Assembly: GCA_951812755.1 (NCBI GenBank)
Contig: OX638329.1
Coordinates: 4,658,522 to 4,722,521 of the forward strand
DNA: 64,000 nucleotides
Direction of reading: 5' to 3'
Source: an uncultured Latescibacterota bacterium
Lineage (GTDB): Bacteria; Latescibacterota; UBA2968
Shown in pieces: positions 1-64,000 of the stretch. A program made the translations under genes and the position numbers. How positions within the stretch are numbered: position 1 is the first letter of the stretch; each line of letters starts with the position of its first letter. The notes beneath the pieces were generated by a model. It saw only the letters and a program-made list of their open reading frames with translations, was not told the origin of the DNA and made no database searches.

Positions 1-768
1 GGGACCGTATTGTAACAACTCTTTCAGATACGCAAGAGCTTCTGCCACTTCGGGTTTATTGACATACCCATCCACTGCAAATTCGCCAAACTCACCCCAC
101 GAGCCGCCAAAACCCCACATAAACATCTGAAATCCCATCGTCATCGAATCATACCCTCGCCCGGTGAGCAGAGCGCAGCCATATTGTTTTTCATCGGGAC
201 GATGGAAAAATTCAGCCAGATCGCGGAATTCATCCCAGTTGTCGGGAATCGTCAGATCGCGCCCGTATTTCTCTTTGAATGCCGCTTGCTCGGCGGGGTC
301 TTCAAACCAGTCCTTGCGATAGACAAATCCGACGGCATCGGTTTCACATGGCGCCGCGTAGAATTTGCCACCACCGGGCGGGTATTCGCACAAATAACGC
401 GCGGCGCGGGGATGAATTTTGTCTATATCAATTGCCGTGGGCAACCAGTCGGTCAGATCGACGTAAAGACCGCGCGTCGCGCCTCGTCCAATCCACTGAC
501 TATCGCCAATCACAATGTCAAAATCCGTTTCATTATTCCCAAAATTGAGAAAGACCTGATCCTGATAAGACGGCCAGGGAATCTGGTGGACTTTAACGGC
601 AATACCCGTTTCCTGCTCGAATTTATTGCCCAATTCTTGAAGTCCATCCGCGGGATCCCACTGCGCCCACCATATTGTGATAGAGCGCTTAGTCGGTGTC
701 GGCGATTCAGCGGGCTTACAGCCCACAAAGAGAAATATCAGACCAAATAGAATACATGTGTACCTCAT
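1..768 (-). CDS. ABC transporter extracellular solute-binding lipoprotein (3' end off window)
   Basis: Reading leftward from an ATG at 768 gives 256 codons open to the window edge, so the C-terminus is missing. The N-terminus is a lipoprotein signal: MRYTCILFGLIFLFVGC, with the lipobox Cys at residue 17. It is followed by a Pro/Thr linker and then SITIWWAQWDPADGLQEL, the usual start of family 1 sugar-binding proteins. A GGAG ribosome site lies 8 bases before the ATG. The protein is probably anchored outside the inner membrane and delivers a sugar to an ABC importer. No permease genes are visible because they would lie left of the window. The ligand cannot be told from sequence. Confidence 0.88.
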   Translation of the reverse strand, partial: MRYTCILFGLIFLFVGCKPAESPTPTKRSITIWWAQWDPADGLQELGNKFEQETGIAVKVHQIPWPSYQDQVFLNFGNNETDFDIVIGDSQWIGRGATRGLYVDLTDWLPTAIDIDKIHPRAARYLCEYPPGGGKFYAAPCETDAVGFVYRKDWFEDPAEQAAFKEKYGRDLTIPDNWDEFRDLAEFFHRPDEKQYGCALLTGRGYDSMTMGFQMFMWGFGGSWGEFGEFAVDGYVNKPEVAEALAYLKELLQYGP

Positions 769-834
769 AGCGCAATCTCCAGAGTTATTGTGTTGTATGT
801 GATGGCGGTTTGCAAACAGCATGAACAAGGCGAT

Positions 835-863
835 GTGATAGCGAAAAAACAATGCCTTGTCAA
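835..863 (-). promoter_or_regulatory. Sigma-70-type promoter for the solute-binding protein
   Basis: On the minus strand TTGACA (863-858) is followed after 17 bases by TATCAC (840-835). The -35 is perfect, the -10 matches 4 of 6, and the spacing is ideal. It lies about 70 bases upstream of the ATG at 768. Confidence 0.55.
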
Positions 864-950
864 GCATTATATTGGAGTTACCCCGCTTCGGTGGAGAGTT
901 TAAGACTTGCTTTTTTTAATAGGCGATTTATTTTTCATATCAAATACGCG

Positions 951-956
951 TATAAT
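951..956 (+). promoter_or_regulatory. Possible -10 box upstream of the antiporter
   Basis: A perfect TATAAT sits 48 bases before the ATG at 1004, in an AT-rich stretch. No good -35 is found 16-18 bases upstream (TTATTT is the nearest), so this rests on the -10 alone. Confidence 0.3.
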
Positions 957-1003
957 TCACCATCCTGCTCTGGGATGCTAAATCGGAATATGAGACTCTA
1001 TCT

Positions 1004-2659
1004 ATGATTGACGCCCTGTTACCCCTCGGTCTGCTTATTGTCGTAGGCAAGATCTTCGAGGGCGTGTTCAAACGTTTCGGCTTAAATTCAATCGTCGCCT
1101 ATACAATAACCGGCACCCTGCTCGGCCCTGTCACAAATATAATTGAACTAACGAGCGAACTGCAAACCTTCTTAGGCATCGGTATCTTTGTCTTCTTCTT
1201 TCTGGTCGGCCTTGACGAGATTGATATACCGAGCTTTGTAGCGACCCTTCGCGGGCGATTTTTTGTCGCAGCGATTGTGTCTGTGCTCATCTCACTTCTC
1301 GTCTCCATCGTCTTCACATCCAGCCTCTTCAAAATCGGGGAATTCTCCCTCAATCTCGGTTTTACAGAGGGGCTGGCTCTGGCCGGCATCCTGTCGCTGA
1401 CCAGTCTGGGACTTGTGGCAAAGGTACTCGCCGATAAAGAACATTTCAAAGAACCCATCGGCCTCGAGATATTCACTACGGTCATCATCGCCGAGTTGCT
1501 CGCCCTGCTCGTGGTCGGGTTCTCCATCGGTGAACACGACCACGAACTGAGTGTGGCCAGCGTGTTCCTTTTGCTGGTGCAAATGACGATTTTCGCAATA
1601 GTAGCCTGGTTCTTATCAACGCGGCTCCTGCCTCCTGTAATTATCTTTTTACAGCGTTTTTTGGACGTGCCCGAACTATCGTTTGGGCTACTAATCGGTG
1701 GACTTTTCTTGATGGTGGTGGGAGCCGAGAAAATCCACCTGCACGGCTCCATTGGCGCGCTGCTTTTCGGCGCTGCCCTGTCGGGTCTGCCCCGTCAGGT
1801 ACACCAAGATGTCCTGCCCGGTATGCGAAGCGCGGCAGAGGGCTTATTTGTCCCGCTCTTTTTTGCCTCGGCTGGTCTGCATCTGGATCTGTCTTTTACG
1901 ACCCTGCCAATCGCGACCATCGTCGCATTGGTCGTATTCCCATCGTTGGGCAAATTTGCCGGTGCCTTCATCGGTACCTATATAGCACGTCTGGACAATC
2001 CCCTCGCCCAGTCCACGGGGCTGATGGCAAAAGGGGTAGCGGAGATTGCCCTCCTCCTCGTCCTCTTTGAGAGCGGCGTGATCGGACAAGATGTATTCTC
2101 ACTATTCGTGCTGATGATGTTCGGCTACATTATACTTATGCCGCCAGCAATCGACTTCGCGATCACCAAAGCAAAGAAAACCCATCAACCTAAGCTACCC
2201 GACTCCGTACCGCTTTCTTTTGCCCGCCATACGATGCAGGACATTACTGTCAATCACGTCATAGACAGAACGCGTACCTATCCCAATCCAGCACTCTCGG
2301 CCAAAAACTTTGTCGATTACTGGGCCGTACCAAATCAACAGGATTACCTCGTGGTCGATAAAAATAATGTTGAAGGAGTCGTCTCGCTTCCCCGCCTGAA
2401 GGCCATGCCCTTGAAACTCAGGACAGACACGCAACTTGGCAATGTGTTGCGTACAAATTTACCACAAGCCCATCTCGATGAGCCAATTGAAGATGTGCTA
2501 ACGCGCATGGCGAATCATTCATTGTCCGTGATACCAGTCATAGATAGAGATTCAGATGAATTTCTCGGTTCAATCACGAGCGAAAATATCCTGCAACTGG
2601 CTGTCTTGATGGACGAAATCGCCGAAGAATTAAAAAAGAGAGGCGACAACATACCGTAG
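1004..2659 (+). CDS. Cation:proton antiporter (CPA2/KefB-like) with C-terminal CBS-type domain
   Basis: This is a 551-residue inner-membrane protein. Residues 1-390 are almost continuously hydrophobic and fit 11-12 transmembrane helices of the Na+/H+ exchanger (CPA2) fold, including GIFVFFFLVGLDEIDIPSF near residue 65 and the G-rich stretch LALAGILSLTSLGLVAK. The soluble tail (about 400-551) ends in a CBS-like unit (LDEPIEDVLTRMANHSLSVI, then PVIDRDSDEFLGSIT). In this family such tails sense nucleotides or gate transport. The likely role is K+ or Na+ efflux in exchange for protons. The ribosome site before the ATG is weak. Ion specificity is not predictable. The TIM-barrel gene follows 31 bases later and may be cotranscribed. 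Confidence 0.85.
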   Translation: MIDALLPLGLLIVVGKIFEGVFKRFGLNSIVAYTITGTLLGPVTNIIELTSELQTFLGIGIFVFFFLVGLDEIDIPSFVATLRGRFFVAAIVSVLISLLVSIVFTSSLFKIGEFSLNLGFTEGLALAGILSLTSLGLVAKVLADKEHFKEPIGLEIFTTVIIAELLALLVVGFSIGEHDHELSVASVFLLLVQMTIFAIVAWFLSTRLLPPVIIFLQRFLDVPELSFGLLIGGLFLMVVGAEKIHLHGSIGALLFGAALSGLPRQVHQDVLPGMRSAAEGLFVPLFFASAGLHLDLSFTTLPIATIVALVVFPSLGKFAGAFIGTYIARLDNPLAQSTGLMAKGVAEIALLLVLFESGVIGQDVFSLFVLMMFGYIILMPPAIDFAITKAKKTHQPKLPDSVPLSFARHTMQDITVNHVIDRTRTYPNPALSAKNFVDYWAVPNQQDYLVVDKNNVEGVVSLPRLKAMPLKLRTDTQLGNVLRTNLPQAHLDEPIEDVLTRMANHSLSVIPVIDRDSDEFLGSITSENILQLAVLMDEIAEELKKRGDNIP

Positions 2660-2690
2660 GTACACAAACCCAAACTGATGGAGACTGGCA

Positions 2691-3482
2691 ATGAAAATAG
2701 GGGTGACGCAAATTATCCTGGGCAAACTGACGCTGGATGAAATATTGCAATTGTGCCGTGATGCGGGTTACGAGGCACTCGAACTGGTATTTTCACCAGA
2801 AGGTGATCCAAATGTAGATATGAGTGACGACGAGGTGTGCGGTGTCAAAACGCGGTGTGACGATGCGGGTATTGAAATCAGTAGTGTGCTTGCCAGATAT
2901 GATAATCGAGGCAATTTTCTCAGCCGAGACCCAGCAGAACGCGAAGCCGGCATGAAGAGCTTGCGCCGCGCCATTGATGTGGCGCGTCTGGTCGAAACCG
3001 ATGCAGTCTTACTCCATCCGGGGCAACTCCCGGTTGACGGTACCTATGAAGACGCCTGGGATGATTTTCTGGTCTCGATGAAAGAAATCGCACCTTATGC
3101 AGAGGCAAAAAGCGTTGCAGTGGGCATAGAAAATGTGTGGAATAAGTTCTTGCTCAACCCAAAAGAAGCGCGCGAGTTTGTCGATGCCGTGGGCAACGAT
3201 TGGGTCGGGATCTATCTCGATACGGCCAATATGATGTTTTACGGCTATCCAGAGCACTGGATTCGAGGGCTACAACACCGCATTAAAAGGGTGCATTTCA
3301 AAGACTTTGTTCGTCAGCAACGCAATTTTGTACCGCTAATGGATGGGGATACGGACTGGGCAGAAATCATAAAGGGGTTGCGCGATATTGGCTATGACCG
3401 ATATGTCATCCACGAAGTAGGTGGCGACCGAGACGTGCAAATCGAGATGGCAAAACGCATGAAACAAATTGTGGCAATGTGA
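2691..3482 (+). CDS. Sugar phosphate isomerase/epimerase-like TIM barrel (AP endonuclease 2 family)
   Basis: The protein has 263 residues and starts at an ATG preceded by GGAG (ATGGAGACTGGCAATG). It opens MKIGVTQIILGKLTLDEIL and carries family landmarks: GYEALELVF in strand 2, LLHPGQLP, VGIENVWNKFL with the metal-ligand Glu, YLDTANMMFYGYPE with Asp, RVHFKDF with His, and HEVGG near the end. These are the divalent-metal ligands of xylose-isomerase-like TIM barrels. It probably isomerises or epimerises a sugar or keto-sugar in the cytoplasm. Its stop abuts the start of the dehydrogenase, and with the Gfo/Idh gene it forms a three-gene catabolic module. The exact substrate is unknown. Confidence 0.85.
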   Translation: MKIGVTQIILGKLTLDEILQLCRDAGYEALELVFSPEGDPNVDMSDDEVCGVKTRCDDAGIEISSVLARYDNRGNFLSRDPAEREAGMKSLRRAIDVARLVETDAVLLHPGQLPVDGTYEDAWDDFLVSMKEIAPYAEAKSVAVGIENVWNKFLLNPKEAREFVDAVGNDWVGIYLDTANMMFYGYPEHWIRGLQHRIKRVHFKDFVRQQRNFVPLMDGDTDWAEIIKGLRDIGYDRYVIHEVGGDRDVQIEMAKRMKQIVAM

Positions 3483-3490
3483 GGATACTA

Positions 3491-4531
3491 ATGGCAATGC
3501 GAAAAGTAGCAGCAATTGACGGCCAGGGTCGAATTTCGGTCCTTGAAGAACCGATTGCAGCCCCAAAGCCAGGCCAGGTTCAAATAGAAGTCACGGCGAG
3601 CATGGTCAGCCCCGGCACAGAATTGGGTGGGGTAAAAAGGCGACGGGAAAACCCATCAGATGCCGCACCTCGTCCATTTGGATATTCCAATGCCGGCGTG
3701 GTCGTGGCGCAAGGCGCAGGGTGTGAAGATATACCGCTTGGAACTCGCGTGGCCTGCATGGGGGGTGGATATGCCCAACATGCAACCCATGCCTGTGTGC
3801 CGCGCAATATGGCAGTGCCCATTCCCGATGGCGTCAGCGATGAAGACGCCTCGTCTATTCATCTGGTCGCAACCGCCTTAAATGCCGTGCGGCGCGGCGC
3901 ATTTCAACTCAGTGAACACATCGCCGTGGCGGGCCTGGGGCTTGTGGGACAGTTCACCTGCCAATGGGCGCGCATTTCGGGATGTTATGTGATGGGCCTG
4001 GACCAATTGCCCATGCGATTAAAAAAAGCCGCAACCTGCGGCTTGTTGCGCGGGGTCAATATCACAGAGGAAGACCCGGTTGAAGTATCTCGGACTTTTA
4101 CGCGCAGTTATGGGATCGATGGCGGTGTAATTGCTTTTGGTGGCGATGGCACGCCGGCCTTTATTACACTTAGCAAAATGATCAAAAAAGCACCCGACAC
4201 ACACTTGATGGGGCGCATTGTCATTGTGGGCGGTGCCCGAATAGAACACGGTTTTGCAGCCGCACTGGGCAATCTGGATGTACGCAGTGCTGCACGCACA
4301 GGACCGGGCTATCACGATGAGGAATGGGAACACGGCGCGGATTATCCACCCGTTTTCATGCAATGGACAACGAAGCGAAACCTGGAGGAATGTTTGCGCT
4401 TTATGGATATCGGACACTTAAAAGTAGCTCCCCTCATTACACATCGGGTTGCATTAGATGACGCACCCGAAGCATGTGAAGAACTCATCCAGAATCCCAA
4501 CGCTGCATTGGGCGTTGTATTTTTACCTTAA
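3491..4531 (+). CDS. Medium-chain (MDR) zinc-binding-type dehydrogenase
   Basis: The protein has 346 residues. The ATG at 3491 is preferred because GAGG lies 6 bases upstream; the in-frame ATG at 3479 lies inside the previous gene. The N-terminal GroES-like domain contains ASMVSPGTELGG, the SPGTE variant in which the usual catalytic-zinc Cys is absent. No four-Cys structural zinc loop is present. The Rossmann motif is VAGLGLVGQFTCQWA. Family knowledge suggests NAD(P)-dependent oxidation of a polyol or sugar. Sitting between a TIM-barrel isomerase and a Gfo/Idh enzyme supports sugar or inositol-like catabolism. The lack of the zinc Cys makes the label alcohol dehydrogenase unsafe. Confidence 0.85.
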   Translation: MAMRKVAAIDGQGRISVLEEPIAAPKPGQVQIEVTASMVSPGTELGGVKRRRENPSDAAPRPFGYSNAGVVVAQGAGCEDIPLGTRVACMGGGYAQHATHACVPRNMAVPIPDGVSDEDASSIHLVATALNAVRRGAFQLSEHIAVAGLGLVGQFTCQWARISGCYVMGLDQLPMRLKKAATCGLLRGVNITEEDPVEVSRTFTRSYGIDGGVIAFGGDGTPAFITLSKMIKKAPDTHLMGRIVIVGGARIEHGFAAALGNLDVRSAARTGPGYHDEEWEHGADYPPVFMQWTTKRNLEECLRFMDIGHLKVAPLITHRVALDDAPEACEELIQNPNAALGVVFLP

Positions 4532-4542
4532 AAGGAGTCACA

Positions 4543-5634
4543 ATGGTAGCAAAACGCTATCGCGCCGGTGCTATTGGTCGGACGGGACAGGGCAATTTTG
4601 GACATGGGCTGCATGTGCCCTATCAAAAAATCGATTGCGTGGATATGATCGCTGTGTCCGATCCAGACGCAGCCGGACGAGAAAAGGCAATTGCAGATGC
4701 TGGCGCCCAGCGAGGATATGCTGACTATCGCGACATGCTGGCAAAAGAAGACCTCGATATTGTCAGCGTGTGCCCCCGGTGGGTCGATTGTCACGAAGAA
4801 ATGATCGTAGCGTGTATCGAAGCCGGCTGCCATGTCTATTCGGAAAAACCACTTGCAAGCGACCTCGCATCCGCAGACCGCATTGTGGCTGCCGCCGAAC
4901 AGCACAATCGCAAAATTGCCGTAGCGCATCAAGCTGTTTACCTCAAACAAGTACATCAAGTGCGCGATCTAATACGAGAAAATCGAATTGGTAAACTCCT
5001 ATCCATGCATGCGTATGGCAAACAAGACCATCGGGGAGGCGGCGAAGACATGCTGGTGTTGGGAACACACCTCTTCAACATGATGCGCTTTTTGGGTGGC
5101 GATCCCCTGTGGATGACAGCGCGCGTGACAGTTGGAAACCGCGAAATCGCCCCCGAGGATGTGCGGGAAGCCACAGAGCCAATTGGCGCGATTGCGGGCG
5201 ATGGTGTGGTCAGCCTGTTTTCTTTTGACGATGGCGTGGATGGCTCATTTGTCTCGCGGGCCAATCAAGTGGGAAAAGGACAGGGCTATGGACTGGTGCT
5301 GGTCGGAGAATCTGGACGGATCGCCATAAGCGGGGGCGCAGAAGCGATTTCCATTTACGAAGATGGTCTGTGGTCACCCTGGGCAGGCAGTCAGGCATGG
5401 CGTGCGCTCGACCTTGCAGGTGATCACTTGCAGGATACGGGAAATTATCGCGCCATTATCGACCTGATTGACGCTATAGAATGCGATCGCGCACCCATTT
5501 CCAGTGATCGAGATGCGCGTTGGGCGCTGGAAATGATTCACGGGGCGTACGCATCCCAAATTTCTGGGCAGCGCGTTATTTTTCCAAACTCTGAGCGTTC
5601 TCATCCGCTCGAGAAATGGCCTTCTGGGCATTGA
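4543..5634 (+). CDS. Gfo/Idh/MocA family oxidoreductase
   Basis: The protein has 363 residues and starts at an ATG after AAAAGGAGTCACA. The N-terminal Rossmann fold has an atypical glycine loop (GAIGRTGQGNFGHG). The family signature EKP is in VYSEKPLASDLASADRI, and the usual active-site region follows (GGEDMLVLGTHLFNMMRF, carrying the conserved His). The C-terminal half is the alpha/beta substrate-binding domain. It likely catalyses NAD(P)-dependent oxidation or reduction of a sugar or a 3-keto-sugar. It lies 11 bases downstream of the dehydrogenase, so the three genes are probably one transcript. Substrate unknown. Confidence 0.87.
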   Translation: MVAKRYRAGAIGRTGQGNFGHGLHVPYQKIDCVDMIAVSDPDAAGREKAIADAGAQRGYADYRDMLAKEDLDIVSVCPRWVDCHEEMIVACIEAGCHVYSEKPLASDLASADRIVAAAEQHNRKIAVAHQAVYLKQVHQVRDLIRENRIGKLLSMHAYGKQDHRGGGEDMLVLGTHLFNMMRFLGGDPLWMTARVTVGNREIAPEDVREATEPIGAIAGDGVVSLFSFDDGVDGSFVSRANQVGKGQGYGLVLVGESGRIAISGGAEAISIYEDGLWSPWAGSQAWRALDLAGDHLQDTGNYRAIIDLIDAIECDRAPISSDRDARWALEMIHGAYASQISGQRVIFPNSERSHPLEKWPSGH

Positions 5635-5658
5635 TATGGTTGTGTTCATGCCTATAAT
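5631..5658 (+). promoter_or_regulatory. Sigma-70-type promoter for the PAC2/threonine aldolase pair
   Basis: TTGATA (5631-5636) is followed after 16 bases by a perfect TATAAT (5653-5658). The -35 overlaps the stop codon of the preceding gene, and the -10 lies 47 bases before the PAC2 start. It would separate the PAC2-ltaE pair from the sugar module. Confidence 0.6.
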
Positions 5659-5705
5659 TTGATATTATTTTTAAAACGCTTTGTCCCTTGCGGAAAGGTC
5701 ACAAC

Positions 5706-6665
5706 ATGAAACTAAACGTATTGAAAGAATTGCCCCGTTCCTTTCAGGCATCAGTACTGCTTGCCGGATGGCCGGGTATGGGCAGTGTAGGCATTGGTGC
5801 AATTGACTATATCCGGCGCAAACTCGATGCCGTCGCATTTGCAGAAATAGACATGCAATCTCACTTCACGCCCGAAGCCATGATCGTAGAAGATGGGATC
5901 GCGGCCTTTCCCGATCCGCCTGCCCATATATTTTATATGGTGGAAGAACACGACCTGATTATTTTTCAAAGCGAGGCGCAAATAGGCGGAGTCCCCGGCG
6001 ATGAATTGCTGGAAAAAGTTCTCGATGTGGGACAACGGGTCGGCATCGATACGGTCCTCTCGGGCGCGGCCTATCTCACACAGGCCAGTCACAAAGAAGA
6101 CGCACAGGTTCTGGGGGTGGCGAACAACACCAAATTTCGAGATTTACTGGCATCTCACGGGATAGAGATCTTAAAAGAAGGGATGGTCTCAGGGCTTAAT
6201 GGTCTGTTGCTGGGCTTTGCCAAAAAACGCGAACTCAATGCGGCCTGTTTTTTGGGAACCATGCCGCAATATGCTGCCCCCATTCCAAATCCCAAAGCAT
6301 CAAAAGAAATTGTGCTGGCATTGGCACATTTATTAAATTTTTCTCTCGATATGTCGGAAATTGACGACGCTGCCGAAAAGATGGAAGGCACAATGGAAGA
6401 TATTGAGATGCAAATCCAAAAGACATTTTCCCATATGGATGATATTCCAGAGAACGAATTCCCAGGCGGAAAGATCGAAGAGGATAAAGTGCCGCAGTCC
6501 GTTATGAAACGCATTGAAAAGATGTTTCGCGAAGTCAAACAAACAGATCAGTTCCAAAAAAAAGCCAATGAACTCAAAGCAGAACTGGACCGTTGGAACC
6601 TCTATTCATTTTACGAAGATCGGTTTCTAAATCTTTTCAAATCTGGCCCCGGAGAAAGCAGATAA
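5706..6665 (+). CDS. PAC2 family protein (proteasome-assembly-chaperone-like)
   Basis: The protein has 319 residues from the ATG at 5706, which follows GGAAAGG; an upstream in-frame TTG has no ribosome site. Family landmarks are VLLAGWPGMGSVGIGAIDYI near the start, the central FQSEAQIGGVPGDELLEKVL, and VSGLNGLLLGFAKKR. The last 90 residues are strongly charged and probably helical or coiled. PAC2 proteins are best known in archaea and actinobacteria. Their biochemical role in bacteria without a proteasome is not settled, and no proteasome gene is in this window. The stop TAA is directly followed by the ATG of threonine aldolase, implying translational coupling. Confidence 0.85.
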   Translation: MKLNVLKELPRSFQASVLLAGWPGMGSVGIGAIDYIRRKLDAVAFAEIDMQSHFTPEAMIVEDGIAAFPDPPAHIFYMVEEHDLIIFQSEAQIGGVPGDELLEKVLDVGQRVGIDTVLSGAAYLTQASHKEDAQVLGVANNTKFRDLLASHGIEILKEGMVSGLNGLLLGFAKKRELNAACFLGTMPQYAAPIPNPKASKEIVLALAHLLNFSLDMSEIDDAAEKMEGTMEDIEMQIQKTFSHMDDIPENEFPGGKIEEDKVPQSVMKRIEKMFREVKQTDQFQKKANELKAELDRWNLYSFYEDRFLNLFKSGPGESR

Positions 6666-7724
6666 ATGACCGACATTAAAATTGATCTTTACAGCGATAC
6701 ATCCACTGTGCCAACGCAAGCGATGCGCGAATTTATGTGTCGAGCAGAAGTGGGTGATGAGCAAAAGGGCGAAGACCCATCGGTGAATGCCCTACAGGAT
6801 ATGGTCGCCGAGATGCTGGGCAAAGAGGCGGCTCTTTTTTTGCCATCGGGAACAATGTGCAATCAAATTTCTTATGCGGTTCACTGCCGCGCAGGAGATC
6901 TCATTTTAGTGGATCGCACCGCACACCCGCTCATATCAGAAGCCGGTGGTGCAGCGGTACTCGCGCGCGCAACGCTGTATCCCATCGACGGGAAAAATGG
7001 CATGTTTACACCCGAACAAATGGCAGAGGTTATGGTGCCGTCAACGCGATACAGACCGCCCTTCCGCCTCGTCTGTGCCGAACAAACTACAAATATGCCA
7101 GGAGGCCGTATATGGCCTCTCGAACAGATACGCGCAGTGTGCGATATGGCGCACGAAAAAGGCGTTTTAACGCACATGGATGGCGCACGACTGCTGAATG
7201 CAACTGTTGCAACTGGCATTGCCCCAAAAGATTATGCCGAGTCTTTTGACACCCTGTGGATCGATCTGAGCAAGGGCCTGGGCGCGCCAGTGGGAGCTGT
7301 GCTGGCGGGACCTTCAGATTTTATTCTAAATGCCTGGCAGTGGAAACAGCGCATCGGAGGTGCCATGCGACAGGCTGGCATCATTGCCGCTGCTGGTATT
7401 TACGCGCTGAAACACAACGTCGAACGAATGGCAGAAGATCACGCCAATGCAAAACGCCTGGCAAAAGGTATTGCAAAAGCACCCGGCATCGGGATCGATA
7501 TCGAAGGTGTAGAAACCAATATGGTGCGCTTTGACATAGCTCAATTGGGCATTTCCGGCCGCGATTTTGGCGACCGATTACTCGCCGATTACGGCGTACG
7601 CGTAAGCGTCATCGGCACACACCTGATAAGATTGATCCCACACATCGGCATTTCCAAATCCGATGTTGACGAAGCCGCCCAGTCGATCTGCCGATTGGCT
7701 GAAAAGGTAAGATGCAAGAGGTGA
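6666..7724 (+). CDS. ltaE: Low-specificity L-threonine aldolase
   Basis: The protein has 352 residues and is a fold-type I PLP enzyme cleaving L-threonine or L-allo-threonine to glycine and acetaldehyde. It opens with [19 protein letters not shown], followed by [16 protein letters not shown] and [15 protein letters not shown]. The PLP-binding Lys is in [19 protein letters not shown], and the PLP-ring Asp region is [12 protein letters not shown]. The length matches the family. The start touches the stop of the PAC2 gene (TAAATG), with GGAG in the end of that gene. The pair appears driven by the promoter at 5631. Confidence 0.9.
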
Positions 7725-7757
7725 AAATCAGACATCATAGCAATCTTTGGAGGAAGT

Positions 7758-8018
7758 ATGACCAAGACATGGCAAGTACAGGATGCCAGGGCGCGGTTTA
7801 GCGAACTACTTAAGACGAGCCTTGCTGAAGGGCCACAGATTGTGACCAGGCGAGGCGTGGAGACAGCTGTGCTCGTCTCCATTGACCAATGGCGACGATT
7901 GGAGAAGATGAGTAGCCCAAACCTCAAGGAACTGCTGCTCGCGCCGGAAGCACGCACGGATGCACTAACACCTCCTCGTGAAGCGCATCTTCATCGGGTG
8001 TCATCGATTTCAAGGTAA
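7758..8018 (+). CDS. Phd/YefM-family antitoxin, apparently without a toxin partner
   Basis: The protein has 86 residues. A strong ribosome site (GGAGGAAGT) precedes the ATG. The N-terminal DNA-binding part is typical (MTKTWQVQDARARFSELL, then RGVETAVLVSIDQWRRLEK). In PIN-toxin operons the toxin normally starts within a few bases of the antitoxin stop. Here the next gene is an unrelated S41-like secreted protein, and no PIN or Fic reading frame is visible on either strand nearby. The C-terminal tail (TPPREAHLHRVSSISR), where the toxin-neutralising segment lies, looks shortened. Most likely this is an orphan or decaying antitoxin, or a solitary regulator. Confidence 0.8.
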   Translation: MTKTWQVQDARARFSELLKTSLAEGPQIVTRRGVETAVLVSIDQWRRLEKMSSPNLKELLLAPEARTDALTPPREAHLHRVSSISR

Positions 8019-8083
8019 GTATTGTGCGAGTCGGTCATAAGATTACAGAATTATCTACCTGGCGTTTGTATCAGGTGTTAACC

Positions 8084-9571
8084 ATGCGCCAAACGTTGCT
8101 CTATCTTTTCTTATTCGTCGGATGTGTAACCGTAGATGCTCAGGAACGTCCTCGTGTGGTGCTGACCTCTCCGGAGAATGGCGCGATGTCGGTAGATCCC
8201 GCGACGAATGAACTGCGTGTTACTTTCGATCAATCCATGTTGACCGGTGTTTCGTTTGTGGGTGGTGGCCCCACGGCCCCAGAAGTTGTCGGCAGGCCGC
8301 AGTGGATATCCAACACGACCATCGTTCTCCCGATAAGACTCAAACCGGATCACGCATACTGGTTGAGCATAAACTCAGATCGTCATCAGGATTTCCGAGG
8401 AACCAACGGGCTTCCCGCAGTCCCGTATCCCATCTCCTTCCGCACTGCGCCATCGGGCACAGTGGATTCTCTATCTCAAGAACTAAATCGAGAATCGTTG
8501 ACTCAGTTGAGATCGCCTATAGAAGATCGGTATTCCCATCGGGATTTGCGGGGCGTGGATTGGGACGCCAGATTTGCCGAGTTTGAGTCGCGGTTAATCG
8601 ATGCGAAAACGCGCGCCCAGTTTGCCACACTTGCGGGACAGCTTCTGGAGGTCGCACGCGATATTCACATCTGGCTCAAGGTGGATGATGAAATTTTTGC
8701 CAGCTTTCGACGAAGTGTCAGCCCAAATGTGGATTTAGAGCTAATTAAAAAAACGATTCCTGAGTTTCGATTCGTCAATGACGCAGTGGCTACCGGAAGA
8801 TTTCAGGATGGACCGGCGTATCTGCTGATTGGGACCTGGCGACGAGAACGGGCTGAGGATATCGAGGCTGCTGGGGCCTATATTGACGGACTGGCACCCG
8901 ATGATACCTTGATTTTAGATGTTCGATTCAATAGCGGAGGAGCCGAGCGGTTGGCTAAAGAAATCGCCGGTCGATTTGTCGAGCACCCTGTGGTATATGC
9001 CCAGCATCGCTTCCGCGATCCCTCCATACCGTCAGGATTTTCTGAAATTATGACCCGAACGCTGAATCCGACGCCATCCGTCCCCGGTTTTCGAGGGCGC
9101 ACAGTCGTTCTGATGGGTCCGGTCAACGTGAGCAGTTGTGAAGCGTTCCTGCTAATGATGAAACAGGTACCACAATGCACGTTGATGGGTGAGAAGTCCT
9201 ATGGTAGTTCGGGTAACCCACAACCCGTGTCCTTGTCGAATGGTGTGACGGTATTTCTACCCTCCTGGGTGGCTTTCACACCCGATGGAGACCCATTCGA
9301 GGGAAAGGGCCTATCACCTGATGTCCACGTTGCATTTTCCACCGACACCACAGGCGAGGATCCGTTGATCAACGCAGCCCTTGATTTTTTGCTGGCAAAA
9401 CCCGACTTTAACGGCGATAGTCGTGTTGATTTTGCCGACTTTTTGCTATTTGTGCAGCAATTCGGATTGAGCCGGGACGACGAAGGGTATGATGCGAAGT
9501 ACGATCTGGATAGCGATGGCACAATTGGGTTTGGAGACTTTCTGATCTTTGCCAGCACCTTTGGCAAGTAG
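8084..9571 (+). CDS. Secreted S41-peptidase-like protein with Ig-like domain and dockerin-like tail
   Basis: The protein has 495 residues. The ATG at 8084 is chosen because it directly starts a signal sequence (MRQTLLYLFLFVGC), which could be a lipoprotein signal or a plain one. Residues 25-125 look like a Big_5-type Ig domain (SPENGAMSVDPATNELRVTF). Residues 250-430 resemble the S41 core: GPVNVSSCEAFLLMM holds the presumed nucleophile Ser, followed by MGEKSYGSSGNPQPVSLSNG. The Lys of the CtpA-type GKG motif is replaced by GSSG, as expected for S41B-like rather than CtpA-like enzymes. The last 50 residues form two calcium-loop repeats (FNGDSRVDFADFLLF and DLDSDGTIGFGDFLIF). Activity is inferred. 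Confidence 0.75.
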   Translation: MRQTLLYLFLFVGCVTVDAQERPRVVLTSPENGAMSVDPATNELRVTFDQSMLTGVSFVGGGPTAPEVVGRPQWISNTTIVLPIRLKPDHAYWLSINSDRHQDFRGTNGLPAVPYPISFRTAPSGTVDSLSQELNRESLTQLRSPIEDRYSHRDLRGVDWDARFAEFESRLIDAKTRAQFATLAGQLLEVARDIHIWLKVDDEIFASFRRSVSPNVDLELIKKTIPEFRFVNDAVATGRFQDGPAYLLIGTWRRERAEDIEAAGAYIDGLAPDDTLILDVRFNSGGAERLAKEIAGRFVEHPVVYAQHRFRDPSIPSGFSEIMTRTLNPTPSVPGFRGRTVVLMGPVNVSSCEAFLLMMKQVPQCTLMGEKSYGSSGNPQPVSLSNGVTVFLPSWVAFTPDGDPFEGKGLSPDVHVAFSTDTTGEDPLINAALDFLLAKPDFNGDSRVDFADFLLFVQQFGLSRDDEGYDAKYDLDSDGTIGFGDFLIFASTFGK

Positions 9572-9602
9572 GCATCATAATATAATTTGAGGAGATTACA
9601 AC

Positions 9603-10412
9603 ATGTCAGAACTATCTATTTCCACCTGGAGTTTGCACCGCGCTTTGGGAAAGGCGTGGTACGATCGCACGCCCGATGGGTTTGTGAACCGAAACGGAGA
9701 TGAGGGGCGCATACAACTGCTCGATGTTCCCCGCGAAGTGGCATCACATGACATCAGGCAGTTGGAAATCTGCCATTTTCACTTCCCCACAACAGATGAT
9801 ATTTTTATTGCAGACCTGCGCGCGGAACTGGACAGACACGGCGTATCGCTTTACAGCATCTTGATCGACGCCTGGGATATTACGCATCCCGACCCCGAAC
9901 AGAGGGAAAAGGATTTGGCAGAAATTCGGAGATGGATTGACGTCGCATCCACCTGTGGCGCGGCGAATGTACGCGTAATTGCCGGCGAAGCAGAGCCAGA
10001 TCCGGAATCCATTGCACTCAGCGCGCAAAATCTCCTGCAATTGTCGGACTATGCACGCGATTGTGGCGTACGTGTCATGACCGAAAATTTCAAACGACTG
10101 ACCCAGCGCGCCGACCCTCTATTGGGTATTCTAAACAGATGCGATGGGAAAATCGGATTGTGTACCGACTTAGGCAACTTCAAAGGGGAACACAAGCTGG
10201 ACGACCTCACAAAAACTTTGCCATTTGCAGATACGATTCACACCAAAGCGGATTACGAAGATGGAATCATGTTGCGGGACCGATTCCTGGCCTGTTTGGA
10301 CTTGACGCGCAAAGCCAATTTCTCGGGATATTATACATTGATCTTCCAGGACCCCGGTGAAGAATGGACATATCTCAACGCGCTCAAGAGCGAAGTGCTG
10401 CCGTATTTATAA
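9603..10412 (+). CDS. Sugar phosphate isomerase/epimerase-like TIM barrel
   Basis: The protein has 269 residues, with GAGGAG before the ATG. It opens ELSISTWSLHRALGK and has QLEICHFHFPTTDDIF in strand 2, GVRVMTENFKRL (metal-ligand Glu), IGLCTDLGNFKGEH (Asp), DTIHTKADYEDG (His) and FSGYYTLIFQDPGEEW near the end, where the last ligand Glu normally sits. It belongs to the xylose-isomerase-like TIM-barrel superfamily. The Gfo/Idh gene follows 21 bases later and the sulfatase after that, so it is probably one operon. It may act on the sugar released after desulfation. Substrate unknown. Confidence 0.82.
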   Translation: MSELSISTWSLHRALGKAWYDRTPDGFVNRNGDEGRIQLLDVPREVASHDIRQLEICHFHFPTTDDIFIADLRAELDRHGVSLYSILIDAWDITHPDPEQREKDLAEIRRWIDVASTCGAANVRVIAGEAEPDPESIALSAQNLLQLSDYARDCGVRVMTENFKRLTQRADPLLGILNRCDGKIGLCTDLGNFKGEHKLDDLTKTLPFADTIHTKADYEDGIMLRDRFLACLDLTRKANFSGYYTLIFQDPGEEWTYLNALKSEVLPYL

Positions 10413-10433
10413 TCCTATCTTGAGGATAATCTA

Positions 10434-11504
10434 ATGCAACCCGTTCGCGCTGGCTTATTTGGCCTGACACATCCCCATTCGGAAGCCCATCTCAAAACCC
10501 TGCAGGCTTCCTCACTGGTAGATGAAATTATTCTGTACGACACCGATCCTTCAGCTCTGAATAGCTTTAATTCAACAGATAAAGTCGCGGGTGCTTATTC
10601 CGATCTCAGCGTGCTTTTAGGCTCTGAAAAAATAGCTTTTGGTGTGGCTTGCGCCCGCAACGACCAGAATCCAGATATTTGTCTCCGTCTGTTCGAACAG
10701 GGCATTCACGTCATCAGCGAAAAACCCATTGGGGCCTCGGTTGCCGCTGTTTCTCGAGTCGTGGATGGCGCGGCAAAAGCGGGCGTGCAATTGGGGGTCA
10801 TGTATCAGAATCGCTATCACCCAGCCACTTGTGAAGCGCGAAGACTCGTCCAAGGCGGTGCAATAGGTCGAGTGACATCTTGTGAATCACGGATGGTCAC
10901 ATCACAGGTTAAATTTCGCAACCCCAAACACTGGCTATTTGATCGGTCGATTTCCGGCGGTGGCATCTTATCGTGGTTGGGATGTCATTATATCGACCTG
11001 TTGTGCTATATCATGGACGCGGACATCGTATCCGTTTCTGCCGTTGTCGATACGCTCAGTGGCGAAGATATTGATGTTGAAGACGTGGCGTCTCTATCCT
11101 TTCGGTTTTCCAATGGCGCGCTGGGCAGCATGCAGGCCGGTTATCAACTATCAATAAGTGGTGCTGGGTATATGGGACCGAATTACGACACGTATATGGG
11201 ATTTCGCGGCAACGAGGGCCGCGTGTTCTGGACGCCCTCGGGCGGCCCCTCAGAAGTATATCTCGAAAGCGTTGCAGAGGGCTGGCACACCGCGTCTCAG
11301 CGCACCTTTGATTATACGCTACCGCAGGTCGATGCTTATGGCGGTGCTTATGGAATCGCTTTTTTGGATGACTTTATCCGATCCACTGCGGGCAAAAGCA
11401 CGGCTCCAACCTCTGGAGAAGATGCTTTAAAAGTCGCCCGTATCATTGAAGCGACATACCGGTCGAATGACACGGGTCAGCACATTGAATTAGGTGAGGC
11501 GTGA
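10434..11504 (+). CDS. Gfo/Idh/MocA family oxidoreductase
   Basis: The protein has 356 residues, with GAGG eight bases before the ATG. The N-terminus (VRAGLFGLTHPHSEAHLKTL) lacks a clean GxGxxG. The signature EKP is in HVISEKPIGASVAAVSRVV, followed by YQNRYHPATCEARRLV. The active-site segment GGGILSWLGCHYIDLLCY contains the conserved His. The gene ends in GTGA, where the GTG is also the start codon of the sulfatase, giving a 4-base overlap and translational coupling. The protein is a likely NAD(P)-dependent sugar oxidoreductase. A direct partnership with the sulfatase is inferred from the coupling. Confidence 0.85.
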   Translation: MQPVRAGLFGLTHPHSEAHLKTLQASSLVDEIILYDTDPSALNSFNSTDKVAGAYSDLSVLLGSEKIAFGVACARNDQNPDICLRLFEQGIHVISEKPIGASVAAVSRVVDGAAKAGVQLGVMYQNRYHPATCEARRLVQGGAIGRVTSCESRMVTSQVKFRNPKHWLFDRSISGGGILSWLGCHYIDLLCYIMDADIVSVSAVVDTLSGEDIDVEDVASLSFRFSNGALGSMQAGYQLSISGAGYMGPNYDTYMGFRGNEGRVFWTPSGGPSEVYLESVAEGWHTASQRTFDYTLPQVDAYGGAYGIAFLDDFIRSTAGKSTAPTSGEDALKVARIIEATYRSNDTGQHIELGEA

Positions 11505-12850
11505 AAGCACCTGCCCCGAATATCCTCTTTCTTTTGACCGACAACCAGCGCAATGACCTGCTCGGCTGCGCTGGCAACCCAATCATCAAAACCCCAAACA
11601 TCGATCAGCTTGCCGCAAACGGTGTGCGATTCGAAAACGCATTCTGCACAAGTCCAATCTGCGCCGCAAGCCGGGCCAGCTATCTCACTGGTACCTATGA
11701 AAGACGCCACCGATTCACCTTTCTCACACACCCCCTCCAAAGCGCGTTCACTGACATCTCCTACCCTGCTACTCTCAAAATGGCGGGTTATCGCACAGGA
11801 CTACTCGGCAAATTCGGCATTTCCTCAAATGGTATTACCCCTTCCCTACAGGATGCGAGTGCTGTAGAAAAGATGTTTGATATATTCGACAACTACGAAC
11901 ACTGGACCGAAGAAGGATATGAAATCAGACAGCCTGACGGCAGCGTACGCCACCTGACCGACATTACCGGGGACAAAACGATTGACTTCCTGCACACACA
12001 TCAATCAGATCACCCCAGCCAGCCATTTTGTCTCTCCGTCAGTTTCAACGCGCCGCACGCACAGGACAATGATCCGCGCTACTACATCTGGCCCGCTACT
12101 GAAGATCATCTCTACACAAAGACGCAGATACCAGAACCATTCAATGCCCATCCCGACTTCTTCCGACAGCTACCGAAATTTCTTCGAAAAACAGAAAGTC
12201 GCGTACGATGGCAAAAACGCTATGCGACATCTGTGGACTACCAGAGAAACATGCGGGGACTATACCGAATGGTGAGCGGCATCGATCGGAACATCGGCAG
12301 AATTATCAAAGCATTAGATCAACTGTCGTTATCCGACAACACAGTCGTGATCTTCGCATCTGACCACGGGATGTACTACGGAGATCGCGGACTCAGCGAC
12401 TGCTGGCAATTGAACGAACAGTCTATCCGCATTCCCTTGATTATCCTCGATCCACGAGTTGCCAAGGACAATCGGGGTCTCATTCGCGAAGAATTGGCAC
12501 TGAATATTGATGTCGCACCAACCATCCTCGAACTGGCAGGTCTGAGTGCTACGGACAAAATACAGGGGAAATCCCTTGTCCCATTGTTGCGCAACAAGAA
12601 AATTGACTGGCGACAGACATTCTTCTGCGAACACCGGTTCCACCGCGCCGACATCCCCAAGAGCGAAGGCGTACGCACACAACGATGGAAATACATTCGC
12701 TACTACGAGCAACAGCCCGTCTATGAAGAGCTTTATGACCTCCTCGTGGACCCTCACGAATCCTTCAATCTTGCAAGAGATCACAGGTTCTCAAATCAAC
12801 TCAAAAGACTGAGACAACAATGCGACAAAATGAGCGTTGAATGCGCTTAG
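11501..12850 (+). CDS. Type I sulfatase, no signal peptide, variant GKFG motif
   Basis: The protein has 449 residues and begins at a GTG overlapping the previous stop. It is an alkaline-phosphatase-superfamily sulfatase: metal site LLTDNQRNDLLG, formylglycine motif CAASR (SPICAASRASYLTG), and C-terminal metal site FASDHGMYYGDRG. The active-site GKxH element reads GLLGKFGISS, so the usual His is Gly. There is no N-terminal signal, so it is predicted to be cytoplasmic and to need a formylglycine-generating enzyme encoded elsewhere. It is coupled to the Gfo/Idh and TIM-barrel genes, suggesting removal of sulfate from an imported sugar before oxidation. Substrate unknown. Confidence 0.87.
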   Translation: MKAPAPNILFLLTDNQRNDLLGCAGNPIIKTPNIDQLAANGVRFENAFCTSPICAASRASYLTGTYERRHRFTFLTHPLQSAFTDISYPATLKMAGYRTGLLGKFGISSNGITPSLQDASAVEKMFDIFDNYEHWTEEGYEIRQPDGSVRHLTDITGDKTIDFLHTHQSDHPSQPFCLSVSFNAPHAQDNDPRYYIWPATEDHLYTKTQIPEPFNAHPDFFRQLPKFLRKTESRVRWQKRYATSVDYQRNMRGLYRMVSGIDRNIGRIIKALDQLSLSDNTVVIFASDHGMYYGDRGLSDCWQLNEQSIRIPLIILDPRVAKDNRGLIREELALNIDVAPTILELAGLSATDKIQGKSLVPLLRNKKIDWRQTFFCEHRFHRADIPKSEGVRTQRWKYIRYYEQQPVYEELYDLLVDPHESFNLARDHRFSNQLKRLRQQCDKMSVECA

Positions 12851-12858
12851 TACCAGTC

Positions 12859-13803
12859 TTACACCACATAAGTGATCAATGGCTGATCTGTGAGCCCAGC
12901 TATAAGATTATCCACTGTGCGCTGAGCCATTGCTATGCGCGTCTGGCGTGTGGCACTACCCAGGTGGGGAACTATAACCACATTGTCCATGGACAGGAGG
13001 GGATGATCGCGCGGAAGGGGTTCCGGTTCGGTCACATCGAGCGCGGCAACTGCGATCCAGTTGTTCTCCAGAGCCTCTACGAGTGTATCGTGATCGATAA
13101 CACCTCCGCGCGCCAGATTGACCAGTATGGCGGTTCTTTTCATTCGCCTGAGTTGATCTCGACCAATCATATTTCGCGTTTCCTCAGTCAGCGGCACATT
13201 CAGAGTGACAAAATCCGATTGTTCGAGCAAATCGTTGAGAGATACATAAGTTGCGCCTAACTCGATCTCGGCTTTGGGATCGGGTTTTCGGTTATGATAG
13301 AGCACATCCATGTCAAATCCCCGAGACCGCCGCGCGACCTGCTTGCCGATATTCCCCATGCCAATAATACCCAATGTTGTACCGTGAATTTCGTGTCCAA
13401 TCAAAATGCGTGGATCGTAGTGTGTAAAAGCCGCACTGCGGGCAAAGCGATCCCCAATAACGATATTGCGAGCCGCAGCCATAAGCATTGCAAAGGTCAT
13501 GTCGGCTGTCGCGCCATCGAGCATATTGGGCGTATTGCCCACTGGAATCCCGCGCTGTTTGGCTGCTGACAGGTCAATGTGATCTACGCCAACACCAAAA
13601 TTGCTGATGACTTTCAAATTGGGCATGCGATCCATAAAATCACCATCGATAATCATGTGCCCGTAAGTAAGCAACCCCTGGGCAGACGCGAATTTATCAT
13701 CTGAAACATCGCCATGTGCCAAAATGTGAATTTCACAGCGGTTATTCATCATCTCTGGAATTTCATCTGGAAGATCGACATCGACGAGAACTCGATATTG
13801 CAT
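12859..13803 (-). CDS. D-2-hydroxyacid dehydrogenase (glyoxylate/hydroxypyruvate reductase-like)
   Basis: The protein has 314 residues. The start at 13803 is chosen for its AAGGAG ribosome site; the longer frame upstream runs into AT-rich non-coding DNA. It has the NAD-binding loop LGIIGMGNIGKQVA, substrate and catalytic Arg in LVNLARGGVIDHDTLVEAL, Glu in ALDVTEPEPLPRDHPLL, and His in VIVPHLGSATRQTR. The N-terminal GVGVDHIDLSAAKQRGIPV is typical of the family. It reduces glyoxylate, hydroxypyruvate or a related 2-keto acid using NAD(P)H. It is convergent with the sulfatase, with only 8 bases between stops and no visible terminator. Confidence 0.9.
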   Translation of the reverse strand: MQYRVLVDVDLPDEIPEMMNNRCEIHILAHGDVSDDKFASAQGLLTYGHMIIDGDFMDRMPNLKVISNFGVGVDHIDLSAAKQRGIPVGNTPNMLDGATADMTFAMLMAAARNIVIGDRFARSAAFTHYDPRILIGHEIHGTTLGIIGMGNIGKQVARRSRGFDMDVLYHNRKPDPKAEIELGATYVSLNDLLEQSDFVTLNVPLTEETRNMIGRDQLRRMKRTAILVNLARGGVIDHDTLVEALENNWIAVAALDVTEPEPLPRDHPLLSMDNVVIVPHLGSATRQTRIAMAQRTVDNLIAGLTDQPLITYVV

Positions 13804-13842
13804 ACGCGCTCCTTTCGCAGGTATTATTTTACAGGATACAGC

Positions 13843-13871
13843 AAAATACCACGCGATGAAAGATTTCACAA
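13843..13871 (-). promoter_or_regulatory. Possible promoter of the hydroxyacid dehydrogenase
   Basis: On the minus strand TTGTGA (13871-13866), 17 bases, then TATTTT (13848-13843). Each box matches 4 of 6. It sits about 40 bases upstream of the start at 13803. Confidence 0.35.
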
Positions 13872-13881
13872 CATGAGTTAA

Positions 13882-14097
13882 TTACTGATGTTACGCATAG
13901 GCAGAATATAATGCGCCTGTCATGCTGAGCCTTTCGACTTCGCTCAAGATAAACTCTGCGCAGCGGAGTCGAAGGAGCGGGGTACAACTGGCCGCTTCTC
14001 AGGCCAGTTCATCTCCTACTAACGCAGGTGGAACAGATGCTTCGGCTCCGTTTCACTCCGCTCAGCATGACAAAACGCCTGACCTGCGTAATATCAG
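13882..14097. mobile_element. MITE-like inverted-repeat element with possible TTAA duplication
   Basis: About 216 bases without a coding frame. The ends are inverted copies: CTGATGTTACGCA (13885-13897) against TGCGTAATATCAG (14085-14097). A second inner pair is perfect: TGTCATGCTGAGC (13918-13930) and GCTCAGCATGACA (14060-14072). TTAA flanks both sides (13878-13881 and 14098-14101) and could be a target duplication. Inside are smaller hairpins such as ACTGGCC...GGCCAGT and a TTCGACT/AGTCGAA pair. This is the layout of a non-autonomous transposable element. No transposase is in the window. Confidence 0.6.
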
Positions 14098-14185
14098 TTA
14101 AGTATTGCAGGAGGGACGCGAATTGCGTAAATTGGAAAGTGATCGTACGTTGTAGAAGAACCGAATAAACACGGGAGGAAGGAAC

Positions 14186-15019
14186 ATGAACTGGTCAATT
14201 TTTGGCGTCGCGGTCAAAGAATGGCGGCTTAAGATGTTGATAAACTGTGCTCTAATTATGACGGCGTTCATAACTTTTGGACAGGCAGACGCGGGCGTAC
14301 TACCAGAAACCCCTCAGCCTCAAGGTGGTGATATCGTCGGTTCCTGGGTAGCTGAAAAGGTCGGGCTAAATGCCTATGTCCCAGCCGGGCTCGTGCAGGC
14401 TGTATCGCCTCTTACAGTTGAAGGCGAGATCAACGGCACAATAACTATTGGTTCAGATGGCAGTATTCAAGCGGACTACACAACATTGACCAATGTCTCT
14501 GCGGTACTATTGGTTCCGCTTACGGTCGCCGTACACGATACGAGCCAATACACAGGCAATTACACAGTCGCGTCCGATACCCATGCACTCACCATAACGC
14601 GCGAAAATGAAGACCCACTCAATTATACGTACACAGCTACGGCGGATTCACTGCATATTATACGCCCGCTTCTTTTAGATGAATTATTGCAGTCATTATC
14701 CGAAGCTGTAAGACCTCTCGCAATGGGCGCGCTTTCTCAGCACGTCCCGCCAGATGATCCAATTAAAATTGTCATCACTTTTGCGAAAAAGAAAGATACG
14801 GGAACACCGGTACCACCAGTACCACCGACTATGCTAACTGGTGATTTTGACGGAAACGGCACGGTTGAATTTCCAGACTTTCTCCTCTTTGTCGCGCAAT
14901 TTGGCAAGTCTTCATCTGATGACGGTTTTAATGCCCGTATGGATCTGGATGGAAACGGTGCAGTTGAATTTCCAGACTTTCTCCTCTTTGTCGCCGCGTT
15001 TGGCAGCAAGAGCGGTTAG
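14186..15019 (+). CDS. Secreted protein with C-terminal dockerin-like repeats
   Basis: The protein has 277 residues, with an excellent ribosome site (GGAGGAAGGAAC) before the ATG. A long N-terminal region leads into a signal sequence (MLINCALIMTAFITFGQADA). Residues 45-200 are an unrecognised domain rich in Thr and beta-strand pattern, starting DIVGSWVAEKVGLN, which recalls lipocalin-like proteins. After a Pro-rich linker (TGTPVPPVPPT) come two near-identical calcium-loop repeats, DFDGNGTVEFPDFLLFVAQF and DLDGNGAVEFPDFLLFVAAF. These match the tail of the S41-like protein at 8084. A surface or extracellular location is inferred, with the tail acting as a docking or calcium-folding module. Confidence 0.75.
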   Translation: MNWSIFGVAVKEWRLKMLINCALIMTAFITFGQADAGVLPETPQPQGGDIVGSWVAEKVGLNAYVPAGLVQAVSPLTVEGEINGTITIGSDGSIQADYTTLTNVSAVLLVPLTVAVHDTSQYTGNYTVASDTHALTITRENEDPLNYTYTATADSLHIIRPLLLDELLQSLSEAVRPLAMGALSQHVPPDDPIKIVITFAKKKDTGTPVPPVPPTMLTGDFDGNGTVEFPDFLLFVAQFGKSSSDDGFNARMDLDGNGAVEFPDFLLFVAAFGSKSG

Positions 15020-15049
15020 TGATCAAAGCAAAAAATAAAAAAGGACTCT

Positions 15050-15349
15050 ATGACCAAATTTATGGCAAGTGTTTATCTGATACTCAAATTGATTTGTCAG
15101 CGAATAGAGATCGATCCGGACCTTGTTCTTGTGATGTGGTGCAATCGCCCGGCCATTGAAATTTACGAGCCGGGCCTTTCTGTACGTCAAAGCCTGCGCT
15201 TATATCGCGCAAAAAATGTTTTGCCACACGCCCCTACAGAGTACCCCATAGTCGATCCCCTTGCGTGGAGTGCAACTGCGACGAATCGACTGGATTTGTC
15301 GAAGTCATCAGGTCAATGGACCTATATCGGACGTCCTTTGTATCTATAG
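15050..15349 (+). CDS. Small hypothetical protein
   Basis: A 99-residue frame with AAAAAGGA before the ATG, 30 bases after the dockerin-like gene. I do not recognise the sequence. It begins MTKFMASVYLILKLICQRIE and has a mixed, globular-looking composition with no signal peptide or clear motif. The stretch NRPAIEIYEPGLSVRQSLRL looks protein-like, but conservation cannot be judged. It could be chance. Confidence 0.3.
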   Translation: MTKFMASVYLILKLICQRIEIDPDLVLVMWCNRPAIEIYEPGLSVRQSLRLYRAKNVLPHAPTEYPIVDPLAWSATATNRLDLSKSSGQWTYIGRPLYL

Positions 15350-15369
15350 AAGGGAATCAATCGCGGCAA

Positions 15370-15399
15370 GGCATGTCCTGAGCTTGTCGAAGGGATGCC
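15370..15399. repeat. REP-like palindromic fragment (CTGAGCTTGTCGAAGG)
   Basis: Outer arms GGCAT and ATGCC flank a core reading CCTGAGCTTGTCGAAGG. A related core (inverted, CTTTCGACTTCGCTCA) occurs inside the MITE-like element at 13882. It looks like a dispersed intergenic repeat. The rest of 15350-15487 shows no gene. Confidence 0.5.
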
Positions 15400-15487
15400 G
15401 CTCCAACAGGTGTATCGCATTCCCGACCCTGCTGAGTTGGCATATCTAAAGCGTTGCACAACTTTTTGGTATTGTCAGGAAAAGTAT

Positions 15488-16150
15488 ATGATATTGCGAC
15501 TGGGAATAATCATCGCTGTGTTTTTGAGTGCAGATCTTGCCAGTGCTCAAGAGGTTTTTGAAAGCAGTAATCCGATGGTTCTCGACCCCGCATTGAAAAG
15601 TGTTGTCGATTCCCTGGAAACTGGCAATCCCGGTGGTGCTACTGTCGCGTTGCGCGATATTTTGGAAAAAAACCCCGCACACACCCAAGCATTGCGGCTC
15701 CTCATATCGTCTTATTTGCGAATGGAAGACTTTGATCGCGCAATTAACGCCTGCCAACAGTTGGCCGTCCACGATACAACCGATGCAGGCATTTTGGTCG
15801 CGCTTGGATATTTATATCAGCGGATAGACGATATGATTCTATCAGAGCAATATTACCAGCAGGGACTTGCCTTGAATCCCGATGTCATCGCAGCCTATCA
15901 GGGTTTGGGATGGATTTACCTGAAAACAGGACGATTAGAGCAAGCACTTGACATGGCCAGTGAGACCACAGAACGCAGGCCCCATTACGCGCTCAATTAT
16001 ATTTTGATGGGACGTGCTCTGACTGCTCAGGGTTTTTTTGAAGATGCGGCAATCGCCTATAACCGAGCCTTTGCTCTGCAAAACGATCTGCGCGAGCAAT
16101 ACGGTATTTTGCTTCAAGAATTGGGATTGAGACATCGCTTGAGGCGTTAG
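15488..16150 (+). CDS. Exported TPR-repeat protein
   Basis: The protein has 220 residues. The ATG at 15488 is chosen because it begins a clear signal peptide (MILRLGIIIAVFLSADLASA, cleavage before QEVFE) with AGGAAA upstream. The mature part consists of about five tetratricopeptide units, such as GNPGGATVALRDILEKNPAH, YLRMEDFDRAINACQQL, YQRIDDMILSEQYYQQGLAL, YLKTGRLEQALDMASE and LTAQGFFEDAAIAYNRAF. It is likely a periplasmic protein-interaction scaffold. No catalytic domain is present. The DUF971 gene follows after 10 bases. Confidence 0.82.
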   Translation: MILRLGIIIAVFLSADLASAQEVFESSNPMVLDPALKSVVDSLETGNPGGATVALRDILEKNPAHTQALRLLISSYLRMEDFDRAINACQQLAVHDTTDAGILVALGYLYQRIDDMILSEQYYQQGLALNPDVIAAYQGLGWIYLKTGRLEQALDMASETTERRPHYALNYILMGRALTAQGFFEDAAIAYNRAFALQNDLREQYGILLQELGLRHRLRR

Positions 16151-16160
16151 GGGGCATGTC

Positions 16161-16478
16161 GTGGCGGAAAAACCCAAACGTATTCGCGTTGACCGTGCAG
16201 AGGGATGGCTCGAAATGGATTGGCCAGACGATGGCGTTTTGCGCGTGAGATTGCCCGACGTGCGAAAAGCCTGCCCGTGTGCATTGTGTAAAGACGTGCG
16301 GACAAAGCAAGACGAGCAATTGCAGATGATTACTGAGGAACAAATACCGTCGATAGATCTGTCCGATGTCATTCCAGTTGGGAATTATGCCATCCAAATT
16401 CGGTGGACAGATGGACACGATACGGGAATTTATACCTATTCTTATCTCAAACAATTAGCACTGGCGTCGCGTAGATAG
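16161..16478 (+). CDS. DUF971 domain protein
   Basis: The protein has 105 residues and starts at a GTG just after the TPR gene, with GGGGG upstream. It matches the DUF971 / gamma-butyrobetaine-hydroxylase N-terminal-like domain: LEMDWPDDGVLRVRLPDVRK, the Cys-containing ACPCALCKD, VIPVGNYAIQIRWTDGHDTG and the terminal IYTYSYLKQLA. In other bacteria this small domain often occurs alone or near Mrp/ApbC iron-sulfur carriers. Its biochemical function is not established. The Cys trio suggests metal binding. Confidence 0.85.
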   Translation: MAEKPKRIRVDRAEGWLEMDWPDDGVLRVRLPDVRKACPCALCKDVRTKQDEQLQMITEEQIPSIDLSDVIPVGNYAIQIRWTDGHDTGIYTYSYLKQLALASRR

Positions 16479-16522
16479 AAAATTTATCCGGCACTGCCAA
16501 AAAGTGCTGTAAGGAGTGTACT

Positions 16523-17059
16523 ATGAGGGTTTTTGCTGGTGTCGGATTTTTGGTCTTAATTTTTTTTGCATCCAGTGCCCAGGCCGGTTTTAAGCTCTAC
16601 AATCTGGCGACCAAGGTTGGTTTAGACGTTGTACAGGCAAATGACACGCGGCATTTCTTTGTGCTTCAAGCAGATATTGCAACCGTATTTTCGCCCAATC
16701 TCCGCCTCGAGATAGGTGCTGAGACAGGTAGCGGGTCCGATCTTGACGGTACCGAGATTCAGGCAAGAGGAGGTGGGGCTTTTCTAAAGTACTTGTGGCC
16801 GCATAAATCGGGAACTGCATATGCGTATATGGGTGGAGGATTGGGGGTGAACCGGGTGCGGCGCGAGCGGTTGATCATCAACGAATTTCAAAACGAATAT
16901 CAGGCCGCGCTTCACTTTATTCTGGTCGGCATGGAAAAACACTTGTTGAACAGCAGGATGGAGATTTTATTTGAGGTCCGTTGGGTCATTGGAGAGCAAG
17001 AAGACGCAAGTGCCCTGCGCACAGCCGTGGGGATTGGTTTTAACCTCGGTAAACCGTGA
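16523..17059 (+). CDS. Small outer-membrane beta-barrel-like protein
   Basis: The protein has 178 residues, with AAGGAG before the ATG. The signal peptide is MRVFAGVGFLVLIFFASSAQA. The mature part alternates polar and hydrophobic residues in amphipathic strands (NLRLEIGAETGSGSDL, GTAYAYMGGGLGVNRV, MEILFEVRWVIGEQED, LRTAVGIGFNLGKP). This fits an 8-strand OmpA/OmpW-like barrel, though it does not end in an aromatic residue. No specific family recognised. A terminator follows. Confidence 0.6.
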   Translation: MRVFAGVGFLVLIFFASSAQAGFKLYNLATKVGLDVVQANDTRHFFVLQADIATVFSPNLRLEIGAETGSGSDLDGTEIQARGGGAFLKYLWPHKSGTAYAYMGGGLGVNRVRRERLIINEFQNEYQAALHFILVGMEKHLLNSRMEILFEVRWVIGEQEDASALRTAVGIGFNLGKP

Positions 17060-17098
17060 CGCCGTTTTCAGTGCAGAACTGTAACGCTTTACAAAATC

Positions 17099-17131
17099 AA
17101 AAACCGACCTCATCACCAGGTCGGTTTTTAT
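17099..17131. terminator. Bidirectional intrinsic terminator
   Basis: Stem AAAAACCGACCT / AGGTCGGTTTTT with loop CATCACC. A T-run follows on both strands, so it can serve the barrel gene (plus) and prs (minus), which converge here. Confidence 0.85.
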
Positions 17132-17163
17132 TTTAGAGATCAAACCCTTTTGCATCTCGCCAT

Positions 17164-18138
17164 TTAACCTTCAACCTTCGCATTGGCAAAGAGATTACTG
17201 ACGGATTCATCGTTATTGATGCGGCGGATGGATTCGGCGAGAATGGGAGCGACTGAGAGAATTTTGATTTTGCCATTTTGAGCGCGTTTGGGCACGGGAA
17301 TGGAATTGGAAACGACAAGCTCTGTAAGAATGGAATTTTCCACGCGCTCAACGGCGGGATCTGCCAGCACAGGGTGAACAATAGTAGCGCATATATCGCG
17401 TGCGCCTTTGTCTTTGAGTGCGGATGCGGCTTCGATTAGGGAACTGCCCGTAGAGATAATATCGTCAACAATAACGATATTTTTGTCTTTCACTTCACCA
17501 ATAACGTTCAGAACTTCGGTCTTTTGACCGCTCCAGCGGCGTTTATCTACAATAGCCAACGGCGCACCGAGCAGTTCGGCATAAGCGCGTGCCATTTTTA
17601 TACCGCCCACATCGGGTGCCATAACAACGAGATCTTTGAGATTTTTTAGCCTGAAGTATTCGCCTAAAATGTTAATGGAGTAGAGGTGGTCAACGGGTAT
17701 GTCAAAAAAACCCTGGATCTGATTGGCGTGCAGGTCCAGAGTTAAAACTCGCCGCGCCCCAGCGGTATAAATCATATTGGCGACCAATTTGGCTGTGATG
17801 GGCACACGGGGACGGTCTTTGCGATCCTGTCGCGCATAGCCATAATAGGGCACAACCGCTGTAATGCGTCGGGCAGAGGCTCGTCGCGCTGCATCGATCA
17901 AGATGAGAAGTTCCATCAAGGCGTCATTGGGCGATATGCCTTTTTCTTCATTTTCACAAAGGGGTTGAACAATAAAAACATCGCAACCGCGCACGTTTTC
18001 ATCTATTTGCACATGTGTTTCGCCACCGGAAAAACGGGTCACAGTGGCTTCGGCAAGCCGAGTGTCGAGAATATTACAAATATCTTCGGCCAATGGTCGA
18101 TTGGTATTGCCCGAAAAAACTTTGAGATCGTAACCCAC
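17164..18138 (-). CDS. prs: Ribose-phosphate pyrophosphokinase (PRPP synthetase)
   Basis: The protein has 324 residues. The start is a GTG at 18138 (VGYDLKVFSGNTNRPL), chosen because GGAGGGAG lies 6 bases upstream; the frame extends further but without a ribosome site. It transfers pyrophosphate from ATP to ribose 5-phosphate, feeding purine, pyrimidine, NAD and histidine synthesis. Seen: RFSGGETHVQIDENVRG, the metal and ATP site VLTLDLHANQIQGFF, and the PRPP loop IVIVDDIISTGSSLIEAA. Length matches the family. It is last of a minus-strand group (methyltransferase, HisI-like, GNAT, prs) but has its own promoter. Confidence 0.95.
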   Translation of the reverse strand: MGYDLKVFSGNTNRPLAEDICNILDTRLAEATVTRFSGGETHVQIDENVRGCDVFIVQPLCENEEKGISPNDALMELLILIDAARRASARRITAVVPYYGYARQDRKDRPRVPITAKLVANMIYTAGARRVLTLDLHANQIQGFFDIPVDHLYSINILGEYFRLKNLKDLVVMAPDVGGIKMARAYAELLGAPLAIVDKRRWSGQKTEVLNVIGEVKDKNIVIVDDIISTGSSLIEAASALKDKGARDICATIVHPVLADPAVERVENSILTELVVSNSIPVPKRAQNGKIKILSVAPILAESIRRINNDESVSNLFANAKVEG

Positions 18139-18216
18139 GTTTTCTCCCTCCTGTCGTCGGATGCTCTGATTTGTCCGAGTGAATTGCTGTTGCAATTTAC
18201 ATCACTCCCTGTGAGC

Positions 18217-18245
18217 AATATACCGTTGAGTGGATAGTGAATCAA
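18217..18245 (-). promoter_or_regulatory. Promoter of prs
   Basis: On the minus strand TTGATT (18245-18240), 17 bases, TATATT (18222-18217), followed by a leader of about 75 bases to the GTG. It lies in the gap after the GNAT stop, so prs can be transcribed independently. Confidence 0.5.
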
Positions 18246-18253
18246 CCCCGATT

Positions 18254-18754
18254 TCAGGGTGCAATATCGCGCTTGATCAAAATCATCTGGATTTTGGAAT
18301 CTGAGCGAAGTGGTTCGGTTAAACTGGTCTCCTCAAATCCGATTTTTTGGTAAAAAATACGCGCTGGATTATTTTCACTGACCCAGGCTTCAAGCGTAGT
18401 GGCACCACCCGCTCCTGCCCATTCTATGACAGCGCGCACAATTTGCTCACCAATATTTTGTCCTCGAACTTCAGGTGCGACCCACATCGCGGTGAGCATT
18501 ACTATGTCTGATGTTCTGCGATAACACCCCGCCATTCCACAGGGATCATCTCCCACATAAGCCATAAAATAGGCGCGGTCCGGCAGAGTCGCATGCTCTC
18601 TCGCCATATCCTGCCAGTCTCTATCGGTTCTTTTTTGGCCTTCTGCCAGCGTTGTACCAAAAGCGTAAGGCGCTTCTTCAAGTGCGCGAAGACGCACGTT
18701 TTTGAGAATTCGCCATTGATCTGCGCGGATTCGATTTACGATCTGTGAGGGCAT
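18254..18754 (-). CDS. GNAT family N-acetyltransferase
   Basis: The protein has 166 residues. The acetyl-CoA site has the GNAT pattern: VMLTAMWVAPEVRGQNIGEQ with the Q/RxxGxG-type loop, then ATTLEAWVSENNPARIFYQK, IGFEETSLTEPLRSD and a final strand. The N-terminus IRADQWRILKNVRLRALEEA is typical of the RimI/YjbC-like acetyltransferases. The start is 6 bases after the stop of the HisI-like gene, so the two are coupled. The acetyl acceptor is unknown. Confidence 0.88.
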   Translation of the reverse strand: MPSQIVNRIRADQWRILKNVRLRALEEAPYAFGTTLAEGQKRTDRDWQDMAREHATLPDRAYFMAYVGDDPCGMAGCYRRTSDIVMLTAMWVAPEVRGQNIGEQIVRAVIEWAGAGGATTLEAWVSENNPARIFYQKIGFEETSLTEPLRSDSKIQMILIKRDIAP

Positions 18755-18760
18755 GACTCA

Positions 18761-19189
18761 TTACTCTGGTATGATTTTGGGGTTTACAAATGTCAATTTT
18801 CCACTGTCGATACTGCGGTAATAACAGCCGTACCGCGTGCGTCCATTTTCTCTGGTATGGCATGATCCATCGCCTTTGAGGCGCACGAGATAAAGCAGTG
18901 AATTTTGCTCGCAGTTGATGCGCACATCGACCAGTTCGAGCATATCGCCAGACGTGGCCCCTTTGATCCAGAGTTCATTGCGCGATGTACTCCAGAAAGT
19001 CGCCACGCGGTGTTCAAGTGCATATTCGAGCGCAAGTTCATTGACATAGCCAATCAAGAGAACGGCTTTGCTATCCACATCCTGTACAGCAACGGGAATA
19101 ACGAGATGATCGGTATGTGCAACCTTGCGGAGCTTTTCAAAATCGAGATGAACTTCTGTACCTTCTTCAAGTGTATGATCCATAGCCAT
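18761..19189 (-). CDS. HisI-family protein (phosphoribosyl-AMP cyclohydrolase-like) with altered metal site
   Basis: The protein has 142 residues from the ATG at 19189 (AAGGAAATTGCT before it). The fold signature is clear: LLIGYVNELALEYALEHRVA, then ATFWSTSRNELWIKGATSGD, then CH and CYYRS. HisI opens the purine ring of phosphoribosyl-AMP in histidine synthesis. Its zinc Cys ligands appear kept (Cys93, Cys110, Cys122). The acidic triad that binds Mg in the canonical DCDxD motif reads NCEQN here (residues 92-96). Histidine-pathway activity is therefore uncertain. No other his gene is nearby; the neighbours are a methyltransferase and an acetyltransferase. Confidence 0.82.
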   Translation of the reverse strand: MAMDHTLEEGTEVHLDFEKLRKVAHTDHLVIPVAVQDVDSKAVLLIGYVNELALEYALEHRVATFWSTSRNELWIKGATSGDMLELVDVRINCEQNSLLYLVRLKGDGSCHTRENGRTRYGCYYRSIDSGKLTFVNPKIIPE

Positions 19190-19221
19190 AGCAATTTCCT
19201 TTTTTACGAAATAAATCGTCT

Positions 19222-19944
19222 TCAATTTTTCTCAATAACCGCGACATAAACACTCCCCGTTTCCGGAATGAATCGCGAAATTTGCCAGCCAGTACCTTCG
19301 AGAATAAATGCCATCTCTTTTCGAGATACTTTGAGGTATTCAAACCAGGCGCCGATATAATGTTCATATCGAATGCGAATTTTGAGCTGACACGAGAACT
19401 TGCCTCGCTCGCGATTCAATTTGTGATAATCCAGATGGGCTTTTCTCGTCGTGCTATAAGGATCTGCGGATTCGGCAATAATTCTCGAATCAGAAGATGT
19501 CATATTACGCATCTTTCGCAACAGCCATCGGGCGCGTTTCAGATTGCCAAAAAGACCGAAATTACTGCCCATCATGAGCATGGTATCAAACTGACCGATC
19601 CGAGAGGAAATTTGTGTTATACTCAAAACCCTGGCTTTTTTGAGACCGCGTTCTTGCGCCACCTTGATCGCAAGAGGAGAAGTATCAATGCCCAAGACAT
19701 CAAACCCTTCTGCCTGAAGGTAGATTGCATGACGCCCGGGCCCGCAACCAATGTCGAGAACGCGTCCACGAACATAGTTCATCGATTCTTGCTGATGCGG
19801 GGGCCAATCGCGATGTGGATTGAAATAAGCACTGGAAGTACCGGAAGTTATATATCCATCTTCTCGTTCTACTATTTCCTCTGCGGGCATGCCGCGATGA
19901 AAATCCCACATCATGCGTCCATAAGCATCGTCATTGTGTGCCAT
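19222..19944 (-). CDS. Class I SAM-dependent methyltransferase
   Basis: The protein has 240 residues from the ATG at 19944 (AGGAG 7 bases upstream; an ATG two codons earlier is too close to it). The SAM-binding motif I is [18 protein letters not shown]. Motif II Asp is in [20 protein letters not shown], and motif IV is [16 protein letters not shown]. The C-terminal half is variable, as usual for substrate binding. It heads the visible minus-strand group with the HisI-like and GNAT genes. A strong terminator hairpin lies directly upstream of its ribosome site, implying control by read-through. Methyl acceptor unknown. Confidence 0.88.
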
Positions 19945-19956
19945 TGTCATTCTCCT

Positions 19957-19995
19957 AAAAAAAAAGCCCACTGTCTCTCGACAGCGGGCTTTTTC
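19957..19995 (-). terminator. Intrinsic terminator in the leader of the methyltransferase gene (possible attenuator)
   Basis: On the minus strand AAAAAGCCCGCTGTC, loop GAGA, GACAGTGGGCTTTTTTTTT: a stem of about 14 pairs with one G-T pair and a nine-T tail. The tail runs straight into the AGGAG of the methyltransferase, leaving no space for another promoter. The stop codon of the 80-residue frame upstream (TGA at 19996-19994) touches the 5' arm. Confidence 0.8.
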
Positions 19996-20236
19996 ATTTT
20001 ATTGGACAAACTGTTATGACATATCCACCGCCGAGCATATCATGCAAAAAGTCGCAAACGTAGCATGATGGGTATGATGCTGGGCAGTATGGGCAAACGC
20101 ATCCCCGGCCAAAACTGTGTTTGGATTTGAAAAAATAACCGGGTTTTTGATCAATGCGTTCATAATACACAAAATAGAAAGTCTCTGTTTTCGCGTCAAG
20201 GTTTTTCTTTGAAAATGGGTAAACAATCACCCGCAA
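19994..20236 (-). CDS. Small Cys-rich protein or leader ORF
   Basis: An 80-residue frame starting at a TTG with no good ribosome site, so the start is uncertain. The C-terminal half is notable: [20 protein letters not shown], then [18 protein letters not shown]. That gives six Cys, several as CxxC or CxC pairs, suggesting a zinc-binding knuckle. I do not recognise the family. The stop lies at the foot of the terminator hairpin, so it may be an independent small gene ended by that terminator, or a leader whose translation affects it. An overlapping frame in another register exists and cannot be excluded. The rest of 19945-20338 shows no other gene. Confidence 0.4.
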
Positions 20237-20338
20237 AGAGATTGGCTATGAGTTCAGACTTGCCCTTTAATGATAGAGACCTTACATTGGTCCTGATTTG
20301 TCTCGTTTTTCAAATCATATCACACGGGAGATTGTGCT

Positions 20339-21382
20339 GTGCTCTACTGGCTGGGGGAACAACTTTTGGACGTCTATGGGCCATTTCGCCTTTTTACTTC
20401 TCATCTATTTTTAGTTGGTGCAGGTACCGCGCTCGCCTGCGTGTTTACCTGGAGAATTTTGCCCAAATTATGGCACTGGTTACCACGCGATCAAGGGCGA
20501 GCTCATGCTGTTGGCGCCGCCCAAAATAAAGGCAAGCCCGTAGGGGCTGGTATTATTTTTATTTCTATTTTTATTGTAGTCGGATTTTTATTTGTACCGC
20601 TTGGAACACGCTATCTGGCCGCTTTGGGGTGCTTGTTTTTGGCGATGCTGGTGGGGTTTCTCGATGACCGCTATGAGTGGAGTGAATACCGCATGGGGTT
20701 GTTCGATCTGATCATCTCCATTTTAGGTGCGATGGTAGTGTGCCAGATGGCACCGGTTGAAGTGTGGCTGCCGCTCATTAAAACACCGGTTATTGTCCCA
20801 CCCTGGATTTATATCCCTGTTGCTACATGCTTGTTGTGGATGACTATTAACGCCACAAATTGCACAGACGGCGTGGATGGCCTATCGGGCAGTTTGTGCA
20901 TGCTGGCATTTATTTTTTTAGGTGGTGCACTATACGGTATTGTGGGACATCGGGATATCGCCCAATACCTGCTTGTGCCACACTACAATGAGGGAGCCAA
21001 CTGGGCAGTAATGGCTTTTGTCATGACGGGGTGTTTGGTGGGCTATTTGTGGCACAATGCCAATCCAAGTGCCGTGTTAATGGGCGATGCCGGATCCCGT
21101 CCTCTGGGCTTATTACTCGGCATGCTGGTCCTGGCGTGTGGCAATCCGTTTTTGATTATTGTAGTTGCTGGAGTGGTACTGGTCAATGGCGCAACAGGTC
21201 TTCTGAAAGTCGCTTTGTTGCGCTTTTTTAAAATCGGCATTTTCAAACAGGTGCGTTATCCCTTGCACGACCACGTCCGTCAAAAATGGGGCTGGTCCAA
21301 TACACAGGTGCTGGTCAGATTTACGCTCTTACAGGCCATTGTAACGCCTCTTTTGCTGATATTATTACTAAAAATCAGGTGA
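20339..21382 (+). CDS. mraY: Phospho-N-acetylmuramoyl-pentapeptide-transferase (MraY-type)
   Basis: The protein has 347 residues and starts at a GTG with GGGAG 8 bases upstream. It is a polytopic inner-membrane enzyme making lipid I from UDP-MurNAc-pentapeptide and undecaprenyl phosphate. Seen: the GFLDDR loop, NATNCTDGVDGLSGS with the nucleophile or metal Asp pair, NANPSAVLMGDAGSRPLG, and the late PLHDHVRQKWGWSNTQV, which corresponds to the MraY His motif with its middle His changed to Asp. About ten membrane helices. It stands alone, away from any cell-wall cluster. WecA-like transferases are the alternative, but the PLHDH and NTQVLVRF elements favour MraY. Confidence 0.85.
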   Translation: MLYWLGEQLLDVYGPFRLFTSHLFLVGAGTALACVFTWRILPKLWHWLPRDQGRAHAVGAAQNKGKPVGAGIIFISIFIVVGFLFVPLGTRYLAALGCLFLAMLVGFLDDRYEWSEYRMGLFDLIISILGAMVVCQMAPVEVWLPLIKTPVIVPPWIYIPVATCLLWMTINATNCTDGVDGLSGSLCMLAFIFLGGALYGIVGHRDIAQYLLVPHYNEGANWAVMAFVMTGCLVGYLWHNANPSAVLMGDAGSRPLGLLLGMLVLACGNPFLIIVVAGVVLVNGATGLLKVALLRFFKIGIFKQVRYPLHDHVRQKWGWSNTQVLVRFTLLQAIVTPLLLILLLKIR

Positions 21383-21401
21383 GAAATAATCGGAGGAAAA
21401 C

Positions 21402-22733
21402 ATGCCTACAAAAGCCGAACTCAAGAAACGCGTTTGTGAAGCCATTGATCGACGTCGAGATCAGATTTGTCGCATTGGCGATCACATTATGGTGAATCCC
21501 GAATTGGGATTCAAGGAATTTGAGACAGCAAAGCTGGTATCGCAAACAATGGATGAGTTTGGCGTGCCGTGTGAAACCGAGCTGGCGATTACAGGTGTAA
21601 AGGGCGTATTACATGGAAGCAAGCCTGGCCCAACTATTGCACTGATTGGCGAACTCGACTCGCTCGTGGTCTCCGGTCATCCCAATGCCAATCCCGATAC
21701 TGGTGCCGCACATGCTTGTGGTCACAATGCACAGATCGCGGGATTGATGGGAGCAATGATGGGCATGGTGGATGCGCGCGTGGTTGACGATTTGGCGGGA
21801 AAAGTCGTCTTTTTTGCTGTACCCGCAGAAGAATTTGTAGAGGTTGAATACCGTCTGAATCTGGTAAAATCTGGTAAACTGAGCTTTTTGGGTGGCAAGC
21901 CCGAATTGATCAAGCACGGACATTTTGACGATATCGATATGGCGGTTATGATTCATACACATAGCGATGAATCATTGACCAAAGCCGCGGTTTCCGCCTC
22001 ATCTAATGGATTTGTAGCAAAAATGATCAGGTTTGCGGGAAAAGCCGCACACGCAGGAGGCGCACCACACCGGGGCGTTAATGCTCTAAATGCCGCTCAA
22101 GTTGCTCTGAATGCCATCAATGCGCAGCGCGAAACATTCCAGGATCACGATGCAGTTCGGGTGCATCCCATCATCACCAAAGGCGGAGATTTGGTCAATG
22201 TCATACCCGACGAAGTTTGTATGGAAACTTATGTTCGAGGGCGCACAGCAGAAGCGATTCTCGATGCCAGTATGAAAGTAGATCGCGCACTTCGAGCTGG
22301 CGCAATAGCACTTGGCGCAACAGTAGAAATAGAAACACTACCGGGATATATGCCATTAAAAAACAATGCAGATTTGCAGGTACTCTATGAAAAAAATGCC
22401 AGAGCGCGTCTGGGAGAAGATGAATTTTGTGCAGTCGGCCACAGAACAGGATCAACAGATATGGGCGATATATCCTGCATTATGCCCGCGATTCATCCCT
22501 ATATGTCGGGCGCTACAGGACCAGGACACAGCGTCGAGTGGCATATTTCCGATAAAGAGATGGGATATGTAGAGCCGGCAAAATCACTGGCCCTGATGGC
22601 AGTGGATCTGCTTTACGACCGCGCAGCAGAGGCAAAATCCGTACTTGCCAATTACAAGCCAGAGATGACAAAGGATCAGTACCTCGATTTTCAAAATAAC
22701 CTGTTCCGAACAGAAGTTTACGATGGTGAGTGA
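21402..22733 (+). CDS. M20 family amidohydrolase (AbgB-like peptidase)
   Basis: The protein has 443 residues, with CGGAGGAAAAC before the ATG. It has the M20D layout: metal-site Asp in IALIGELDSLVV, His in GAAHACGHNAQIAG, a Glu pair in VFFAVPAEEFVEV, His in MVMIHTHSD-like VMIHTH, the lid domain with AHAGGAPHRGVNALNA, and the final His in GATGPGHSVEW. The CGHNAQ form instead of CGHDxH resembles the p-aminobenzoyl-glutamate or aminoacyl amide hydrolase branch. It is probably a cytoplasmic two-metal hydrolase of an N-acyl or aminoacyl substrate. It lies 19 bases after mraY. Confidence 0.88.
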   Translation: MPTKAELKKRVCEAIDRRRDQICRIGDHIMVNPELGFKEFETAKLVSQTMDEFGVPCETELAITGVKGVLHGSKPGPTIALIGELDSLVVSGHPNANPDTGAAHACGHNAQIAGLMGAMMGMVDARVVDDLAGKVVFFAVPAEEFVEVEYRLNLVKSGKLSFLGGKPELIKHGHFDDIDMAVMIHTHSDESLTKAAVSASSNGFVAKMIRFAGKAAHAGGAPHRGVNALNAAQVALNAINAQRETFQDHDAVRVHPIITKGGDLVNVIPDEVCMETYVRGRTAEAILDASMKVDRALRAGAIALGATVEIETLPGYMPLKNNADLQVLYEKNARARLGEDEFCAVGHRTGSTDMGDISCIMPAIHPYMSGATGPGHSVEWHISDKEMGYVEPAKSLALMAVDLLYDRAAEAKSVLANYKPEMTKDQYLDFQNNLFRTEVYDGE

Positions 22734-22774
22734 GGTGAGCATTGATCAAAACACACAGGTTTATTTTAAAACGC

Positions 22775-22803
22775 AAAAAGGCCCGGAATGTATCGGGCCT
22801 TTG
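22775..22803. terminator. Intrinsic terminator between the M20 gene and nadA
   Basis: AAAAAGGCCCG, loop GAATGTA, CGGGCCTTTGG. It lies between convergent genes; the A-run on one side gives a U-run for the minus transcript and a short one for the plus transcript. Confidence 0.75.
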
Positions 22804-22831
22804 GTATCGCGTAACTGTATTTTTTAAGCGG

Positions 22832-23881
22832 TCATACAATCTCCAGCATGCGTTCCACAGCTTTTAATGCGCGCACGCGGATGTCTTCGGGTACTTCGAT
22901 GATTTGCTCGTTAAACTCAAGAGCATTAAGCGTGTCTTCAAGTGTAATTTCGTTCATATGTGGACAGCGAATGCTGCACAGACCAACCATTTCTTTATCC
23001 GGATTTTCCGCGGCGATATTGTCGCCCATGCTGCATTCTGTGAGCAGCAAATACCGCTCTGCGTCCATATCGCGAACATAATCGACCATGCGAGAAGTAC
23101 TGCCCGAAAAATCAGACGCAGCGACTACTTCTGGACTGCATTCCGGGTGGGAAAGAACAACGACATCTGGAAACTGCCCGCGCACATTTTCAATATCCTG
23201 AACTGTAAATTGCTCGTGTACTTCACACCGACCATGCCAACCGATCATTTCGTATTCAAGACCGGGTTTCAGATCGGAAAATCCCGTTATGGTGGGAAAG
23301 ACAATGCGTTTGTCGGTCTCTTGCGCCACATTGGCGGCTAAGTATTCATCGGGCAAAAAGATAACAGTGTCAGAATCGAGCGATTCGACGACCTTGTGGG
23401 CATTGCCCGATGTGCAACAAATATCGCACTCGGCTTTGACATCGGCATAGGTGTTGATATACGTGACAATGGGAACGCCTGGATATTGTTCGCGCAGATT
23501 GCGAACATCTTCCGCGGTGATGCTCGCGGCCAGAGAACAGCCCGCAATGCGCGCGGGCAAGAGAACAGTTTTATCGGGGTTGAGGATTTTTGCGGTCTCG
23601 GCCATAAAGCGAACGCCACAAAAAACAATGGGATCGGCATCAGTTTCTGCGGCTTTACGCGATAATTCGAGCGAATCGCCCACGACATCTGGCACCGAGT
23701 GATAAAGTGCCGGTTCCATGTAGTTATGCCCGAGAATAATCGCCCCGCGCTCTTTTTTTAGCTTATTGATTTCGTAGGCCAATTCGGCTTTGTAGCGCAA
23801 TTCGATATCGGGCACAATGCCCTCTAATCGCTCGGCCATCTGTTCATAGGTCTCTTCCAAAGTAGTAGCAGTCAGTGCCAT
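22832..23881 (-). CDS. nadA: Quinolinate synthase
   Basis: The protein has 349 residues from the ATG at 23881 (AGGAG 8 bases upstream). It condenses iminoaspartate with dihydroxyacetone phosphate to quinolinate for NAD synthesis, using a 4Fe-4S cluster. The three cluster Cys are in ARIAGCSLAASI, VVLSHPECSPEV and CSIRCPHMNEI. Also seen are ILGHNYMEPALYHS, FCGVRFMAETAKIL and FLPDEYLAANVAQETDK. Length is normal. nadB and nadC are not nearby. The leader between this gene and manC contains two hairpins. Confidence 0.95.
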   Translation of the reverse strand: MALTATTLEETYEQMAERLEGIVPDIELRYKAELAYEINKLKKERGAIILGHNYMEPALYHSVPDVVGDSLELSRKAAETDADPIVFCGVRFMAETAKILNPDKTVLLPARIAGCSLAASITAEDVRNLREQYPGVPIVTYINTYADVKAECDICCTSGNAHKVVESLDSDTVIFLPDEYLAANVAQETDKRIVFPTITGFSDLKPGLEYEMIGWHGRCEVHEQFTVQDIENVRGQFPDVVVLSHPECSPEVVAASDFSGSTSRMVDYVRDMDAERYLLLTECSMGDNIAAENPDKEMVGLCSIRCPHMNEITLEDTLNALEFNEQIIEVPEDIRVRALKAVERMLEIV

Positions 23882-23900
23882 AACAGTCAGCTCCTGTTGT

Positions 23901-23988
23901 GGGGGAGCGACCCCCTGGGGGATGCGGATTTGAATAAAGATATAAAAAGACGGCCTTTGCTGCAAGGTTTCGGTTGTGACCCCTTGCA
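23901..23988 (-). promoter_or_regulatory. Structured leader upstream of nadA
   Basis: On the minus strand TGCAAGG...CCTTGCA (23988-23961) forms a 7-pair stem with a 14-base loop. GGGGG-TCGCT-CCCCC (23915-23901) forms a second stem a few bases before the AGGAG of nadA. I do not see a match to a riboswitch class I know. No clear promoter pair was found in this divergent nadA-manC gap. Confidence 0.3.
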
Positions 23989-24029
23989 AGAAATATTACT
24001 TTTGGTTTTGTGATAACTGGATACGGGAT

Positions 24030-25094
24030 ATGAAATTTGTAATTCGCGCAGGTGGTGTTGGCACGCGGCTATGGCCTTTGAGCCGCAAGAGCAAGCCCAA
24101 ACAATTTCACGCTTTAACGGGTGAACACACGATGTTGCAGGAGGCGGTAAATCGCCTCAATTCTCTGGCAAAAATGGATGACCTTTTTGTATCTACTGGC
24201 GTTAAACTATTGCATAGCGTTCGAGAACAACTGCCCGAATTACATGCTGAAAACGCGATTTTAGAACCAGCACTACGCAACACAGGCCCTGCGGTGGGGC
24301 TTGAGTGCGCCTTGTTGGAAGCCCGTTTTCCCGGATGTATAATTGCGAGTTTGGGTTCTGATCACCATATTGGCAAGCCAGAGGAATTTTGTCGGTTGCT
24401 CAAAGTATCAGAGGACGCTCTGGAAAATCGCGCCGAGACCCTGTTCGTACTCGGTGTAAAACCAACACGCGCAGACACGGGCTTTGGATATATACAAAAG
24501 GGCGATGTAATTGCAAAGGTAAACAACGAACCAGTTTATGCCGTAGAATCATTCAAAGAAAAACCCGATGCAGCGGCTGCAAAAACATACCTGGAGAGCG
24601 GTCAATATCTGTGGAATAGCAATATGTTTGTGTGGAAAGCCAGAACAATGCTGGATCTTTTTTCAAAATTTGAACCCGAGATGTACGCCCTGCTCGAACA
24701 AATTGGCGCTGCTGCCAAAGTGGGACGAGAAGCAGATGTCATAGCCTCGGTCTATCCTCAGATGAAAAACATCGCTATTGATCATGCGATCATCGAACGC
24801 GCGCCAGATATTGCGACCCTGCAAGCAGATATCGATTGGAGCGATATTGGCGCGTGGGACGCTTTGACTGATGTCTTGCCCATAGATGAAAATGGCAATT
24901 TACTGCATGGCAACGTACTATCGCTCAATGCAAAAAACACAACGGTTTATGGCAATAAAGACAAAGTAATCGCACTGGTCGATGTCGAGAATTTAATCGT
25001 AGTCGATACGGGCGATGCCCTGCTTATTGCGCCCCGAGATGGCGCTCAGCGCGTAAAAGATGTGGTCGCGGCATTGGACGAGCGATACGTGTGA
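24030..25094 (+). CDS. manC: Mannose-1-phosphate guanylyltransferase
   Basis: The protein has 354 residues. The ATG at 24030 begins directly before the nucleotide-binding signature AGGVGTRLWPLSRKSKPKQF; upstream codons show no family sequence. It joins GTP and mannose 1-phosphate to GDP-mannose for polysaccharide or glycoprotein synthesis. Also seen are SLGSDHHIGKPEEF, SFKEKPDAAAAKTYLESG, WNSNMFVWKA, and the C-terminal beta-helix-like region (LLHGNVLSLNAKNTTVYG). It is monofunctional: there is no C-terminal cupin isomerase domain, so phosphomannose isomerase must be encoded elsewhere. The ribosome site is weak. Confidence 0.9.
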   Translation: MKFVIRAGGVGTRLWPLSRKSKPKQFHALTGEHTMLQEAVNRLNSLAKMDDLFVSTGVKLLHSVREQLPELHAENAILEPALRNTGPAVGLECALLEARFPGCIIASLGSDHHIGKPEEFCRLLKVSEDALENRAETLFVLGVKPTRADTGFGYIQKGDVIAKVNNEPVYAVESFKEKPDAAAAKTYLESGQYLWNSNMFVWKARTMLDLFSKFEPEMYALLEQIGAAAKVGREADVIASVYPQMKNIAIDHAIIERAPDIATLQADIDWSDIGAWDALTDVLPIDENGNLLHGNVLSLNAKNTTVYGNKDKVIALVDVENLIVVDTGDALLIAPRDGAQRVKDVVAALDERYV

Positions 25095-25207
25095 TCTAAA
25101 AATGCGAATCAACGGAACGGTGTATGAAGGCGAGTAAATCGAGCATGACTGCGATAGCAGTTCATCAGTGAATTGAGGCTCGTAGTGATTTTGGGTGGTG
25201 GAGTGGG

Positions 25208-25231
25208 ATTCGTCTATTCGTCTATTCGTCT
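25208..25231 (+). repeat. Three tandem copies of ATTCGTCT
   Basis: A perfect 8-base unit is repeated three times and ends 2 bases before the AAGGAGG of the next gene. Copy number could vary by slippage and change the leader length. Confidence 0.8.
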
Positions 25232-25243
25232 AAAGGAGGTTTT

Positions 25244-25738
25244 ATGAAGATTCTAAAAAAAATTTGTCTCGCGCTATGCGTGTTGTTTTCTAATATGGGC
25301 ACTACCGATGCGGCATTTATCGACGGCGTAAACCTGGGTGGGGGCTTTATGTGGAACGACAGTATTCGCCAGCGTTTTGAATCAGCCGGCGGAATCGCCC
25401 TGCACGCCTCTGTCCATGCCAACCTGCCTGGTCCATTCATACTCGCACCGTTTTACGACATAAGTTTTGCCAGCCCGATGATGCATATCCTGGGCACGAG
25501 TCTCAATTATGCGATTAGCATGCGCGACGTTGAAACCCACAAGCTGTTTTTTGGGCCGAGTATTGGACTTGTACTATCGGATGGGACTTCTGGTCGTTTT
25601 ATAGGTGGGGAATTGGGATACAAATTTCCAATAGGTGAAAAACTCGGGCTATTTGCCAGGATCAAATTTGTCGAAGATCAAAATGATGTCGTCAGTGGAT
25701 TTTCCGGACATATCGGCGCGACATTCAAACTCTTTTAG
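25244..25738 (+). CDS. Small outer-membrane beta-barrel-like protein
   Basis: The protein has 164 residues with a perfect ribosome site (AAAGGAGG). Signal peptide MKILKKICLALCVLFSNMGTTDA, followed by amphipathic strands (DGVNLGGGFMWND, GPFILAPFYDISFASP, LFFGPSIGLVLSDGTS, KLGLFARIKFVED) and a C-terminal Phe (HIGATFKLF), as in BAM-inserted barrels. Resembles the barrel at 16523 in style only. Unrecognised family. It overlaps the stop of the convergent trmY-like gene by 4 bases. Confidence 0.65.
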   Translation: MKILKKICLALCVLFSNMGTTDAAFIDGVNLGGGFMWNDSIRQRFESAGGIALHASVHANLPGPFILAPFYDISFASPMMHILGTSLNYAISMRDVETHKLFFGPSIGLVLSDGTSGRFIGGELGYKFPIGEKLGLFARIKFVEDQNDVVSGFSGHIGATFKLF

Positions 25739-26343
25739 TAAATCATTTTACCAAACCCCTGCCGGTCCAACTCATTGTGTAGCAGCACAATACATTGAGA
25801 GGCAAACAACATCCGGGGCCCCACGCAAATCGGTTTGGCACCGAGGCGACGCAAATACTTAGCCGTTTTTTTGGGCATTGTGAGATGGTCTGAAAAAACA
25901 AACGTCACATCCTGAGGAAATGTCACCGTGCGAATATCAGCACCCCTGCGTTCGAGTACATAGAGCGATTCCGTGCGATCTTGCACAACGCGTTCAAATC
26001 CCTTTTTCGCCACAAAAAGACCGTTATCAACCTGTCGCTCTTCGCCCAATGACAAACCCTTGCCAGCAGATAGTGCTTTTTGCACCGCTCCTGCCAAAGT
26101 GCGTTCATCAAACCCACCCAAATAGGTCAGTTGATCGCTTTCAAAGCGCACAGTTTTCGGCGGGTCCGAAGGCCCATCAAAGACGAGATGTACAACAGTA
26201 TCGGTTCGTATATTTTGAGAATAAAAAAGCGCGTTAGCCAAACAATGCGCCACAATCTCCAATCGTCCGACCCGGCTCAGGTCATCCAGTGAAAAATCGG
26301 GTGTGGTGGGACCTTTGCGAGCGCGAAGAATAAAATTTCTCAT
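25735..26343 (-). CDS. trmY: TrmY-like tRNA (pseudouridine-54 N1)-methyltransferase
   Basis: The protein has 202 residues from the ATG at 26343, giving the family start MRNFILRARKGPTTPDFSL. Further matches are GRLEIVAHCLANALFYSQNI, HLVFDGPSDPPKTVRFES, YLGGFDERTLAGAVQKAL and the SAM-binding trefoil-knot end VTFVFSDHLTMPKKTAKYL, RRLGAKPICVGPRMLFASQC. TrmY is a SPOUT methyltransferase known mainly from archaea, where it methylates pseudouridine 54 in the T-arm, with scattered bacterial homologues. Bacteria normally have ribothymidine at this position, so its substrate here is open. There is no ribosome site; the start lies 12 bases from the divergent next gene. Confidence 0.85.
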   Translation of the reverse strand: MRNFILRARKGPTTPDFSLDDLSRVGRLEIVAHCLANALFYSQNIRTDTVVHLVFDGPSDPPKTVRFESDQLTYLGGFDERTLAGAVQKALSAGKGLSLGEERQVDNGLFVAKKGFERVVQDRTESLYVLERRGADIRTVTFPQDVTFVFSDHLTMPKKTAKYLRRLGAKPICVGPRMLFASQCIVLLHNELDRQGFGKMIY

Positions 26344-26355
26344 AAGGAGCAAGTT

Positions 26356-27099
26356 ATGAAACGCTGGGTGATCGCAATGCTGATCCTCACAACTCAGGTC
26401 AGCGCGGAAAACGAAAACAAAATGTCAACAGGGGATGGAAAAACCGATGAAATAATGGTCGAAATTCAAAAAAATGCCAGAGAAATCGCCACCTGTAAGG
26501 CCGAACAAACGACCGTTATTCGCGTTATGGACCAAGAACTGACACTCAATGCCAGCGCAACTTTTAAGCGTCCCAACCTGATGCGTCTCGACACCGTGCA
26601 AGATCAAATAATTATTTCACAACGTTTGTCTGATGGTGGCCTGATGTGGACCTATGACCGCGAAGAAAAAATCGTCTCAAAAGTGAACCTGGGGCGCGTC
26701 TATCGCGTCACCAACCTCGAAGCCGATGCAGATCAGGCCGACCCCTTGCGTCCCTTTAGAGGTCTGGAATGGACGAGCATTCGCTACACCGCAGACGAAA
26801 TATTTGAAGAACGCCCCCACCGCGTTCTTGAAGCCAAAACCAAAGTCAATCTCTTGCATGCACAACTGCCTAATCCCCCAGTCAAAGCACAATTACTCAT
26901 CAATCCCGAAGACGGCCTGTTGCGCCGGGTTGGCTTTTTTGATGCCGAAAACAATGAGATCATCACGCAGACCTTTCACAATTTGACCATCAACCCAGAT
27001 TTGGAAGACAAATGGTTTGAATTTATCGTACCAGCGGGTGCCCATGTCATTGACGCCACCGACGACGCGATACAAGCCCTCAAGACGGTAAACCAGTAG
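26356..27099 (+). CDS. LolA-like outer-membrane lipoprotein carrier
   Basis: The protein has 247 residues, with AAGGAG before the ATG. Signal peptide MKRWVIAMLILTTQVSA. The mature protein matches the LolA/LppX-like half-barrel: EIATCKAEQTTVIRVMDQEL, ASATFKRPNLMRLDTVQDQ, LMWTYDREEKIVSKVNL, AQLLINPEDGLLRRVGFFDA and ITQTFHNLTINPDLEDKWFE. LolA carries lipoproteins across the periplasm. In this divergent branch the cargo could also be another lipid. It is followed by a VanZ protein and divergent from the trmY-like gene. Confidence 0.8.
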   Translation: MKRWVIAMLILTTQVSAENENKMSTGDGKTDEIMVEIQKNAREIATCKAEQTTVIRVMDQELTLNASATFKRPNLMRLDTVQDQIIISQRLSDGGLMWTYDREEKIVSKVNLGRVYRVTNLEADADQADPLRPFRGLEWTSIRYTADEIFEERPHRVLEAKTKVNLLHAQLPNPPVKAQLLINPEDGLLRRVGFFDAENNEIITQTFHNLTINPDLEDKWFEFIVPAGAHVIDATDDAIQALKTVNQ

Positions 27100-27128
27100 G
27101 AGGGAAATCCCTTTCCCGACCTTTTCCA

Positions 27129-27548
27129 GTGAAAAAAACCATGACAACAACGCATTGGCGCATCGCCCTGTTTGTCTGGCTACTCTTAATTTTTATTGGT
27201 TCAAGTGGCCTGCTATCGTTCGAAAATACTGAAAAAATTTTCTTTTTCAGTGAACGAATACACCAGGCGGCGCGCAAATTCGCACACATAGCAGAATATG
27301 CTATTCTGACCTATTTGTGTTTTCGGTCCCTATGGACAAAGAACCGATTTACCTCCTGTGTATTGTGGAGTGTCCTGATATCCATTCTCTATGCGATATT
27401 GGACGAATACCATCAATCCTTTGTACCCAGTCGCACCGGCACCTGGAACGATGTGGTGTGGGATGGCACAGGTGTCGCAATCATAATCCTATTATTGTGG
27501 TATGCGAAACACAGGGAAAACGGCAAAATTAGACAGTGGATTTTATAG
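27129..27548 (+). CDS. VanZ family membrane protein
   Basis: The protein has 139 residues from a GTG; an ATG at 27141 is an equally possible start, and neither has a good ribosome site. Four membrane helices: WRIALFVWLLLIFIGSSGL, KFAHIAEYAILTYLCF, CVLWSVLISILYAILDEYHQ and VAIIILLLWYAKH. The VanZ-like hallmarks are K-HxxEY in helix 2, DEYHQSFVPSRTGTWNDVVW, and the Asp after it. VanZ-like proteins affect glycopeptide tolerance in enterococci, but in most bacteria the role is unknown. It lies 29 bases after the LolA-like gene. Confidence 0.88.
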   Translation: MKKTMTTTHWRIALFVWLLLIFIGSSGLLSFENTEKIFFFSERIHQAARKFAHIAEYAILTYLCFRSLWTKNRFTSCVLWSVLISILYAILDEYHQSFVPSRTGTWNDVVWDGTGVAIIILLLWYAKHRENGKIRQWIL

Positions 27549-27570
27549 ACTATTTAACGGGATACTTGCC

Positions 27571-28875
27571 ATGACCAAATCTGGAAAAATTGAAAAGCCC
27601 AATATCCTCTTCATCCTCGCCGACGACATGGGCTGGGGTGACGTCAGCTATCACGGCTCACACATTCGCACACCCAATATCGACCGCCTCGCAGCCACGG
27701 GAATCGAACTCGACCAGCATTACGTCTGCCCTATGTGTACTCCCACCCGCACATGTCTCCTAACGGGCCGCCATCCCGGTCGCTTTGGACGCCACGCTAC
27801 CGTCCCCTCCAACGCGCCCGTCCTCCCAGATGGGTATGAAACACTGGCCTCATCCTTCCGCAATGCGGGATACGAAACCGGTCTTTTTGGAAAATGGCAT
27901 CTGGGATCCTCTCCCGAATACGGTCCCAACCAATTTGGTTTCAACACCAGCTATGGGAGCCTGGCCGGCGGCGTTGACCCGTATAACCATCGCTACAAAT
28001 CAGGCCCCTACAGCGTCACCTGGCACCGCAATGGCGAACTCGTCGAAGAGCGCGGCCATGTCACCGACCTCATCGCTCGTGAAGCCACCCAGTGGATTGA
28101 AACGCAAACAGCTCCATGGTTTTGCTATGTCCCTTTCACCGCTGTTCACACCCCCATCAAAGCTCCACAACACTGGATAGACCGCTATTCAGACCGGCGC
28201 TACGATCCCGACGACAACAAAGACCGCTCATTCAAAACCTATGCCGCCTACGCCAGCCAGATGGATCACGCCATCGGTCAACTCGTCGAAACCCTTGCCC
28301 GTACCTGCCAGCGTGAAAACACCATCATCATCTTCTCATCGGACAACGGCGCCATCCCTGCTGGCCCACTTCACGACACGGACAAATACGAAGAAATGCC
28401 GCGTCTGGGCTGCAATTTGCCCCTACGAGGTCAAAAATCTCAACTCTACGAAGGCGGTATCCGCACCCCTTCTCTGATCAATTGGCCTTTTCATCTGCAA
28501 CCCGGCAAATGCTTTCACCCCCTGCACATAACCGATTGGATGCCAACCCTGACCAATCTCATCCGGTACACGCCCAACAGCGATCCCCAATGGGATGGTC
28601 AAGACATCTGGCCCCTGCTCACAGGCGACATCACCATACCCGAAGAACGGTCTATCTTCTGGAACTTTAGAGGCTCGTCCTTTGGCATGCGAACGGGCAA
28701 TTGGAAATTGATCTACGAAGAAGGCCAAACCCCCGAAGAAACCAAACTATTTCACATCGGCTCCGATCCTTATGAAACGACAAATGTAGCATCCACGCAA
28801 GCCGACCGCGTACATCAAATGCTCGAACACATTGCCGACGAGCGAAAACGAGACAACAGTTCAATAAGAAATTAA
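27571..28875 (+). CDS. Type I arylsulfatase-like sulfatase, no signal peptide
   Basis: The protein has 434 residues from the ATG at 27571; upstream codons belong to the VanZ tail. All core motifs are present: ILADDMGWGDVSYHG (metal), formylglycine motif CTPTR in YVCPMCTPTRTCLLTGRHPG, GKWHLGSSPEYGPN with active-site Lys and His, FSSDNGAIPAGP (metal), and LRGQKSQLYEGGIRTP with its Lys. This is closest to the arylsulfatase A/B style. The missing signal peptide points to the cytoplasm. A second sulfatase follows after 17 bases. Substrate is probably a sulfated sugar. Confidence 0.9.
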   Translation: MTKSGKIEKPNILFILADDMGWGDVSYHGSHIRTPNIDRLAATGIELDQHYVCPMCTPTRTCLLTGRHPGRFGRHATVPSNAPVLPDGYETLASSFRNAGYETGLFGKWHLGSSPEYGPNQFGFNTSYGSLAGGVDPYNHRYKSGPYSVTWHRNGELVEERGHVTDLIAREATQWIETQTAPWFCYVPFTAVHTPIKAPQHWIDRYSDRRYDPDDNKDRSFKTYAAYASQMDHAIGQLVETLARTCQRENTIIIFSSDNGAIPAGPLHDTDKYEEMPRLGCNLPLRGQKSQLYEGGIRTPSLINWPFHLQPGKCFHPLHITDWMPTLTNLIRYTPNSDPQWDGQDIWPLLTGDITIPEERSIFWNFRGSSFGMRTGNWKLIYEEGQTPEETKLFHIGSDPYETTNVASTQADRVHQMLEHIADERKRDNSSIRN

Positions 28876-28892
28876 AAGGAGATCTTAATCTT

Positions 28893-30212
28893 ATGTCCCA
28901 TCGCAACGTCCTCTTACTCATTGCCGACGACTGGAGTCCCATTGCCGGATGTTATGGCAACGACGTCATCAAAATGCCCAGCGTAGATGCACTTGCCGCG
29001 CGGGGCACCTTATTTAAGCATGCCTTTTGCACCACCCCATCGTGTGCAGCCAGCCGCGCCAACCTGCTCACCGGTCACTACAGCCACACGCACGGGCAAT
29101 ACGGCCACTCACACAGCATCCACAATTTCCACACGCAACTCAACATGCCGTCAATACCCAAAACCCTACAATCCGCCGGATTCACAACTGGCGTTGTCGG
29201 CAAACTCCACGTCCAACCCGAATCTGTCTATCCCTGGAACTACGAAGTCGGTGGTGGGCGCAATGTGCGCGGTATTGCAGACAACATTGCAAAATTCTTT
29301 GAAACCATTGATAGCGATCGGCCATTCTATCTGCACGTCGGTTATTCCGATCCCCACCGTGACTTCGGCAACAAACAAACCTATCCCGGTGTTCCCGAAG
29401 TCACGTATTCCCCCGACGAAGTCATCGTCCCCGATTTTCTGCCCGACCATCCAGACGTGCGACGAGAATTTGCCGAATACTACCAATCCGTCTCTCGCCT
29501 CGACACCGGCATAGGCATGGCCGTGCAGGCACTTCAAGACGCTGGCCGTGCCGACGATACCATGATCATTGTCATGAGCGACCACGGCATGCCCTTTCCC
29601 GGCGGCAAAGCCTCTTCTTTTGACACGGGCCATCACTGTCCACTCATCATTGCGCGCCCAAATGCCGAAGCCGTTGTCAGCGACGCCCTCGTCAACTGGA
29701 ACAACATCGCCCCCACCGTCTTTGAATGGTGCGGCGTTGAACCCCCCGAAGATTTGCCCGAAAAATCCCTGGTCTCCATCCTCGAAGAGGCACATCCCGA
29801 GGGATTTGACGAAACCTTCTTTTCCCACACCTTCCACGAAGTCACCAACTACTATCCCTACCGGGTACTGCGCGGGCGCAAATACAAATACGTGCGAAAT
29901 CTCTATCCCGAAATCACCACCCCTTTGCCCAGTGACCTGTGGGCATCGCCTACCTGGCAGGCCATCCGCAGAGAAAATTTGGAAATGGGCAACCGCCGCA
30001 CGGAAAAATTTCTGCACCAGGATGCCGAAGCCCTATTCGACATTGAAAACGATCCCATGGAATCCACCAACATCATCGACGATCCCGCGGTTCAGGACAT
30101 CGCCGAAGCCATGCGGCAAAAAGTTCGCACCTTCCGCAAAGAAACCCGAGACCCCTGGTGCCTGGCGTCCTATCACGCGGGTGAACCGGGTATGGAACCT
30201 GGCGTAACGTGA
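28893..30212 (+). CDS. Type I sulfatase (heparan N-sulfatase/sulfamidase-like), no signal peptide
   Basis: The protein has 439 residues, with AAAAGGAG upstream. Motifs are LLIADDWSPIAGCYGND, formylglycine motif CAASR in TTPSCAASRANLLTGHYSH, VVGKLHVQPESVYPWNY with Lys and His, and VMSDHGMPFPGGK. The ADDWSP opening and the GKLHV form resemble the N-sulfoglucosamine sulfohydrolase branch, suggesting removal of N- or O-sulfate from an amino sugar, but this is only a likeness. No signal peptide. It forms a pair with the preceding sulfatase and is ended by the terminator at 30241. Confidence 0.88.
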   Translation: MSHRNVLLLIADDWSPIAGCYGNDVIKMPSVDALAARGTLFKHAFCTTPSCAASRANLLTGHYSHTHGQYGHSHSIHNFHTQLNMPSIPKTLQSAGFTTGVVGKLHVQPESVYPWNYEVGGGRNVRGIADNIAKFFETIDSDRPFYLHVGYSDPHRDFGNKQTYPGVPEVTYSPDEVIVPDFLPDHPDVRREFAEYYQSVSRLDTGIGMAVQALQDAGRADDTMIIVMSDHGMPFPGGKASSFDTGHHCPLIIARPNAEAVVSDALVNWNNIAPTVFEWCGVEPPEDLPEKSLVSILEEAHPEGFDETFFSHTFHEVTNYYPYRVLRGRKYKYVRNLYPEITTPLPSDLWASPTWQAIRRENLEMGNRRTEKFLHQDAEALFDIENDPMESTNIIDDPAVQDIAEAMRQKVRTFRKETRDPWCLASYHAGEPGMEPGVT

Positions 30213-30240
30213 TCGCCCCTTCCCCTTCATACAACCAAAC

Positions 30241-30272
30241 AACCCCCGCCTGAGCATTCCTGACGGGGGTTT
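30241..30272. terminator. Intrinsic terminator after the sulfatase pair
   Basis: AACCCCCG, loop CCTGAGCATTCCTGA, CGGGGGTTT, then TGCTTTTA. GC-rich stem with a modest T-run on the plus strand. Confidence 0.75.
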
Positions 30273-30302
30273 GCTTTTATTCATTCAAAGACAGAGCAAT
30301 AA

Positions 30303-30544
30303 CTAAAAATTATAAATCAAACTCAGATCAATGAAACTATCGCGTATCGTAGTGGATATCCGCTTGATCAATACTGAGAAGGTGAATCGCCTCTATATTC
30401 AGAGACAACTGGTCAGAGATACGCCGGTCCAATTCGACAGATAGTGCATGCGTGGCGCGCTCCGAATCTCCCAGAATACTGGCGACAATCTCAGTGCTCT
30501 GAACATCGTTGAACGCAATATTATGTGCCTTTGAAGAATTTCAT
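30303..30544 (-). pseudogene. Frameshifted remnant of an outer-membrane barrel protein
   Basis: An ATG at 30544 with GAGAAGG 7 bases upstream opens MKFFKGT and stops. Shifting one base gives KAHNIAFNDVQSTEI, then a long open stretch ending SLNIEAIHLLSIDQADIHYD. A second one-base shift then gives SFIDLSLIYNF and a stop. Alternating strand pattern and a terminal Phe are the marks of an outer-membrane barrel. The likeliest reading is a gene reduced to its start and last strands, with two frameshifts. It sits 12 bases after the EVE gene on the same strand. Nothing else is seen in 30273-30556. Confidence 0.5.
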
Positions 30545-30556
30545 TTTTTTGCCTTC

Positions 30557-31036
30557 TCATCTCGCCAAATGTCCTCCCATCTCACACACAATATCAAACT
30601 CCCCCTTTGTCACCGGCTGAATTGATAACCGCTGTCCGCGCTGAACCACCTTCATATCTTTGAGCTTGGGATTGTTCTTGAGGTCTTGCAGGCTAACATA
30701 AGGCTCAAATGCTTTCGACCACTGCACATCAAAAGAAAACCAGCGTGGATCTTCTTTCGAGGCCTTCTCGTCGTAGTACTCATGCTGCGCATCGAATTGT
30801 GATGGATCGGGATACCCCGCACGCACAATATTGGCAATACCAGCAATACCGGGATCTTTACAATTCGACTGATAGAAAAGCGTCTGATCGCCTTTTTGCA
30901 TTTCGTCGCGGATAAAATTGCGCGCCTGATAATTGCGCACCCCTCGCCAGTACCCAATGCCACTGGGCCGATTGCTCAACTCTTCAAAAGAGCACACATC
31001 GTACTCGCACTTTACAAGCCAGTATTTTTGGGCCAT
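30557..31036 (-). CDS. EVE domain protein
   Basis: The protein has 159 residues, with GAGGATGCT before the ATG. It is a single EVE (PUA-like) domain: KYWLVKCEYDVCSFEEL, WRGVRNYQARNFIRDEMQKG, QTLFYQSNCKDPGIAGIANI, DPRWFSFDVQWSKAFEPYVS and FDIVCEMGG. EVE domains bind modified bases in DNA or RNA; stand-alone bacterial members are of unsettled role. It lies 13 bases downstream of the sulfatase stop on the same strand, so probably shares its transcript. Confidence 0.9.
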   Translation of the reverse strand: MAQKYWLVKCEYDVCSFEELSNRPSGIGYWRGVRNYQARNFIRDEMQKGDQTLFYQSNCKDPGIAGIANIVRAGYPDPSQFDAQHEYYDEKASKEDPRWFSFDVQWSKAFEPYVSLQDLKNNPKLKDMKVVQRGQRLSIQPVTKGEFDIVCEMGGHLAR

Positions 31037-31049
31037 AGCATCCTCACAA

Positions 31050-32507
31050 TTATTGTGCGGCGTCTTTCCATTTCTGATAATTTGGCGACAGGCTCAGCGC
31101 GCCATCTACCTGTGGCACGAGTTCCCCATTTTGTCCCCTCGGATCGCCCCGGTTTTCATTCACCTCTGCCAATCGCCTGCGCCACATCGCAATACGCGCT
31201 TCATAAGCCGGGTCTTGGGACAGTTCGCAGCATTCCAACGGATCGTCATCCAGATTAAAAAACTGTTCTTTTCCCGTGTGATGAAACCAGATATACTTCT
31301 CGTGCCCATCGGTGACATATTGCATACCGTGTTCTCTTGTATAACACGACGTATGCTCGCCCTGCACAAACGCGCGCCATCCCTCATCATCCCCCCGCGC
31401 AATATCCAGAAGAGACCGTCCATCCACGGACTCTGGTATATCGACCCCAGCAGCATCGAGCAATGTGGGCATCACATCGCGCAACTCCACTGGGTGGTCA
31501 TACTTTTCCCCTCGCGCCACATCGCGCCAGGTATCGGGATATTTCACAATAAACGGAATGCGCGCAGACCCTTCATACGCATACGTCTTCCGCCAGTGGT
31601 GATGATCGCCCATCATATCGCCGTGATCAGATGTAAAAATAATCAGGGTATTACTGTATGTGTGCGGGTCGTGGCGGCGCAACTCGTACAGCACGCGCCC
31701 AATCTGGTGATCAATAAAAGTGATATTGCCGTAATATCCCGCCCGCCCCCTGTGTGTTTCAACATCGGAACGGTGCGAACGCGGCGCATTGACATCTGCG
31801 ATTTTTTTGTCAAACTCCCCTGCCCAATCTCCCACAGCGGCTTTGGGAATATTGTCATTATTGATATACATATCCCAATACGCCTGAGGCGCATCATAAG
31901 GCGAATGGGGCCGCGCAAATGAAAGCCACATAAAAAACGGTTTGGTCGGGTCGCGCTGCTGCAAAAATTTAATCCCCTCGCTCGCCGTCCAGTGCGTCGG
32001 ATGCAAATGCTCGGGCAAATGGCTGGGGCGCGCCATCCATGAATTCCAATCGATACTGTGATCTCGATACCCGTAAGCACCTTCCTTGTGCTGCTCGAAA
32101 AACAGGTGATAATCGCTGATAAAATTGCCCACTCGCCGTCCACTCTCATCCAGCACCATGTGGTGAAAACCGTATAGCCTGCGCTGCGGGGCATGGTGCA
32201 TCTTGCCCACAGCCTGCGTGTGATATCCCGCCGCTGCAAGTTCCCCCGGCAATGTCGCCGGATATTCCAGCGGATGGCTTCCCGTCATTGTCAACCGCCC
32301 GTGATTCCATTGATCCATCCCCGTGATAATCCCCGCGCGTGCAGGCGTACACGACGGCACCGATGTATATGCGTGGGGGAAATGTGCCCCTCGCTCGGCC
32401 AATTCATCGAGATATGGCGTCTCCAGCGCCGGATGCCCATCACAGCCGAGGCAATCACCACGCTGTTGGTCTGTCGTAATCAACAACAAATTTGGTCGCT
32501 CTGACAT
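31050..32507 (-). CDS. Type I sulfatase, no signal peptide
   Basis: The protein has 485 residues, with AAAAGGATAC upstream. Motifs are LLITTDQQRGDCLGCDGHP, formylglycine motif CTPAR in SVPSCTPARAGIITGMD, AVGKMHHAPQRRLYGFHH with Lys and His, FTSDHGDMMGDHHHWRKTY and SARIPFIVKYP. The TTDQQRGD and GDHHHWRK forms place it in a common bacterial subgroup often annotated arylsulfatase or choline-sulfatase-like. No signal peptide. The EVE gene follows. Substrate unknown. Confidence 0.9.
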   Translation of the reverse strand: MSERPNLLLITTDQQRGDCLGCDGHPALETPYLDELAERGAHFPHAYTSVPSCTPARAGIITGMDQWNHGRLTMTGSHPLEYPATLPGELAAAGYHTQAVGKMHHAPQRRLYGFHHMVLDESGRRVGNFISDYHLFFEQHKEGAYGYRDHSIDWNSWMARPSHLPEHLHPTHWTASEGIKFLQQRDPTKPFFMWLSFARPHSPYDAPQAYWDMYINNDNIPKAAVGDWAGEFDKKIADVNAPRSHRSDVETHRGRAGYYGNITFIDHQIGRVLYELRRHDPHTYSNTLIIFTSDHGDMMGDHHHWRKTYAYEGSARIPFIVKYPDTWRDVARGEKYDHPVELRDVMPTLLDAAGVDIPESVDGRSLLDIARGDDEGWRAFVQGEHTSCYTREHGMQYVTDGHEKYIWFHHTGKEQFFNLDDDPLECCELSQDPAYEARIAMWRRRLAEVNENRGDPRGQNGELVPQVDGALSLSPNYQKWKDAAQ

Positions 32508-32521
32508 TTTTGTATCCTTTT

Positions 32522-32622
32522 AGCTATCAGCGGTCAGCTATGAGCGGTCAGCCCACCCAACTCACCAGCCCCTGGTCCCCAGTCTCTCTTTTTTATCTGC
32601 GTTCATCTGCGTCATCTGCGGA
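32522..32622. repeat. Low-complexity intergenic spacer with short tandem repeats
   Basis: Two imperfect 14-base units, AGCTATCAGCGGTC and AGCTATGAGCGGTC (32522-32549), then a CCCACC/CCAGCCCC stretch, then three ATCTGCG units (32595-32622). Similar vocabulary recurs at 41014 and 47056. No gene. Confidence 0.65.
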
Positions 32623-32629
32623 TTGATCT

Positions 32630-33715
32630 TCACCTTGCCCACACCGATTTCAACAACCGCACCCAATTTCCCGACAACACCTTTTGAATATCTTCTTGTG
32701 AATATCCGCGCCGTTCAAAAATAGGCACCAGATTTTGCAAATCGGCAATTGTATTTAAGTCCCGCGGCGATTGTTCCTGGCCAAATCCCCCATCGAGATC
32801 TGTCCCAATGCCCGAATGATTCGCATTGCCAGCAAGCTGACACACATAATCGATGTGATCGACCACTGTTTCGAGCGTTGCCTTTGTGGTCTGCTCATAA
32901 CACGGTACGCTCCGCTTCCACTCAGGATCGAGCATCCACGCATCAAAAGCCGCGCCAATAACCCCGCCGCGTTCTACAATTGCGCGGATCATATCATCTG
33001 TCAACTGCCTCTGCCCCGGCGTCAGTGACCGACAATTGTGATGGCTTGCAGCCACCGGCCCGTCGTAATAATCGAGAATTTCCCAGAAAGCCTGATCGGT
33101 CGTATGTGTCATATCCACAATAATACCCGCGGCTTTGAGCGCATCGAGCAATGGCCTGCCCCGATCCAGCAATCCCCCCTCCGTCCCTGTTCCGTGGCAA
33201 TAAGAACTCACGCCATAATGCGAAATACTCACCATTTTCAAGCCCAGATCGCGCCATTCAGACACCTGATCGGGATCGAGAATCGGATCCGCGCTTTCCA
33301 TCGCCAGCACCAACCCGATAGGAGTATCTGCCGAAGGCTGTGCCCACGCCGAAACGCATTCATCCAAATCCTCAATCGTATGAATCTGCCGGATAATCCC
33401 TCGTCGTTCCATCGCCTTATAAAAGGCGTAATGTCCCCTTCCGATACCATAACACTGCGTCTGATCCCACATCCCCGTGCGCGTCCAGCGATCATTGGAA
33501 TCAATACGCGACATCACCGTGCCAAACACAATCCCCACACGCCCCTTGTGCAACTCGGGAAACGTAGTCGTACACGATCCAAAACTGCGCGTAGTCGGTT
33601 CCGAATCGTGTACCCGCACGGTTGCCGCAGGCTGCGTGAGATCGCGGTTGACCTGAATGGCGCAAAAGGCGAGGTCTAAGTGGCTATCGACAATAAAGTA
33701 GGTATGATCGGACAT
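32630..33715 (-). CDS. M19 family membrane-dipeptidase-like zinc hydrolase
   Basis: The protein has 361 residues from the ATG at 33715, two bases after the stop of the upstream paralogue (TGACATG). Zinc ligands of the M19 family are visible: FIVDSHLDLAF (His, Asp), LVLAMESADPILDP (bridging Glu), DMTHTTDQAFWEIL (His), VAASHHNCRSL (His) and GIGTDLDGGFG (Asp). M19 enzymes cleave dipeptides, including those with a D-residue. No signal peptide, so cytoplasmic. It is a diverged tandem copy of the next gene upstream. Confidence 0.9.
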   Translation of the reverse strand: MSDHTYFIVDSHLDLAFCAIQVNRDLTQPAATVRVHDSEPTTRSFGSCTTTFPELHKGRVGIVFGTVMSRIDSNDRWTRTGMWDQTQCYGIGRGHYAFYKAMERRGIIRQIHTIEDLDECVSAWAQPSADTPIGLVLAMESADPILDPDQVSEWRDLGLKMVSISHYGVSSYCHGTGTEGGLLDRGRPLLDALKAAGIIVDMTHTTDQAFWEILDYYDGPVAASHHNCRSLTPGQRQLTDDMIRAIVERGGVIGAAFDAWMLDPEWKRSVPCYEQTTKATLETVVDHIDYVCQLAGNANHSGIGTDLDGGFGQEQSPRDLNTIADLQNLVPIFERRGYSQEDIQKVLSGNWVRLLKSVWAR

Positions 33716-33716
33716 G

Positions 33717-34844
33717 TCATCCCCAGGCTGTATTAAAAAATCGCACCAAATTCCCATGCGCAAAACCCTTCACATCGTCTTCTCCATAGCCGTGGTCGCG
33801 CATGAGACATAAAAAGCGCTGCAAGTCGTCAATCGTATGATAATCCGTAGGCGAAAGCTCCAGCCCAAATCCCCCATCCAGATCCGTGCCATAAGCCACA
33901 TGATCTGTACTGCCTGTAAGTTCACAGATATGATCAATATGTTCGAGCACCGCCTTCATAGGTCGGGTTGCCGTGGTATAATGCGTACGCGGATCGTCCC
34001 AATTCCACGCAGGAGATAGCATCTGCTCGGCAAAGACCATCCCAATTACGCCACCCCGGTCCGCGATCGCGCGGATCATATCATCCGACAAATGCCGCTG
34101 CCCAGGCACCAATGCGCGACAATTGCAATGGCTGGCATGTACCGGCCCCTTCCAATAATCGAGAATATGCCAGAAGGTAAGGTCTGCCGCATGGGTCAAA
34201 TCCAGCGCAATATCGGTCTCAGACAACGCGTCCATCAGCGCGTAAGCTGGTGGATATAGCCCACCTACCGTACCCGTGCCATGTCCATACGTATTGGCGC
34301 CAAAATGCGTCAGAGACACCGAGCGCAGTCCCGCTTCATACCATTCGCCCACCTGATCAGGTCCCAGAATCGGATCGGCGCTTTCCATCGACAAAATAAG
34401 CCCCACGGGCGTCTCGCCTGAGGGGCTTTCCCAGTCTGCAACACACGCATTGAGATCTGCTACAGACTTGATAAACCGAATCTCTCCACATCGTTCCAGC
34501 GCCCGATAATACGCCAGATGGGATTGCCCCCGCGCATAAGCCACATCCTGCGTACGCACCGCATTGTGTGTATTATCATGTGGATTTTGCACGCGACACA
34601 TAATGGTCGAAAGCATAATCCCCACGCGCCCTTTGCGCATCTCGGGCAAACAAACAGTAGGCGTAAACCGCTTGGGCTGTGGCCCCAGGCGTTTCTCCAG
34701 CGAATCTGGATGGGCCGACAATCCCCCCACCATACTGTCTTCGCGCTCGCGCAACACATATACAGACTGCGTGAGATCTCGGCGATAAAACAGCGCGTTA
34801 AACGCCATATCGAGATGCCCATCAATAATCAAATATTCGCGCAT
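33717..34844 (-). CDS. M19 family membrane-dipeptidase-like zinc hydrolase (first of tandem pair)
   Basis: The protein has 375 residues from the ATG at 34844 (GGGAT upstream). The full ligand set is present: LIIDGHLDMAFNAL, LILSMESADPILGPDQ, DLTHAADLTFWHILDY, VHASHCNCRALVPGQ and AYGTDLDGGFG. It is clearly paralogous to the following gene across its length, including RKGRVGIM and GHGTGTVGGL, and the two are translationally coupled. No signal peptide. It may form a hetero-oligomer with its partner or act on a related dipeptide. Confidence 0.9.
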   Translation of the reverse strand: MREYLIIDGHLDMAFNALFYRRDLTQSVYVLREREDSMVGGLSAHPDSLEKRLGPQPKRFTPTVCLPEMRKGRVGIMLSTIMCRVQNPHDNTHNAVRTQDVAYARGQSHLAYYRALERCGEIRFIKSVADLNACVADWESPSGETPVGLILSMESADPILGPDQVGEWYEAGLRSVSLTHFGANTYGHGTGTVGGLYPPAYALMDALSETDIALDLTHAADLTFWHILDYWKGPVHASHCNCRALVPGQRHLSDDMIRAIADRGGVIGMVFAEQMLSPAWNWDDPRTHYTTATRPMKAVLEHIDHICELTGSTDHVAYGTDLDGGFGLELSPTDYHTIDDLQRFLCLMRDHGYGEDDVKGFAHGNLVRFFNTAWG

Positions 34845-34919
34845 ATCCAATATCCCAATTCAAAGGGTTGCTCGCTCGTGGGTAACGTAGCACCCAAATC
34901 ACTCAAGAGCAAGCATAAT

Positions 34920-34949
34920 AAAAACCCCATCCAATAGGATGAGGTTTTT
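34920..34949. terminator. Intrinsic terminator
   Basis: AAAAACC-CCATCC, loop AATA, GGATGAGGTTTTT. It separates the small membrane-protein gene (minus) from the dipeptidase pair and has T-runs on both strands. Confidence 0.75.
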
Positions 34950-34993
34950 GTTTTACCTAAACACTGAAAATAAATGATTTTCGGCCCGCGACT

Positions 34994-35224
34994 TTATTTT
35001 GTCATATCTTCAATTTCGTCCTGCACGCGCTTGCGCCACTCGCGGTCGGCATCGGACTCTTTTTTCTTTTGCACGCGTCTCTGTCTATACGGCTTACTCA
35101 CGGGCTTGTCTTCAACCACTTCAATAAACGGGACATCTTTGCGATTGCGGCGTCTCCAATACCGAACAAATACCCAACACAAGTAAACCATTGCACCCAT
35201 AAAAATCAACAACTGTGCGGTCAT
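34994..35224 (-). CDS. Small single-pass membrane protein
   Basis: The protein has 76 residues from the ATG at 35224 (GGAGG 5 bases upstream). One membrane helix, MTAQLLIFMGAMVYLCWVFV, is followed by RYWRRRNRK and a highly charged tail (QRRVQKKKESDADREWRKRV) that is probably helical. The positive charges place the tail in the cytoplasm. Unrecognised; comparable small proteins are often membrane anchors or regulators. Confidence 0.65.
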   Translation of the reverse strand: MTAQLLIFMGAMVYLCWVFVRYWRRRNRKDVPFIEVVEDKPVSKPYRQRRVQKKKESDADREWRKRVQDEIEDMTK

Positions 35225-35256
35225 GTAAGCCTCCGTTTGCGCGATTATTTCATTAT

Positions 35257-35285
35257 AAAATATCATAAATAATAAGCCGCGTCAA
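35257..35285 (-). promoter_or_regulatory. Promoter of the small membrane protein
   Basis: On the minus strand TTGACG (35285-35280), 17 bases, TATTTT (35262-35257), about 33 bases before the start at 35224. Confidence 0.5.
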
Positions 35286-35293
35286 GCGGTGAA

Positions 35294-35635
35294 TTAAACC
35301 AAAGAATGACTAACATAAACCCGTGCAGCCTCGGCAACTTTTGGATGAATGCGAATTTCCACATCATAATCCAATGCATTGAGAAAAGACATCAATTTTT
35401 CCACTGAAAACTTATCGAATTGTCCGCGTTTCAAGTCTGATACCCGCCCCTGTGTAATCCCAAAAATTTCTCCTGCTTGCTTCTGTGTTAATTTTCTTTT
35501 TTTAATTAGTACAAATATCTCGGTAGCGATACGCGCTTTTGCCGCCCATTCATCGGGATTCTTAAATCCCAGGTCTTGATACACATTATTCGATCCTTCA
35601 CGATATTCAATTTTACCCTTCTTTTTTTTCTTCAT
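35294..35635 (-). CDS. XRE-family HTH regulator (solitary antitoxin-like)
   Basis: The protein has 113 residues. The second ATG (35635) is preferred, 8 bases after AGGAG. The N-terminal region (IEYREGSNNVYQDLGFKNPD) and the HTH (KLTQKQAGEIFGITQGRVSD, LKRGQFDKFSVEKLMSFLNA) match the HigA-like group (HTH_37) usually encoded beside a RelE/Gp49-like toxin. No toxin frame is visible on either side. The gene has a promoter with a 22-base palindrome between and over its boxes, so it very likely represses itself. The palindrome may also affect the divergent deaminase gene. Confidence 0.85.
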   Translation of the reverse strand: MKKKKKGKIEYREGSNNVYQDLGFKNPDEWAAKARIATEIFVLIKKRKLTQKQAGEIFGITQGRVSDLKRGQFDKFSVEKLMSFLNALDYDVEIRIHPKVAEAARVYVSHSLV

Positions 35636-35708
35636 GTTCATTTCTCCTGTACCAATTGGCGCGCTGTCGAGAGATGATGGGTTTTGCGTTCGATTTATTC
35701 ATAAATTG

Positions 35709-35737
35709 AATATATCAAATTTGATATATTTTTTCAA
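35709..35737 (-). promoter_or_regulatory. Promoter with embedded palindromic operator of the XRE gene
   Basis: On the minus strand TTGAAA (35737-35732), 17 bases, TATATT (35714-35709). A perfect 22-base palindrome, AATATATCAAA/TTTGATATATT (35709-35730), covers the -10 and the spacer. This is the arrangement of a self-repressing regulator. Confidence 0.7.
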
Positions 35738-35840
35738 TAGAGAATTTAAGTGCTTCTTTCTCCATTGTTTCAACCTGTAAATTAGATTAACTTTTGTGGG
35801 CATAAGAACTCGGCTCGACAAAATCTCAGAGGAACAACTC

Positions 35841-37187
35841 ATGTCCCCACTCCACTTAGCCAAAACTTGTGAACTCCACGTCCACCCCGGCGGATGCTTG
35901 ACCGCCGAAGACCTCATAGAACTCGGCAGAGACTTTTACGAAGACATTGATTGGACGCTTTTTACAGACACCTATGAAAAAGCTTATGGTATTCGCCCGG
36001 ATCCCATCGCGCTCTATCGCGATGCCATATCCAATCCAACCACGGGACTTACCGAATTTAAAGAACACTACATCTACACCGAAAAAGACGGGGGCGACTT
36101 CGGTCGGTTTAAAGCTAAATTCAACCTCATCACCAGTCTTTTGAAACACCCGCCCAAAAGACAGGATCTCATAATAAAAATGATTTCCAGCGCACAAGAC
36201 CGACATCGCAAAGAAGGCATCACCTTCGTCGAATACCGATGTGGATGCAGCGACGAAACGCGAGATACATTCATCAACTTTCATCGCACCCAGGCTCAAA
36301 TCCTCTCAAATGCATCGCAAAACAACACAACCGCGCGCTACATCATCAGCCTGCGCCGCTTGACCGCGCAGCAAGACTACGAATGGGTGCAAGAACTCAT
36401 AGACGAAACCCCCGAACTCATCCCTACCATCGTCGGCATTGACTTTGCCGATATCGAAGAGGGCTATCCCCCTAAAGACAACCGCGCACTCTTCCAACGC
36501 GTACACAAAGACAACCAGGAATGCCCCGAACGCGCCCTCGAAATCACCTATCATGTGGGCGAAAGCTATTTTGACAAATCGCTCGAAAGCGCGATACGCT
36601 GGTGTCATGAAGCCGCTGAAATGGGTGTCAGGCGATTGGGCCATGCCATAGCGCTCGGCCTCGATCCGGCAGTGGCGATTGCGCGCCGTCCCGATGTACA
36701 CGCGAAAGAACGGGTCAGCGAACGCCTTGATCAGATTGCCTATGATCTCATGCACGCCTCAGAGCTTTCGGCTTTCGATATCAAAGTGAACGCCAGCGCA
36801 CTCCAAACCGAACGACAAACCCTGAAAAATCGAGCACCCGACGAAATAGTCGAGCGTGCTTATAATCCCCAACGTCTCGAAGAAATCCGCAACCGCCAGC
36901 AATTTGTTCTCAACCGCCTCACACAACTCGGCACAGTCATCGAAACATGTCCCACCTCCAATCTCCGAATCGGCGGCGTGCCCGATCCCGCCCATCACCC
37001 CATCCACACATTCCTCAAATCAAATGTCAACCTCGTCATCGGCGCGGACGACCCCGGCATCTTCGACAGCCCACTCGCCAGCGAAATCGACTGGGCAATC
37101 ACCCACACCAACTGGACAACCGAAGCCCTGGCAAAACGCCTCGGCGATCCCCGCCGGTTTCAACTGGGTAGCCTGCGCCTTTCATGA
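35841..37187 (+). CDS. Adenosine-deaminase-like amidohydrolase
   Basis: The protein has 448 residues from the ATG at 35841 (GAGG 10 bases upstream). The adenosine/AMP deaminase active site is complete: CELHVHPGGCL (two zinc His), EITYHVGESY (zinc His and catalytic Glu), GVRRLGHAIALG (His), ETCPTSNLRIGG and LVIGADDPGIF (Asp pair). It is longer than the E. coli adenosine deaminase (about 330 residues), with an extra segment around 280-340. It likely deaminates adenosine or a modified adenine nucleoside or base. Its 3' end overlaps the convergent ATPase gene by 6 bases (TCATGA). Confidence 0.87.
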   Translation: MSPLHLAKTCELHVHPGGCLTAEDLIELGRDFYEDIDWTLFTDTYEKAYGIRPDPIALYRDAISNPTTGLTEFKEHYIYTEKDGGDFGRFKAKFNLITSLLKHPPKRQDLIIKMISSAQDRHRKEGITFVEYRCGCSDETRDTFINFHRTQAQILSNASQNNTTARYIISLRRLTAQQDYEWVQELIDETPELIPTIVGIDFADIEEGYPPKDNRALFQRVHKDNQECPERALEITYHVGESYFDKSLESAIRWCHEAAEMGVRRLGHAIALGLDPAVAIARRPDVHAKERVSERLDQIAYDLMHASELSAFDIKVNASALQTERQTLKNRAPDEIVERAYNPQRLEEIRNRQQFVLNRLTQLGTVIETCPTSNLRIGGVPDPAHHPIHTFLKSNVNLVIGADDPGIFDSPLASEIDWAITHTNWTTEALAKRLGDPRRFQLGSLRLS

Positions 37188-38348
37188 AATCACATCACCT
37201 GTCCATAGAGATTTTAGAAACACTTTCCAGGGCACAATGCGAATTGGGCCAACAGCGCGTTCCGTCGTTTCATTGCAAACGATTAGTGCTTTCCTGGGCC
37301 CGAATTCATCGATAAATGCATGCATAGGTCGAAGAACCTTGCTATCTACCCGACTTGTACCTTTTGCCTCAATTGCCACCTCGCCATTGCCCAGTACAAA
37401 ATCGACCTCCACCCCCGACTTAGTGCGCCAAAAATGAATATCGTAATGCAACTCACTATAAGAAGCGTGTGCCGTCAATTCGGAAAAAATAAAATGCTCA
37501 AACGCTTTGCCAAAAATTATGCCCTGAGCATCCTCCAAATGCCGTTTTGCAAGTACACCGGCCACACCCACATCAAATAAATAGAACTTGGGCGCTCTGG
37601 AAATAACCTGCCTGCTTTGTCGTCTCTTAAAAGGTTCAACCATTTTGCCCAAAAGCGTATCTACTAGAATTTGATAATACTCTTTCACAGTCTTGGAACT
37701 CACGCCACACTCTCGGGCAATATTAGAAAAATTAGTCAACTCGCCGTGAGAGTATCCCATCGCATCAAAAAATCTGGAAAATGCTGGAATATTGCGCGTC
37801 AATCCCTCGTCAAAAACTTCCTCCTTTAAGTAATCTTGCACATAAGCATTCAGAGAACGGCGATATTGTACGCTGGCAAAATGATCGGGAATCAGACCGC
37901 GATTCAAAATCCGCAAAAGATCCATATCGCCGTCATTCAACTCATCTGTCACCAACGGAAACATTTCATATCGCCAGGCGCGTCCACCGAGCAAATTGGC
38001 CCGTCCCCGCTTGAGCTTTCGCGCGCTGGAACCACATAAAATAAAACGCAGTCCCTTATTTTCAATCAGCCAATGCACCTCATCTAATAAAAGCGGCACA
38101 CGCTGGACCTCATCCAGGATAATCGGATGTGCCAATAATGCTTCAGACAGCGCGAGAATTTGCTCGCGCAACATCGCTGGCCGCCGGTTGAAATCCAGCA
38201 TCAAATCCGTCTTTAGAAAATCATAGACCAGGCTGTTGGGAAACGCCTGCTTGAGATATGTGGATTTACCCGTTTTTCGCGCTCCCCACAAAAAAGCCGA
38301 TTGTCGGCTGGGCAAGTCGATTCTTAAACGTCGAGAGTAGTGTACCAT
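37182..38348 (-). CDS. AAA_14/DUF4143 family ATPase
   Basis: The protein has 388 residues with GGAGG upstream. The N-terminal AAA_14 domain has Walker A LWGARKTGKSTYLKQAF and Walker B HPIILDEVQRVPLLLDE, then ILCGSSARKLKRGRANLL. The middle region looks like a winged-helix insertion (IARECGVSSKTVKEYYQILV). The C-terminal DUF4143 domain has a nuclease-like motif: GKAFEHFIFSEL, FWRTKSGVEVDFVL, VAIEAKG. The Glu-Asp-ExK pattern is that of PD-(D/E)xK folds. Function unknown; these genes spread widely in bacteria and archaea. It has its own promoter and an inverted-repeat operator. Confidence 0.88.
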   Translation of the reverse strand: MVHYSRRLRIDLPSRQSAFLWGARKTGKSTYLKQAFPNSLVYDFLKTDLMLDFNRRPAMLREQILALSEALLAHPIILDEVQRVPLLLDEVHWLIENKGLRFILCGSSARKLKRGRANLLGGRAWRYEMFPLVTDELNDGDMDLLRILNRGLIPDHFASVQYRRSLNAYVQDYLKEEVFDEGLTRNIPAFSRFFDAMGYSHGELTNFSNIARECGVSSKTVKEYYQILVDTLLGKMVEPFKRRQSRQVISRAPKFYLFDVGVAGVLAKRHLEDAQGIIFGKAFEHFIFSELTAHASYSELHYDIHFWRTKSGVEVDFVLGNGEVAIEAKGTSRVDSKVLRPMHAFIDEFGPRKALIVCNETTERAVGPIRIVPWKVFLKSLWTGDVIS

Positions 38349-38361
38349 TTTGAACTTTCCT

Positions 38362-38412
38362 CCAAATTAGTTAAACTATTTTGGAATTTACTTCAAGTTA
38401 GTTTAATGTCAA
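38362..38412 (-). promoter_or_regulatory. Promoter and inverted-repeat operator of the AAA_14 ATPase
   Basis: On the minus strand a perfect TTGACA (38412-38407), 16 bases, TAAATT (38390-38385). Immediately downstream is a 23-base imperfect palindrome (38362-38384, arms CCAAA/TTTGG around TAGTT-A-AACTA). A half-copy AGTTAGTTTAA lies in the spacer. Likely repressor site. Confidence 0.5.
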
Positions 38413-38427
38413 GACATAGATTTTTTG

Positions 38428-38473
38428 TGTCCAAACTGTCCGAAAACGGACACTACTGTATCATTATCGGACA
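38428..38473 (+). promoter_or_regulatory. Putative enhancer-binding-protein sites (TGTCCG/CGGACA)
   Basis: A perfect palindrome TGTCCGAAAACGGACA (38437-38452) is flanked by a half-site TGTCC (38428-38432) and another half-site CGGACA (38468-38473). They lie 65-110 bases upstream of the sigma-54 promoter, the usual distance for activator sites. Confidence 0.6.
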
Positions 38474-38537
38474 CTTATGTGGGAGGTCAAATCTCAGTTT
38501 TCTCTTAAACTATTGAAAAATATACACAAATAATTTT

Positions 38538-38553
38538 TGGCACGGTTATTGCT
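38538..38553 (+). promoter_or_regulatory. Sigma-54 (-24/-12) promoter
   Basis: TGGCACGGTTATTGCT matches the consensus TGGCAC-N5-TTGC exactly, with GG (38539-38540) and GC (38551-38552) 12 bases apart. It lies 53 bases before the start of the permease at 38606, with palindromic activator sites upstream. Confidence 0.75.
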
Positions 38554-38605
38554 GTTGTAAGAAATAACACATGAACACCCATCGTATATTTCAATAGGAG
38601 GAACC

Positions 38606-41008
38606 ATGTTCAAAAACCACATCACCGTCGCCATCCGCACACTCTTGCGTCACAAAGTCTATTCTTTTGTCAACATCTCTGGGCTCGCCGTTGGTATTGC
38701 GTGCTGCATGTTGATCATGCTCTTTGTACAGGACGAACTGAACTACGATAAATTTCACAAAAACGCCAATCAAATCTATCGTGTTTTGTGGGACGGCCGA
38801 TACGGCGACAACGAATGGACCATTCCCTATGTATCGGTACCCATATCAGAAACACTGAAAGAACGATACCCGGAGGTAATCCACAGCACGCGATTGAGAC
38901 GAGAAAGTCAAACCCTCCGCCGAGAATCGAATCATGTCATCGAGAAAAATTTCTACTACGCGGAAAGCAGCTTTTTCGATGTCTTTACCGTTCCCTTCAC
39001 CGCGGGAGACCCCGCAACAGCACTCAATGCCCCCAACGCTGTCATCCTCACCGAACAAAGCGCACAGCGTTACTTTCCCAATAGCGACCCAATGGGACAA
39101 ACCCTTGACCTCAACGATGGCAAGTCGCTGCAGGTCACGGGCGTGGTCAAAGCATTCCCACCCCAGTCCCACTTTCACTTCGACTTTCTCGCGCCCCTCA
39201 AAACACTCCCCATTATCGAGCGCAGAAAATCAGACTGGGGATCGGCCACTGTTTATACGTACCTCGTGTTAAAAGACGGGGCATCTGCCTCTGAATTGCA
39301 AACCAAATTTACCACTTATGTTCGCGAACAAATCTTGAGCAAAAAGCCTCCCATGCCCGGCTACCACACCAACTACCTCATCCAGCCCCTCACAGACATC
39401 CATCTATATTCAAACCTCAAATATGAAATCACAGCAAATAGCAATATCATGTATGTCTATATTTTTTCACTCATCGCAATTTTTGTCCTCCTGCTCGCCT
39501 GCATTAACTTCGTCAACCTCTCCACAGCGCGTTCATCAACCCGCGCCCGCGAAGTCGGCGTTCGAAAAGTCCTCGGCTCTCACCGCTCGCAACTCATTCG
39601 CCAATTCTTCTCAGAATCCACCATCTGCGTCGCCTTCTCAAGTATTCTGGCAATTGGATTGTGCGAATTGGGGCTGCCACTCCTCAACAGCCTTGCCAAC
39701 AAACACCTCACAATGGGCAGCCTGATCGCGCCCCATGTGTTCATTGGATTATTTGCTCTCATCATCATCGTTGGCCTTCTATCCGGCATGTATCCAGCAC
39801 TTTACCTCTCCTCATTCTGGCCCGTTACGGCGCTCAAAGGACATGTCTCATCGGGCAAAACCTATCTTCGCAATGGACTGGTCGTCCTGCAATTTTGCAT
39901 TTCCATCAGCCTTTTGGTCGGCACCCTCGTCGTTCGCAACCAGCTTCATTTCGCACAAAATAAAAACCTCGGATTTGACAAAGAACACGTCCTTGTTCTC
40001 CAGGGGGTACCACGCACCCTGGTGACCACACCCAAACGAGTTCTCCAAAATTTGGTCACATTCAGAGACCAATTTGAAGCCCTGCCTCAAGTGGCTACAG
40101 CCTCACTCAATACAGGTGTACCAGGACGCGTTTTCGATTCCACGCGCTTCATGCCCGAACAACCAGCAAATTACGAAGAAACATCCCTCACATATACAAT
40201 GGTAGATGAAAAATACGTCGAGGCACTGAATATAGAAATTTTAGAAGGCCGCAACTTTTCCCCCACAGAACATGCAACAGATGTCTCTGCATTTCTCGTC
40301 AACCAATCTGCAGCCAAAGCACTGGGGTGGCAAACCGCATTCGGGAAAAAACTGAAAACAAACAACTTCGGCAAAATCGAAGGAACAATCATCGGTGTGG
40401 TATCAGATTTCCACATCGGCTCACTCAAACAGGAAATCAAACCGCTCGTATTGCCCTACCTGCGCCAATTTCCAATGTACATTGCCATTCGCCTCCACCC
40501 CGGCAATGTCGCAGAAGCTATTTCTGCGGTTGAAGGAACCTGGAAAAAACTCGCTCCAAACCAGCCGTTCAGTTACACATTCTTAGACCAGGATTACGCC
40601 AGACTCTACAACCGGGAGCAACAAATGTCCCATGTCTTCCAAATTTTTTCCGGCCTCGCCATCCTCATCGCCTGCCTCGGCCTCTTTGGCCTGGTTGCAT
40701 TTACCACCCAACAGCGCACCAAAGAAATCGGCATTCGCAAAATCCTCGGAGCCTCTGTCTCAGGCATTGTGTGCTTGCTCTCCAAAGACTTTCTCAAACT
40801 CGTCCTCATCGCCAATCTCATCGCCTGGCCTATCGCATACTACGCGATGAACCAGTGGCTCCAGAGCTTCGCTTACCGCATCAATCTGGGCATCGGCACA
40901 TTTATCCTGAGCGGCCTCATCGCCTTGCTCATCGCGCTAATGACCGTCAGCTATCAAGCCATCAAAGCTGCGCGAGCAAATCCAGTGGAAGCATTGCGGT
41001 ATGAGTGA
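38606..41008 (+). CDS. FtsX/MacB-type ABC transporter permease
   Basis: The protein has 800 residues with a strong ribosome site (AGGAGGAACC). The N-terminus IRTLLRHKVYSFVNISGLAV is a typical first helix. A large periplasmic MacB_PCD domain follows (about 45-285), then FtsX helices (YIFSLIAIFVLLLACINFVN, ARSSTRAREVGVRKVLGSH), a second periplasmic domain and a final set with TKEIGIRKILGASVSGIVCL, ending ARANPVEALRYE. It has eight membrane helices in two repeats. No ATPase gene is adjacent, so the ATPase must act in trans. This class exports peptides or lipoproteins or works as a mechanical transducer. Expression is predicted to depend on sigma-54. Confidence 0.9.
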   Translation: MFKNHITVAIRTLLRHKVYSFVNISGLAVGIACCMLIMLFVQDELNYDKFHKNANQIYRVLWDGRYGDNEWTIPYVSVPISETLKERYPEVIHSTRLRRESQTLRRESNHVIEKNFYYAESSFFDVFTVPFTAGDPATALNAPNAVILTEQSAQRYFPNSDPMGQTLDLNDGKSLQVTGVVKAFPPQSHFHFDFLAPLKTLPIIERRKSDWGSATVYTYLVLKDGASASELQTKFTTYVREQILSKKPPMPGYHTNYLIQPLTDIHLYSNLKYEITANSNIMYVYIFSLIAIFVLLLACINFVNLSTARSSTRAREVGVRKVLGSHRSQLIRQFFSESTICVAFSSILAIGLCELGLPLLNSLANKHLTMGSLIAPHVFIGLFALIIIVGLLSGMYPALYLSSFWPVTALKGHVSSGKTYLRNGLVVLQFCISISLLVGTLVVRNQLHFAQNKNLGFDKEHVLVLQGVPRTLVTTPKRVLQNLVTFRDQFEALPQVATASLNTGVPGRVFDSTRFMPEQPANYEETSLTYTMVDEKYVEALNIEILEGRNFSPTEHATDVSAFLVNQSAAKALGWQTAFGKKLKTNNFGKIEGTIIGVVSDFHIGSLKQEIKPLVLPYLRQFPMYIAIRLHPGNVAEAISAVEGTWKKLAPNQPFSYTFLDQDYARLYNREQQMSHVFQIFSGLAILIACLGLFGLVAFTTQQRTKEIGIRKILGASVSGIVCLLSKDFLKLVLIANLIAWPIAYYAMNQWLQSFAYRINLGIGTFILSGLIALLIALMTVSYQAIKAARANPVEALRYE

Positions 41009-41013
41009 TAACG

Positions 41014-41075
41014 TAAAAGGTGAGACGTAAGAGGTAAGAGGACCACCCAACCAGCCCCCAGCCCCCAATCCATGC
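41014..41075. repeat. Low-complexity intergenic spacer with short repeats
   Basis: GTAAAAGGTGAGACGTAAGA, GGTAAGAGG and then CCACCCAACCAGCCCCCAGC. Short GTAAGAG and CCAGCCC units repeat. Similar in style to 32522 and 47056. No gene. Confidence 0.5.
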
Positions 41076-41127
41076 GCTTGACATCCTGTGTTCAAAACCG
41101 TATTTTCCGCGTCACAAGGAGAGTGCT

Positions 41128-41877
41128 GTGTTTGAATCCAGTATGAAAACATTTTACGACACCCACGGCTACCTCGTCGTTGAAAACCTCTTTCAAAAAG
41201 AAGAACTCGCCGACGTTATTCAGCGCACCGACGAGATTGTAGCCGACCCGGATCGAGCACCCGAGGGCGTCTCAATAGGCCTTGAAGGCAATACCGTAAC
41301 AGACAAATCAAATCCAGAAGCACGAAACCACAGTGTGCGCGTTCTCGCATTTGTCGTGCGCTTTGACCCCGCCTATCGTCCCATCGCCAGACATCCCAAA
41401 TTACTCGCACTCGTGCGCGGCTTAATCGGACCGCGCATTCGCGTTTTTCGCGACCAGATGCTGCTCAAACCACCGGGCGGCCAGGCAAAACCACCGCACC
41501 AGGACCAGAGCTATTTTCGCGTACAACCCACCAACGGCCTCGTCACCGCCTGGATTGCCTTAGACGAGGCCACAGATACCAATGGCTGTATGCGTTATGT
41601 GCCCGGCTCACACAGACACGGCATCTTCGACATCACCCATGATCCAGACCGCCCCGTGCATCACATACCCGATACGAGAAATATTGACCTCCCCAAATCA
41701 GCCGCCTGTCCCGTACCCGCAGGATCTGTCATATTTCATCACGGCTGCACCCTGCACCACAGCGAAATAAATCGCACAAACACATGGCGCAAAGCGCTCA
41801 TCCTCCACTACGCCACAACCGATTCGCGCTCCGAACGCGAACAACTCAACAATGAAATATCCCTTGAAATTGATTGA
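41128..41877 (+). CDS. Phytanoyl-CoA dioxygenase (PhyH) family protein
   Basis: The protein has 249 residues and starts at a GTG with AAGGAG 8 bases upstream. It is a non-haem Fe(II)/2-oxoglutarate dioxygenase: the HxD metal pair is in PPHQDQSYFRV, the distal His and the 2-oxoglutarate Arg are in FHHGCTLHHSEINRTNTWRK, and MRYVPGSHRHGIF is the usual core. The N-terminus FYDTHGYLVVENLFQKEELA is typical. It probably hydroxylates a small molecule in the cytoplasm. Substrate unknown. The phosphoesterase genes follow. Confidence 0.9.
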   Translation: MFESSMKTFYDTHGYLVVENLFQKEELADVIQRTDEIVADPDRAPEGVSIGLEGNTVTDKSNPEARNHSVRVLAFVVRFDPAYRPIARHPKLLALVRGLIGPRIRVFRDQMLLKPPGGQAKPPHQDQSYFRVQPTNGLVTAWIALDEATDTNGCMRYVPGSHRHGIFDITHDPDRPVHHIPDTRNIDLPKSAACPVPAGSVIFHHGCTLHHSEINRTNTWRKALILHYATTDSRSEREQLNNEISLEID

Positions 41878-41966
41878 ATAATAATCGCGTTTCGCCTTTT
41901 CAATTTGCAACGTATTGTATCTTTATGAGTAAAACATCAACCCCACATCCTCATCTGGAGATCACC

Positions 41967-43280
41967 ATGCGCCCGATTTGTCTCATTCTTCTGCTCCTAT
42001 TCACAGCCCCGGCTTATGCAAACGAGCATTACCGTGCAGCCGTAGATTCCATACCCTCCAAAATCCCCGACCGCATAGTACTCAACTGGTCGGGAGACCC
42101 CACCACCACAGCATCGATCACCTGGCGCACCGACACGAGCATCACACAAGCCGAAGGACAGATCGCAGAAGCCAATGCCTCGGCCAATTTTACCACATGG
42201 GCCAGAAGCGAAACAGCGCGCACTGAAAAATGGGAACAAAATAAAAATACTGCCCATTTCCACTCGGTCACATTCAAGGATCTCAAACCCAACACCCTCT
42301 ATGCCTATCGCGTTGGCAGCGACAAAATCTGGAGTTCCTGGTATCAATTTCGCACAGCCTCAGCCGAACCGGATGATTTTACCTTCATCTACTTTGGCGA
42401 TGCACAAAACAACCTGCTCGCCCTTTGGGCACGCACCATCCGAACCGCTGTGCTCGACGCGCCCCATGCCGACTTTATCATCCACGCAGGCGATCTTGTC
42501 AACCGTGCCAACAGGGACAGCGAATGGCAGGAATGGTTTGAATCTGGCGACTGGATCCATGCAAAAATCCCCAGCATTCCTACGCCGGGGAATCACGAAT
42601 ACTATAAAAATGGGGTCACACGCCGTCTATCTGTTCTATGGCGTCCGCATTTCACCCTGCCAGAAAATGGACCCAAAGACTTTGCAGAAACCACCTATTA
42701 CACAGACTATCAAGGTGCACGCATCATCTCGCTCAATTCCAATGAAGGTCGTGAAGAACAGGTCCCCTGGTTGGAACAAGTACTCAAAAACAATCCCAAT
42801 AAATGGACCTTCGTCACATTCCATCATCCCGTCTATTCCGCATCCGATGGCCGCGACAATAAAGACCTGCGCGAAGCCTGGAAACCCATCTTTGACAAAT
42901 ACGCCGTCGATATGGTGCTCCAGGGTCACGACCACACGTATGCCAGAGGGAATAACATCGGCAACGGCGTAACCGTGCGCGACACGACCAAAGGTACTGT
43001 GTACGTCGTATCGGTCAGCGGTCCCAAACAATACAAACTCAGAAAAGATCGCTGGATGACGCGCGGTGGGGAAAACACACAGCTTTATCAGGTCATCACT
43101 GTCTCAGACGACACTCTGCACTACCGCGCAATGACCGCCGTGGGTGAACTCTACGATGCTTTTGATCTGGTAAAACAGATGGGCAAACCCAACAAACTCA
43201 TCGATCGCGCGCCTCAATCTCCCGAACGCCGATGGGAAAATACCCTTGAAAAGAAAGACAAAGACGACAAAGTTTTTTAA
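41967..43280 (+). CDS. Secreted purple-acid-phosphatase-like metallophosphoesterase, copy 1
   Basis: The protein has 437 residues from the ATG at 41967 (TGGAG 6 bases upstream). Signal peptide MRPICLILLLLFTAPAYA. The N-terminal Fn3-like domain (PDRIVLNWSGDPTTTASITW) is followed by the two-metal phosphoesterase: FIYFGDAQNN, IHAGDLVNRANRDSEW, PTPGNHEYYKN, FVTFHHPVYSA and LQGHDHTYARG. All five metal or catalytic motifs are intact. It hydrolyses phosphomonoesters or diesters in the periplasm or outside the cell. It is the first of three tandem copies and the most diverged. Confidence 0.9.
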   Translation: MRPICLILLLLFTAPAYANEHYRAAVDSIPSKIPDRIVLNWSGDPTTTASITWRTDTSITQAEGQIAEANASANFTTWARSETARTEKWEQNKNTAHFHSVTFKDLKPNTLYAYRVGSDKIWSSWYQFRTASAEPDDFTFIYFGDAQNNLLALWARTIRTAVLDAPHADFIIHAGDLVNRANRDSEWQEWFESGDWIHAKIPSIPTPGNHEYYKNGVTRRLSVLWRPHFTLPENGPKDFAETTYYTDYQGARIISLNSNEGREEQVPWLEQVLKNNPNKWTFVTFHHPVYSASDGRDNKDLREAWKPIFDKYAVDMVLQGHDHTYARGNNIGNGVTVRDTTKGTVYVVSVSGPKQYKLRKDRWMTRGGENTQLYQVITVSDDTLHYRAMTAVGELYDAFDLVKQMGKPNKLIDRAPQSPERRWENTLEKKDKDDKVF

Positions 43281-43296
43281 TCACTTAGAGAATCTC

Positions 43297-44616
43297 ATGC
43301 GCTCGATTTGTCTCGTTCTTCTGCTCCTACTCACAGCCCCGGCTTATGCAAATGAATATCACCGTGCTGCCGTAGATCGCGCTCCTAAAAAAATCCCCGA
43401 CCGCATAGTACTCACCTGGTCGGAAGATCCCACCACCACAGCATCAATCACCTGGCGTACCGATACGAGCATCGCACAAGCCGAAGGTCAGATCGCAGAA
43501 GCCAACGCCTCGGCCAATTTTACCACATGGGCCAGAAGCGAAACCGCACGCATTGAAAAATGGAAACGCAATAGACTTGCCGCTCATTTCCACTCGGTCA
43601 CATTCAAGGGCCTCAAACCCAACACCCTCTATGCCTACCGCGTGGGCAGCGATAAAATCTGGAGTTCCTGGTATCAATTTCGCACGGCCTCTGCCGAACC
43701 AGATAAATTCACCTTTATCTACCTTGGCGATGCACAAAACAACCTGCTGTCTCTTTGGGCACGCACCATTCGAACCGCTGTGCTCGACGCGCCCCATGCC
43801 GACTTTATCATCCACGCAGGCGACCTCGTCGATTATCCTAACAAGGACAGCGATTGGCATGAATGGTTTGAATCTGGCGACTGGATCCATGCAAAAATCC
43901 CCAGCGTTCCTACGCCGGGGAATAACGAATACTCTAACTATCAAGATGTGGACAAACGCCGCCTTTCTGTTCTATGGCGTCCGCAATTTACCCTGCCCGA
44001 AAATGGCCCCAAAGGCTTTGCGGAAACGACCTATTACACAGACTATCAGGGGGCACGCATCATCTCACTCAATTCCAATGAACGCTACAAAGAACAGACG
44101 CCCTGGCTGGAACAAGTGCTCAAAAACAATCCCAATAAATGGACCTTCGTCACATTCCATCACCCCATCTATGCCGCAACCCAGGGCCTCGCGAATAAAG
44201 ACCAGCGCGAAGCATGGAAACCCATCTTTGACAAATACGCCGTCGATCTGGTGCTTCAAGGTCACAACCATACGTATGCCAGAGGACACAATATCGGCAG
44301 CGGCGTAACCGTGCGCGACTCAACCAAAGGCACTGTGTACGTCGTATCAGTCAGCGGTCCCAAACAACTCAGACTCAGAAAAGACCGCTGGATGACGCGC
44401 GGTGCGGAAAACACACAGCTTTATCAAATCATCACTGTTTCGGACGATACTCTACACTACCGCGCAATGACCGCTGTGGGTGAACTCTACGATGCTTTTG
44501 ATCTGGTAAAACAAATGGACAAACCCAACAAACTCATCGATCGCGCGCCTCAATCTCCAGAACGCCGATGGAAAAATACTCTTGAAAAGAAAAACAAAGA
44601 CGACAAAGTTTATTAG
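43297..44616 (+). CDS. Purple-acid-phosphatase-like protein, copy 2, with GNNE in place of GNHE
   Basis: The protein has 439 residues; the start is set by alignment with copies 1 and 3 (signal MRSICLVLLLLLTAPAYA). Motifs are FIYLGDAQNN, IHAGDLVDYPNKDSDW, PTPGNNEYSNYQDV, FVTFHHPIYAA and LQGHNHTYARG. The third motif has Asn for the catalytic or substrate-binding His (codon AAC where the other copies have CAC at the same place, 43924-43926). Otherwise it is nearly identical to copy 3. Activity may be reduced or altered. The gap to copy 1 is 16 bases. Confidence 0.88.
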   Translation: MRSICLVLLLLLTAPAYANEYHRAAVDRAPKKIPDRIVLTWSEDPTTTASITWRTDTSIAQAEGQIAEANASANFTTWARSETARIEKWKRNRLAAHFHSVTFKGLKPNTLYAYRVGSDKIWSSWYQFRTASAEPDKFTFIYLGDAQNNLLSLWARTIRTAVLDAPHADFIIHAGDLVDYPNKDSDWHEWFESGDWIHAKIPSVPTPGNNEYSNYQDVDKRRLSVLWRPQFTLPENGPKGFAETTYYTDYQGARIISLNSNERYKEQTPWLEQVLKNNPNKWTFVTFHHPIYAATQGLANKDQREAWKPIFDKYAVDLVLQGHNHTYARGHNIGSGVTVRDSTKGTVYVVSVSGPKQLRLRKDRWMTRGAENTQLYQIITVSDDTLHYRAMTAVGELYDAFDLVKQMDKPNKLIDRAPQSPERRWKNTLEKKNKDDKVY

Positions 44617-44649
44617 TGGTCTTTTAAAAATTCTCACTCAGAGAACCCC

Positions 44650-45966
44650 ATGCGCCCGATTTGCCTTATCCTTCTGCTCCTATCCACAGCCCCAGTTTAT
44701 GCAAATGAGTACCACCGTGCTGCCGTAGATCGCGCTCCTAAAAAAATCCCAGACCGCATAGTACTCACCTGGTCGGGAGACCCCACCACCACAGCATCAA
44801 TCACCTGGCGCACCGATACGAGCATCACACAAGCCGAAGGTCAGATCGCAGAAGCCAACGCCTCGGCCAATTTTACCACATGGGCCAGAAGCGAAACCGC
44901 ACGCATTGAAAAATGGAAACGCAATAGACTTGTCGCCCATTTTCACTCGGTCACATTCCAGAATCTCAAACCCAACACCCTCTATGCCTATCGCGTGGGC
45001 AGTGACAAAATCTGGAGTTCTTGGTATCAATTTCGCACAGCCTCTGCCGAACCAGATAAATTCACCTTTATCTACCTTGGCGATGCGCAAAACAATTTGC
45101 TATCTCTTTGGGCACGCACCATTCGAACCGCTGTCCTCGACGCGCCCCATGCCGACTTTATCATCCACGCAGGCGACCTCGTCAATAATGCCAACAGGGA
45201 TAGTGACTGGCATGAATGGTTTGAATCTGGCGACTGGATCCATGCAAAAATCCCCAGCATTCCTTCACCGGGGAATCACGAATACTCTAACTATCAAGAT
45301 GTGAGCAAACGTCGCCTATCTGTCTTATGGCGTCCACAATTCACCCTGCCCGAAAATGGCCCCGAGGGCTTTACAGAAACCACCTATTACATAGACTATC
45401 AGGGTGCGCGCATCATCTCGCTCAATTCCAACGAACGCCACAAAGAACAGGTCCCCTGGCTGGAACAAGTGCTCAAAAACAACCCCAATAAATGGACCTT
45501 TGTCACATTCCATCATCCCATCTTTTCGGCGGGAGGCCGCGCCAATAAAGACCAGCGCGAAGCATGGAAACCCGTCTTTGACAAATACGCCGTCGATATG
45601 GTACTTCAAGGTCACAACCATACGTATGCCAGAGGGAACAACATCGGCAGTAGCGCAACCGTGCGCGACTCAACCAAAGGCACTGTGTACGTCGTATCGG
45701 TCAGCGGACCCAAACAATACAGACTGAAAAAAGACCCCTGGGTAACGCGCGGTGCGGAAAACACACAACTTTATCAAATCATCACTGTCTCGGGCGACAC
45801 TCTGCACTACCGCGCAATGACCGCAGTGGGTGAACTCTACGATGCATTTGATCTGGTAAAACAGATGGGCAAACCCAACAAACTCATTGATCGCACTCCT
45901 CAATCTCCCGAACGCCGATCAAAAAATACTCTGAAAAAGAAAAACAAAGACGACAAAGTTTATTAA
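44650..45966 (+). CDS. Purple-acid-phosphatase-like protein, copy 3
   Basis: The protein has 438 residues with signal MRPICLILLLLSTAPVYA. Motifs are FIYLGDAQNN, IHAGDLVNNANRDSDW, PSPGNHEYSNYQDV, FVTFHHPIFSA and LQGHNHTYARG, so the catalytic His of GNHE is kept. Copies 2 and 3 share long identical stretches, such as AVDRAPKKIPDRIVLTWS and RIEKWKRNRL, where copy 1 differs. That indicates a later duplication. The last 4 bases overlap the convergent Gfo/Idh gene. Confidence 0.9.
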   Translation: MRPICLILLLLSTAPVYANEYHRAAVDRAPKKIPDRIVLTWSGDPTTTASITWRTDTSITQAEGQIAEANASANFTTWARSETARIEKWKRNRLVAHFHSVTFQNLKPNTLYAYRVGSDKIWSSWYQFRTASAEPDKFTFIYLGDAQNNLLSLWARTIRTAVLDAPHADFIIHAGDLVNNANRDSDWHEWFESGDWIHAKIPSIPSPGNHEYSNYQDVSKRRLSVLWRPQFTLPENGPEGFTETTYYIDYQGARIISLNSNERHKEQVPWLEQVLKNNPNKWTFVTFHHPIFSAGGRANKDQREAWKPVFDKYAVDMVLQGHNHTYARGNNIGSSATVRDSTKGTVYVVSVSGPKQYRLKKDPWVTRGAENTQLYQIITVSGDTLHYRAMTAVGELYDAFDLVKQMGKPNKLIDRTPQSPERRSKNTLKKKNKDDKVY

Positions 45967-47042
45967 TCAACGGTTGCATCTCCCGCTATATCCACTTCAC
46001 GCCCATCCTCCTCACTGCGATAAATCCCATCTAAAATCGCCATCACCTGTAGCGACTGCTCAGCCGGTACTGGCGACGGTTTGCCCTCTGCAATCGCCTC
46101 GGCAAACGTCATGCATTCCAGCGCGTGCGCTTTGGCGATATCGCCCGTATCTTGCAATGCGTATTTGTGATGTTGTTGTGTTTTGGAATCCGAATAATAA
46201 ATCTCACAACTGGGTAAGTGTGCCCCACCCTTCGTGCCGTAAAGCCATATCTGCCGTTCTGATGGGGGACCTTGATGCAACATCCAGCTCGTCTCCAGAA
46301 TAAGCGAAGCCCCATTTTCAAACCGCACAAAAGCCGCTGCAAAATCCTCTACATCAAATTCCTTGGGAATCGCACCACCACTGCGCCCCATCGTACTGAA
46401 CGCACCCTCCTGATGTGCCAACTCCGCCTTTGCCACACCAGTCACTGCCACGGGATTGGGATTGCCCATCAACCACAGGGTCAAATCCAAAACGTGAACA
46501 CCAATATCAATACACGGCCCGCCACCACTGTGCTCTTTCATAATAAAACCTGGTCGCGCGGGCACCCCTGACCGCCGCAACATCCAGCATCGCGCATGAT
46601 ACACATTTCCCAAAACCCCGGTATCCAATTCCCTCTTCATCGCCAGAGATGACCCTGCAAACCGCGACGATTGCGCGCACATCAATAACTTGTCCGACGA
46701 GTCGCGTGCAGCAATCATATCTTTCACCAATTGGGGGCTTGGTGCCAGAGGTTTTTCGCAAATCACGTGTTTACCCGCATCCAGCGCACCGATAGATAAA
46801 GGCGCGTGATAATTATTTGGTGTACACACATCCACAATATCGATCTCTGGATCGGCAAACAAATCTTCGGGATTTACATACAGTTTTTTTACACCGTATT
46901 GCTCCCCCCAATTCTTCAGTACATCTTCGCTAATATCACTACCAGCCACCAATTCGGCATGTTCCGAAGCCTGCCACCCCGGAATATGCGTCCGCGCAAT
47001 ACCTCCCACTCCGACAATACCCACCTTCAATTTATCTGCCAT
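45963..47042 (-). CDS. Gfo/Idh/MocA family oxidoreductase
   Basis: The protein has 359 residues, with AAGGAGG upstream of the ATG. The Rossmann loop VGIVGVGGIARTHI is canonical. The signature CEKPLAPSPQLVKDMI has the active-site Lys, and GGGPCIDIGVHVLDLTLWLM holds the Asp and His pair. The C-terminal domain is complete. Probably an NAD(P)-dependent sugar or inositol dehydrogenase. It is alone on this strand. A possible promoter (TTGACA at 47154-47149) lies upstream, but its -10 is poor. Confidence 0.9.
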   Translation of the reverse strand: MADKLKVGIVGVGGIARTHIPGWQASEHAELVAGSDISEDVLKNWGEQYGVKKLYVNPEDLFADPEIDIVDVCTPNNYHAPLSIGALDAGKHVICEKPLAPSPQLVKDMIAARDSSDKLLMCAQSSRFAGSSLAMKRELDTGVLGNVYHARCWMLRRSGVPARPGFIMKEHSGGGPCIDIGVHVLDLTLWLMGNPNPVAVTGVAKAELAHQEGAFSTMGRSGGAIPKEFDVEDFAAAFVRFENGASLILETSWMLHQGPPSERQIWLYGTKGGAHLPSCEIYYSDSKTQQHHKYALQDTGDIAKAHALECMTFAEAIAEGKPSPVPAEQSLQVMAILDGIYRSEEDGREVDIAGDATVD

Positions 47043-47055
47043 TTTGCCTCCTTAG

Positions 47056-47115
47056 TTAAATTAGCAGTCAGCCCGCCCTCCCCCAGCCCCTTGTGTCTTT
47101 GTGTCTCTGTGTGAA
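47056..47115. repeat. Low-complexity intergenic spacer with short repeats
   Basis: CAGTCAGCCCGCCC and CCCCCAGCCCC, then TTGTGTCTTTGTGTCTCTG, in which a GTGTCT unit repeats. Third spacer of this style in the window (see 32522 and 41014). No gene in 47043-47272. Confidence 0.5.
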
Positions 47116-47193
47116 ATCTCCTCTCAAATAACAAAACGACCTGCACATTGTCAACGCAGATCATCCGACGAGATTAAACATAGCGACAACCAC

Positions 47194-47222
47194 TTGACGC
47201 CCTGTTCAGGCCAACGTACATT
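47194..47222 (+). promoter_or_regulatory. Promoter of the five-gene set starting at 47273
   Basis: TTGACG (47194-47199), 17 bases, TACATT (47217-47222). It lies 51 bases before the ATG at 47273. The set 47273-55328 runs in one direction with short gaps to a terminator. Confidence 0.5.
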
Positions 47223-47272
47223 GCCTATTCCTGTACAACACCATCTTTTACCTTTTAATAACAGATATTGCC

Positions 47273-48319
47273 ATGACCATACGCGACCTCGACACACCCG
47301 CGCTCACCATCGACCTCGATATTCTCGAAAAAAATATTCGAGAAACGCAAGAGGCATGCGACAAATTCGACATACCGCTGCGCGTACACACCAAAACGCA
47401 CAAAATCCCCGAAATCGCCAAAATGCAACTCGCTGCGGGGGCCATTGGCATTGTCTGCCAAAAAGTGGGCGAAGCCGAAGTCATGGTTAAAGCGGGTATT
47501 CCCGACATCCTCATTCCCTATAATATCGTCGGACCCATCAAAGTCAAACGCCTCGCCGAACTGTGCAAACGCGCCACCATGACCGTCGCTGTCGATTCGG
47601 AAATCACCGCGCGTGGCCTATCCGATGGTGCAACAGAAAACAACGCCACCATCAACATCCTCATCGAATGCGACACCGGTGGCAATCGCTGCGGCGTACA
47701 ATCGCCCGAAGCCGCGCTTGAACTGGCGCGAAAAATCACAAACATGCCCAACATTCAGTTCCAGGGCATCATGACCTATCCCAGTCACGAACGCGCCAAA
47801 GCCTTCATAGACCAAACGCGCGACCTGCTCCAAAGCGCGGACATCGCGCTCAACACCATCAGCGGAGGCGGTACGGGCACTGCCGAAGTTTCCAAAGCCA
47901 TAGGCTGCACCGAAACCCGCATTGGTTCCTACGTCTTTGAAGGTCTGCGTCGTATCAACCGAGAACACAACCCGCCCAACCCTATCACCTGTGCCGAACG
48001 CATGATTGTCACCATCGTCAGCACCCCCACACCCGACCGCGTCATCATTGATGGCGGGCAAAAAACATTCACCAGTTATGCCCCCACACCTTATGGATAC
48101 ATCGTTGAACACCCCAATGCCAAAATTTATGGCATGTCCGTCGAACACGGTCACGTCGATGTCTCGGAATGCAACCACACCTTCACCGTAGGCGACCGTC
48201 TCTCTGTCATCCCCCTGCACCAGGGCATGACCACCAACCTCCACGACGAAGTCTATGCTGTGCGAAATGGCAATGTAGAACACAGATGGAAAGTTGCCGG
48301 ACGTGGAAAAGTGCAATAA
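47273..48319 (+). CDS. D-threonine aldolase/D-serine dehydratase-like PLP enzyme (fold type III)
   Basis: The protein has 348 residues. Alanine-racemase-like N-terminal barrel: IRDLDTPALTIDLDILEKNI, then LRVHTKTHKIPEIAKMQ with the PLP Lys, CDTGGNRCGV and SGGGTGTAEVS. The C-terminal domain carries the metal-site segment PLHQGMTTNLHDEVYAV. In characterised relatives the His is followed two residues later by Cys or Asp, whereas here it is Gly, so metal binding may differ. Likely acts on a D-3-hydroxy amino acid (aldol cleavage or dehydration). First gene of the set with the beta-helix protein, creatininase-like enzyme, TonB receptor and DapA-like lyase. Confidence 0.85.
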   Translation: MTIRDLDTPALTIDLDILEKNIRETQEACDKFDIPLRVHTKTHKIPEIAKMQLAAGAIGIVCQKVGEAEVMVKAGIPDILIPYNIVGPIKVKRLAELCKRATMTVAVDSEITARGLSDGATENNATINILIECDTGGNRCGVQSPEAALELARKITNMPNIQFQGIMTYPSHERAKAFIDQTRDLLQSADIALNTISGGGTGTAEVSKAIGCTETRIGSYVFEGLRRINREHNPPNPITCAERMIVTIVSTPTPDRVIIDGGQKTFTSYAPTPYGYIVEHPNAKIYGMSVEHGHVDVSECNHTFTVGDRLSVIPLHQGMTTNLHDEVYAVRNGNVEHRWKVAGRGKVQ

Positions 48320-48340
48320 ATTGACATTTAGGAAACAATC

Positions 48341-50704
48341 ATGTCCAAACAACCACATAAATTATCCAGACGCACAGCAATCGCTGGTATTGGTATCAGT
48401 GGCATTGTGCTTACACAGCACGCATTGTCTCAGGAGATCGCTGTGAACACAACAAGCGGTACAACCATAACGCGTTACGCCACCGTTCAAGCTATGAAAT
48501 CCTCGCCCGAAATCCGCGAAAGTGAATGGGCGGAAACCGCAGGATTTTACGTCCCCGGTGACGGCGGCGCAGCCCTGTATCACATCGGGAAAACGGATGC
48601 AAATATCCAAACAAACGATGCCGACATCATCGCATTGGACAATGGATTAATCGCTATCTTACACGAAAACAAAGCCGTGAACTACAAAATGTTTGGCGCG
48701 ATTGGCGACGGTAAAAACGACGACGGCGTTCAAATCACCCTGGCGCATAAATACGCCAATGCGCGCAAAGTCCCAATTGTGAATTTAAGCGGCGAATATT
48801 GGATCACACAAACCAATGACATACCCATCAAGACCAACGTCTCCTGGGGACAAACAATTTTTCACATCGATGAACAGTACAACAGCCAAAGGGAGCCTCG
48901 CTTTGAAATTCTCAACGACCACCCGTCAAAAAAACTCACGCGAGACGAAACCATCAAAGCCGCTCTATTGGAAAAATTAAAACCCGGCGTGCAACTCATT
49001 CCCGAACTGGCACAATATGCGGGACATCTCATCATCGCCGAAGATGATGATGATCGCATAGGTATCCGGGCAGGTAATTATTCAAAGGCGGGATGGGGGC
49101 GCGAAGAACTGTTCTATGTCGAAGAAGAGGGCCGCATCATTGGCGATATAGCCTGGGAATTCAAAAACTTCACCGACATCACCGCCATACCCTGCAACGA
49201 CAATTACCTCATTGTAGAAGGCGGTGGATTTTACTTTTCTGGCGACAGTGGAAGCGGTAGGTCCTGGCGATATCACCACCACGGCATCTCCGTAAAACGC
49301 AGCCGCACCATTATCCGCGAACAATGGATGGGCCTGGAAAAAGGGAAACGAGATATCTCAATGCACCCCCGTCGCGGTTTTTACGTATTCAGCAGTGTTT
49401 ACGACGTCACACTGGAAAATATCCGCGCAATGCCCTGGGAAAAAAATCGCGAAGAAAAAAACAGAGTGCTCGGTGCGGGCACCTATGGCATTGGTGGTGC
49501 GCGGATGCTCAATTGCACCTTTCGCAACATCACCGCAGAAGGCGGCTGGGTTGCATGGGGTGTTTTTGGCACCAACCTCAACAAAAACTTCCGCTTTGAA
49601 AACTGCCGCCTCAACCGTATCGATGTGCATTTTCACTGCTGGAACCTCTACATCAGCAACTGCACCATCGGCTTCAAAGGCATCGCCCTGACAGGTGGTG
49701 GCGAATTGATAATCGAAAATACCACGCGCCACGGCAACCAATTTGTCAATTTCAGGCGCGACTATGGGGCCAAATGGGACGGTCACATCCGCATCCGCGG
49801 CTGTCGGTTAATGCCCAGTGGCAATGGCCGCGTTTCTGTCCTATCTTGTCGTCCGGCCGATTTCGACTACCAGTATCCCATCGGCTTTGCACGCACGGTC
49901 ACAATCGAAGACCTGCTCATCGATTACAGCGCTGCACCTGCATCAAATGCGCCGTGCTGGCTGATGGACACTGTCCCCTTTTCCAAAACCAAAAATAATG
50001 CCCGCCTCTTCTTTCCCCATCGCATTGAATTTCGAAACATCACAGTCGAAGGCCGAAAACAGGGTGTTCGCCTCATCCGCATCCCCAACCCACACCACTA
50101 CGACCTTCGCGGCCATGGCGGCTACGATGGCACGCAACTCCACGCCAACAGCACCCTCATCTGCGACAATGTTCAACTCGAAAAATTCACTCAGGAAATT
50201 GCCGACGATGACGAACAGGTACATATCCTGATCGGTGGAGAATCAGCGATAGACTATGCCGATGCACTCGCCCTCTATCTCAAAATGCGATTTACCGACT
50301 GTGAAAATATTAGCGCATACCTGGGCAACTGCATTGCCAGTGCGACTTTTGAAGGGTGTAATTTGAACACCATAACCGCACCCAATTTGCGGGGAGAACT
50401 CGTATTTACCGAGTGTCGTCTCCAACCCGACGTGGCAAAGGTCCCAGAGCAATTTTATATTTTGCAAAGCACGTTGGGCACGCGCTTCACCAACTGCACC
50501 CTTCACGCGCCCATCGTCAACGGCACAATGAACCCGGACCTGATGAACCGCATGGGCTTCATCAAAATCAACGAATCTGTACAGCACTACCATCTCAACA
50601 CAGCACTTGGCAATGATGTCATAAACTATCTCAAAAACTCGGGAACCACACTCACACCAGAATTTATCGCCCAACTAAAACTGCACCACGATTTGGAATC
50701 GTAG
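48341..50704 (+). CDS. Tat-exported right-handed beta-helix protein (pectate-lyase-3-like)
   Basis: The protein has 787 residues, with AGGAAACAATC before the ATG. A twin-arginine signal (KLSRRTAIAGIGISGIVLTQ) implies folded export. Residues 110-180 carry the polysaccharide-lyase-like start MFGAIGDGKNDDGVQ. Long stretches of repeated short strands with N and C residues (MLNCTFRNITAEGGW, FRFENCRLNRIDVHF, LYISNCTIGFKGIALTGGG) are typical of a parallel beta-helix. Probably binds or cleaves a polysaccharide in the periplasm or outside the cell. No catalytic residues could be assigned, so lyase versus hydrolase is open. The central and C-terminal parts are unfamiliar. Confidence 0.75.
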   Translation: MSKQPHKLSRRTAIAGIGISGIVLTQHALSQEIAVNTTSGTTITRYATVQAMKSSPEIRESEWAETAGFYVPGDGGAALYHIGKTDANIQTNDADIIALDNGLIAILHENKAVNYKMFGAIGDGKNDDGVQITLAHKYANARKVPIVNLSGEYWITQTNDIPIKTNVSWGQTIFHIDEQYNSQREPRFEILNDHPSKKLTRDETIKAALLEKLKPGVQLIPELAQYAGHLIIAEDDDDRIGIRAGNYSKAGWGREELFYVEEEGRIIGDIAWEFKNFTDITAIPCNDNYLIVEGGGFYFSGDSGSGRSWRYHHHGISVKRSRTIIREQWMGLEKGKRDISMHPRRGFYVFSSVYDVTLENIRAMPWEKNREEKNRVLGAGTYGIGGARMLNCTFRNITAEGGWVAWGVFGTNLNKNFRFENCRLNRIDVHFHCWNLYISNCTIGFKGIALTGGGELIIENTTRHGNQFVNFRRDYGAKWDGHIRIRGCRLMPSGNGRVSVLSCRPADFDYQYPIGFARTVTIEDLLIDYSAAPASNAPCWLMDTVPFSKTKNNARLFFPHRIEFRNITVEGRKQGVRLIRIPNPHHYDLRGHGGYDGTQLHANSTLICDNVQLEKFTQEIADDDEQVHILIGGESAIDYADALALYLKMRFTDCENISAYLGNCIASATFEGCNLNTITAPNLRGELVFTECRLQPDVAKVPEQFYILQSTLGTRFTNCTLHAPIVNGTMNPDLMNRMGFIKINESVQHYHLNTALGNDVINYLKNSGTTLTPEFIAQLKLHHDLES

Positions 50705-50748
50705 CTTCATTTTGCAACAAACTAATTTTTCACAAGGAGTATTCCGTC

Positions 50749-51648
50749 GTGAGAGACGTACGCTGGGAGCGCATGTTCCCCGATGAACTCGAAGCCGCAT
50801 TCAAAGCCTGTCCAGTCGTCTATTTCCCCTATGGCCTGTGCGAACCACACGGCCCACAAAATGCTGTGGGACTCGACGCCCTCAAAGCCCACGGTATTGC
50901 CGTTCGCACCGCGCACAAACACGGCGGCATTGTCGCCCCGCCCGACTACTGGCATATCCACGAAATTGGGGGCTATGCCCTCTGGTCAGAACGCTCGGTC
51001 GGCCAGCCAGAACGCTCCTGGCTAACCTGCATGCCGCCCTGGCAACACTTCAAAAACATCTGCTATCACATCCGCCAGGCCGATACCCTCGGATTTCACG
51101 CGGCCATCTTCCTCACCGGGCATTATGGTCCCAACTGGCAAGACCTGAAAACCCTGTGTGAACTCATCCAACCCCATGTGGGTACGCGCCTGTATAGCCT
51201 GCCCGACTCCGAAGCCAATCAACCCGGCTTTGACAATGACAACAAAAGCGGTGGTGATCACGCTGGAAAAGTCGAAACCTCCCTTCTGTGGGCCATTGAC
51301 CCCGACTGTGTCGATATCTCGCGTTTGCCGCCCGAAAGCGAACTCGGTCCGCACTTTGCAATGGGCAAAAACGCCCGTGAATCCAACCGCCAAACTGGCG
51401 AACGCATGGTCAATGACGAAGTAGAATGGCTTGGCAACAAAGTTAGAGAATTGCTCGCCGCGTATGAATCGGAAAAACCCACGCAAAAATTTCGCACCTT
51501 TGACCAGGTCGAACACATCTGGGAAACCGTTATCCGCCCCGAACTACCCAACTTTCGCACCATGCAAACAGCATGGGCCGACGACGCCACGCTTCCAGAA
51601 AACTCCGTCTGGTACGCCAACTGGAAAGTACCTGATCGCGAATGGTAA
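50749..51648 (+). CDS. Creatininase-family amidohydrolase
   Basis: The protein has 299 residues and begins at a GTG with AAGGAG 9 bases upstream. Creatininase fold markers: VVYFPYGLCEPHGPQNAVGL with metal-ligand Glu and His, DALKAHGIAV with Asp, FLTGHYGPNWQDLKTL with His, and GGDHAGKVETSLLWAIDP with Glu. The family's second His (EQHGxHLP) is Gln here. Family members open lactams or amide rings (creatinine) or act on formamides in cofactor synthesis, so the substrate is not fixed. It lies between the beta-helix and TonB genes, suggesting work on an imported degradation product. Confidence 0.82.
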   Translation: MRDVRWERMFPDELEAAFKACPVVYFPYGLCEPHGPQNAVGLDALKAHGIAVRTAHKHGGIVAPPDYWHIHEIGGYALWSERSVGQPERSWLTCMPPWQHFKNICYHIRQADTLGFHAAIFLTGHYGPNWQDLKTLCELIQPHVGTRLYSLPDSEANQPGFDNDNKSGGDHAGKVETSLLWAIDPDCVDISRLPPESELGPHFAMGKNARESNRQTGERMVNDEVEWLGNKVRELLAAYESEKPTQKFRTFDQVEHIWETVIRPELPNFRTMQTAWADDATLPENSVWYANWKVPDREW

Positions 51649-51725
51649 AATAAAATTGTATATATTAGCACAACAACATCGTCCTATATGCCACATAGCT
51701 GTCCCATTTTTTACGGAGGTACAGT

Positions 51726-54395
51726 ATGAAGCAACTGTTTATATTTTTTCTCGCATTGTTCCTGGCCCATTCAACCCTGTCTGCCGCCGAATTAAAAGGC
51801 AGAGTACGCGATGCTGAAACTGGGGAATCCCTACCAGGCGCAAATGTGTATTTAGAAGGTGTTGGGCGAGGAACCGCTACAGACCTCGATGGACAATTTG
51901 AGATCACCAGAGTCGGCGAAGGGAGCTATACACTCGTCATAAGTTTTGTGGGATACAAAGAATATCGCAGCACCGTCGTTGTAGAACCAGATGCTGCCGA
52001 GTTATTCATAGAACTCCTTCCCGAAGCATTTCGGGGCAAAGAAGTCACCGTCGTTGCCGACCGCGCCAAATTGCGCGAAACACCTGTTGCCTTCTCAGAT
52101 GTTCCAAAAGCCGATATGCAGCGCAAGCTCGGCTCGCGAGATCTCCCTATGATTCTAAATGATACGCCGGGTGTTTATGCAACCGAGCAAGGCGGTGGGC
52201 CTGGCGATTCTCGCATCAATGTGAGAGGATTTGACCAGCGCAACGTCGCCGTCATGATCAATGGCGTGCCAGTCAACGATATGGAAAACGGCTGGGTCTA
52301 TTGGTCCAACTGGGATGGGCTGAGCGATGTCACATCGTCAATCCAGGTACAGCGCGGATTGGGAGCTTCAAATCTGGCAATAGCCTCGGTGGGTGGTACC
52401 ATGAACATTGTCACCGACATCGCCCGTCAACAACGCGGATTCAAAATCAAACAGGAGGCGGGAAACAACGCCTTTTACAAAACCACAGTCAACTTTTCAT
52501 CGGGTTTGCTGAACGGCAAAACCGCTTTCACCCTGGGCCTCGCACGCAAAACTGGCGATGGCCTGCCCGATCAGGCATGGACATCGGCGTGGTCCTATTT
52601 TGGCGCATTGAGCTTTTTGGCCTCCAACACGCACAAAATTGACCTGTTTGTCGTAGGCGCGCCGCAGCGCCACGGGCACCGCCTATACAAGCAATCTATC
52701 GCAACCTTTGATGCCGACTATGCCCGATCCCTGGGCATTGATGTTTCGGAAGCAATAAACTACGGCATCGACTACAACCCCAACTGGGGACGCTCGCCAT
52801 TTTCATCCTATCAAGAGTACTACAACGGCCAGGTACACGATGCACGCGACAGCAAAATCATCATGGAACGCGAGAATTTTTACCACAAACCCCAAATCAA
52901 TTTGAATTGGTACTGGACACCCAACGAGCAGTTCATCCTGTCCAATGTATTTTATTTTTCCCGCGGCAAAGGTGGTGGCACAGGGCGTTTGGGTACCAAC
53001 CCGAGGTCACTACCCGATGGCAGCATCAACTGGCAACGCGTTGCCGATGACTTAAACACCCGAACAGCATCAGAAGCCCATCCCGACCTGGTGGGCACAG
53101 GCGAAGCAGGTGCCAATGAAATTGCGGCAAGGACCGTTATCCGAAATTCGGTCAACCAGCACTTCTGGTATGGGTATTTGGGCACGGGCGAATACCGTTT
53201 GAGCGACATCTACACGCTGGCCTTTGGCATAGATTTGCGCTATTACAGAGGACAGCATTGGCGCGAAGTACGCAACTTGCTCGGCGCCGATTATTACGTC
53301 TTTCCCTGGGATAACAACGCCACGACCTCCGTCAAGCGACTCGGAGACAAGGTCTCCTACCATAACGATGGCCTTACGCGCTGGGGTGGTGGTTTTGCAC
53401 AACTCGAAGGTCGTTTTAACGACTTTACGGCATTTTTGAGCACATCTGCGTCCATAACAGGTTATAAACGCATTGACTATTTCCGCGCAAAGATCAATGG
53501 CGACTGGGATCAGACAGACTGGGAAAACTTCAAAGGCTACACCGTAAAAGTGGGCGGCAACTACAACGCAACCCCCGCAGTTAATGTGTACGCCAACGTA
53601 GGCTGGCTTTCAACAGCCCCCAAATTTGACTCTGTTTATCACTACGACAACAGCCTCTACGATCCCACATTCAATGAAAAAGTCGCATCCTTTGAGCTGG
53701 GCACCGGTTATTTCAAACGCGGCGTGGTGACTGCAAACGCAAATTTCTATTACACCAGATGGATAGACCGATCGTGGCCCAAGAGCATTTACAGCGCAAA
53801 ACTCGACCAGAGCTTCCGGTTTTTACTAAACGGCATTGACGCGCGGCATACAGGCATAGAGTTCGATCTGAAAGCGCGTCCCCATTCCATGTTGGAAGTG
53901 CGCGGTATGTTATCACTGGGCAATTGGGAATGGCTCAACGATGCCAATGTCACATTTTCACCCGAAGAAGATCCATCGGTTATCGGCAACTTTCAAGTCT
54001 ATGCCAAAGGGCTAAAAGTGGGCGACTCAGCGCAAAAAACCCTTGCACTGAGCACTACAGTATTTCCCACACGCGGCCTCTACGCCTCGCTGGGGCTGCG
54101 ACGTTTTATGAATCACTACGCCAAATTTGATCCCGCTAACCGAACAGACTCCAACGACCGAGAACAGTCCTGGCAACTCCCAAATTACAACCTGGTAAAT
54201 CTGCATGCGGGCTACACTCTGCCCGGCGATACATTTGGCAATGGCAAAGTAAAACTGCAATTACACGTCTTCAATTTACTTGACGAACGCTACGTATCCG
54301 ATGCAGATGACGGCAACGATCACGACGCAGCAAGCGCGCGCGTATTTCTCGGTCTGTCGCGCCGCTGGAATATTTCGCTATCGTACGATTATTAG
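51726..54395 (+). CDS. TonB-dependent receptor with carboxypeptidase-regulatory-like N-terminal domain
   Basis: The protein has 889 residues with GGAGG upstream. Signal peptide MKQLFIFFLALFLAHSTLSA. Residues 23-105 form a CarboxypepD_reg-like domain (GRVRDAETGESLPGANVYLE), followed by the plug (INVRGFDQRNVAVMINGVPV, VQRGLGASNLAIASVGG) and a barrel of about 22 strands ending in Tyr (NISLSYDY). It takes up a bulky substrate such as a glycan, peptide or siderophore across the outer membrane using TonB energy. No SusD partner is adjacent. Its place among catabolic genes suggests a nutrient rather than iron. Confidence 0.92.
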   Translation: MKQLFIFFLALFLAHSTLSAAELKGRVRDAETGESLPGANVYLEGVGRGTATDLDGQFEITRVGEGSYTLVISFVGYKEYRSTVVVEPDAAELFIELLPEAFRGKEVTVVADRAKLRETPVAFSDVPKADMQRKLGSRDLPMILNDTPGVYATEQGGGPGDSRINVRGFDQRNVAVMINGVPVNDMENGWVYWSNWDGLSDVTSSIQVQRGLGASNLAIASVGGTMNIVTDIARQQRGFKIKQEAGNNAFYKTTVNFSSGLLNGKTAFTLGLARKTGDGLPDQAWTSAWSYFGALSFLASNTHKIDLFVVGAPQRHGHRLYKQSIATFDADYARSLGIDVSEAINYGIDYNPNWGRSPFSSYQEYYNGQVHDARDSKIIMERENFYHKPQINLNWYWTPNEQFILSNVFYFSRGKGGGTGRLGTNPRSLPDGSINWQRVADDLNTRTASEAHPDLVGTGEAGANEIAARTVIRNSVNQHFWYGYLGTGEYRLSDIYTLAFGIDLRYYRGQHWREVRNLLGADYYVFPWDNNATTSVKRLGDKVSYHNDGLTRWGGGFAQLEGRFNDFTAFLSTSASITGYKRIDYFRAKINGDWDQTDWENFKGYTVKVGGNYNATPAVNVYANVGWLSTAPKFDSVYHYDNSLYDPTFNEKVASFELGTGYFKRGVVTANANFYYTRWIDRSWPKSIYSAKLDQSFRFLLNGIDARHTGIEFDLKARPHSMLEVRGMLSLGNWEWLNDANVTFSPEEDPSVIGNFQVYAKGLKVGDSAQKTLALSTTVFPTRGLYASLGLRRFMNHYAKFDPANRTDSNDREQSWQLPNYNLVNLHAGYTLPGDTFGNGKVKLQLHVFNLLDERYVSDADDGNDHDAASARVFLGLSRRWNISLSYDY

Positions 54396-54428
54396 CCGTT
54401 AGCACCAGATCTAACACAGGAGACAACC

Positions 54429-55328
54429 TTGAGCAATCTCATCCGCGGTATATTGCCCGTATTACAAACGCCCGTTGCCGAATCCGGTGACTTCGATATC
54501 GAAAGCCTTGAGCGGCAGATCGACTTTTGCATCGCCGCTGGTGCAGGTGGCCTGGTCTTTCCCGTACTCGGAGGTGAATTTCAATATCTCTCCGACCAGG
54601 AGCGGCAAACCCTGGTCGAAATAGTCGTCGAAAAAACCGACAAACGCATCCCTGTCATCGCCGGTGTGGCTGGCACCAACATCTCCACAGCCACCGAACA
54701 CGCCGCCCATGCCGGGCGCGCAGGTGCCGATGCCGTTATCGCCATGCCACCCTATATGGGCAGCGGTGGACCAGATGAAAATCTCCGCTACTTTGAGGCC
54801 ATTTCCAGCGCTGGACAAGTGCCTATTTTCATCCAGAACGCAGGTGCTGGCATGCAACCTCCCGCACTCGTTCGTCTGCTCACAGAAGTCGAGCACCTCA
54901 TCTACGTCAAAGAAGAAGCCAACCCCAGCGCACATCATATCAGCGCCATTGTCGCCGAAGCAGGTGATCACTGTCAAGGCGTTTTTGGTGGGGCGTGGTG
55001 CCGCTGGATGATCTCAGAAATGCGACGAGGCGCCAGTGGCTTTATGCCCGGCGCCCCGGTTGTCGATATTCACGTTGATATCTGGGAGGCCTTTCAAGCA
55101 GGCGATGAAGACAGAGCGCGCGATCTTTTCGATCAACTCCTTCCACTCACCAACCTGATCCAAATCCTCGGTCTCCGCCTGGTCAAAGAAGTACTCATTC
55201 GCCGAGGCATCTTCAAAACGAGCGGCATGCGCGCGCCAGGCAGTACAAAAATGGACGAAGACGACCATCGCGAACTCGACGCCATCCTCGCAAAACTTCG
55301 CCCTCTATTCCGCACAGATGCGTCGTAG
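54429..55328 (+). CDS. DapA-family (DHDPS/NAL) class I aldolase or dehydratase
   Basis: The protein has 299 residues from a TTG with AGGAG 7 bases upstream. TIM-barrel lyase: IRGILPVLQTPVAESGDFDI, GAGGLVFPVLGGEFQYLSDQ, VIAGVAGTNISTATEHA. The Schiff-base Lys is in LIYVKEEANPSAHH. The YNxP Tyr of true dihydrodipicolinate synthase is not there (PIFIQNAGAGMQP). It therefore more likely cleaves or dehydrates a 2-keto-3-deoxy sugar acid or similar. Last gene of the plus-strand set, followed by a terminator. Confidence 0.85.
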   Translation: MSNLIRGILPVLQTPVAESGDFDIESLERQIDFCIAAGAGGLVFPVLGGEFQYLSDQERQTLVEIVVEKTDKRIPVIAGVAGTNISTATEHAAHAGRAGADAVIAMPPYMGSGGPDENLRYFEAISSAGQVPIFIQNAGAGMQPPALVRLLTEVEHLIYVKEEANPSAHHISAIVAEAGDHCQGVFGGAWCRWMISEMRRGASGFMPGAPVVDIHVDIWEAFQAGDEDRARDLFDQLLPLTNLIQILGLRLVKEVLIRRGIFKTSGMRAPGSTKMDEDDHRELDAILAKLRPLFRTDAS

Positions 55329-55343
55329 GCAGAAACGCATCCC

Positions 55344-55383
55344 AAAAAAATCCCCGATAGCTTTGCACTATCGGGGATTTTTC
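55344..55383. terminator. Strong bidirectional terminator
   Basis: AAAAAAATCCCCGATAG, loop CTTTGCA, CTATCGGGGATTTTT: about 17 pairs with T-runs on both strands. The stop and last codons of the minus-strand gene ending at 55368 lie in the right arm. Confidence 0.9.
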
Positions 55384-56732
55384 GTCGTTGCAAAGCGTTG
55401 TACCATTTCCCGGCGGAGGCGGAGAATGGCGTTGTCTTCGTCAAATTCGACGTCGGATAGATGTATGGGTTGCCCCGCGGCGATTTTGTGTTTTAGCTTG
55501 AGATTGTGAGCCAGGCCGATGGGCAGATTGTTGGATATGCGAGCCTGATTAGCTGGCATGAGTTTGCCGTACACGCGATAGCCGCCTTCGCCGTCCAAGA
55601 CTTCTCCTTCGGAAAGATCGCGTTTTGCAGTGGCGACAACGTCTGCATTAAAAACAACGGGCGCGCCGCTGGCTTCGCCGCGCAAACCAGCGCGCAAGAC
55701 GCTGGTGGTGAGTTCCATGCCAACCAGGTGGTAGGGGCGGTAGATGGCCGTGTAACGTCCAGTGGAATCAGTGGGAAGGCCGTATTCGGAGAAGCAGCGG
55801 CGAATATAATCGCCGGGGGCTTCGATGGTGACGTAAACACCCCAGCGCAGATCCCGATCTACAGGGGTTCCGTCTGGTTGCAGGCTGGAGACGACTTCGA
55901 CGGTTCCTTTGTGGGAAAGTTGACCTCCGTCGCTATGAGGCCGGCAAATATCGGGTAGCTGGTCGATGCCACAAGGCGGGAATTTCAGGCCTTCGGGCTG
56001 AGAATTCAGGCCGGTTGCATTTGAGACAGCGGCCATTTCAATGGCAGATTTTGTACCGTCCAAAAAGGAATTGAACATACGGGGGTTCAGACCGTCTTTT
56101 GCAGCGGTTTCGGCATCGAAACCGTAGTGCTCCCAAACAGTATCAGGAGTGGATGTGTGGTACGCGGGCCGGTATTTGGTGCCCTTGCCAGCGCAAACAA
56201 TGTCGAAGCCGTTGATCTGGGCCCATTCAACCAGTTCACAGATCAGAGCCGGTTGGTCGCCATAGGCGAGGGTGTAAACGAGGCCAGCGGAAGCTGCACG
56301 TTGGGCCAGGAGGGGACCAGCCAGGACATCTGCTTCGACATTGACCATGACCAGGTGGCGCCCGTGTTCGATGGCTTGAAGAGCGTGGTGGATGCCTGCG
56401 AGAGGATTGCCAGTAGCTTCGACCAGAACGTCCAATCCATCCGACCGGATGAGGGCATCGCCGTCATCGGTGAGATGGGTGGTGCCGGATTTGAGGGCAT
56501 GATCAAAGTGGGTTGCGGCAAATTGTTCGGGCGGCCACTCAGCACGCGTGAGGGCTTCACGCGCTCGGTTCAGGGATAGATCGGCCACACCCAGGACGTG
56601 CAGACCCGCAACGCGACGGGCCTGGGCCAGAAACATGGTGCCGAACTTTCCAGCACCGATGAGGCCCACGCGAAGGGGATTTTTAGACTCGGCGCGGGCG
56701 GTTAGCAGATGTAAGAGTTGACCGTTGGCCAA
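55368..56732 (-). CDS. NAD(P)-dependent dehydrogenase with C-terminal SAF domain (homoserine-dehydrogenase-like)
   Basis: The protein has 454 residues starting at a TTG (GGGGA upstream); a later start is possible. The Rossmann loop is LRVGLIGAGKFGTMFLAQ. The middle part (DVLVEATGNPLAGIHHALQA, VMVNVEADVLAGPLLA, YTLAYGDQPALICELVEWA, YRPAYHTSTPDTVWEHYGFD) is typical of predicted homoserine dehydrogenases of COG4091. The C-terminal 100 residues form an SAF-like domain (VVATAKRDLSEGEVLDGEGG). Members of this family are found in sugar-acid pathways and probably act on a branched sugar or its lactone. Last gene of the operon. Confidence 0.82.
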   Translation of the reverse strand: MANGQLLHLLTARAESKNPLRVGLIGAGKFGTMFLAQARRVAGLHVLGVADLSLNRAREALTRAEWPPEQFAATHFDHALKSGTTHLTDDGDALIRSDGLDVLVEATGNPLAGIHHALQAIEHGRHLVMVNVEADVLAGPLLAQRAASAGLVYTLAYGDQPALICELVEWAQINGFDIVCAGKGTKYRPAYHTSTPDTVWEHYGFDAETAAKDGLNPRMFNSFLDGTKSAIEMAAVSNATGLNSQPEGLKFPPCGIDQLPDICRPHSDGGQLSHKGTVEVVSSLQPDGTPVDRDLRWGVYVTIEAPGDYIRRCFSEYGLPTDSTGRYTAIYRPYHLVGMELTTSVLRAGLRGEASGAPVVFNADVVATAKRDLSEGEVLDGEGGYRVYGKLMPANQARISNNLPIGLAHNLKLKHKIAAGQPIHLSDVEFDEDNAILRLRREMVQRFATTKNPR

Positions 56733-56768
56733 AGGATTCCCCGCAAGAAAAAATTATGAGAGGCATGA

Positions 56769-57527
56769 TCAGGCATTTTCAAAGCAATCTGCCATGTCGT
56801 TGAGAAAATGATCCAGATCTACCTTGCGATACTGTTCGACGTAACAATGATCGGTCTGTGGGTTTTCGAGAACATGTCGCCGAAGAAAATGTTGTATTGA
56901 TAGGCTATCTATGTCGGGCAGTCTGTTGAGGCTCGTCTGAAGGAGGTCTTGCACGTTTTGTGCGGTATGGATTTCGATATTGGGTTCGGAGGTGTTGTAA
57001 TAATAGACAGCTTTCAGGTGGGTACGGAGCATTTTGACCGCATAAGCAGGTAGAGATTTTTCTTCGCGATTTGGGCGGAAGGCTTCGGGCCAGAATAGGC
57101 GGTTGATCTGGAGGTCAAACGCTTTCTTGAGCATGCCGGAAACGCTTCCGTGGGCGGAAATCCATTTTGAGTTGGGCCAGACGTCTAAGTTGCCCCAGGG
57201 ACCGCCCAGCGTACTTTTCTCAAGTGGCAGACGTCCGCATCCCGTGTTGACCCCTTCTCTGGTGATGTCCAGGATGGCAAAGTGCTGGGGATAAATAAAA
57301 AAATCATCCGTGCGTGCGCGCCAGATATCGTAAAAGGCGGTGGTCAGTGCCAGAAGTGCATGCCCGGTGTGCAGTATGCCGTCTTCGAGATGGGGAGAGA
57401 TGACGCCCGTGCGGTCCAATTCGTGGTAGTCCGGACAGAAGGTCTCAAAATCGACACAAGTGAGGCCATTTTCGCCAGATTGCCAGTATTCAAAGTCCTG
57501 AGAGATGAAGAGGGTGCTGGTGTGCAT
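56769..57527 (-). CDS. Unrecognised protein in a sugar-acid operon
   Basis: The protein has 252 residues from the ATG at 57527 (AGGA 9 bases upstream). I do not recognise any family. It has no signal peptide or membrane helix and is rich in aromatic residues and His. Segments with likely active-site character are FETFCPDYHELDRTGVISPH, LEDGILHTGHALLALTTAFY and EGVNTGCGRLPLEKSTLGGP. The long C-terminal part appears helical (LLQTSLNRLPDIDSLSIQHF). It lies between the DapA-like and SAF-dehydrogenase genes with gaps of 44 and 36 bases, so it probably serves the same pathway. Confidence 0.75.
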   Translation of the reverse strand: MHTSTLFISQDFEYWQSGENGLTCVDFETFCPDYHELDRTGVISPHLEDGILHTGHALLALTTAFYDIWRARTDDFFIYPQHFAILDITREGVNTGCGRLPLEKSTLGGPWGNLDVWPNSKWISAHGSVSGMLKKAFDLQINRLFWPEAFRPNREEKSLPAYAVKMLRTHLKAVYYYNTSEPNIEIHTAQNVQDLLQTSLNRLPDIDSLSIQHFLRRHVLENPQTDHCYVEQYRKVDLDHFLNDMADCFENA

Positions 57528-57571
57528 AATAAGAGTCCTGATAAAAAGTTTACGCCACCCGGAACCACATC

Positions 57572-58492
57572 TCACACCTCGACAGGTCTCGTAATATCTA
57601 CACCGGGCAGCATTTTTCGCAAGAGTGATTTCAAATGGTCGGCAGTGGTTGGGTCGATATTTGTACCGGGATGGCGCACGTAGCTGCTGGCGATCAGGCC
57701 GCGCAGGCGGAAGATCTCTTTGCGGAGGGCCACCCCCGGCTGCTGTTCATACACGATGAGCGGCAGGTATCGGTGATAGATGTCGTGTACGGTGTCAAAG
57801 TCTTTATTTTGTGCGCCCCGAACCAGGGCGAGCAGAACTTCGGGAAAGGCAAAGCCGGTCATAAAACCGTGTGCGCCGCGGGCCAGGTCAAAGGCGCCGT
57901 AGAGAGCACCGAGGCCGGTGAGGATGGTGACCGCACGGTCTCCGATGCCGTTCAAGAGGGCAGTAATCTTGGGCGGGGTGGGCACGGCCTCTTCCTTGAT
58001 ACAGGCGACGAGCGGAATTTCGCGAACGAGGCGCAGGATAAGGGGGACGGACATGTGGACCTGAGTGGAGGCGGGGTGGTCCTGCACGACGATGGGAATG
58101 GAGATGCCTTCGGCCACCTGCTGAAAAAATTCGAAAATGCGGTCTTCGTTGGGCACGGATTCGCGCGAAGGGGTGACCATCACACCGGCGGCGCCGAGAG
58201 ATTCGGCCATCTGGCTGAGTTCAAGGGTCGCCCGTGTGCCGCTGTAGCTCGTGCCCACGATAACGGGGATGCGCCCGCCTGCAGCACCCACAGCGGTTTT
58301 AATAAGCTGTTCTCGTTCGGCATCCAACATTCGATTGGATTCACCGAGTACGCCAATGATGGTAACGCCGTTTACACCGATGTCGGCCATAAAGCGCACC
58401 GTTCGATCAAAGGATTCCAGATCGAGGTTGCCATGGTCATCAAATGGAGTGACGAGGATGGGAAAGACACCTTTAAAGATTACGGATGCCAT
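57572..58492 (-). CDS. DapA-family aldolase or dehydratase
   Basis: The protein has 306 residues, with GGAGAACTCATCG before the ATG. VFPILVTPFDDHGNLDLESF, GVNGVTIIGVLGESNRMLDA, VIVGTSYSGTRATLEL; Schiff-base Lys in LVACIKEEAVPTPPK. As in the other family member here, the YNxP Tyr is missing (IVVQDHPASTQVHM). A dihydrodipicolinate synthase role is thus unlikely, and a keto-deoxy sugar-acid aldolase is favoured by the enolase-superfamily gene just upstream. It is not closely similar to the member at 54429. Confidence 0.87.
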   Translation of the reverse strand: MASVIFKGVFPILVTPFDDHGNLDLESFDRTVRFMADIGVNGVTIIGVLGESNRMLDAEREQLIKTAVGAAGGRIPVIVGTSYSGTRATLELSQMAESLGAAGVMVTPSRESVPNEDRIFEFFQQVAEGISIPIVVQDHPASTQVHMSVPLILRLVREIPLVACIKEEAVPTPPKITALLNGIGDRAVTILTGLGALYGAFDLARGAHGFMTGFAFPEVLLALVRGAQNKDFDTVHDIYHRYLPLIVYEQQPGVALRKEIFRLRGLIASSYVRHPGTNIDPTTADHLKSLLRKMLPGVDITRPVEV

Positions 58493-58515
58493 CGATGAGT
58501 TCTCCTAACTTCTAT

Positions 58516-59766
58516 TCATGTCAGGGCGGGTATAGCTGCCTCGCGTTTTGCCAGCGTGGCATGGGCTTTTTTAAAAGTCGCGCTGTGGTCGTCTTCGATG
58601 ACTTCCAGGGTAACACCGCGTTCAAATCCGGGGATGCTGCCAGCGTAGAAGGTCTTCTGGTAGATAGCTTCATCGGTAAATTCCCAGATGCGTTTCTGTT
58701 TGGCCGCACCGGGCCACGAGATGCGCAGGATGCGTTTTTTGCGGCGGTAGAGCCTTTTAGGTGTGGGTGTGTCGGGATCGACCGTGTATTTTTCGACGGC
58801 TTTTTCATCGACTTCAATGCCCAGGCCAGGAGCATCGGAGACCTGGATATGACCGTCGATCACGTCAAGGCGTTTTTTGAGCAAGTCGTGTTTCCAGAGT
58901 TCGTGGCAGGTAATGTAGGGCAACTGGGCGTGGGAGAGGACAGAGCCGAGGTGTACGGCGAAGGCAGTGGTAATTCCAGTGCCTACCATTTGTAACCAGA
59001 AGGGTTTGTTGAAAGCAGCGGCGAGTGCGGCCTGCCGGCGGACTTCTGTGACGCCGCCGCCAATGACAAAGCCATCGCAGGCGTGGGCGTGCAAACAGTC
59101 TTCCCGGAAGTGTTCGACGATGGGTTTGCATACGCGTTCGCGAAGAATTCGCGCGCCGGTGAGATCGCCATAAAGGTAGAAGGGACTTTCATAGATGCCG
59201 ACATTGGGGTGATTGTCGAGTTGCTGGAGGATAATTTCCGCTTTTGCCTGGTTGAGCAGAAAACCGTTGAAATCTATGTCGAATTTGTAATCTGCGGGTA
59301 CGACTTTGCCGACAGCTTCGACCTGCTGGAGGATGTCTCGCCAGGGGCGGGCTTTCATTTTGAAGGAAGTGTACCCGCGTTTGAGAGATTCTCTGGCCTC
59401 TGCGACCCAGTCCGCAGGTGACATGTCAATGTCCCACCAGGAAATGGGGCATCGGTCGCGCAATTTGGTGCCGAGCAGGGCATGGACGGGCACATCAGCG
59501 GCCTTTCCAACAGCGTCCAGAACAGCGAGTTGTGGGCCAAAGCCGATGGCGTCGTTGTGCATGATCTGGAAGGGGTTCTGACCGATCAGTGTATGTACCT
59601 CGCTAACAGACAGGCTATCCCCATAGCCCACGATGCCCTCGTCGGTTTCAATGCGGTAGAGATAGACCCGTTCGTCGTGAGTCTGAGCGCGGTGCATGGC
59701 GCGTTCGACCCGTTTGCAGTAAAAGGGAATGTTGAGGCTAAGACGGGTTGCGTTTGCGATTTTCAT
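58516..59766 (-). CDS. Enolase-superfamily (mandelate racemase/muconate lactonising) enzyme
   Basis: The protein has 416 residues, with AGGAG before the ATG. The capping domain is at 1-125. The barrel has the KxK pair in YTSFKMKARPWRDIL, metal-ligand Asp in YKFDIDFNGFLL, Glu in VGIYESPFYLYG, and HACDGFVIGGG. Family enzymes abstract the alpha-proton of a carboxylate, giving racemisation, cycloisomerisation or acid-sugar dehydration. With a DapA-like aldolase next in the operon, dehydration of an aldonate to a 2-keto-3-deoxy acid is the most economical reading (inference). The C-terminal extension of about 80 residues is unusual. Confidence 0.88.
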   Translation of the reverse strand: MKIANATRLSLNIPFYCKRVERAMHRAQTHDERVYLYRIETDEGIVGYGDSLSVSEVHTLIGQNPFQIMHNDAIGFGPQLAVLDAVGKAADVPVHALLGTKLRDRCPISWWDIDMSPADWVAEARESLKRGYTSFKMKARPWRDILQQVEAVGKVVPADYKFDIDFNGFLLNQAKAEIILQQLDNHPNVGIYESPFYLYGDLTGARILRERVCKPIVEHFREDCLHAHACDGFVIGGGVTEVRRQAALAAAFNKPFWLQMVGTGITTAFAVHLGSVLSHAQLPYITCHELWKHDLLKKRLDVIDGHIQVSDAPGLGIEVDEKAVEKYTVDPDTPTPKRLYRRKKRILRISWPGAAKQKRIWEFTDEAIYQKTFYAGSIPGFERGVTLEVIEDDHSATFKKAHATLAKREAAIPALT

Positions 59767-59777
59767 GACGAATACTC

Positions 59778-60626
59778 CTAACTCAACGGCACACCCTCAA
59801 TCGTGATGCGGTGCATGAGGCGTCGCTGTCCCTGATAATCATTGAGAGCGCAATGCCATGTGGCGCGATTATCCCAGATAGCGAGGGCATCTTTTTCCCA
59901 GCGAATGCGGCAGGTAAAATCCGGGTGGGAAGCGTGCTGGTACAAATACTGAAGCAGAGGTTGAGATTCTTCTTTTGTCCATCCCTCAATTTGAACGGTG
60001 AATATGGGATTTACGTAAAGTGCTTTGCGACCTGTAAGGGGATGCTTTATAATCACGGGATGAACAGCATCCTGAGTGGCGAGTTCGGGATTGCCAATGC
60101 GACTGCTTTTATCGGGCTTTCTCCCGTTCATTGCTCCAAAAACATGTCGGCTGGAGTGCAGAGCATTTAAGCTTTCAAGCGTTTTTCGCAACCCCGGAGA
60201 GAGGGTTTCGTAAGCCCTGTACATACTGGCAAACATCGTATCGCCACCAAACTCGGGAACTTCGCGTGCGTAGAGAATCGAGCCGAGTGCGGGAATGGTA
60301 TCATAAGAATGATCGGTATGCCAGTTGCGACCGATATTGGTTTCCTGATCGGGTTCTTTTCGCACCTCGGCGATGATGGGATTTTCCGTTACGCCCGTAA
60401 AAAACCGGTTGACATTGATATCTCCCCAGCGTTGGGCAAATGCGATGTGTTGTTCCTGCGTGAGGGACTGATTGAGAAAGAGGACCACGCTATAATCCGC
60501 AAAGGCCCGATGAATTTCAGCGAATTGTTCCTCGCCGAGACCCGACGCAATGTCAACGCCTTCAATTTCAGCGCCAAGTGCCCCAGATAGAGGCCTCACG
60601 TCAATGGTGCGATATGGTGTATCCAT
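59778..60626 (-). CDS. TauD/TfdA family Fe(II)/2-oxoglutarate dioxygenase
   Basis: The protein has 282 residues with AAAGGA upstream. HxD pair in NIGRNWHTDHSYDTIPALG, the distal His in IWDNRATWHCALNDY and the 2-oxoglutarate Arg in RRLMHRITIEG are all present. The N-terminus (VRPLSGALGAEIEGVDIASG) is standard. Family members oxidise taurine, aryloxyacetates or alkyl sulfates to release sulfite or sulfate or open ethers. It sits 11 bases upstream of the enolase-superfamily gene, so it may act on the same substrate. Confidence 0.92.
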   Translation of the reverse strand: MDTPYRTIDVRPLSGALGAEIEGVDIASGLGEEQFAEIHRAFADYSVVLFLNQSLTQEQHIAFAQRWGDINVNRFFTGVTENPIIAEVRKEPDQETNIGRNWHTDHSYDTIPALGSILYAREVPEFGGDTMFASMYRAYETLSPGLRKTLESLNALHSSRHVFGAMNGRKPDKSSRIGNPELATQDAVHPVIIKHPLTGRKALYVNPIFTVQIEGWTKEESQPLLQYLYQHASHPDFTCRIRWEKDALAIWDNRATWHCALNDYQGQRRLMHRITIEGVPLS

Positions 60627-60665
60627 AATTATATCCTTTCTCGATTATTCCACTATCTCATCCTC

Positions 60666-61709
60666 TCACCACCGAATTTTTCCCGTAAATACAACGCCTT
60701 CCTCACCCTTGACAATACGCCCGATTGGATACACATGGCATCTCGCGTTTTGCAAGTGTGCGTTAATCCTCGCCACAGAATTTTGAGCGCAGACAAGGGT
60801 CATACCCACACCCATATTAAAAGTTCTCAGCATATCATCTTCCGGAACCAAACCCTCTGCGCGAATCGTTTTGAAAATGGGGAGGACCTGGAGTAGTGCG
60901 AGATCAATTACTGCCTGACAGGTCTCGGGAAGAATGCGGGATAAATTATCCTGAATACCACCACCAGTAATATGTGCCACACCCTTCAACCCTTTGTCCT
61001 TAAACAAACCCTTCAGGGGTTGATAATAACACTGGTGTGGACGCAAAATCATATCGAGAAAGGACACCCCCTGAATGTCCCGGTCTATCAACTCAGGCTT
61101 ATTCTTCAACAATGCCCTGACAAGCGTATAGCCATTGGTATGAAGTCCATTAGATGCAAGCGCAAGAACCGCGTCTCCCTCCTCAATCTCAGAGCCATCA
61201 ATAATATTGTCCTTATCCACAACCCCGATAGCCGAAGCACTTAGAATATACACCCCATCTTCAACAACCCCTGGCTGAACAGATGTTTCCCCACCTGTCA
61301 ATGTACATCCCTGTGCCTCGCAAGCATCGGCAATTCCGCCAACAAGTGTTTTGACAACAGGGGGATCGAGTTTGCCACAGACGATACAATCTTGCACATA
61401 AAAAGGATCCGCACCCATAACGATAATATCGTTGATCAAATGATTGACCAGATCATAAGCAATAGACTTCACGCTTCCGTGTTCAAACGCCAACTTTTGT
61501 TTCGAACCAGGCTCCTCAGTTTTTAACACGAGAATGGGGTGCTCATAACCCTCAAAACGACCATCGACCAGGCTGCCAAAAGCCCCCAATTTATTGAGCA
61601 CTCTCGAATCGCCGCGCCCGATATTTGAAGCCATATCTCTTTTAACAGCATCTGTTTCATCAATATTGACACCACTCTTTGAATAAGACAAAGACTCATC
61701 GTTTTGCAC
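60666..61709 (-). CDS. purM: Phosphoribosylformylglycinamidine cyclo-ligase (AIR synthase)
   Basis: The protein has 347 residues and starts at a GTG with GGGAGGG upstream. Fifth step of purine synthesis. Seen: SYSKSGVNIDETDAVKRDM, FEGYEHPILVLKTE, the ATP and Mg site LINDIIVMGADPFYVQDCI, TLTGGETSVQPGVVEDGVY, LASNGLHTNGYTLVRALL, and KGVAHITGGGIQDNLSRIL. Length is normal. Embedded in a catabolic operon between Gfo/Idh and TauD genes rather than with other pur genes. Confidence 0.95.
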   Translation of the reverse strand: MQNDESLSYSKSGVNIDETDAVKRDMASNIGRGDSRVLNKLGAFGSLVDGRFEGYEHPILVLKTEEPGSKQKLAFEHGSVKSIAYDLVNHLINDIIVMGADPFYVQDCIVCGKLDPPVVKTLVGGIADACEAQGCTLTGGETSVQPGVVEDGVYILSASAIGVVDKDNIIDGSEIEEGDAVLALASNGLHTNGYTLVRALLKNKPELIDRDIQGVSFLDMILRPHQCYYQPLKGLFKDKGLKGVAHITGGGIQDNLSRILPETCQAVIDLALLQVLPIFKTIRAEGLVPEDDMLRTFNMGVGMTLVCAQNSVARINAHLQNARCHVYPIGRIVKGEEGVVFTGKIRW

Positions 61710-61738
61710 TACAGCCCTCCCATATTATCGTTTTTTCC

Positions 61739-62764
61739 TTACAAAAGTTCGACATCCACTGGAGCTTTTCTCTCGATACTATCGCAAATGGCCTCGCATA
61801 CCACCATCGCCTGACACGCATCTCGCAGGGTTGGTGAACCCGGCGCACCCTTTTGTACAGCCTGCGCAAAAGCCTGCATTTGCCCCCAATACCCACCTCG
61901 TTTTTCCGCATTGTCCCGCACCGCGGGTGAATAAGACTGGGATGGAATACCGGGCGAGGGTTGGTATCCCCCTTCGGGCGAGTGTGGTTCAAAATCCAAG
62001 GTGTGCAAATTCACCAAACGCAAATGCGCCCGCGCATCGCCCGCCGCTTCAATCTTACACGTCCAATTTGGGGTACAACCTGTCAGCGTAATCATTCCAG
62101 TAGCACCGCTATCAAAATGCGCGGTACAGGCAATGGCAAACCGCCCGCCCTCACCGACCGACAAATCCGCGTAAACCCGCTCGATCTCCCCACCCAAAAA
62201 ACGCGCGAGATCTACCGCATGGGTTGTCTGAAAAATCATATACTGCCAACCCTCGCGATAGTCTGCATTGACCAGCCACATCGGGCCTGGCAAAAAATAT
62301 CGGCTTTCCAAAAAAAGCAATTTACCAAACTCAGGCGTCGCCATCAACTCTCGAAATTTCTGTACCCCAGGCGCGTGTCGCATGTTGTGACCAATCTGCG
62401 TAATCAGCCCCCTACCCTCGGCCATATCGACCAACTCGCGCGCATGGGCAGTTAAACGCGCCGGTGGCTTCTCCATCATCAACGGCAACCCCGCCGCCAG
62501 CACCTGCTTGCCGCATTCAAAGTGCATATCCGGCGGTCCCACGACCATAACGGCATCCAGATCTTCCTTCTCTATCATATCAGACAAATTTGTGTACCAT
62601 CTTCTCGCCCCAAAAAACCGCGCATTGCGTTCTGCCAGCTCCGCTTGCAAATCACAGCAGGCGTATAAATCCAATTCCGGTATGGTTGCAAAATTGGGAT
62701 ACCACGATGCGCTCGCCTGCCTCCCACAGCCTACAAACCCAACGCGAACAGATGCGTCACTCAT
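61739..62764 (-). CDS. Gfo/Idh/MocA family oxidoreductase
   Basis: The protein has 341 residues. Its ATG overlaps the msrA stop (ATGA), indicating coupling, and GAGAGG lies upstream. VRVGFVGCGRQASASWYPNF has the Rossmann loop; MEKPPARLTAHARELVDMAE gives the EKP signature; IFQTTHAVDLARFLGGEIER carries the conserved His and Asp. Probably an NAD(P)-dependent sugar oxidoreductase. purM follows 29 bases later. Confidence 0.88.
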   Translation of the reverse strand: MSDASVRVGFVGCGRQASASWYPNFATIPELDLYACCDLQAELAERNARFFGARRWYTNLSDMIEKEDLDAVMVVGPPDMHFECGKQVLAAGLPLMMEKPPARLTAHARELVDMAEGRGLITQIGHNMRHAPGVQKFRELMATPEFGKLLFLESRYFLPGPMWLVNADYREGWQYMIFQTTHAVDLARFLGGEIERVYADLSVGEGGRFAIACTAHFDSGATGMITLTGCTPNWTCKIEAAGDARAHLRLVNLHTLDFEPHSPEGGYQPSPGIPSQSYSPAVRDNAEKRGGYWGQMQAFAQAVQKGAPGSPTLRDACQAMVVCEAICDSIERKAPVDVELL

Positions 62765-63309
62765 TTTTCACCTCTCAGTTTACCGCGAAACGACTTGCGA
62801 AACTTTTGCACCTTGGGATTGATAACAAAGATGCAATACGGTTGATATGGATTCTCCACAAAATAATTCTGATGATAGTCTTCCCCTTCATAAAATATTG
62901 TGAGCGGCGCGATCTCCGTCACAATCGGGTCGGGCCATAAATCCGATGCATCCGTCTCTGCCATTGACCGGTCAGCAATGCTCTTCTGCTGTTCATCGTG
63001 ATAAAAAATCACCGACCGATACTGCGTACCCACATCATTTCCCTGGCGATTCAAAGTCGTTGGATCATGCGTGCGCCAGAAAATGAACAGAACCTCCTCA
63101 AACAAAATCACGGCCGGATCAAACACAATCTGCACGACCTCTGCGTGCCCTGTGGTACCCGAACACACCTGCTGGTACGTCGGATTCTCTACCGCCCCCC
63201 CCGCGTATCCCGACACGACTTTATGCACCCCAATCACATCCTGATAAATTGCCTCCACACACCAAAAACAACCGCCCCCGAGCGTCGCGGTCTCCATTGT
63301 ACTGGACAT
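62761..63309 (-). CDS. msrA: Peptide methionine (S)-S-oxide reductase
   Basis: The protein has 182 residues, with AAGGAG before the ATG. The catalytic Cys is in the signature LGGGCFWCVEAIYQD, followed by GVHKVVSGYAGGAVENPTY, CSGTTGHAEVVQIVFDP, LFIFWRTHDPTTLNRQGNDV, QYRSVIFYHDEQQK and the C-terminal EDYHQNYFVENPYQPYC. It repairs the S-form of methionine sulfoxide. First gene of the minus-strand operon that runs to 55368, transcribed from a near-consensus promoter. Confidence 0.95.
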   Translation of the reverse strand: MSSTMETATLGGGCFWCVEAIYQDVIGVHKVVSGYAGGAVENPTYQQVCSGTTGHAEVVQIVFDPAVILFEEVLFIFWRTHDPTTLNRQGNDVGTQYRSVIFYHDEQQKSIADRSMAETDASDLWPDPIVTEIAPLTIFYEGEDYHQNYFVENPYQPYCIFVINPKVQKFRKSFRGKLRGEK

Positions 63310-63352
63310 ATCGATACTCCTTTGTGGCTATTTCACTCTATAATTTTCATGC

Positions 63353-63381
63353 ATCATATTCCTACCCGCACCTTTTGTCAA
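63353..63381 (-). promoter_or_regulatory. Promoter of the msrA operon
   Basis: On the minus strand a perfect TTGACA (63381-63376), 17 bases, TATGAT (63358-63353; 5 of 6). It lies 44 bases upstream of the msrA start. The best sigma-70-type site in the window. Confidence 0.7.
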
Positions 63382-63503
63382 GGCGAAATCAGAATCCCAC
63401 CACACAACAGATGACGATTTTCTATTTGACACACGCCCGCGATCCTATCAAATTAAACCCTTGTTTTAGACCGTTATTTTTTTCATTCTTAAAGGAGTGT
63501 TAC

Positions 63504-64000
63504 ATGCCCCAACGGGAATTCAACCTCAAATACGCCCCGCATTACGGCCATTTTTCAAACAGTGCGGGCGATGATTATCTCGACCAGCTCAAATACGCCG
63601 CGGATCAGGGCTTTACAGCCTGGGAAGACAATGGCATGCCCAAACGCGACATGGGAATGCAAGAGAAAATCGCCGCAGAAATGACCCGATTAAACCTCGA
63701 AATGGGTGTTTTTGTCGCCACGGGATCTTTTTCAGATGTCACATTTGCCGGCGACGATGAAGATGCAAAACAGGCTGTGCTAAAAGATATCAAAGCCGCC
63801 ATTGAAGTTGCCAGGCGCGTAAATGCAAAATGGTGTACAGTCGTGCCCGGACTTTACGACTTAAAACTCGCATGGGATTATCAAACAGCCAATGTGATCG
63901 AACTGCTCAAACGATGCTGCGACATTCTCGAAGAATCGGGTCTGGTAATGGTGTTGGAACCACTCAATCGCCTGACGAATCACCCCCGCGTTTATTTGGC
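63504..64000 (+). CDS. Hydroxypyruvate-isomerase-like TIM barrel (3' end off window)
   Basis: An open frame runs from the ATG at 63504 (AAAGGAG upstream) to the window edge, 165 codons. It starts MPQREFNLKYAPHYGHFSNS and includes YAADQGFTAWEDNGMPKRD, LNLEMGVFVATGSFSDVTF, KWCTVVPGLYD and LVMVLEPLNRL with the ligand Glu. These fit the hydroxypyruvate isomerase branch of xylose-isomerase-like TIM barrels. It is divergent from msrA. TTGACA at 63426 lies upstream without a clear -10. Confidence 0.85.
   Translation, partial: MPQREFNLKYAPHYGHFSNSAGDDYLDQLKYAADQGFTAWEDNGMPKRDMGMQEKIAAEMTRLNLEMGVFVATGSFSDVTFAGDDEDAKQAVLKDIKAAIEVARRVNAKWCTVVPGLYDLKLAWDYQTANVIELLKRCCDILEESGLVMVLEPLNRLTNHPRVYL

Follow-up and report, generated by a model that had tools for sequence, protein, structure and literature searches.

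The window analysed here, a stretch of 64,000 nucleotides from a Latescibacterota genome, carries a real, conserved and previously recognised kind of bacterial gene, trmY, the product of which is probably a working bacterial TrmY that N1-methylates a pseudouridine which a standard bacterial synthase has placed in structured RNA. By residue comparison, the copies found in this phylum resemble the archaeal enzyme more than the Vibrio form does, and the host genome lacks any known m5U54 enzyme.

The trmY product is a genuine TrmY-family protein

The gene and its immediate surroundings are arranged as follows.

25244..25738, plus strand: small convergent gene with no family match, overlapping trmY by 4 bp at its stop codon; neighbour only
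25735..26343, minus strand: trmY (COG1901/PF04013), a 202 aa SPOUT methyltransferase of the bacterial clade of the family
26344..26355, no strand: intergenic gap of 12 bp separating trmY from the LolA-like gene, the two starts being divergent
26356..27099, plus strand: LolA-like protein (score below cut-off), divergent neighbour; neighbour only

The trmY frame opens with an ATG at 26343 and closes with a stop codon at 25737..25735, and an alternative in-frame TTG start lies at 26352. The frame scored 210.1 bits against the NF002560 ‘TrmY’ profile (equivalog cut-off 183), with residues 1-197 aligned to profile positions 1-199 of 200, and matched PF04013 end to end with 188.1 bits (cut-off 25.5). 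The end-to-end match claimed in an earlier, sequence-only reading of this DNA is therefore borne out, and the motifs quoted in that reading are present in the frame. No family besides TrmY was matched by the frame in profile searches, and Nep1/Emg1 gave no sequence match. Among relatives of solved structure, Vibrio cholerae VCA1059 (2qwv) scored highest by sequence, at 159.7 bits, followed by AF1056 (118) and MJ1640 (100). Moreover, an example pair of same-genus trmY copies differed by 42 synonymous and 6 non-synonymous codon changes of 196. Such mostly synonymous differences within the genus indicate that purifying selection acts on trmY and that the frame has not arisen by chance. The frame is thus a genuine member of the TrmY family.

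An AlphaFold model of the trmY product, built from 30 relatives, gave a pLDDT of 89 and a pTM of 0.88, with the C-terminal SPOUT fold predicted at high confidence. When the model was compared with the PDB, the first five matches were all TrmY-family chains (E about 1e-20), headed by V. cholerae VCA1059, and Nep1 came after them (E 3e-6). Superposition of the model on TrmY crystal structures returned TM values of 0.86-0.92. The predicted SPOUT knot fold is nearest to TrmY structures, and the assignment to TrmY rather than to another SPOUT family stands, as there is no rival by sequence and Nep1 is a distant second by structure.

The trmY/LolA-like adjacency is conserved in both of the class's closest families. 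An operon partner was rejected because trmY has different neighbours in different families, most of them envelope genes; across the families whose loci were compared, RNA-modification genes are not the usual neighbours. In one Latescibacterota genus trmY ends a tol-pal-cpoB cluster and is co-directional with it (loci L077-L081, about 1400-6600), and in marine gammaproteobacterial MAGs it is convergent and follows queE-queC (loci L085-L090). Elsewhere in the window, at 27502-32507, three sulfatase-looking genes, judged by eye, lie within 5 kb.

Distribution of bacterial TrmY

Relatives with names place the bacterial host, which has a genome of 6.53 Mb in a single contig, in the Latescibacterota; some records of these relatives carry the label Gemmatimonadota. 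PF04013 was found in 25 of 64 Latescibacterota genomes, confined to one class and to three families of that class. Within the host genus it was present in 10 of 11 genomes and was absent from G038, a complete single-contig genome. This patchy presence, together with the absence from a genome of the same genus, shows that trmY is dispensable.

Beyond the phylum, 252 related stretches were confirmed in GTDB genomes, and the best 80 of the 252 are nearly all bacterial. The best relatives outside the Latescibacterota belong to the Gammaproteobacteria (Vibrio, Photobacterium, Shewanella, Lysobacter, Luteimonas, Dyella, Alcanivorax and marine MAGs). When 258 genomes were drawn evenly from that class, TrmY was present in two, one of which was the carrier on which the draw was centred. 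The gene is also found on the conjugative Vibrio plasmid pVS127, the record of which names it TrmY; on this MOBH plasmid of Vibrio scophthalmi it adjoins a recX gene (locus 5493-6597). A phage origin was rejected, there being no match in phage records or viral contigs. The 0.8 Mb archaeal genome G424 contains two TrmY-family matches.

Given this number of bacterial stretches and a closest solved structure that comes from V. cholerae, the view that the mere occurrence of TrmY in a bacterium is remarkable is not supported. Bacterial TrmY is not new: COG1901 proteins in bacteria have been known since 2007, and RefSeq gives them the name TrmY. The 2007 study noted that bacteria have members of this group, perhaps transferred from archaea, and suggested m1-pseudouridine as a product (PMC1829167). 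A 2016 review listed the bacterial form as a ‘bacterial unknown methylase’ (PMC5041015), and another review restricted the TrmY family to archaea (PMC5372735), a statement that is contradicted by the bacterial relatives found here. No assay of any bacterial TrmY member was found in the literature searched.

Phylogeny and conserved residues

A tree of 74 rows was constructed, comprising 32 archaeal rows, drawn mostly from one small-genome phylum together with MJ1640 and AF1056, and 42 bacterial rows. The branch dividing the archaeal from the bacterial rows had a support of 100/99. The gammaproteobacterial rows clustered together (97/79); beside them stood the Latescibacterota rows, in no single resolved group. 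Recent archaeal transfer into the host genus was rejected, since no archaeal row fell within the bacterial side of the tree.

Residues G134, D152, A181, L192 and D193 are common to both domains, and H153, C184 and H189 are conserved throughout the bacterial copies. Taken as a whole, the bacterial copies are set apart from the archaeal ones by residue 29 and by a G inserted at residue 77, among other positions. A further set, G26, G57, P61, P62, K113 and D136, is common to the Latescibacterota and the archaea and is replaced in the Vibrio/Lysobacter type.

Partner and competing enzymes

Archaeal TrmY works on pseudouridine 54 after Pus10 and also accepts the isolated T-arm (PMC9508554, PMC7912444). 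The sequence-only reading had proposed looking for a Pus10- or TruB-like partner and for TrmA or TrmFO, and had named a changed T-arm as one possible implication. No Pus10 was found in the host genome, where the best TIGR01213 match reached 13.8 bits (E 0.047; cut-off 200) and archaeal controls were positive. A TruB is present, in single copy, as are RluA/RsuA-type synthases. A dedicated pseudouridine synthase was rejected, because TruB is single and PF00849 counts, taken as number of proteins, are equal with and without TrmY: the draft carrier genomes G024 and G056 have two each, the same as the TrmY-less genomes of genus g11.

TrmFO was likewise not found in the host genome: the only TIGR00137 match was a 632-aa frame of MnmG size at 54.8 bits (cut-off 428.65), controls behaved as expected, and none of the 64 Latescibacterota genomes reached the cut-off. 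No TrmA-family (PF05958) protein was found in the host genome (G000) or in 10 same-genus genomes, which implies that no m5U methyltransferase of the RlmD, RlmC or TrmA type is present in this genus. Most other Latescibacterota genomes have one or two PF05958 proteins, which score at most 106 bits; the TrmA proteins of Vibrio, Shewanella and others reach 500-600. NCBIfam identifies three PF05958 proteins taken from TrmY carriers as RlmD, and in some relatives a second RlmD-like copy could serve position 54. PF05958 is absent from 10 of 25 TrmY carriers as against 3 of 22 non-carriers of the class (p=0.056), the 10 all belonging to one genus. The idea that TrmY and m5U methyltransferases exclude each other was rejected, as the association is confined to that genus and is gone once it is removed. 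The sister genome G038 has neither TrmY nor m5U enzymes. Outside the phylum, the 30 sampled carriers of TrmY, 29 of them bacteria and one an archaeon, all have a PF05958 protein, which in nine of them is or includes a full-length TrmA.

In 0.8 Mb of the host genome four tRNA genes were found, and all four have ordinary TTCRA T-loops with U54-U55-C56 present. There is thus no sign of a changed T-arm in these genes, and that part of the sequence-only reading is not supported.

Proposed function

The chemistry of the archaeal enzyme, taken with the C-terminal residues common to both, leads us to infer that m1-pseudouridine is the product. A standard synthase (TruB, TruA or an RluD- or RsuA-type enzyme) would first make pseudouridine in a structured RNA, and the SAM-dependent SPOUT protein TrmY would then methylate N1 of that pseudouridine. 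As no special synthase is seen alongside TrmY, a synthase near-ubiquitous among these bacteria would be the most economical source of the pseudouridine. Family and fold, the residues common to both domains and those kept in all bacteria, purifying selection, the presence in three families of the class, the single TruB and RluA/RsuA-type synthases and the canonical T-loops speak for this reading. The missing pseudouridine-54 synthase, the patchy presence and the mainly envelope-related neighbours speak against it. The tRNA T-loop is one possible target in the Latescibacterota.

A more specific proposal is that a bacterial synthase makes pseudouridine 54 and that TrmY converts it to m1-pseudouridine, so that an archaeal-style T-loop replaces ribothymidine. 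The lack of TrmFO and PF05958 proteins in the host genome and genus would fit this, as would the archaeal residues G57, P61, P62, K113 and D136 retained in the Latescibacterota copies and the U54-U55-C56 of the tRNAs found. However, with no Pus10, one TruB, no extra synthase tracking TrmY by count, a sister genome (G038) devoid of both TrmY and m5U enzymes, and a TrmY/PF05958 association that is lost outside one genus, this assignment is unlikely. In a second narrower version, for which the chances are about even, the bacterial clade was re-targeted to a site other than 54, be it a different pseudouridine in tRNA or rRNA or a different base. This is suggested by the full-length TrmA in 9 of the 30 sampled non-Latescibacterota carriers, by the 100/99 split between the domains and by the bacterial differences at residue 29, residue 77 and other positions. 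In V. cholerae, T54 in nearly all tRNAs is made by TrmA, in a paper that does not mention TrmY (PMC12588516), which means that U54 is already taken there. The Latescibacterota copies, however, are nearer than those of Vibrio to the archaeal type, so the Vibrio situation need not apply to them.

It is also conceivable, although decidedly improbable, that trmY is an acquired gene without a settled role that is heading for loss. Its patchy presence and its mobility in Vibrio on pVS127 are compatible with such a fate, and a Photobacterium damselae clone is viable despite a 26-kb deletion that includes trmY (PMC10441182). Against this, the gene is under purifying selection in the genus and is carried by three families of the class, and no archaeal row falls within the bacterial side of the tree.

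The reading preferred here, methylation of a pseudouridine supplied by an ordinary synthase, bears on the bacterial branch of COG1901, for which a crystal structure dates from 2007 but the literature searched still gives no substrate. What the present analysis adds is a Latescibacterota form that is closer than its Vibrio counterpart to the archaeal enzyme, in genomes without a known m5U54 enzyme. Such a form, with no competing m5U54 enzyme in its genomes, offers a cleaner test case for bacterial m1-pseudouridine 54; if that modification is indeed made, TrmY would give the Latescibacterota m1-pseudouridine 54 in place of ribothymidine.

Comparison with known systems

Nep1/Emg1, the small-subunit rRNA N1-pseudouridine methyltransferase, has the same chemistry and the SPOUT fold, but differs from the host TrmY in structure (TM 0.5-0.65) and sequence (10-15% identity). 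Archaeal TrmY (MJ1640, AF1056) is closer, sharing the NF002560 profile above the equivalog cut-off and the residues of the catalytic half, and the archaeal structures 3ai9, 3aia and 2qmm superpose on the host model with TM 0.88-0.92. Identity to the archaeal proteins is nevertheless 33-35%, the Pus10 partner is missing in the host, the 100/99 branch lies between them and the host copy has the inserted G77. The VCA1059-type bacterial COG1901 protein of V. cholerae (2qwv) is of the same full-length family, has the same fold (TM 0.86) and stands on the same side of the tree, and gammaproteobacterial members share about 37-47% identity with the host TrmY. The Vibrio/Lysobacter type, however, sits on a long branch without the G26, G57, P61, P62 and K113 kept in the host copy, and TrmA is present in Vibrio whereas it is absent from the Latescibacterota host.
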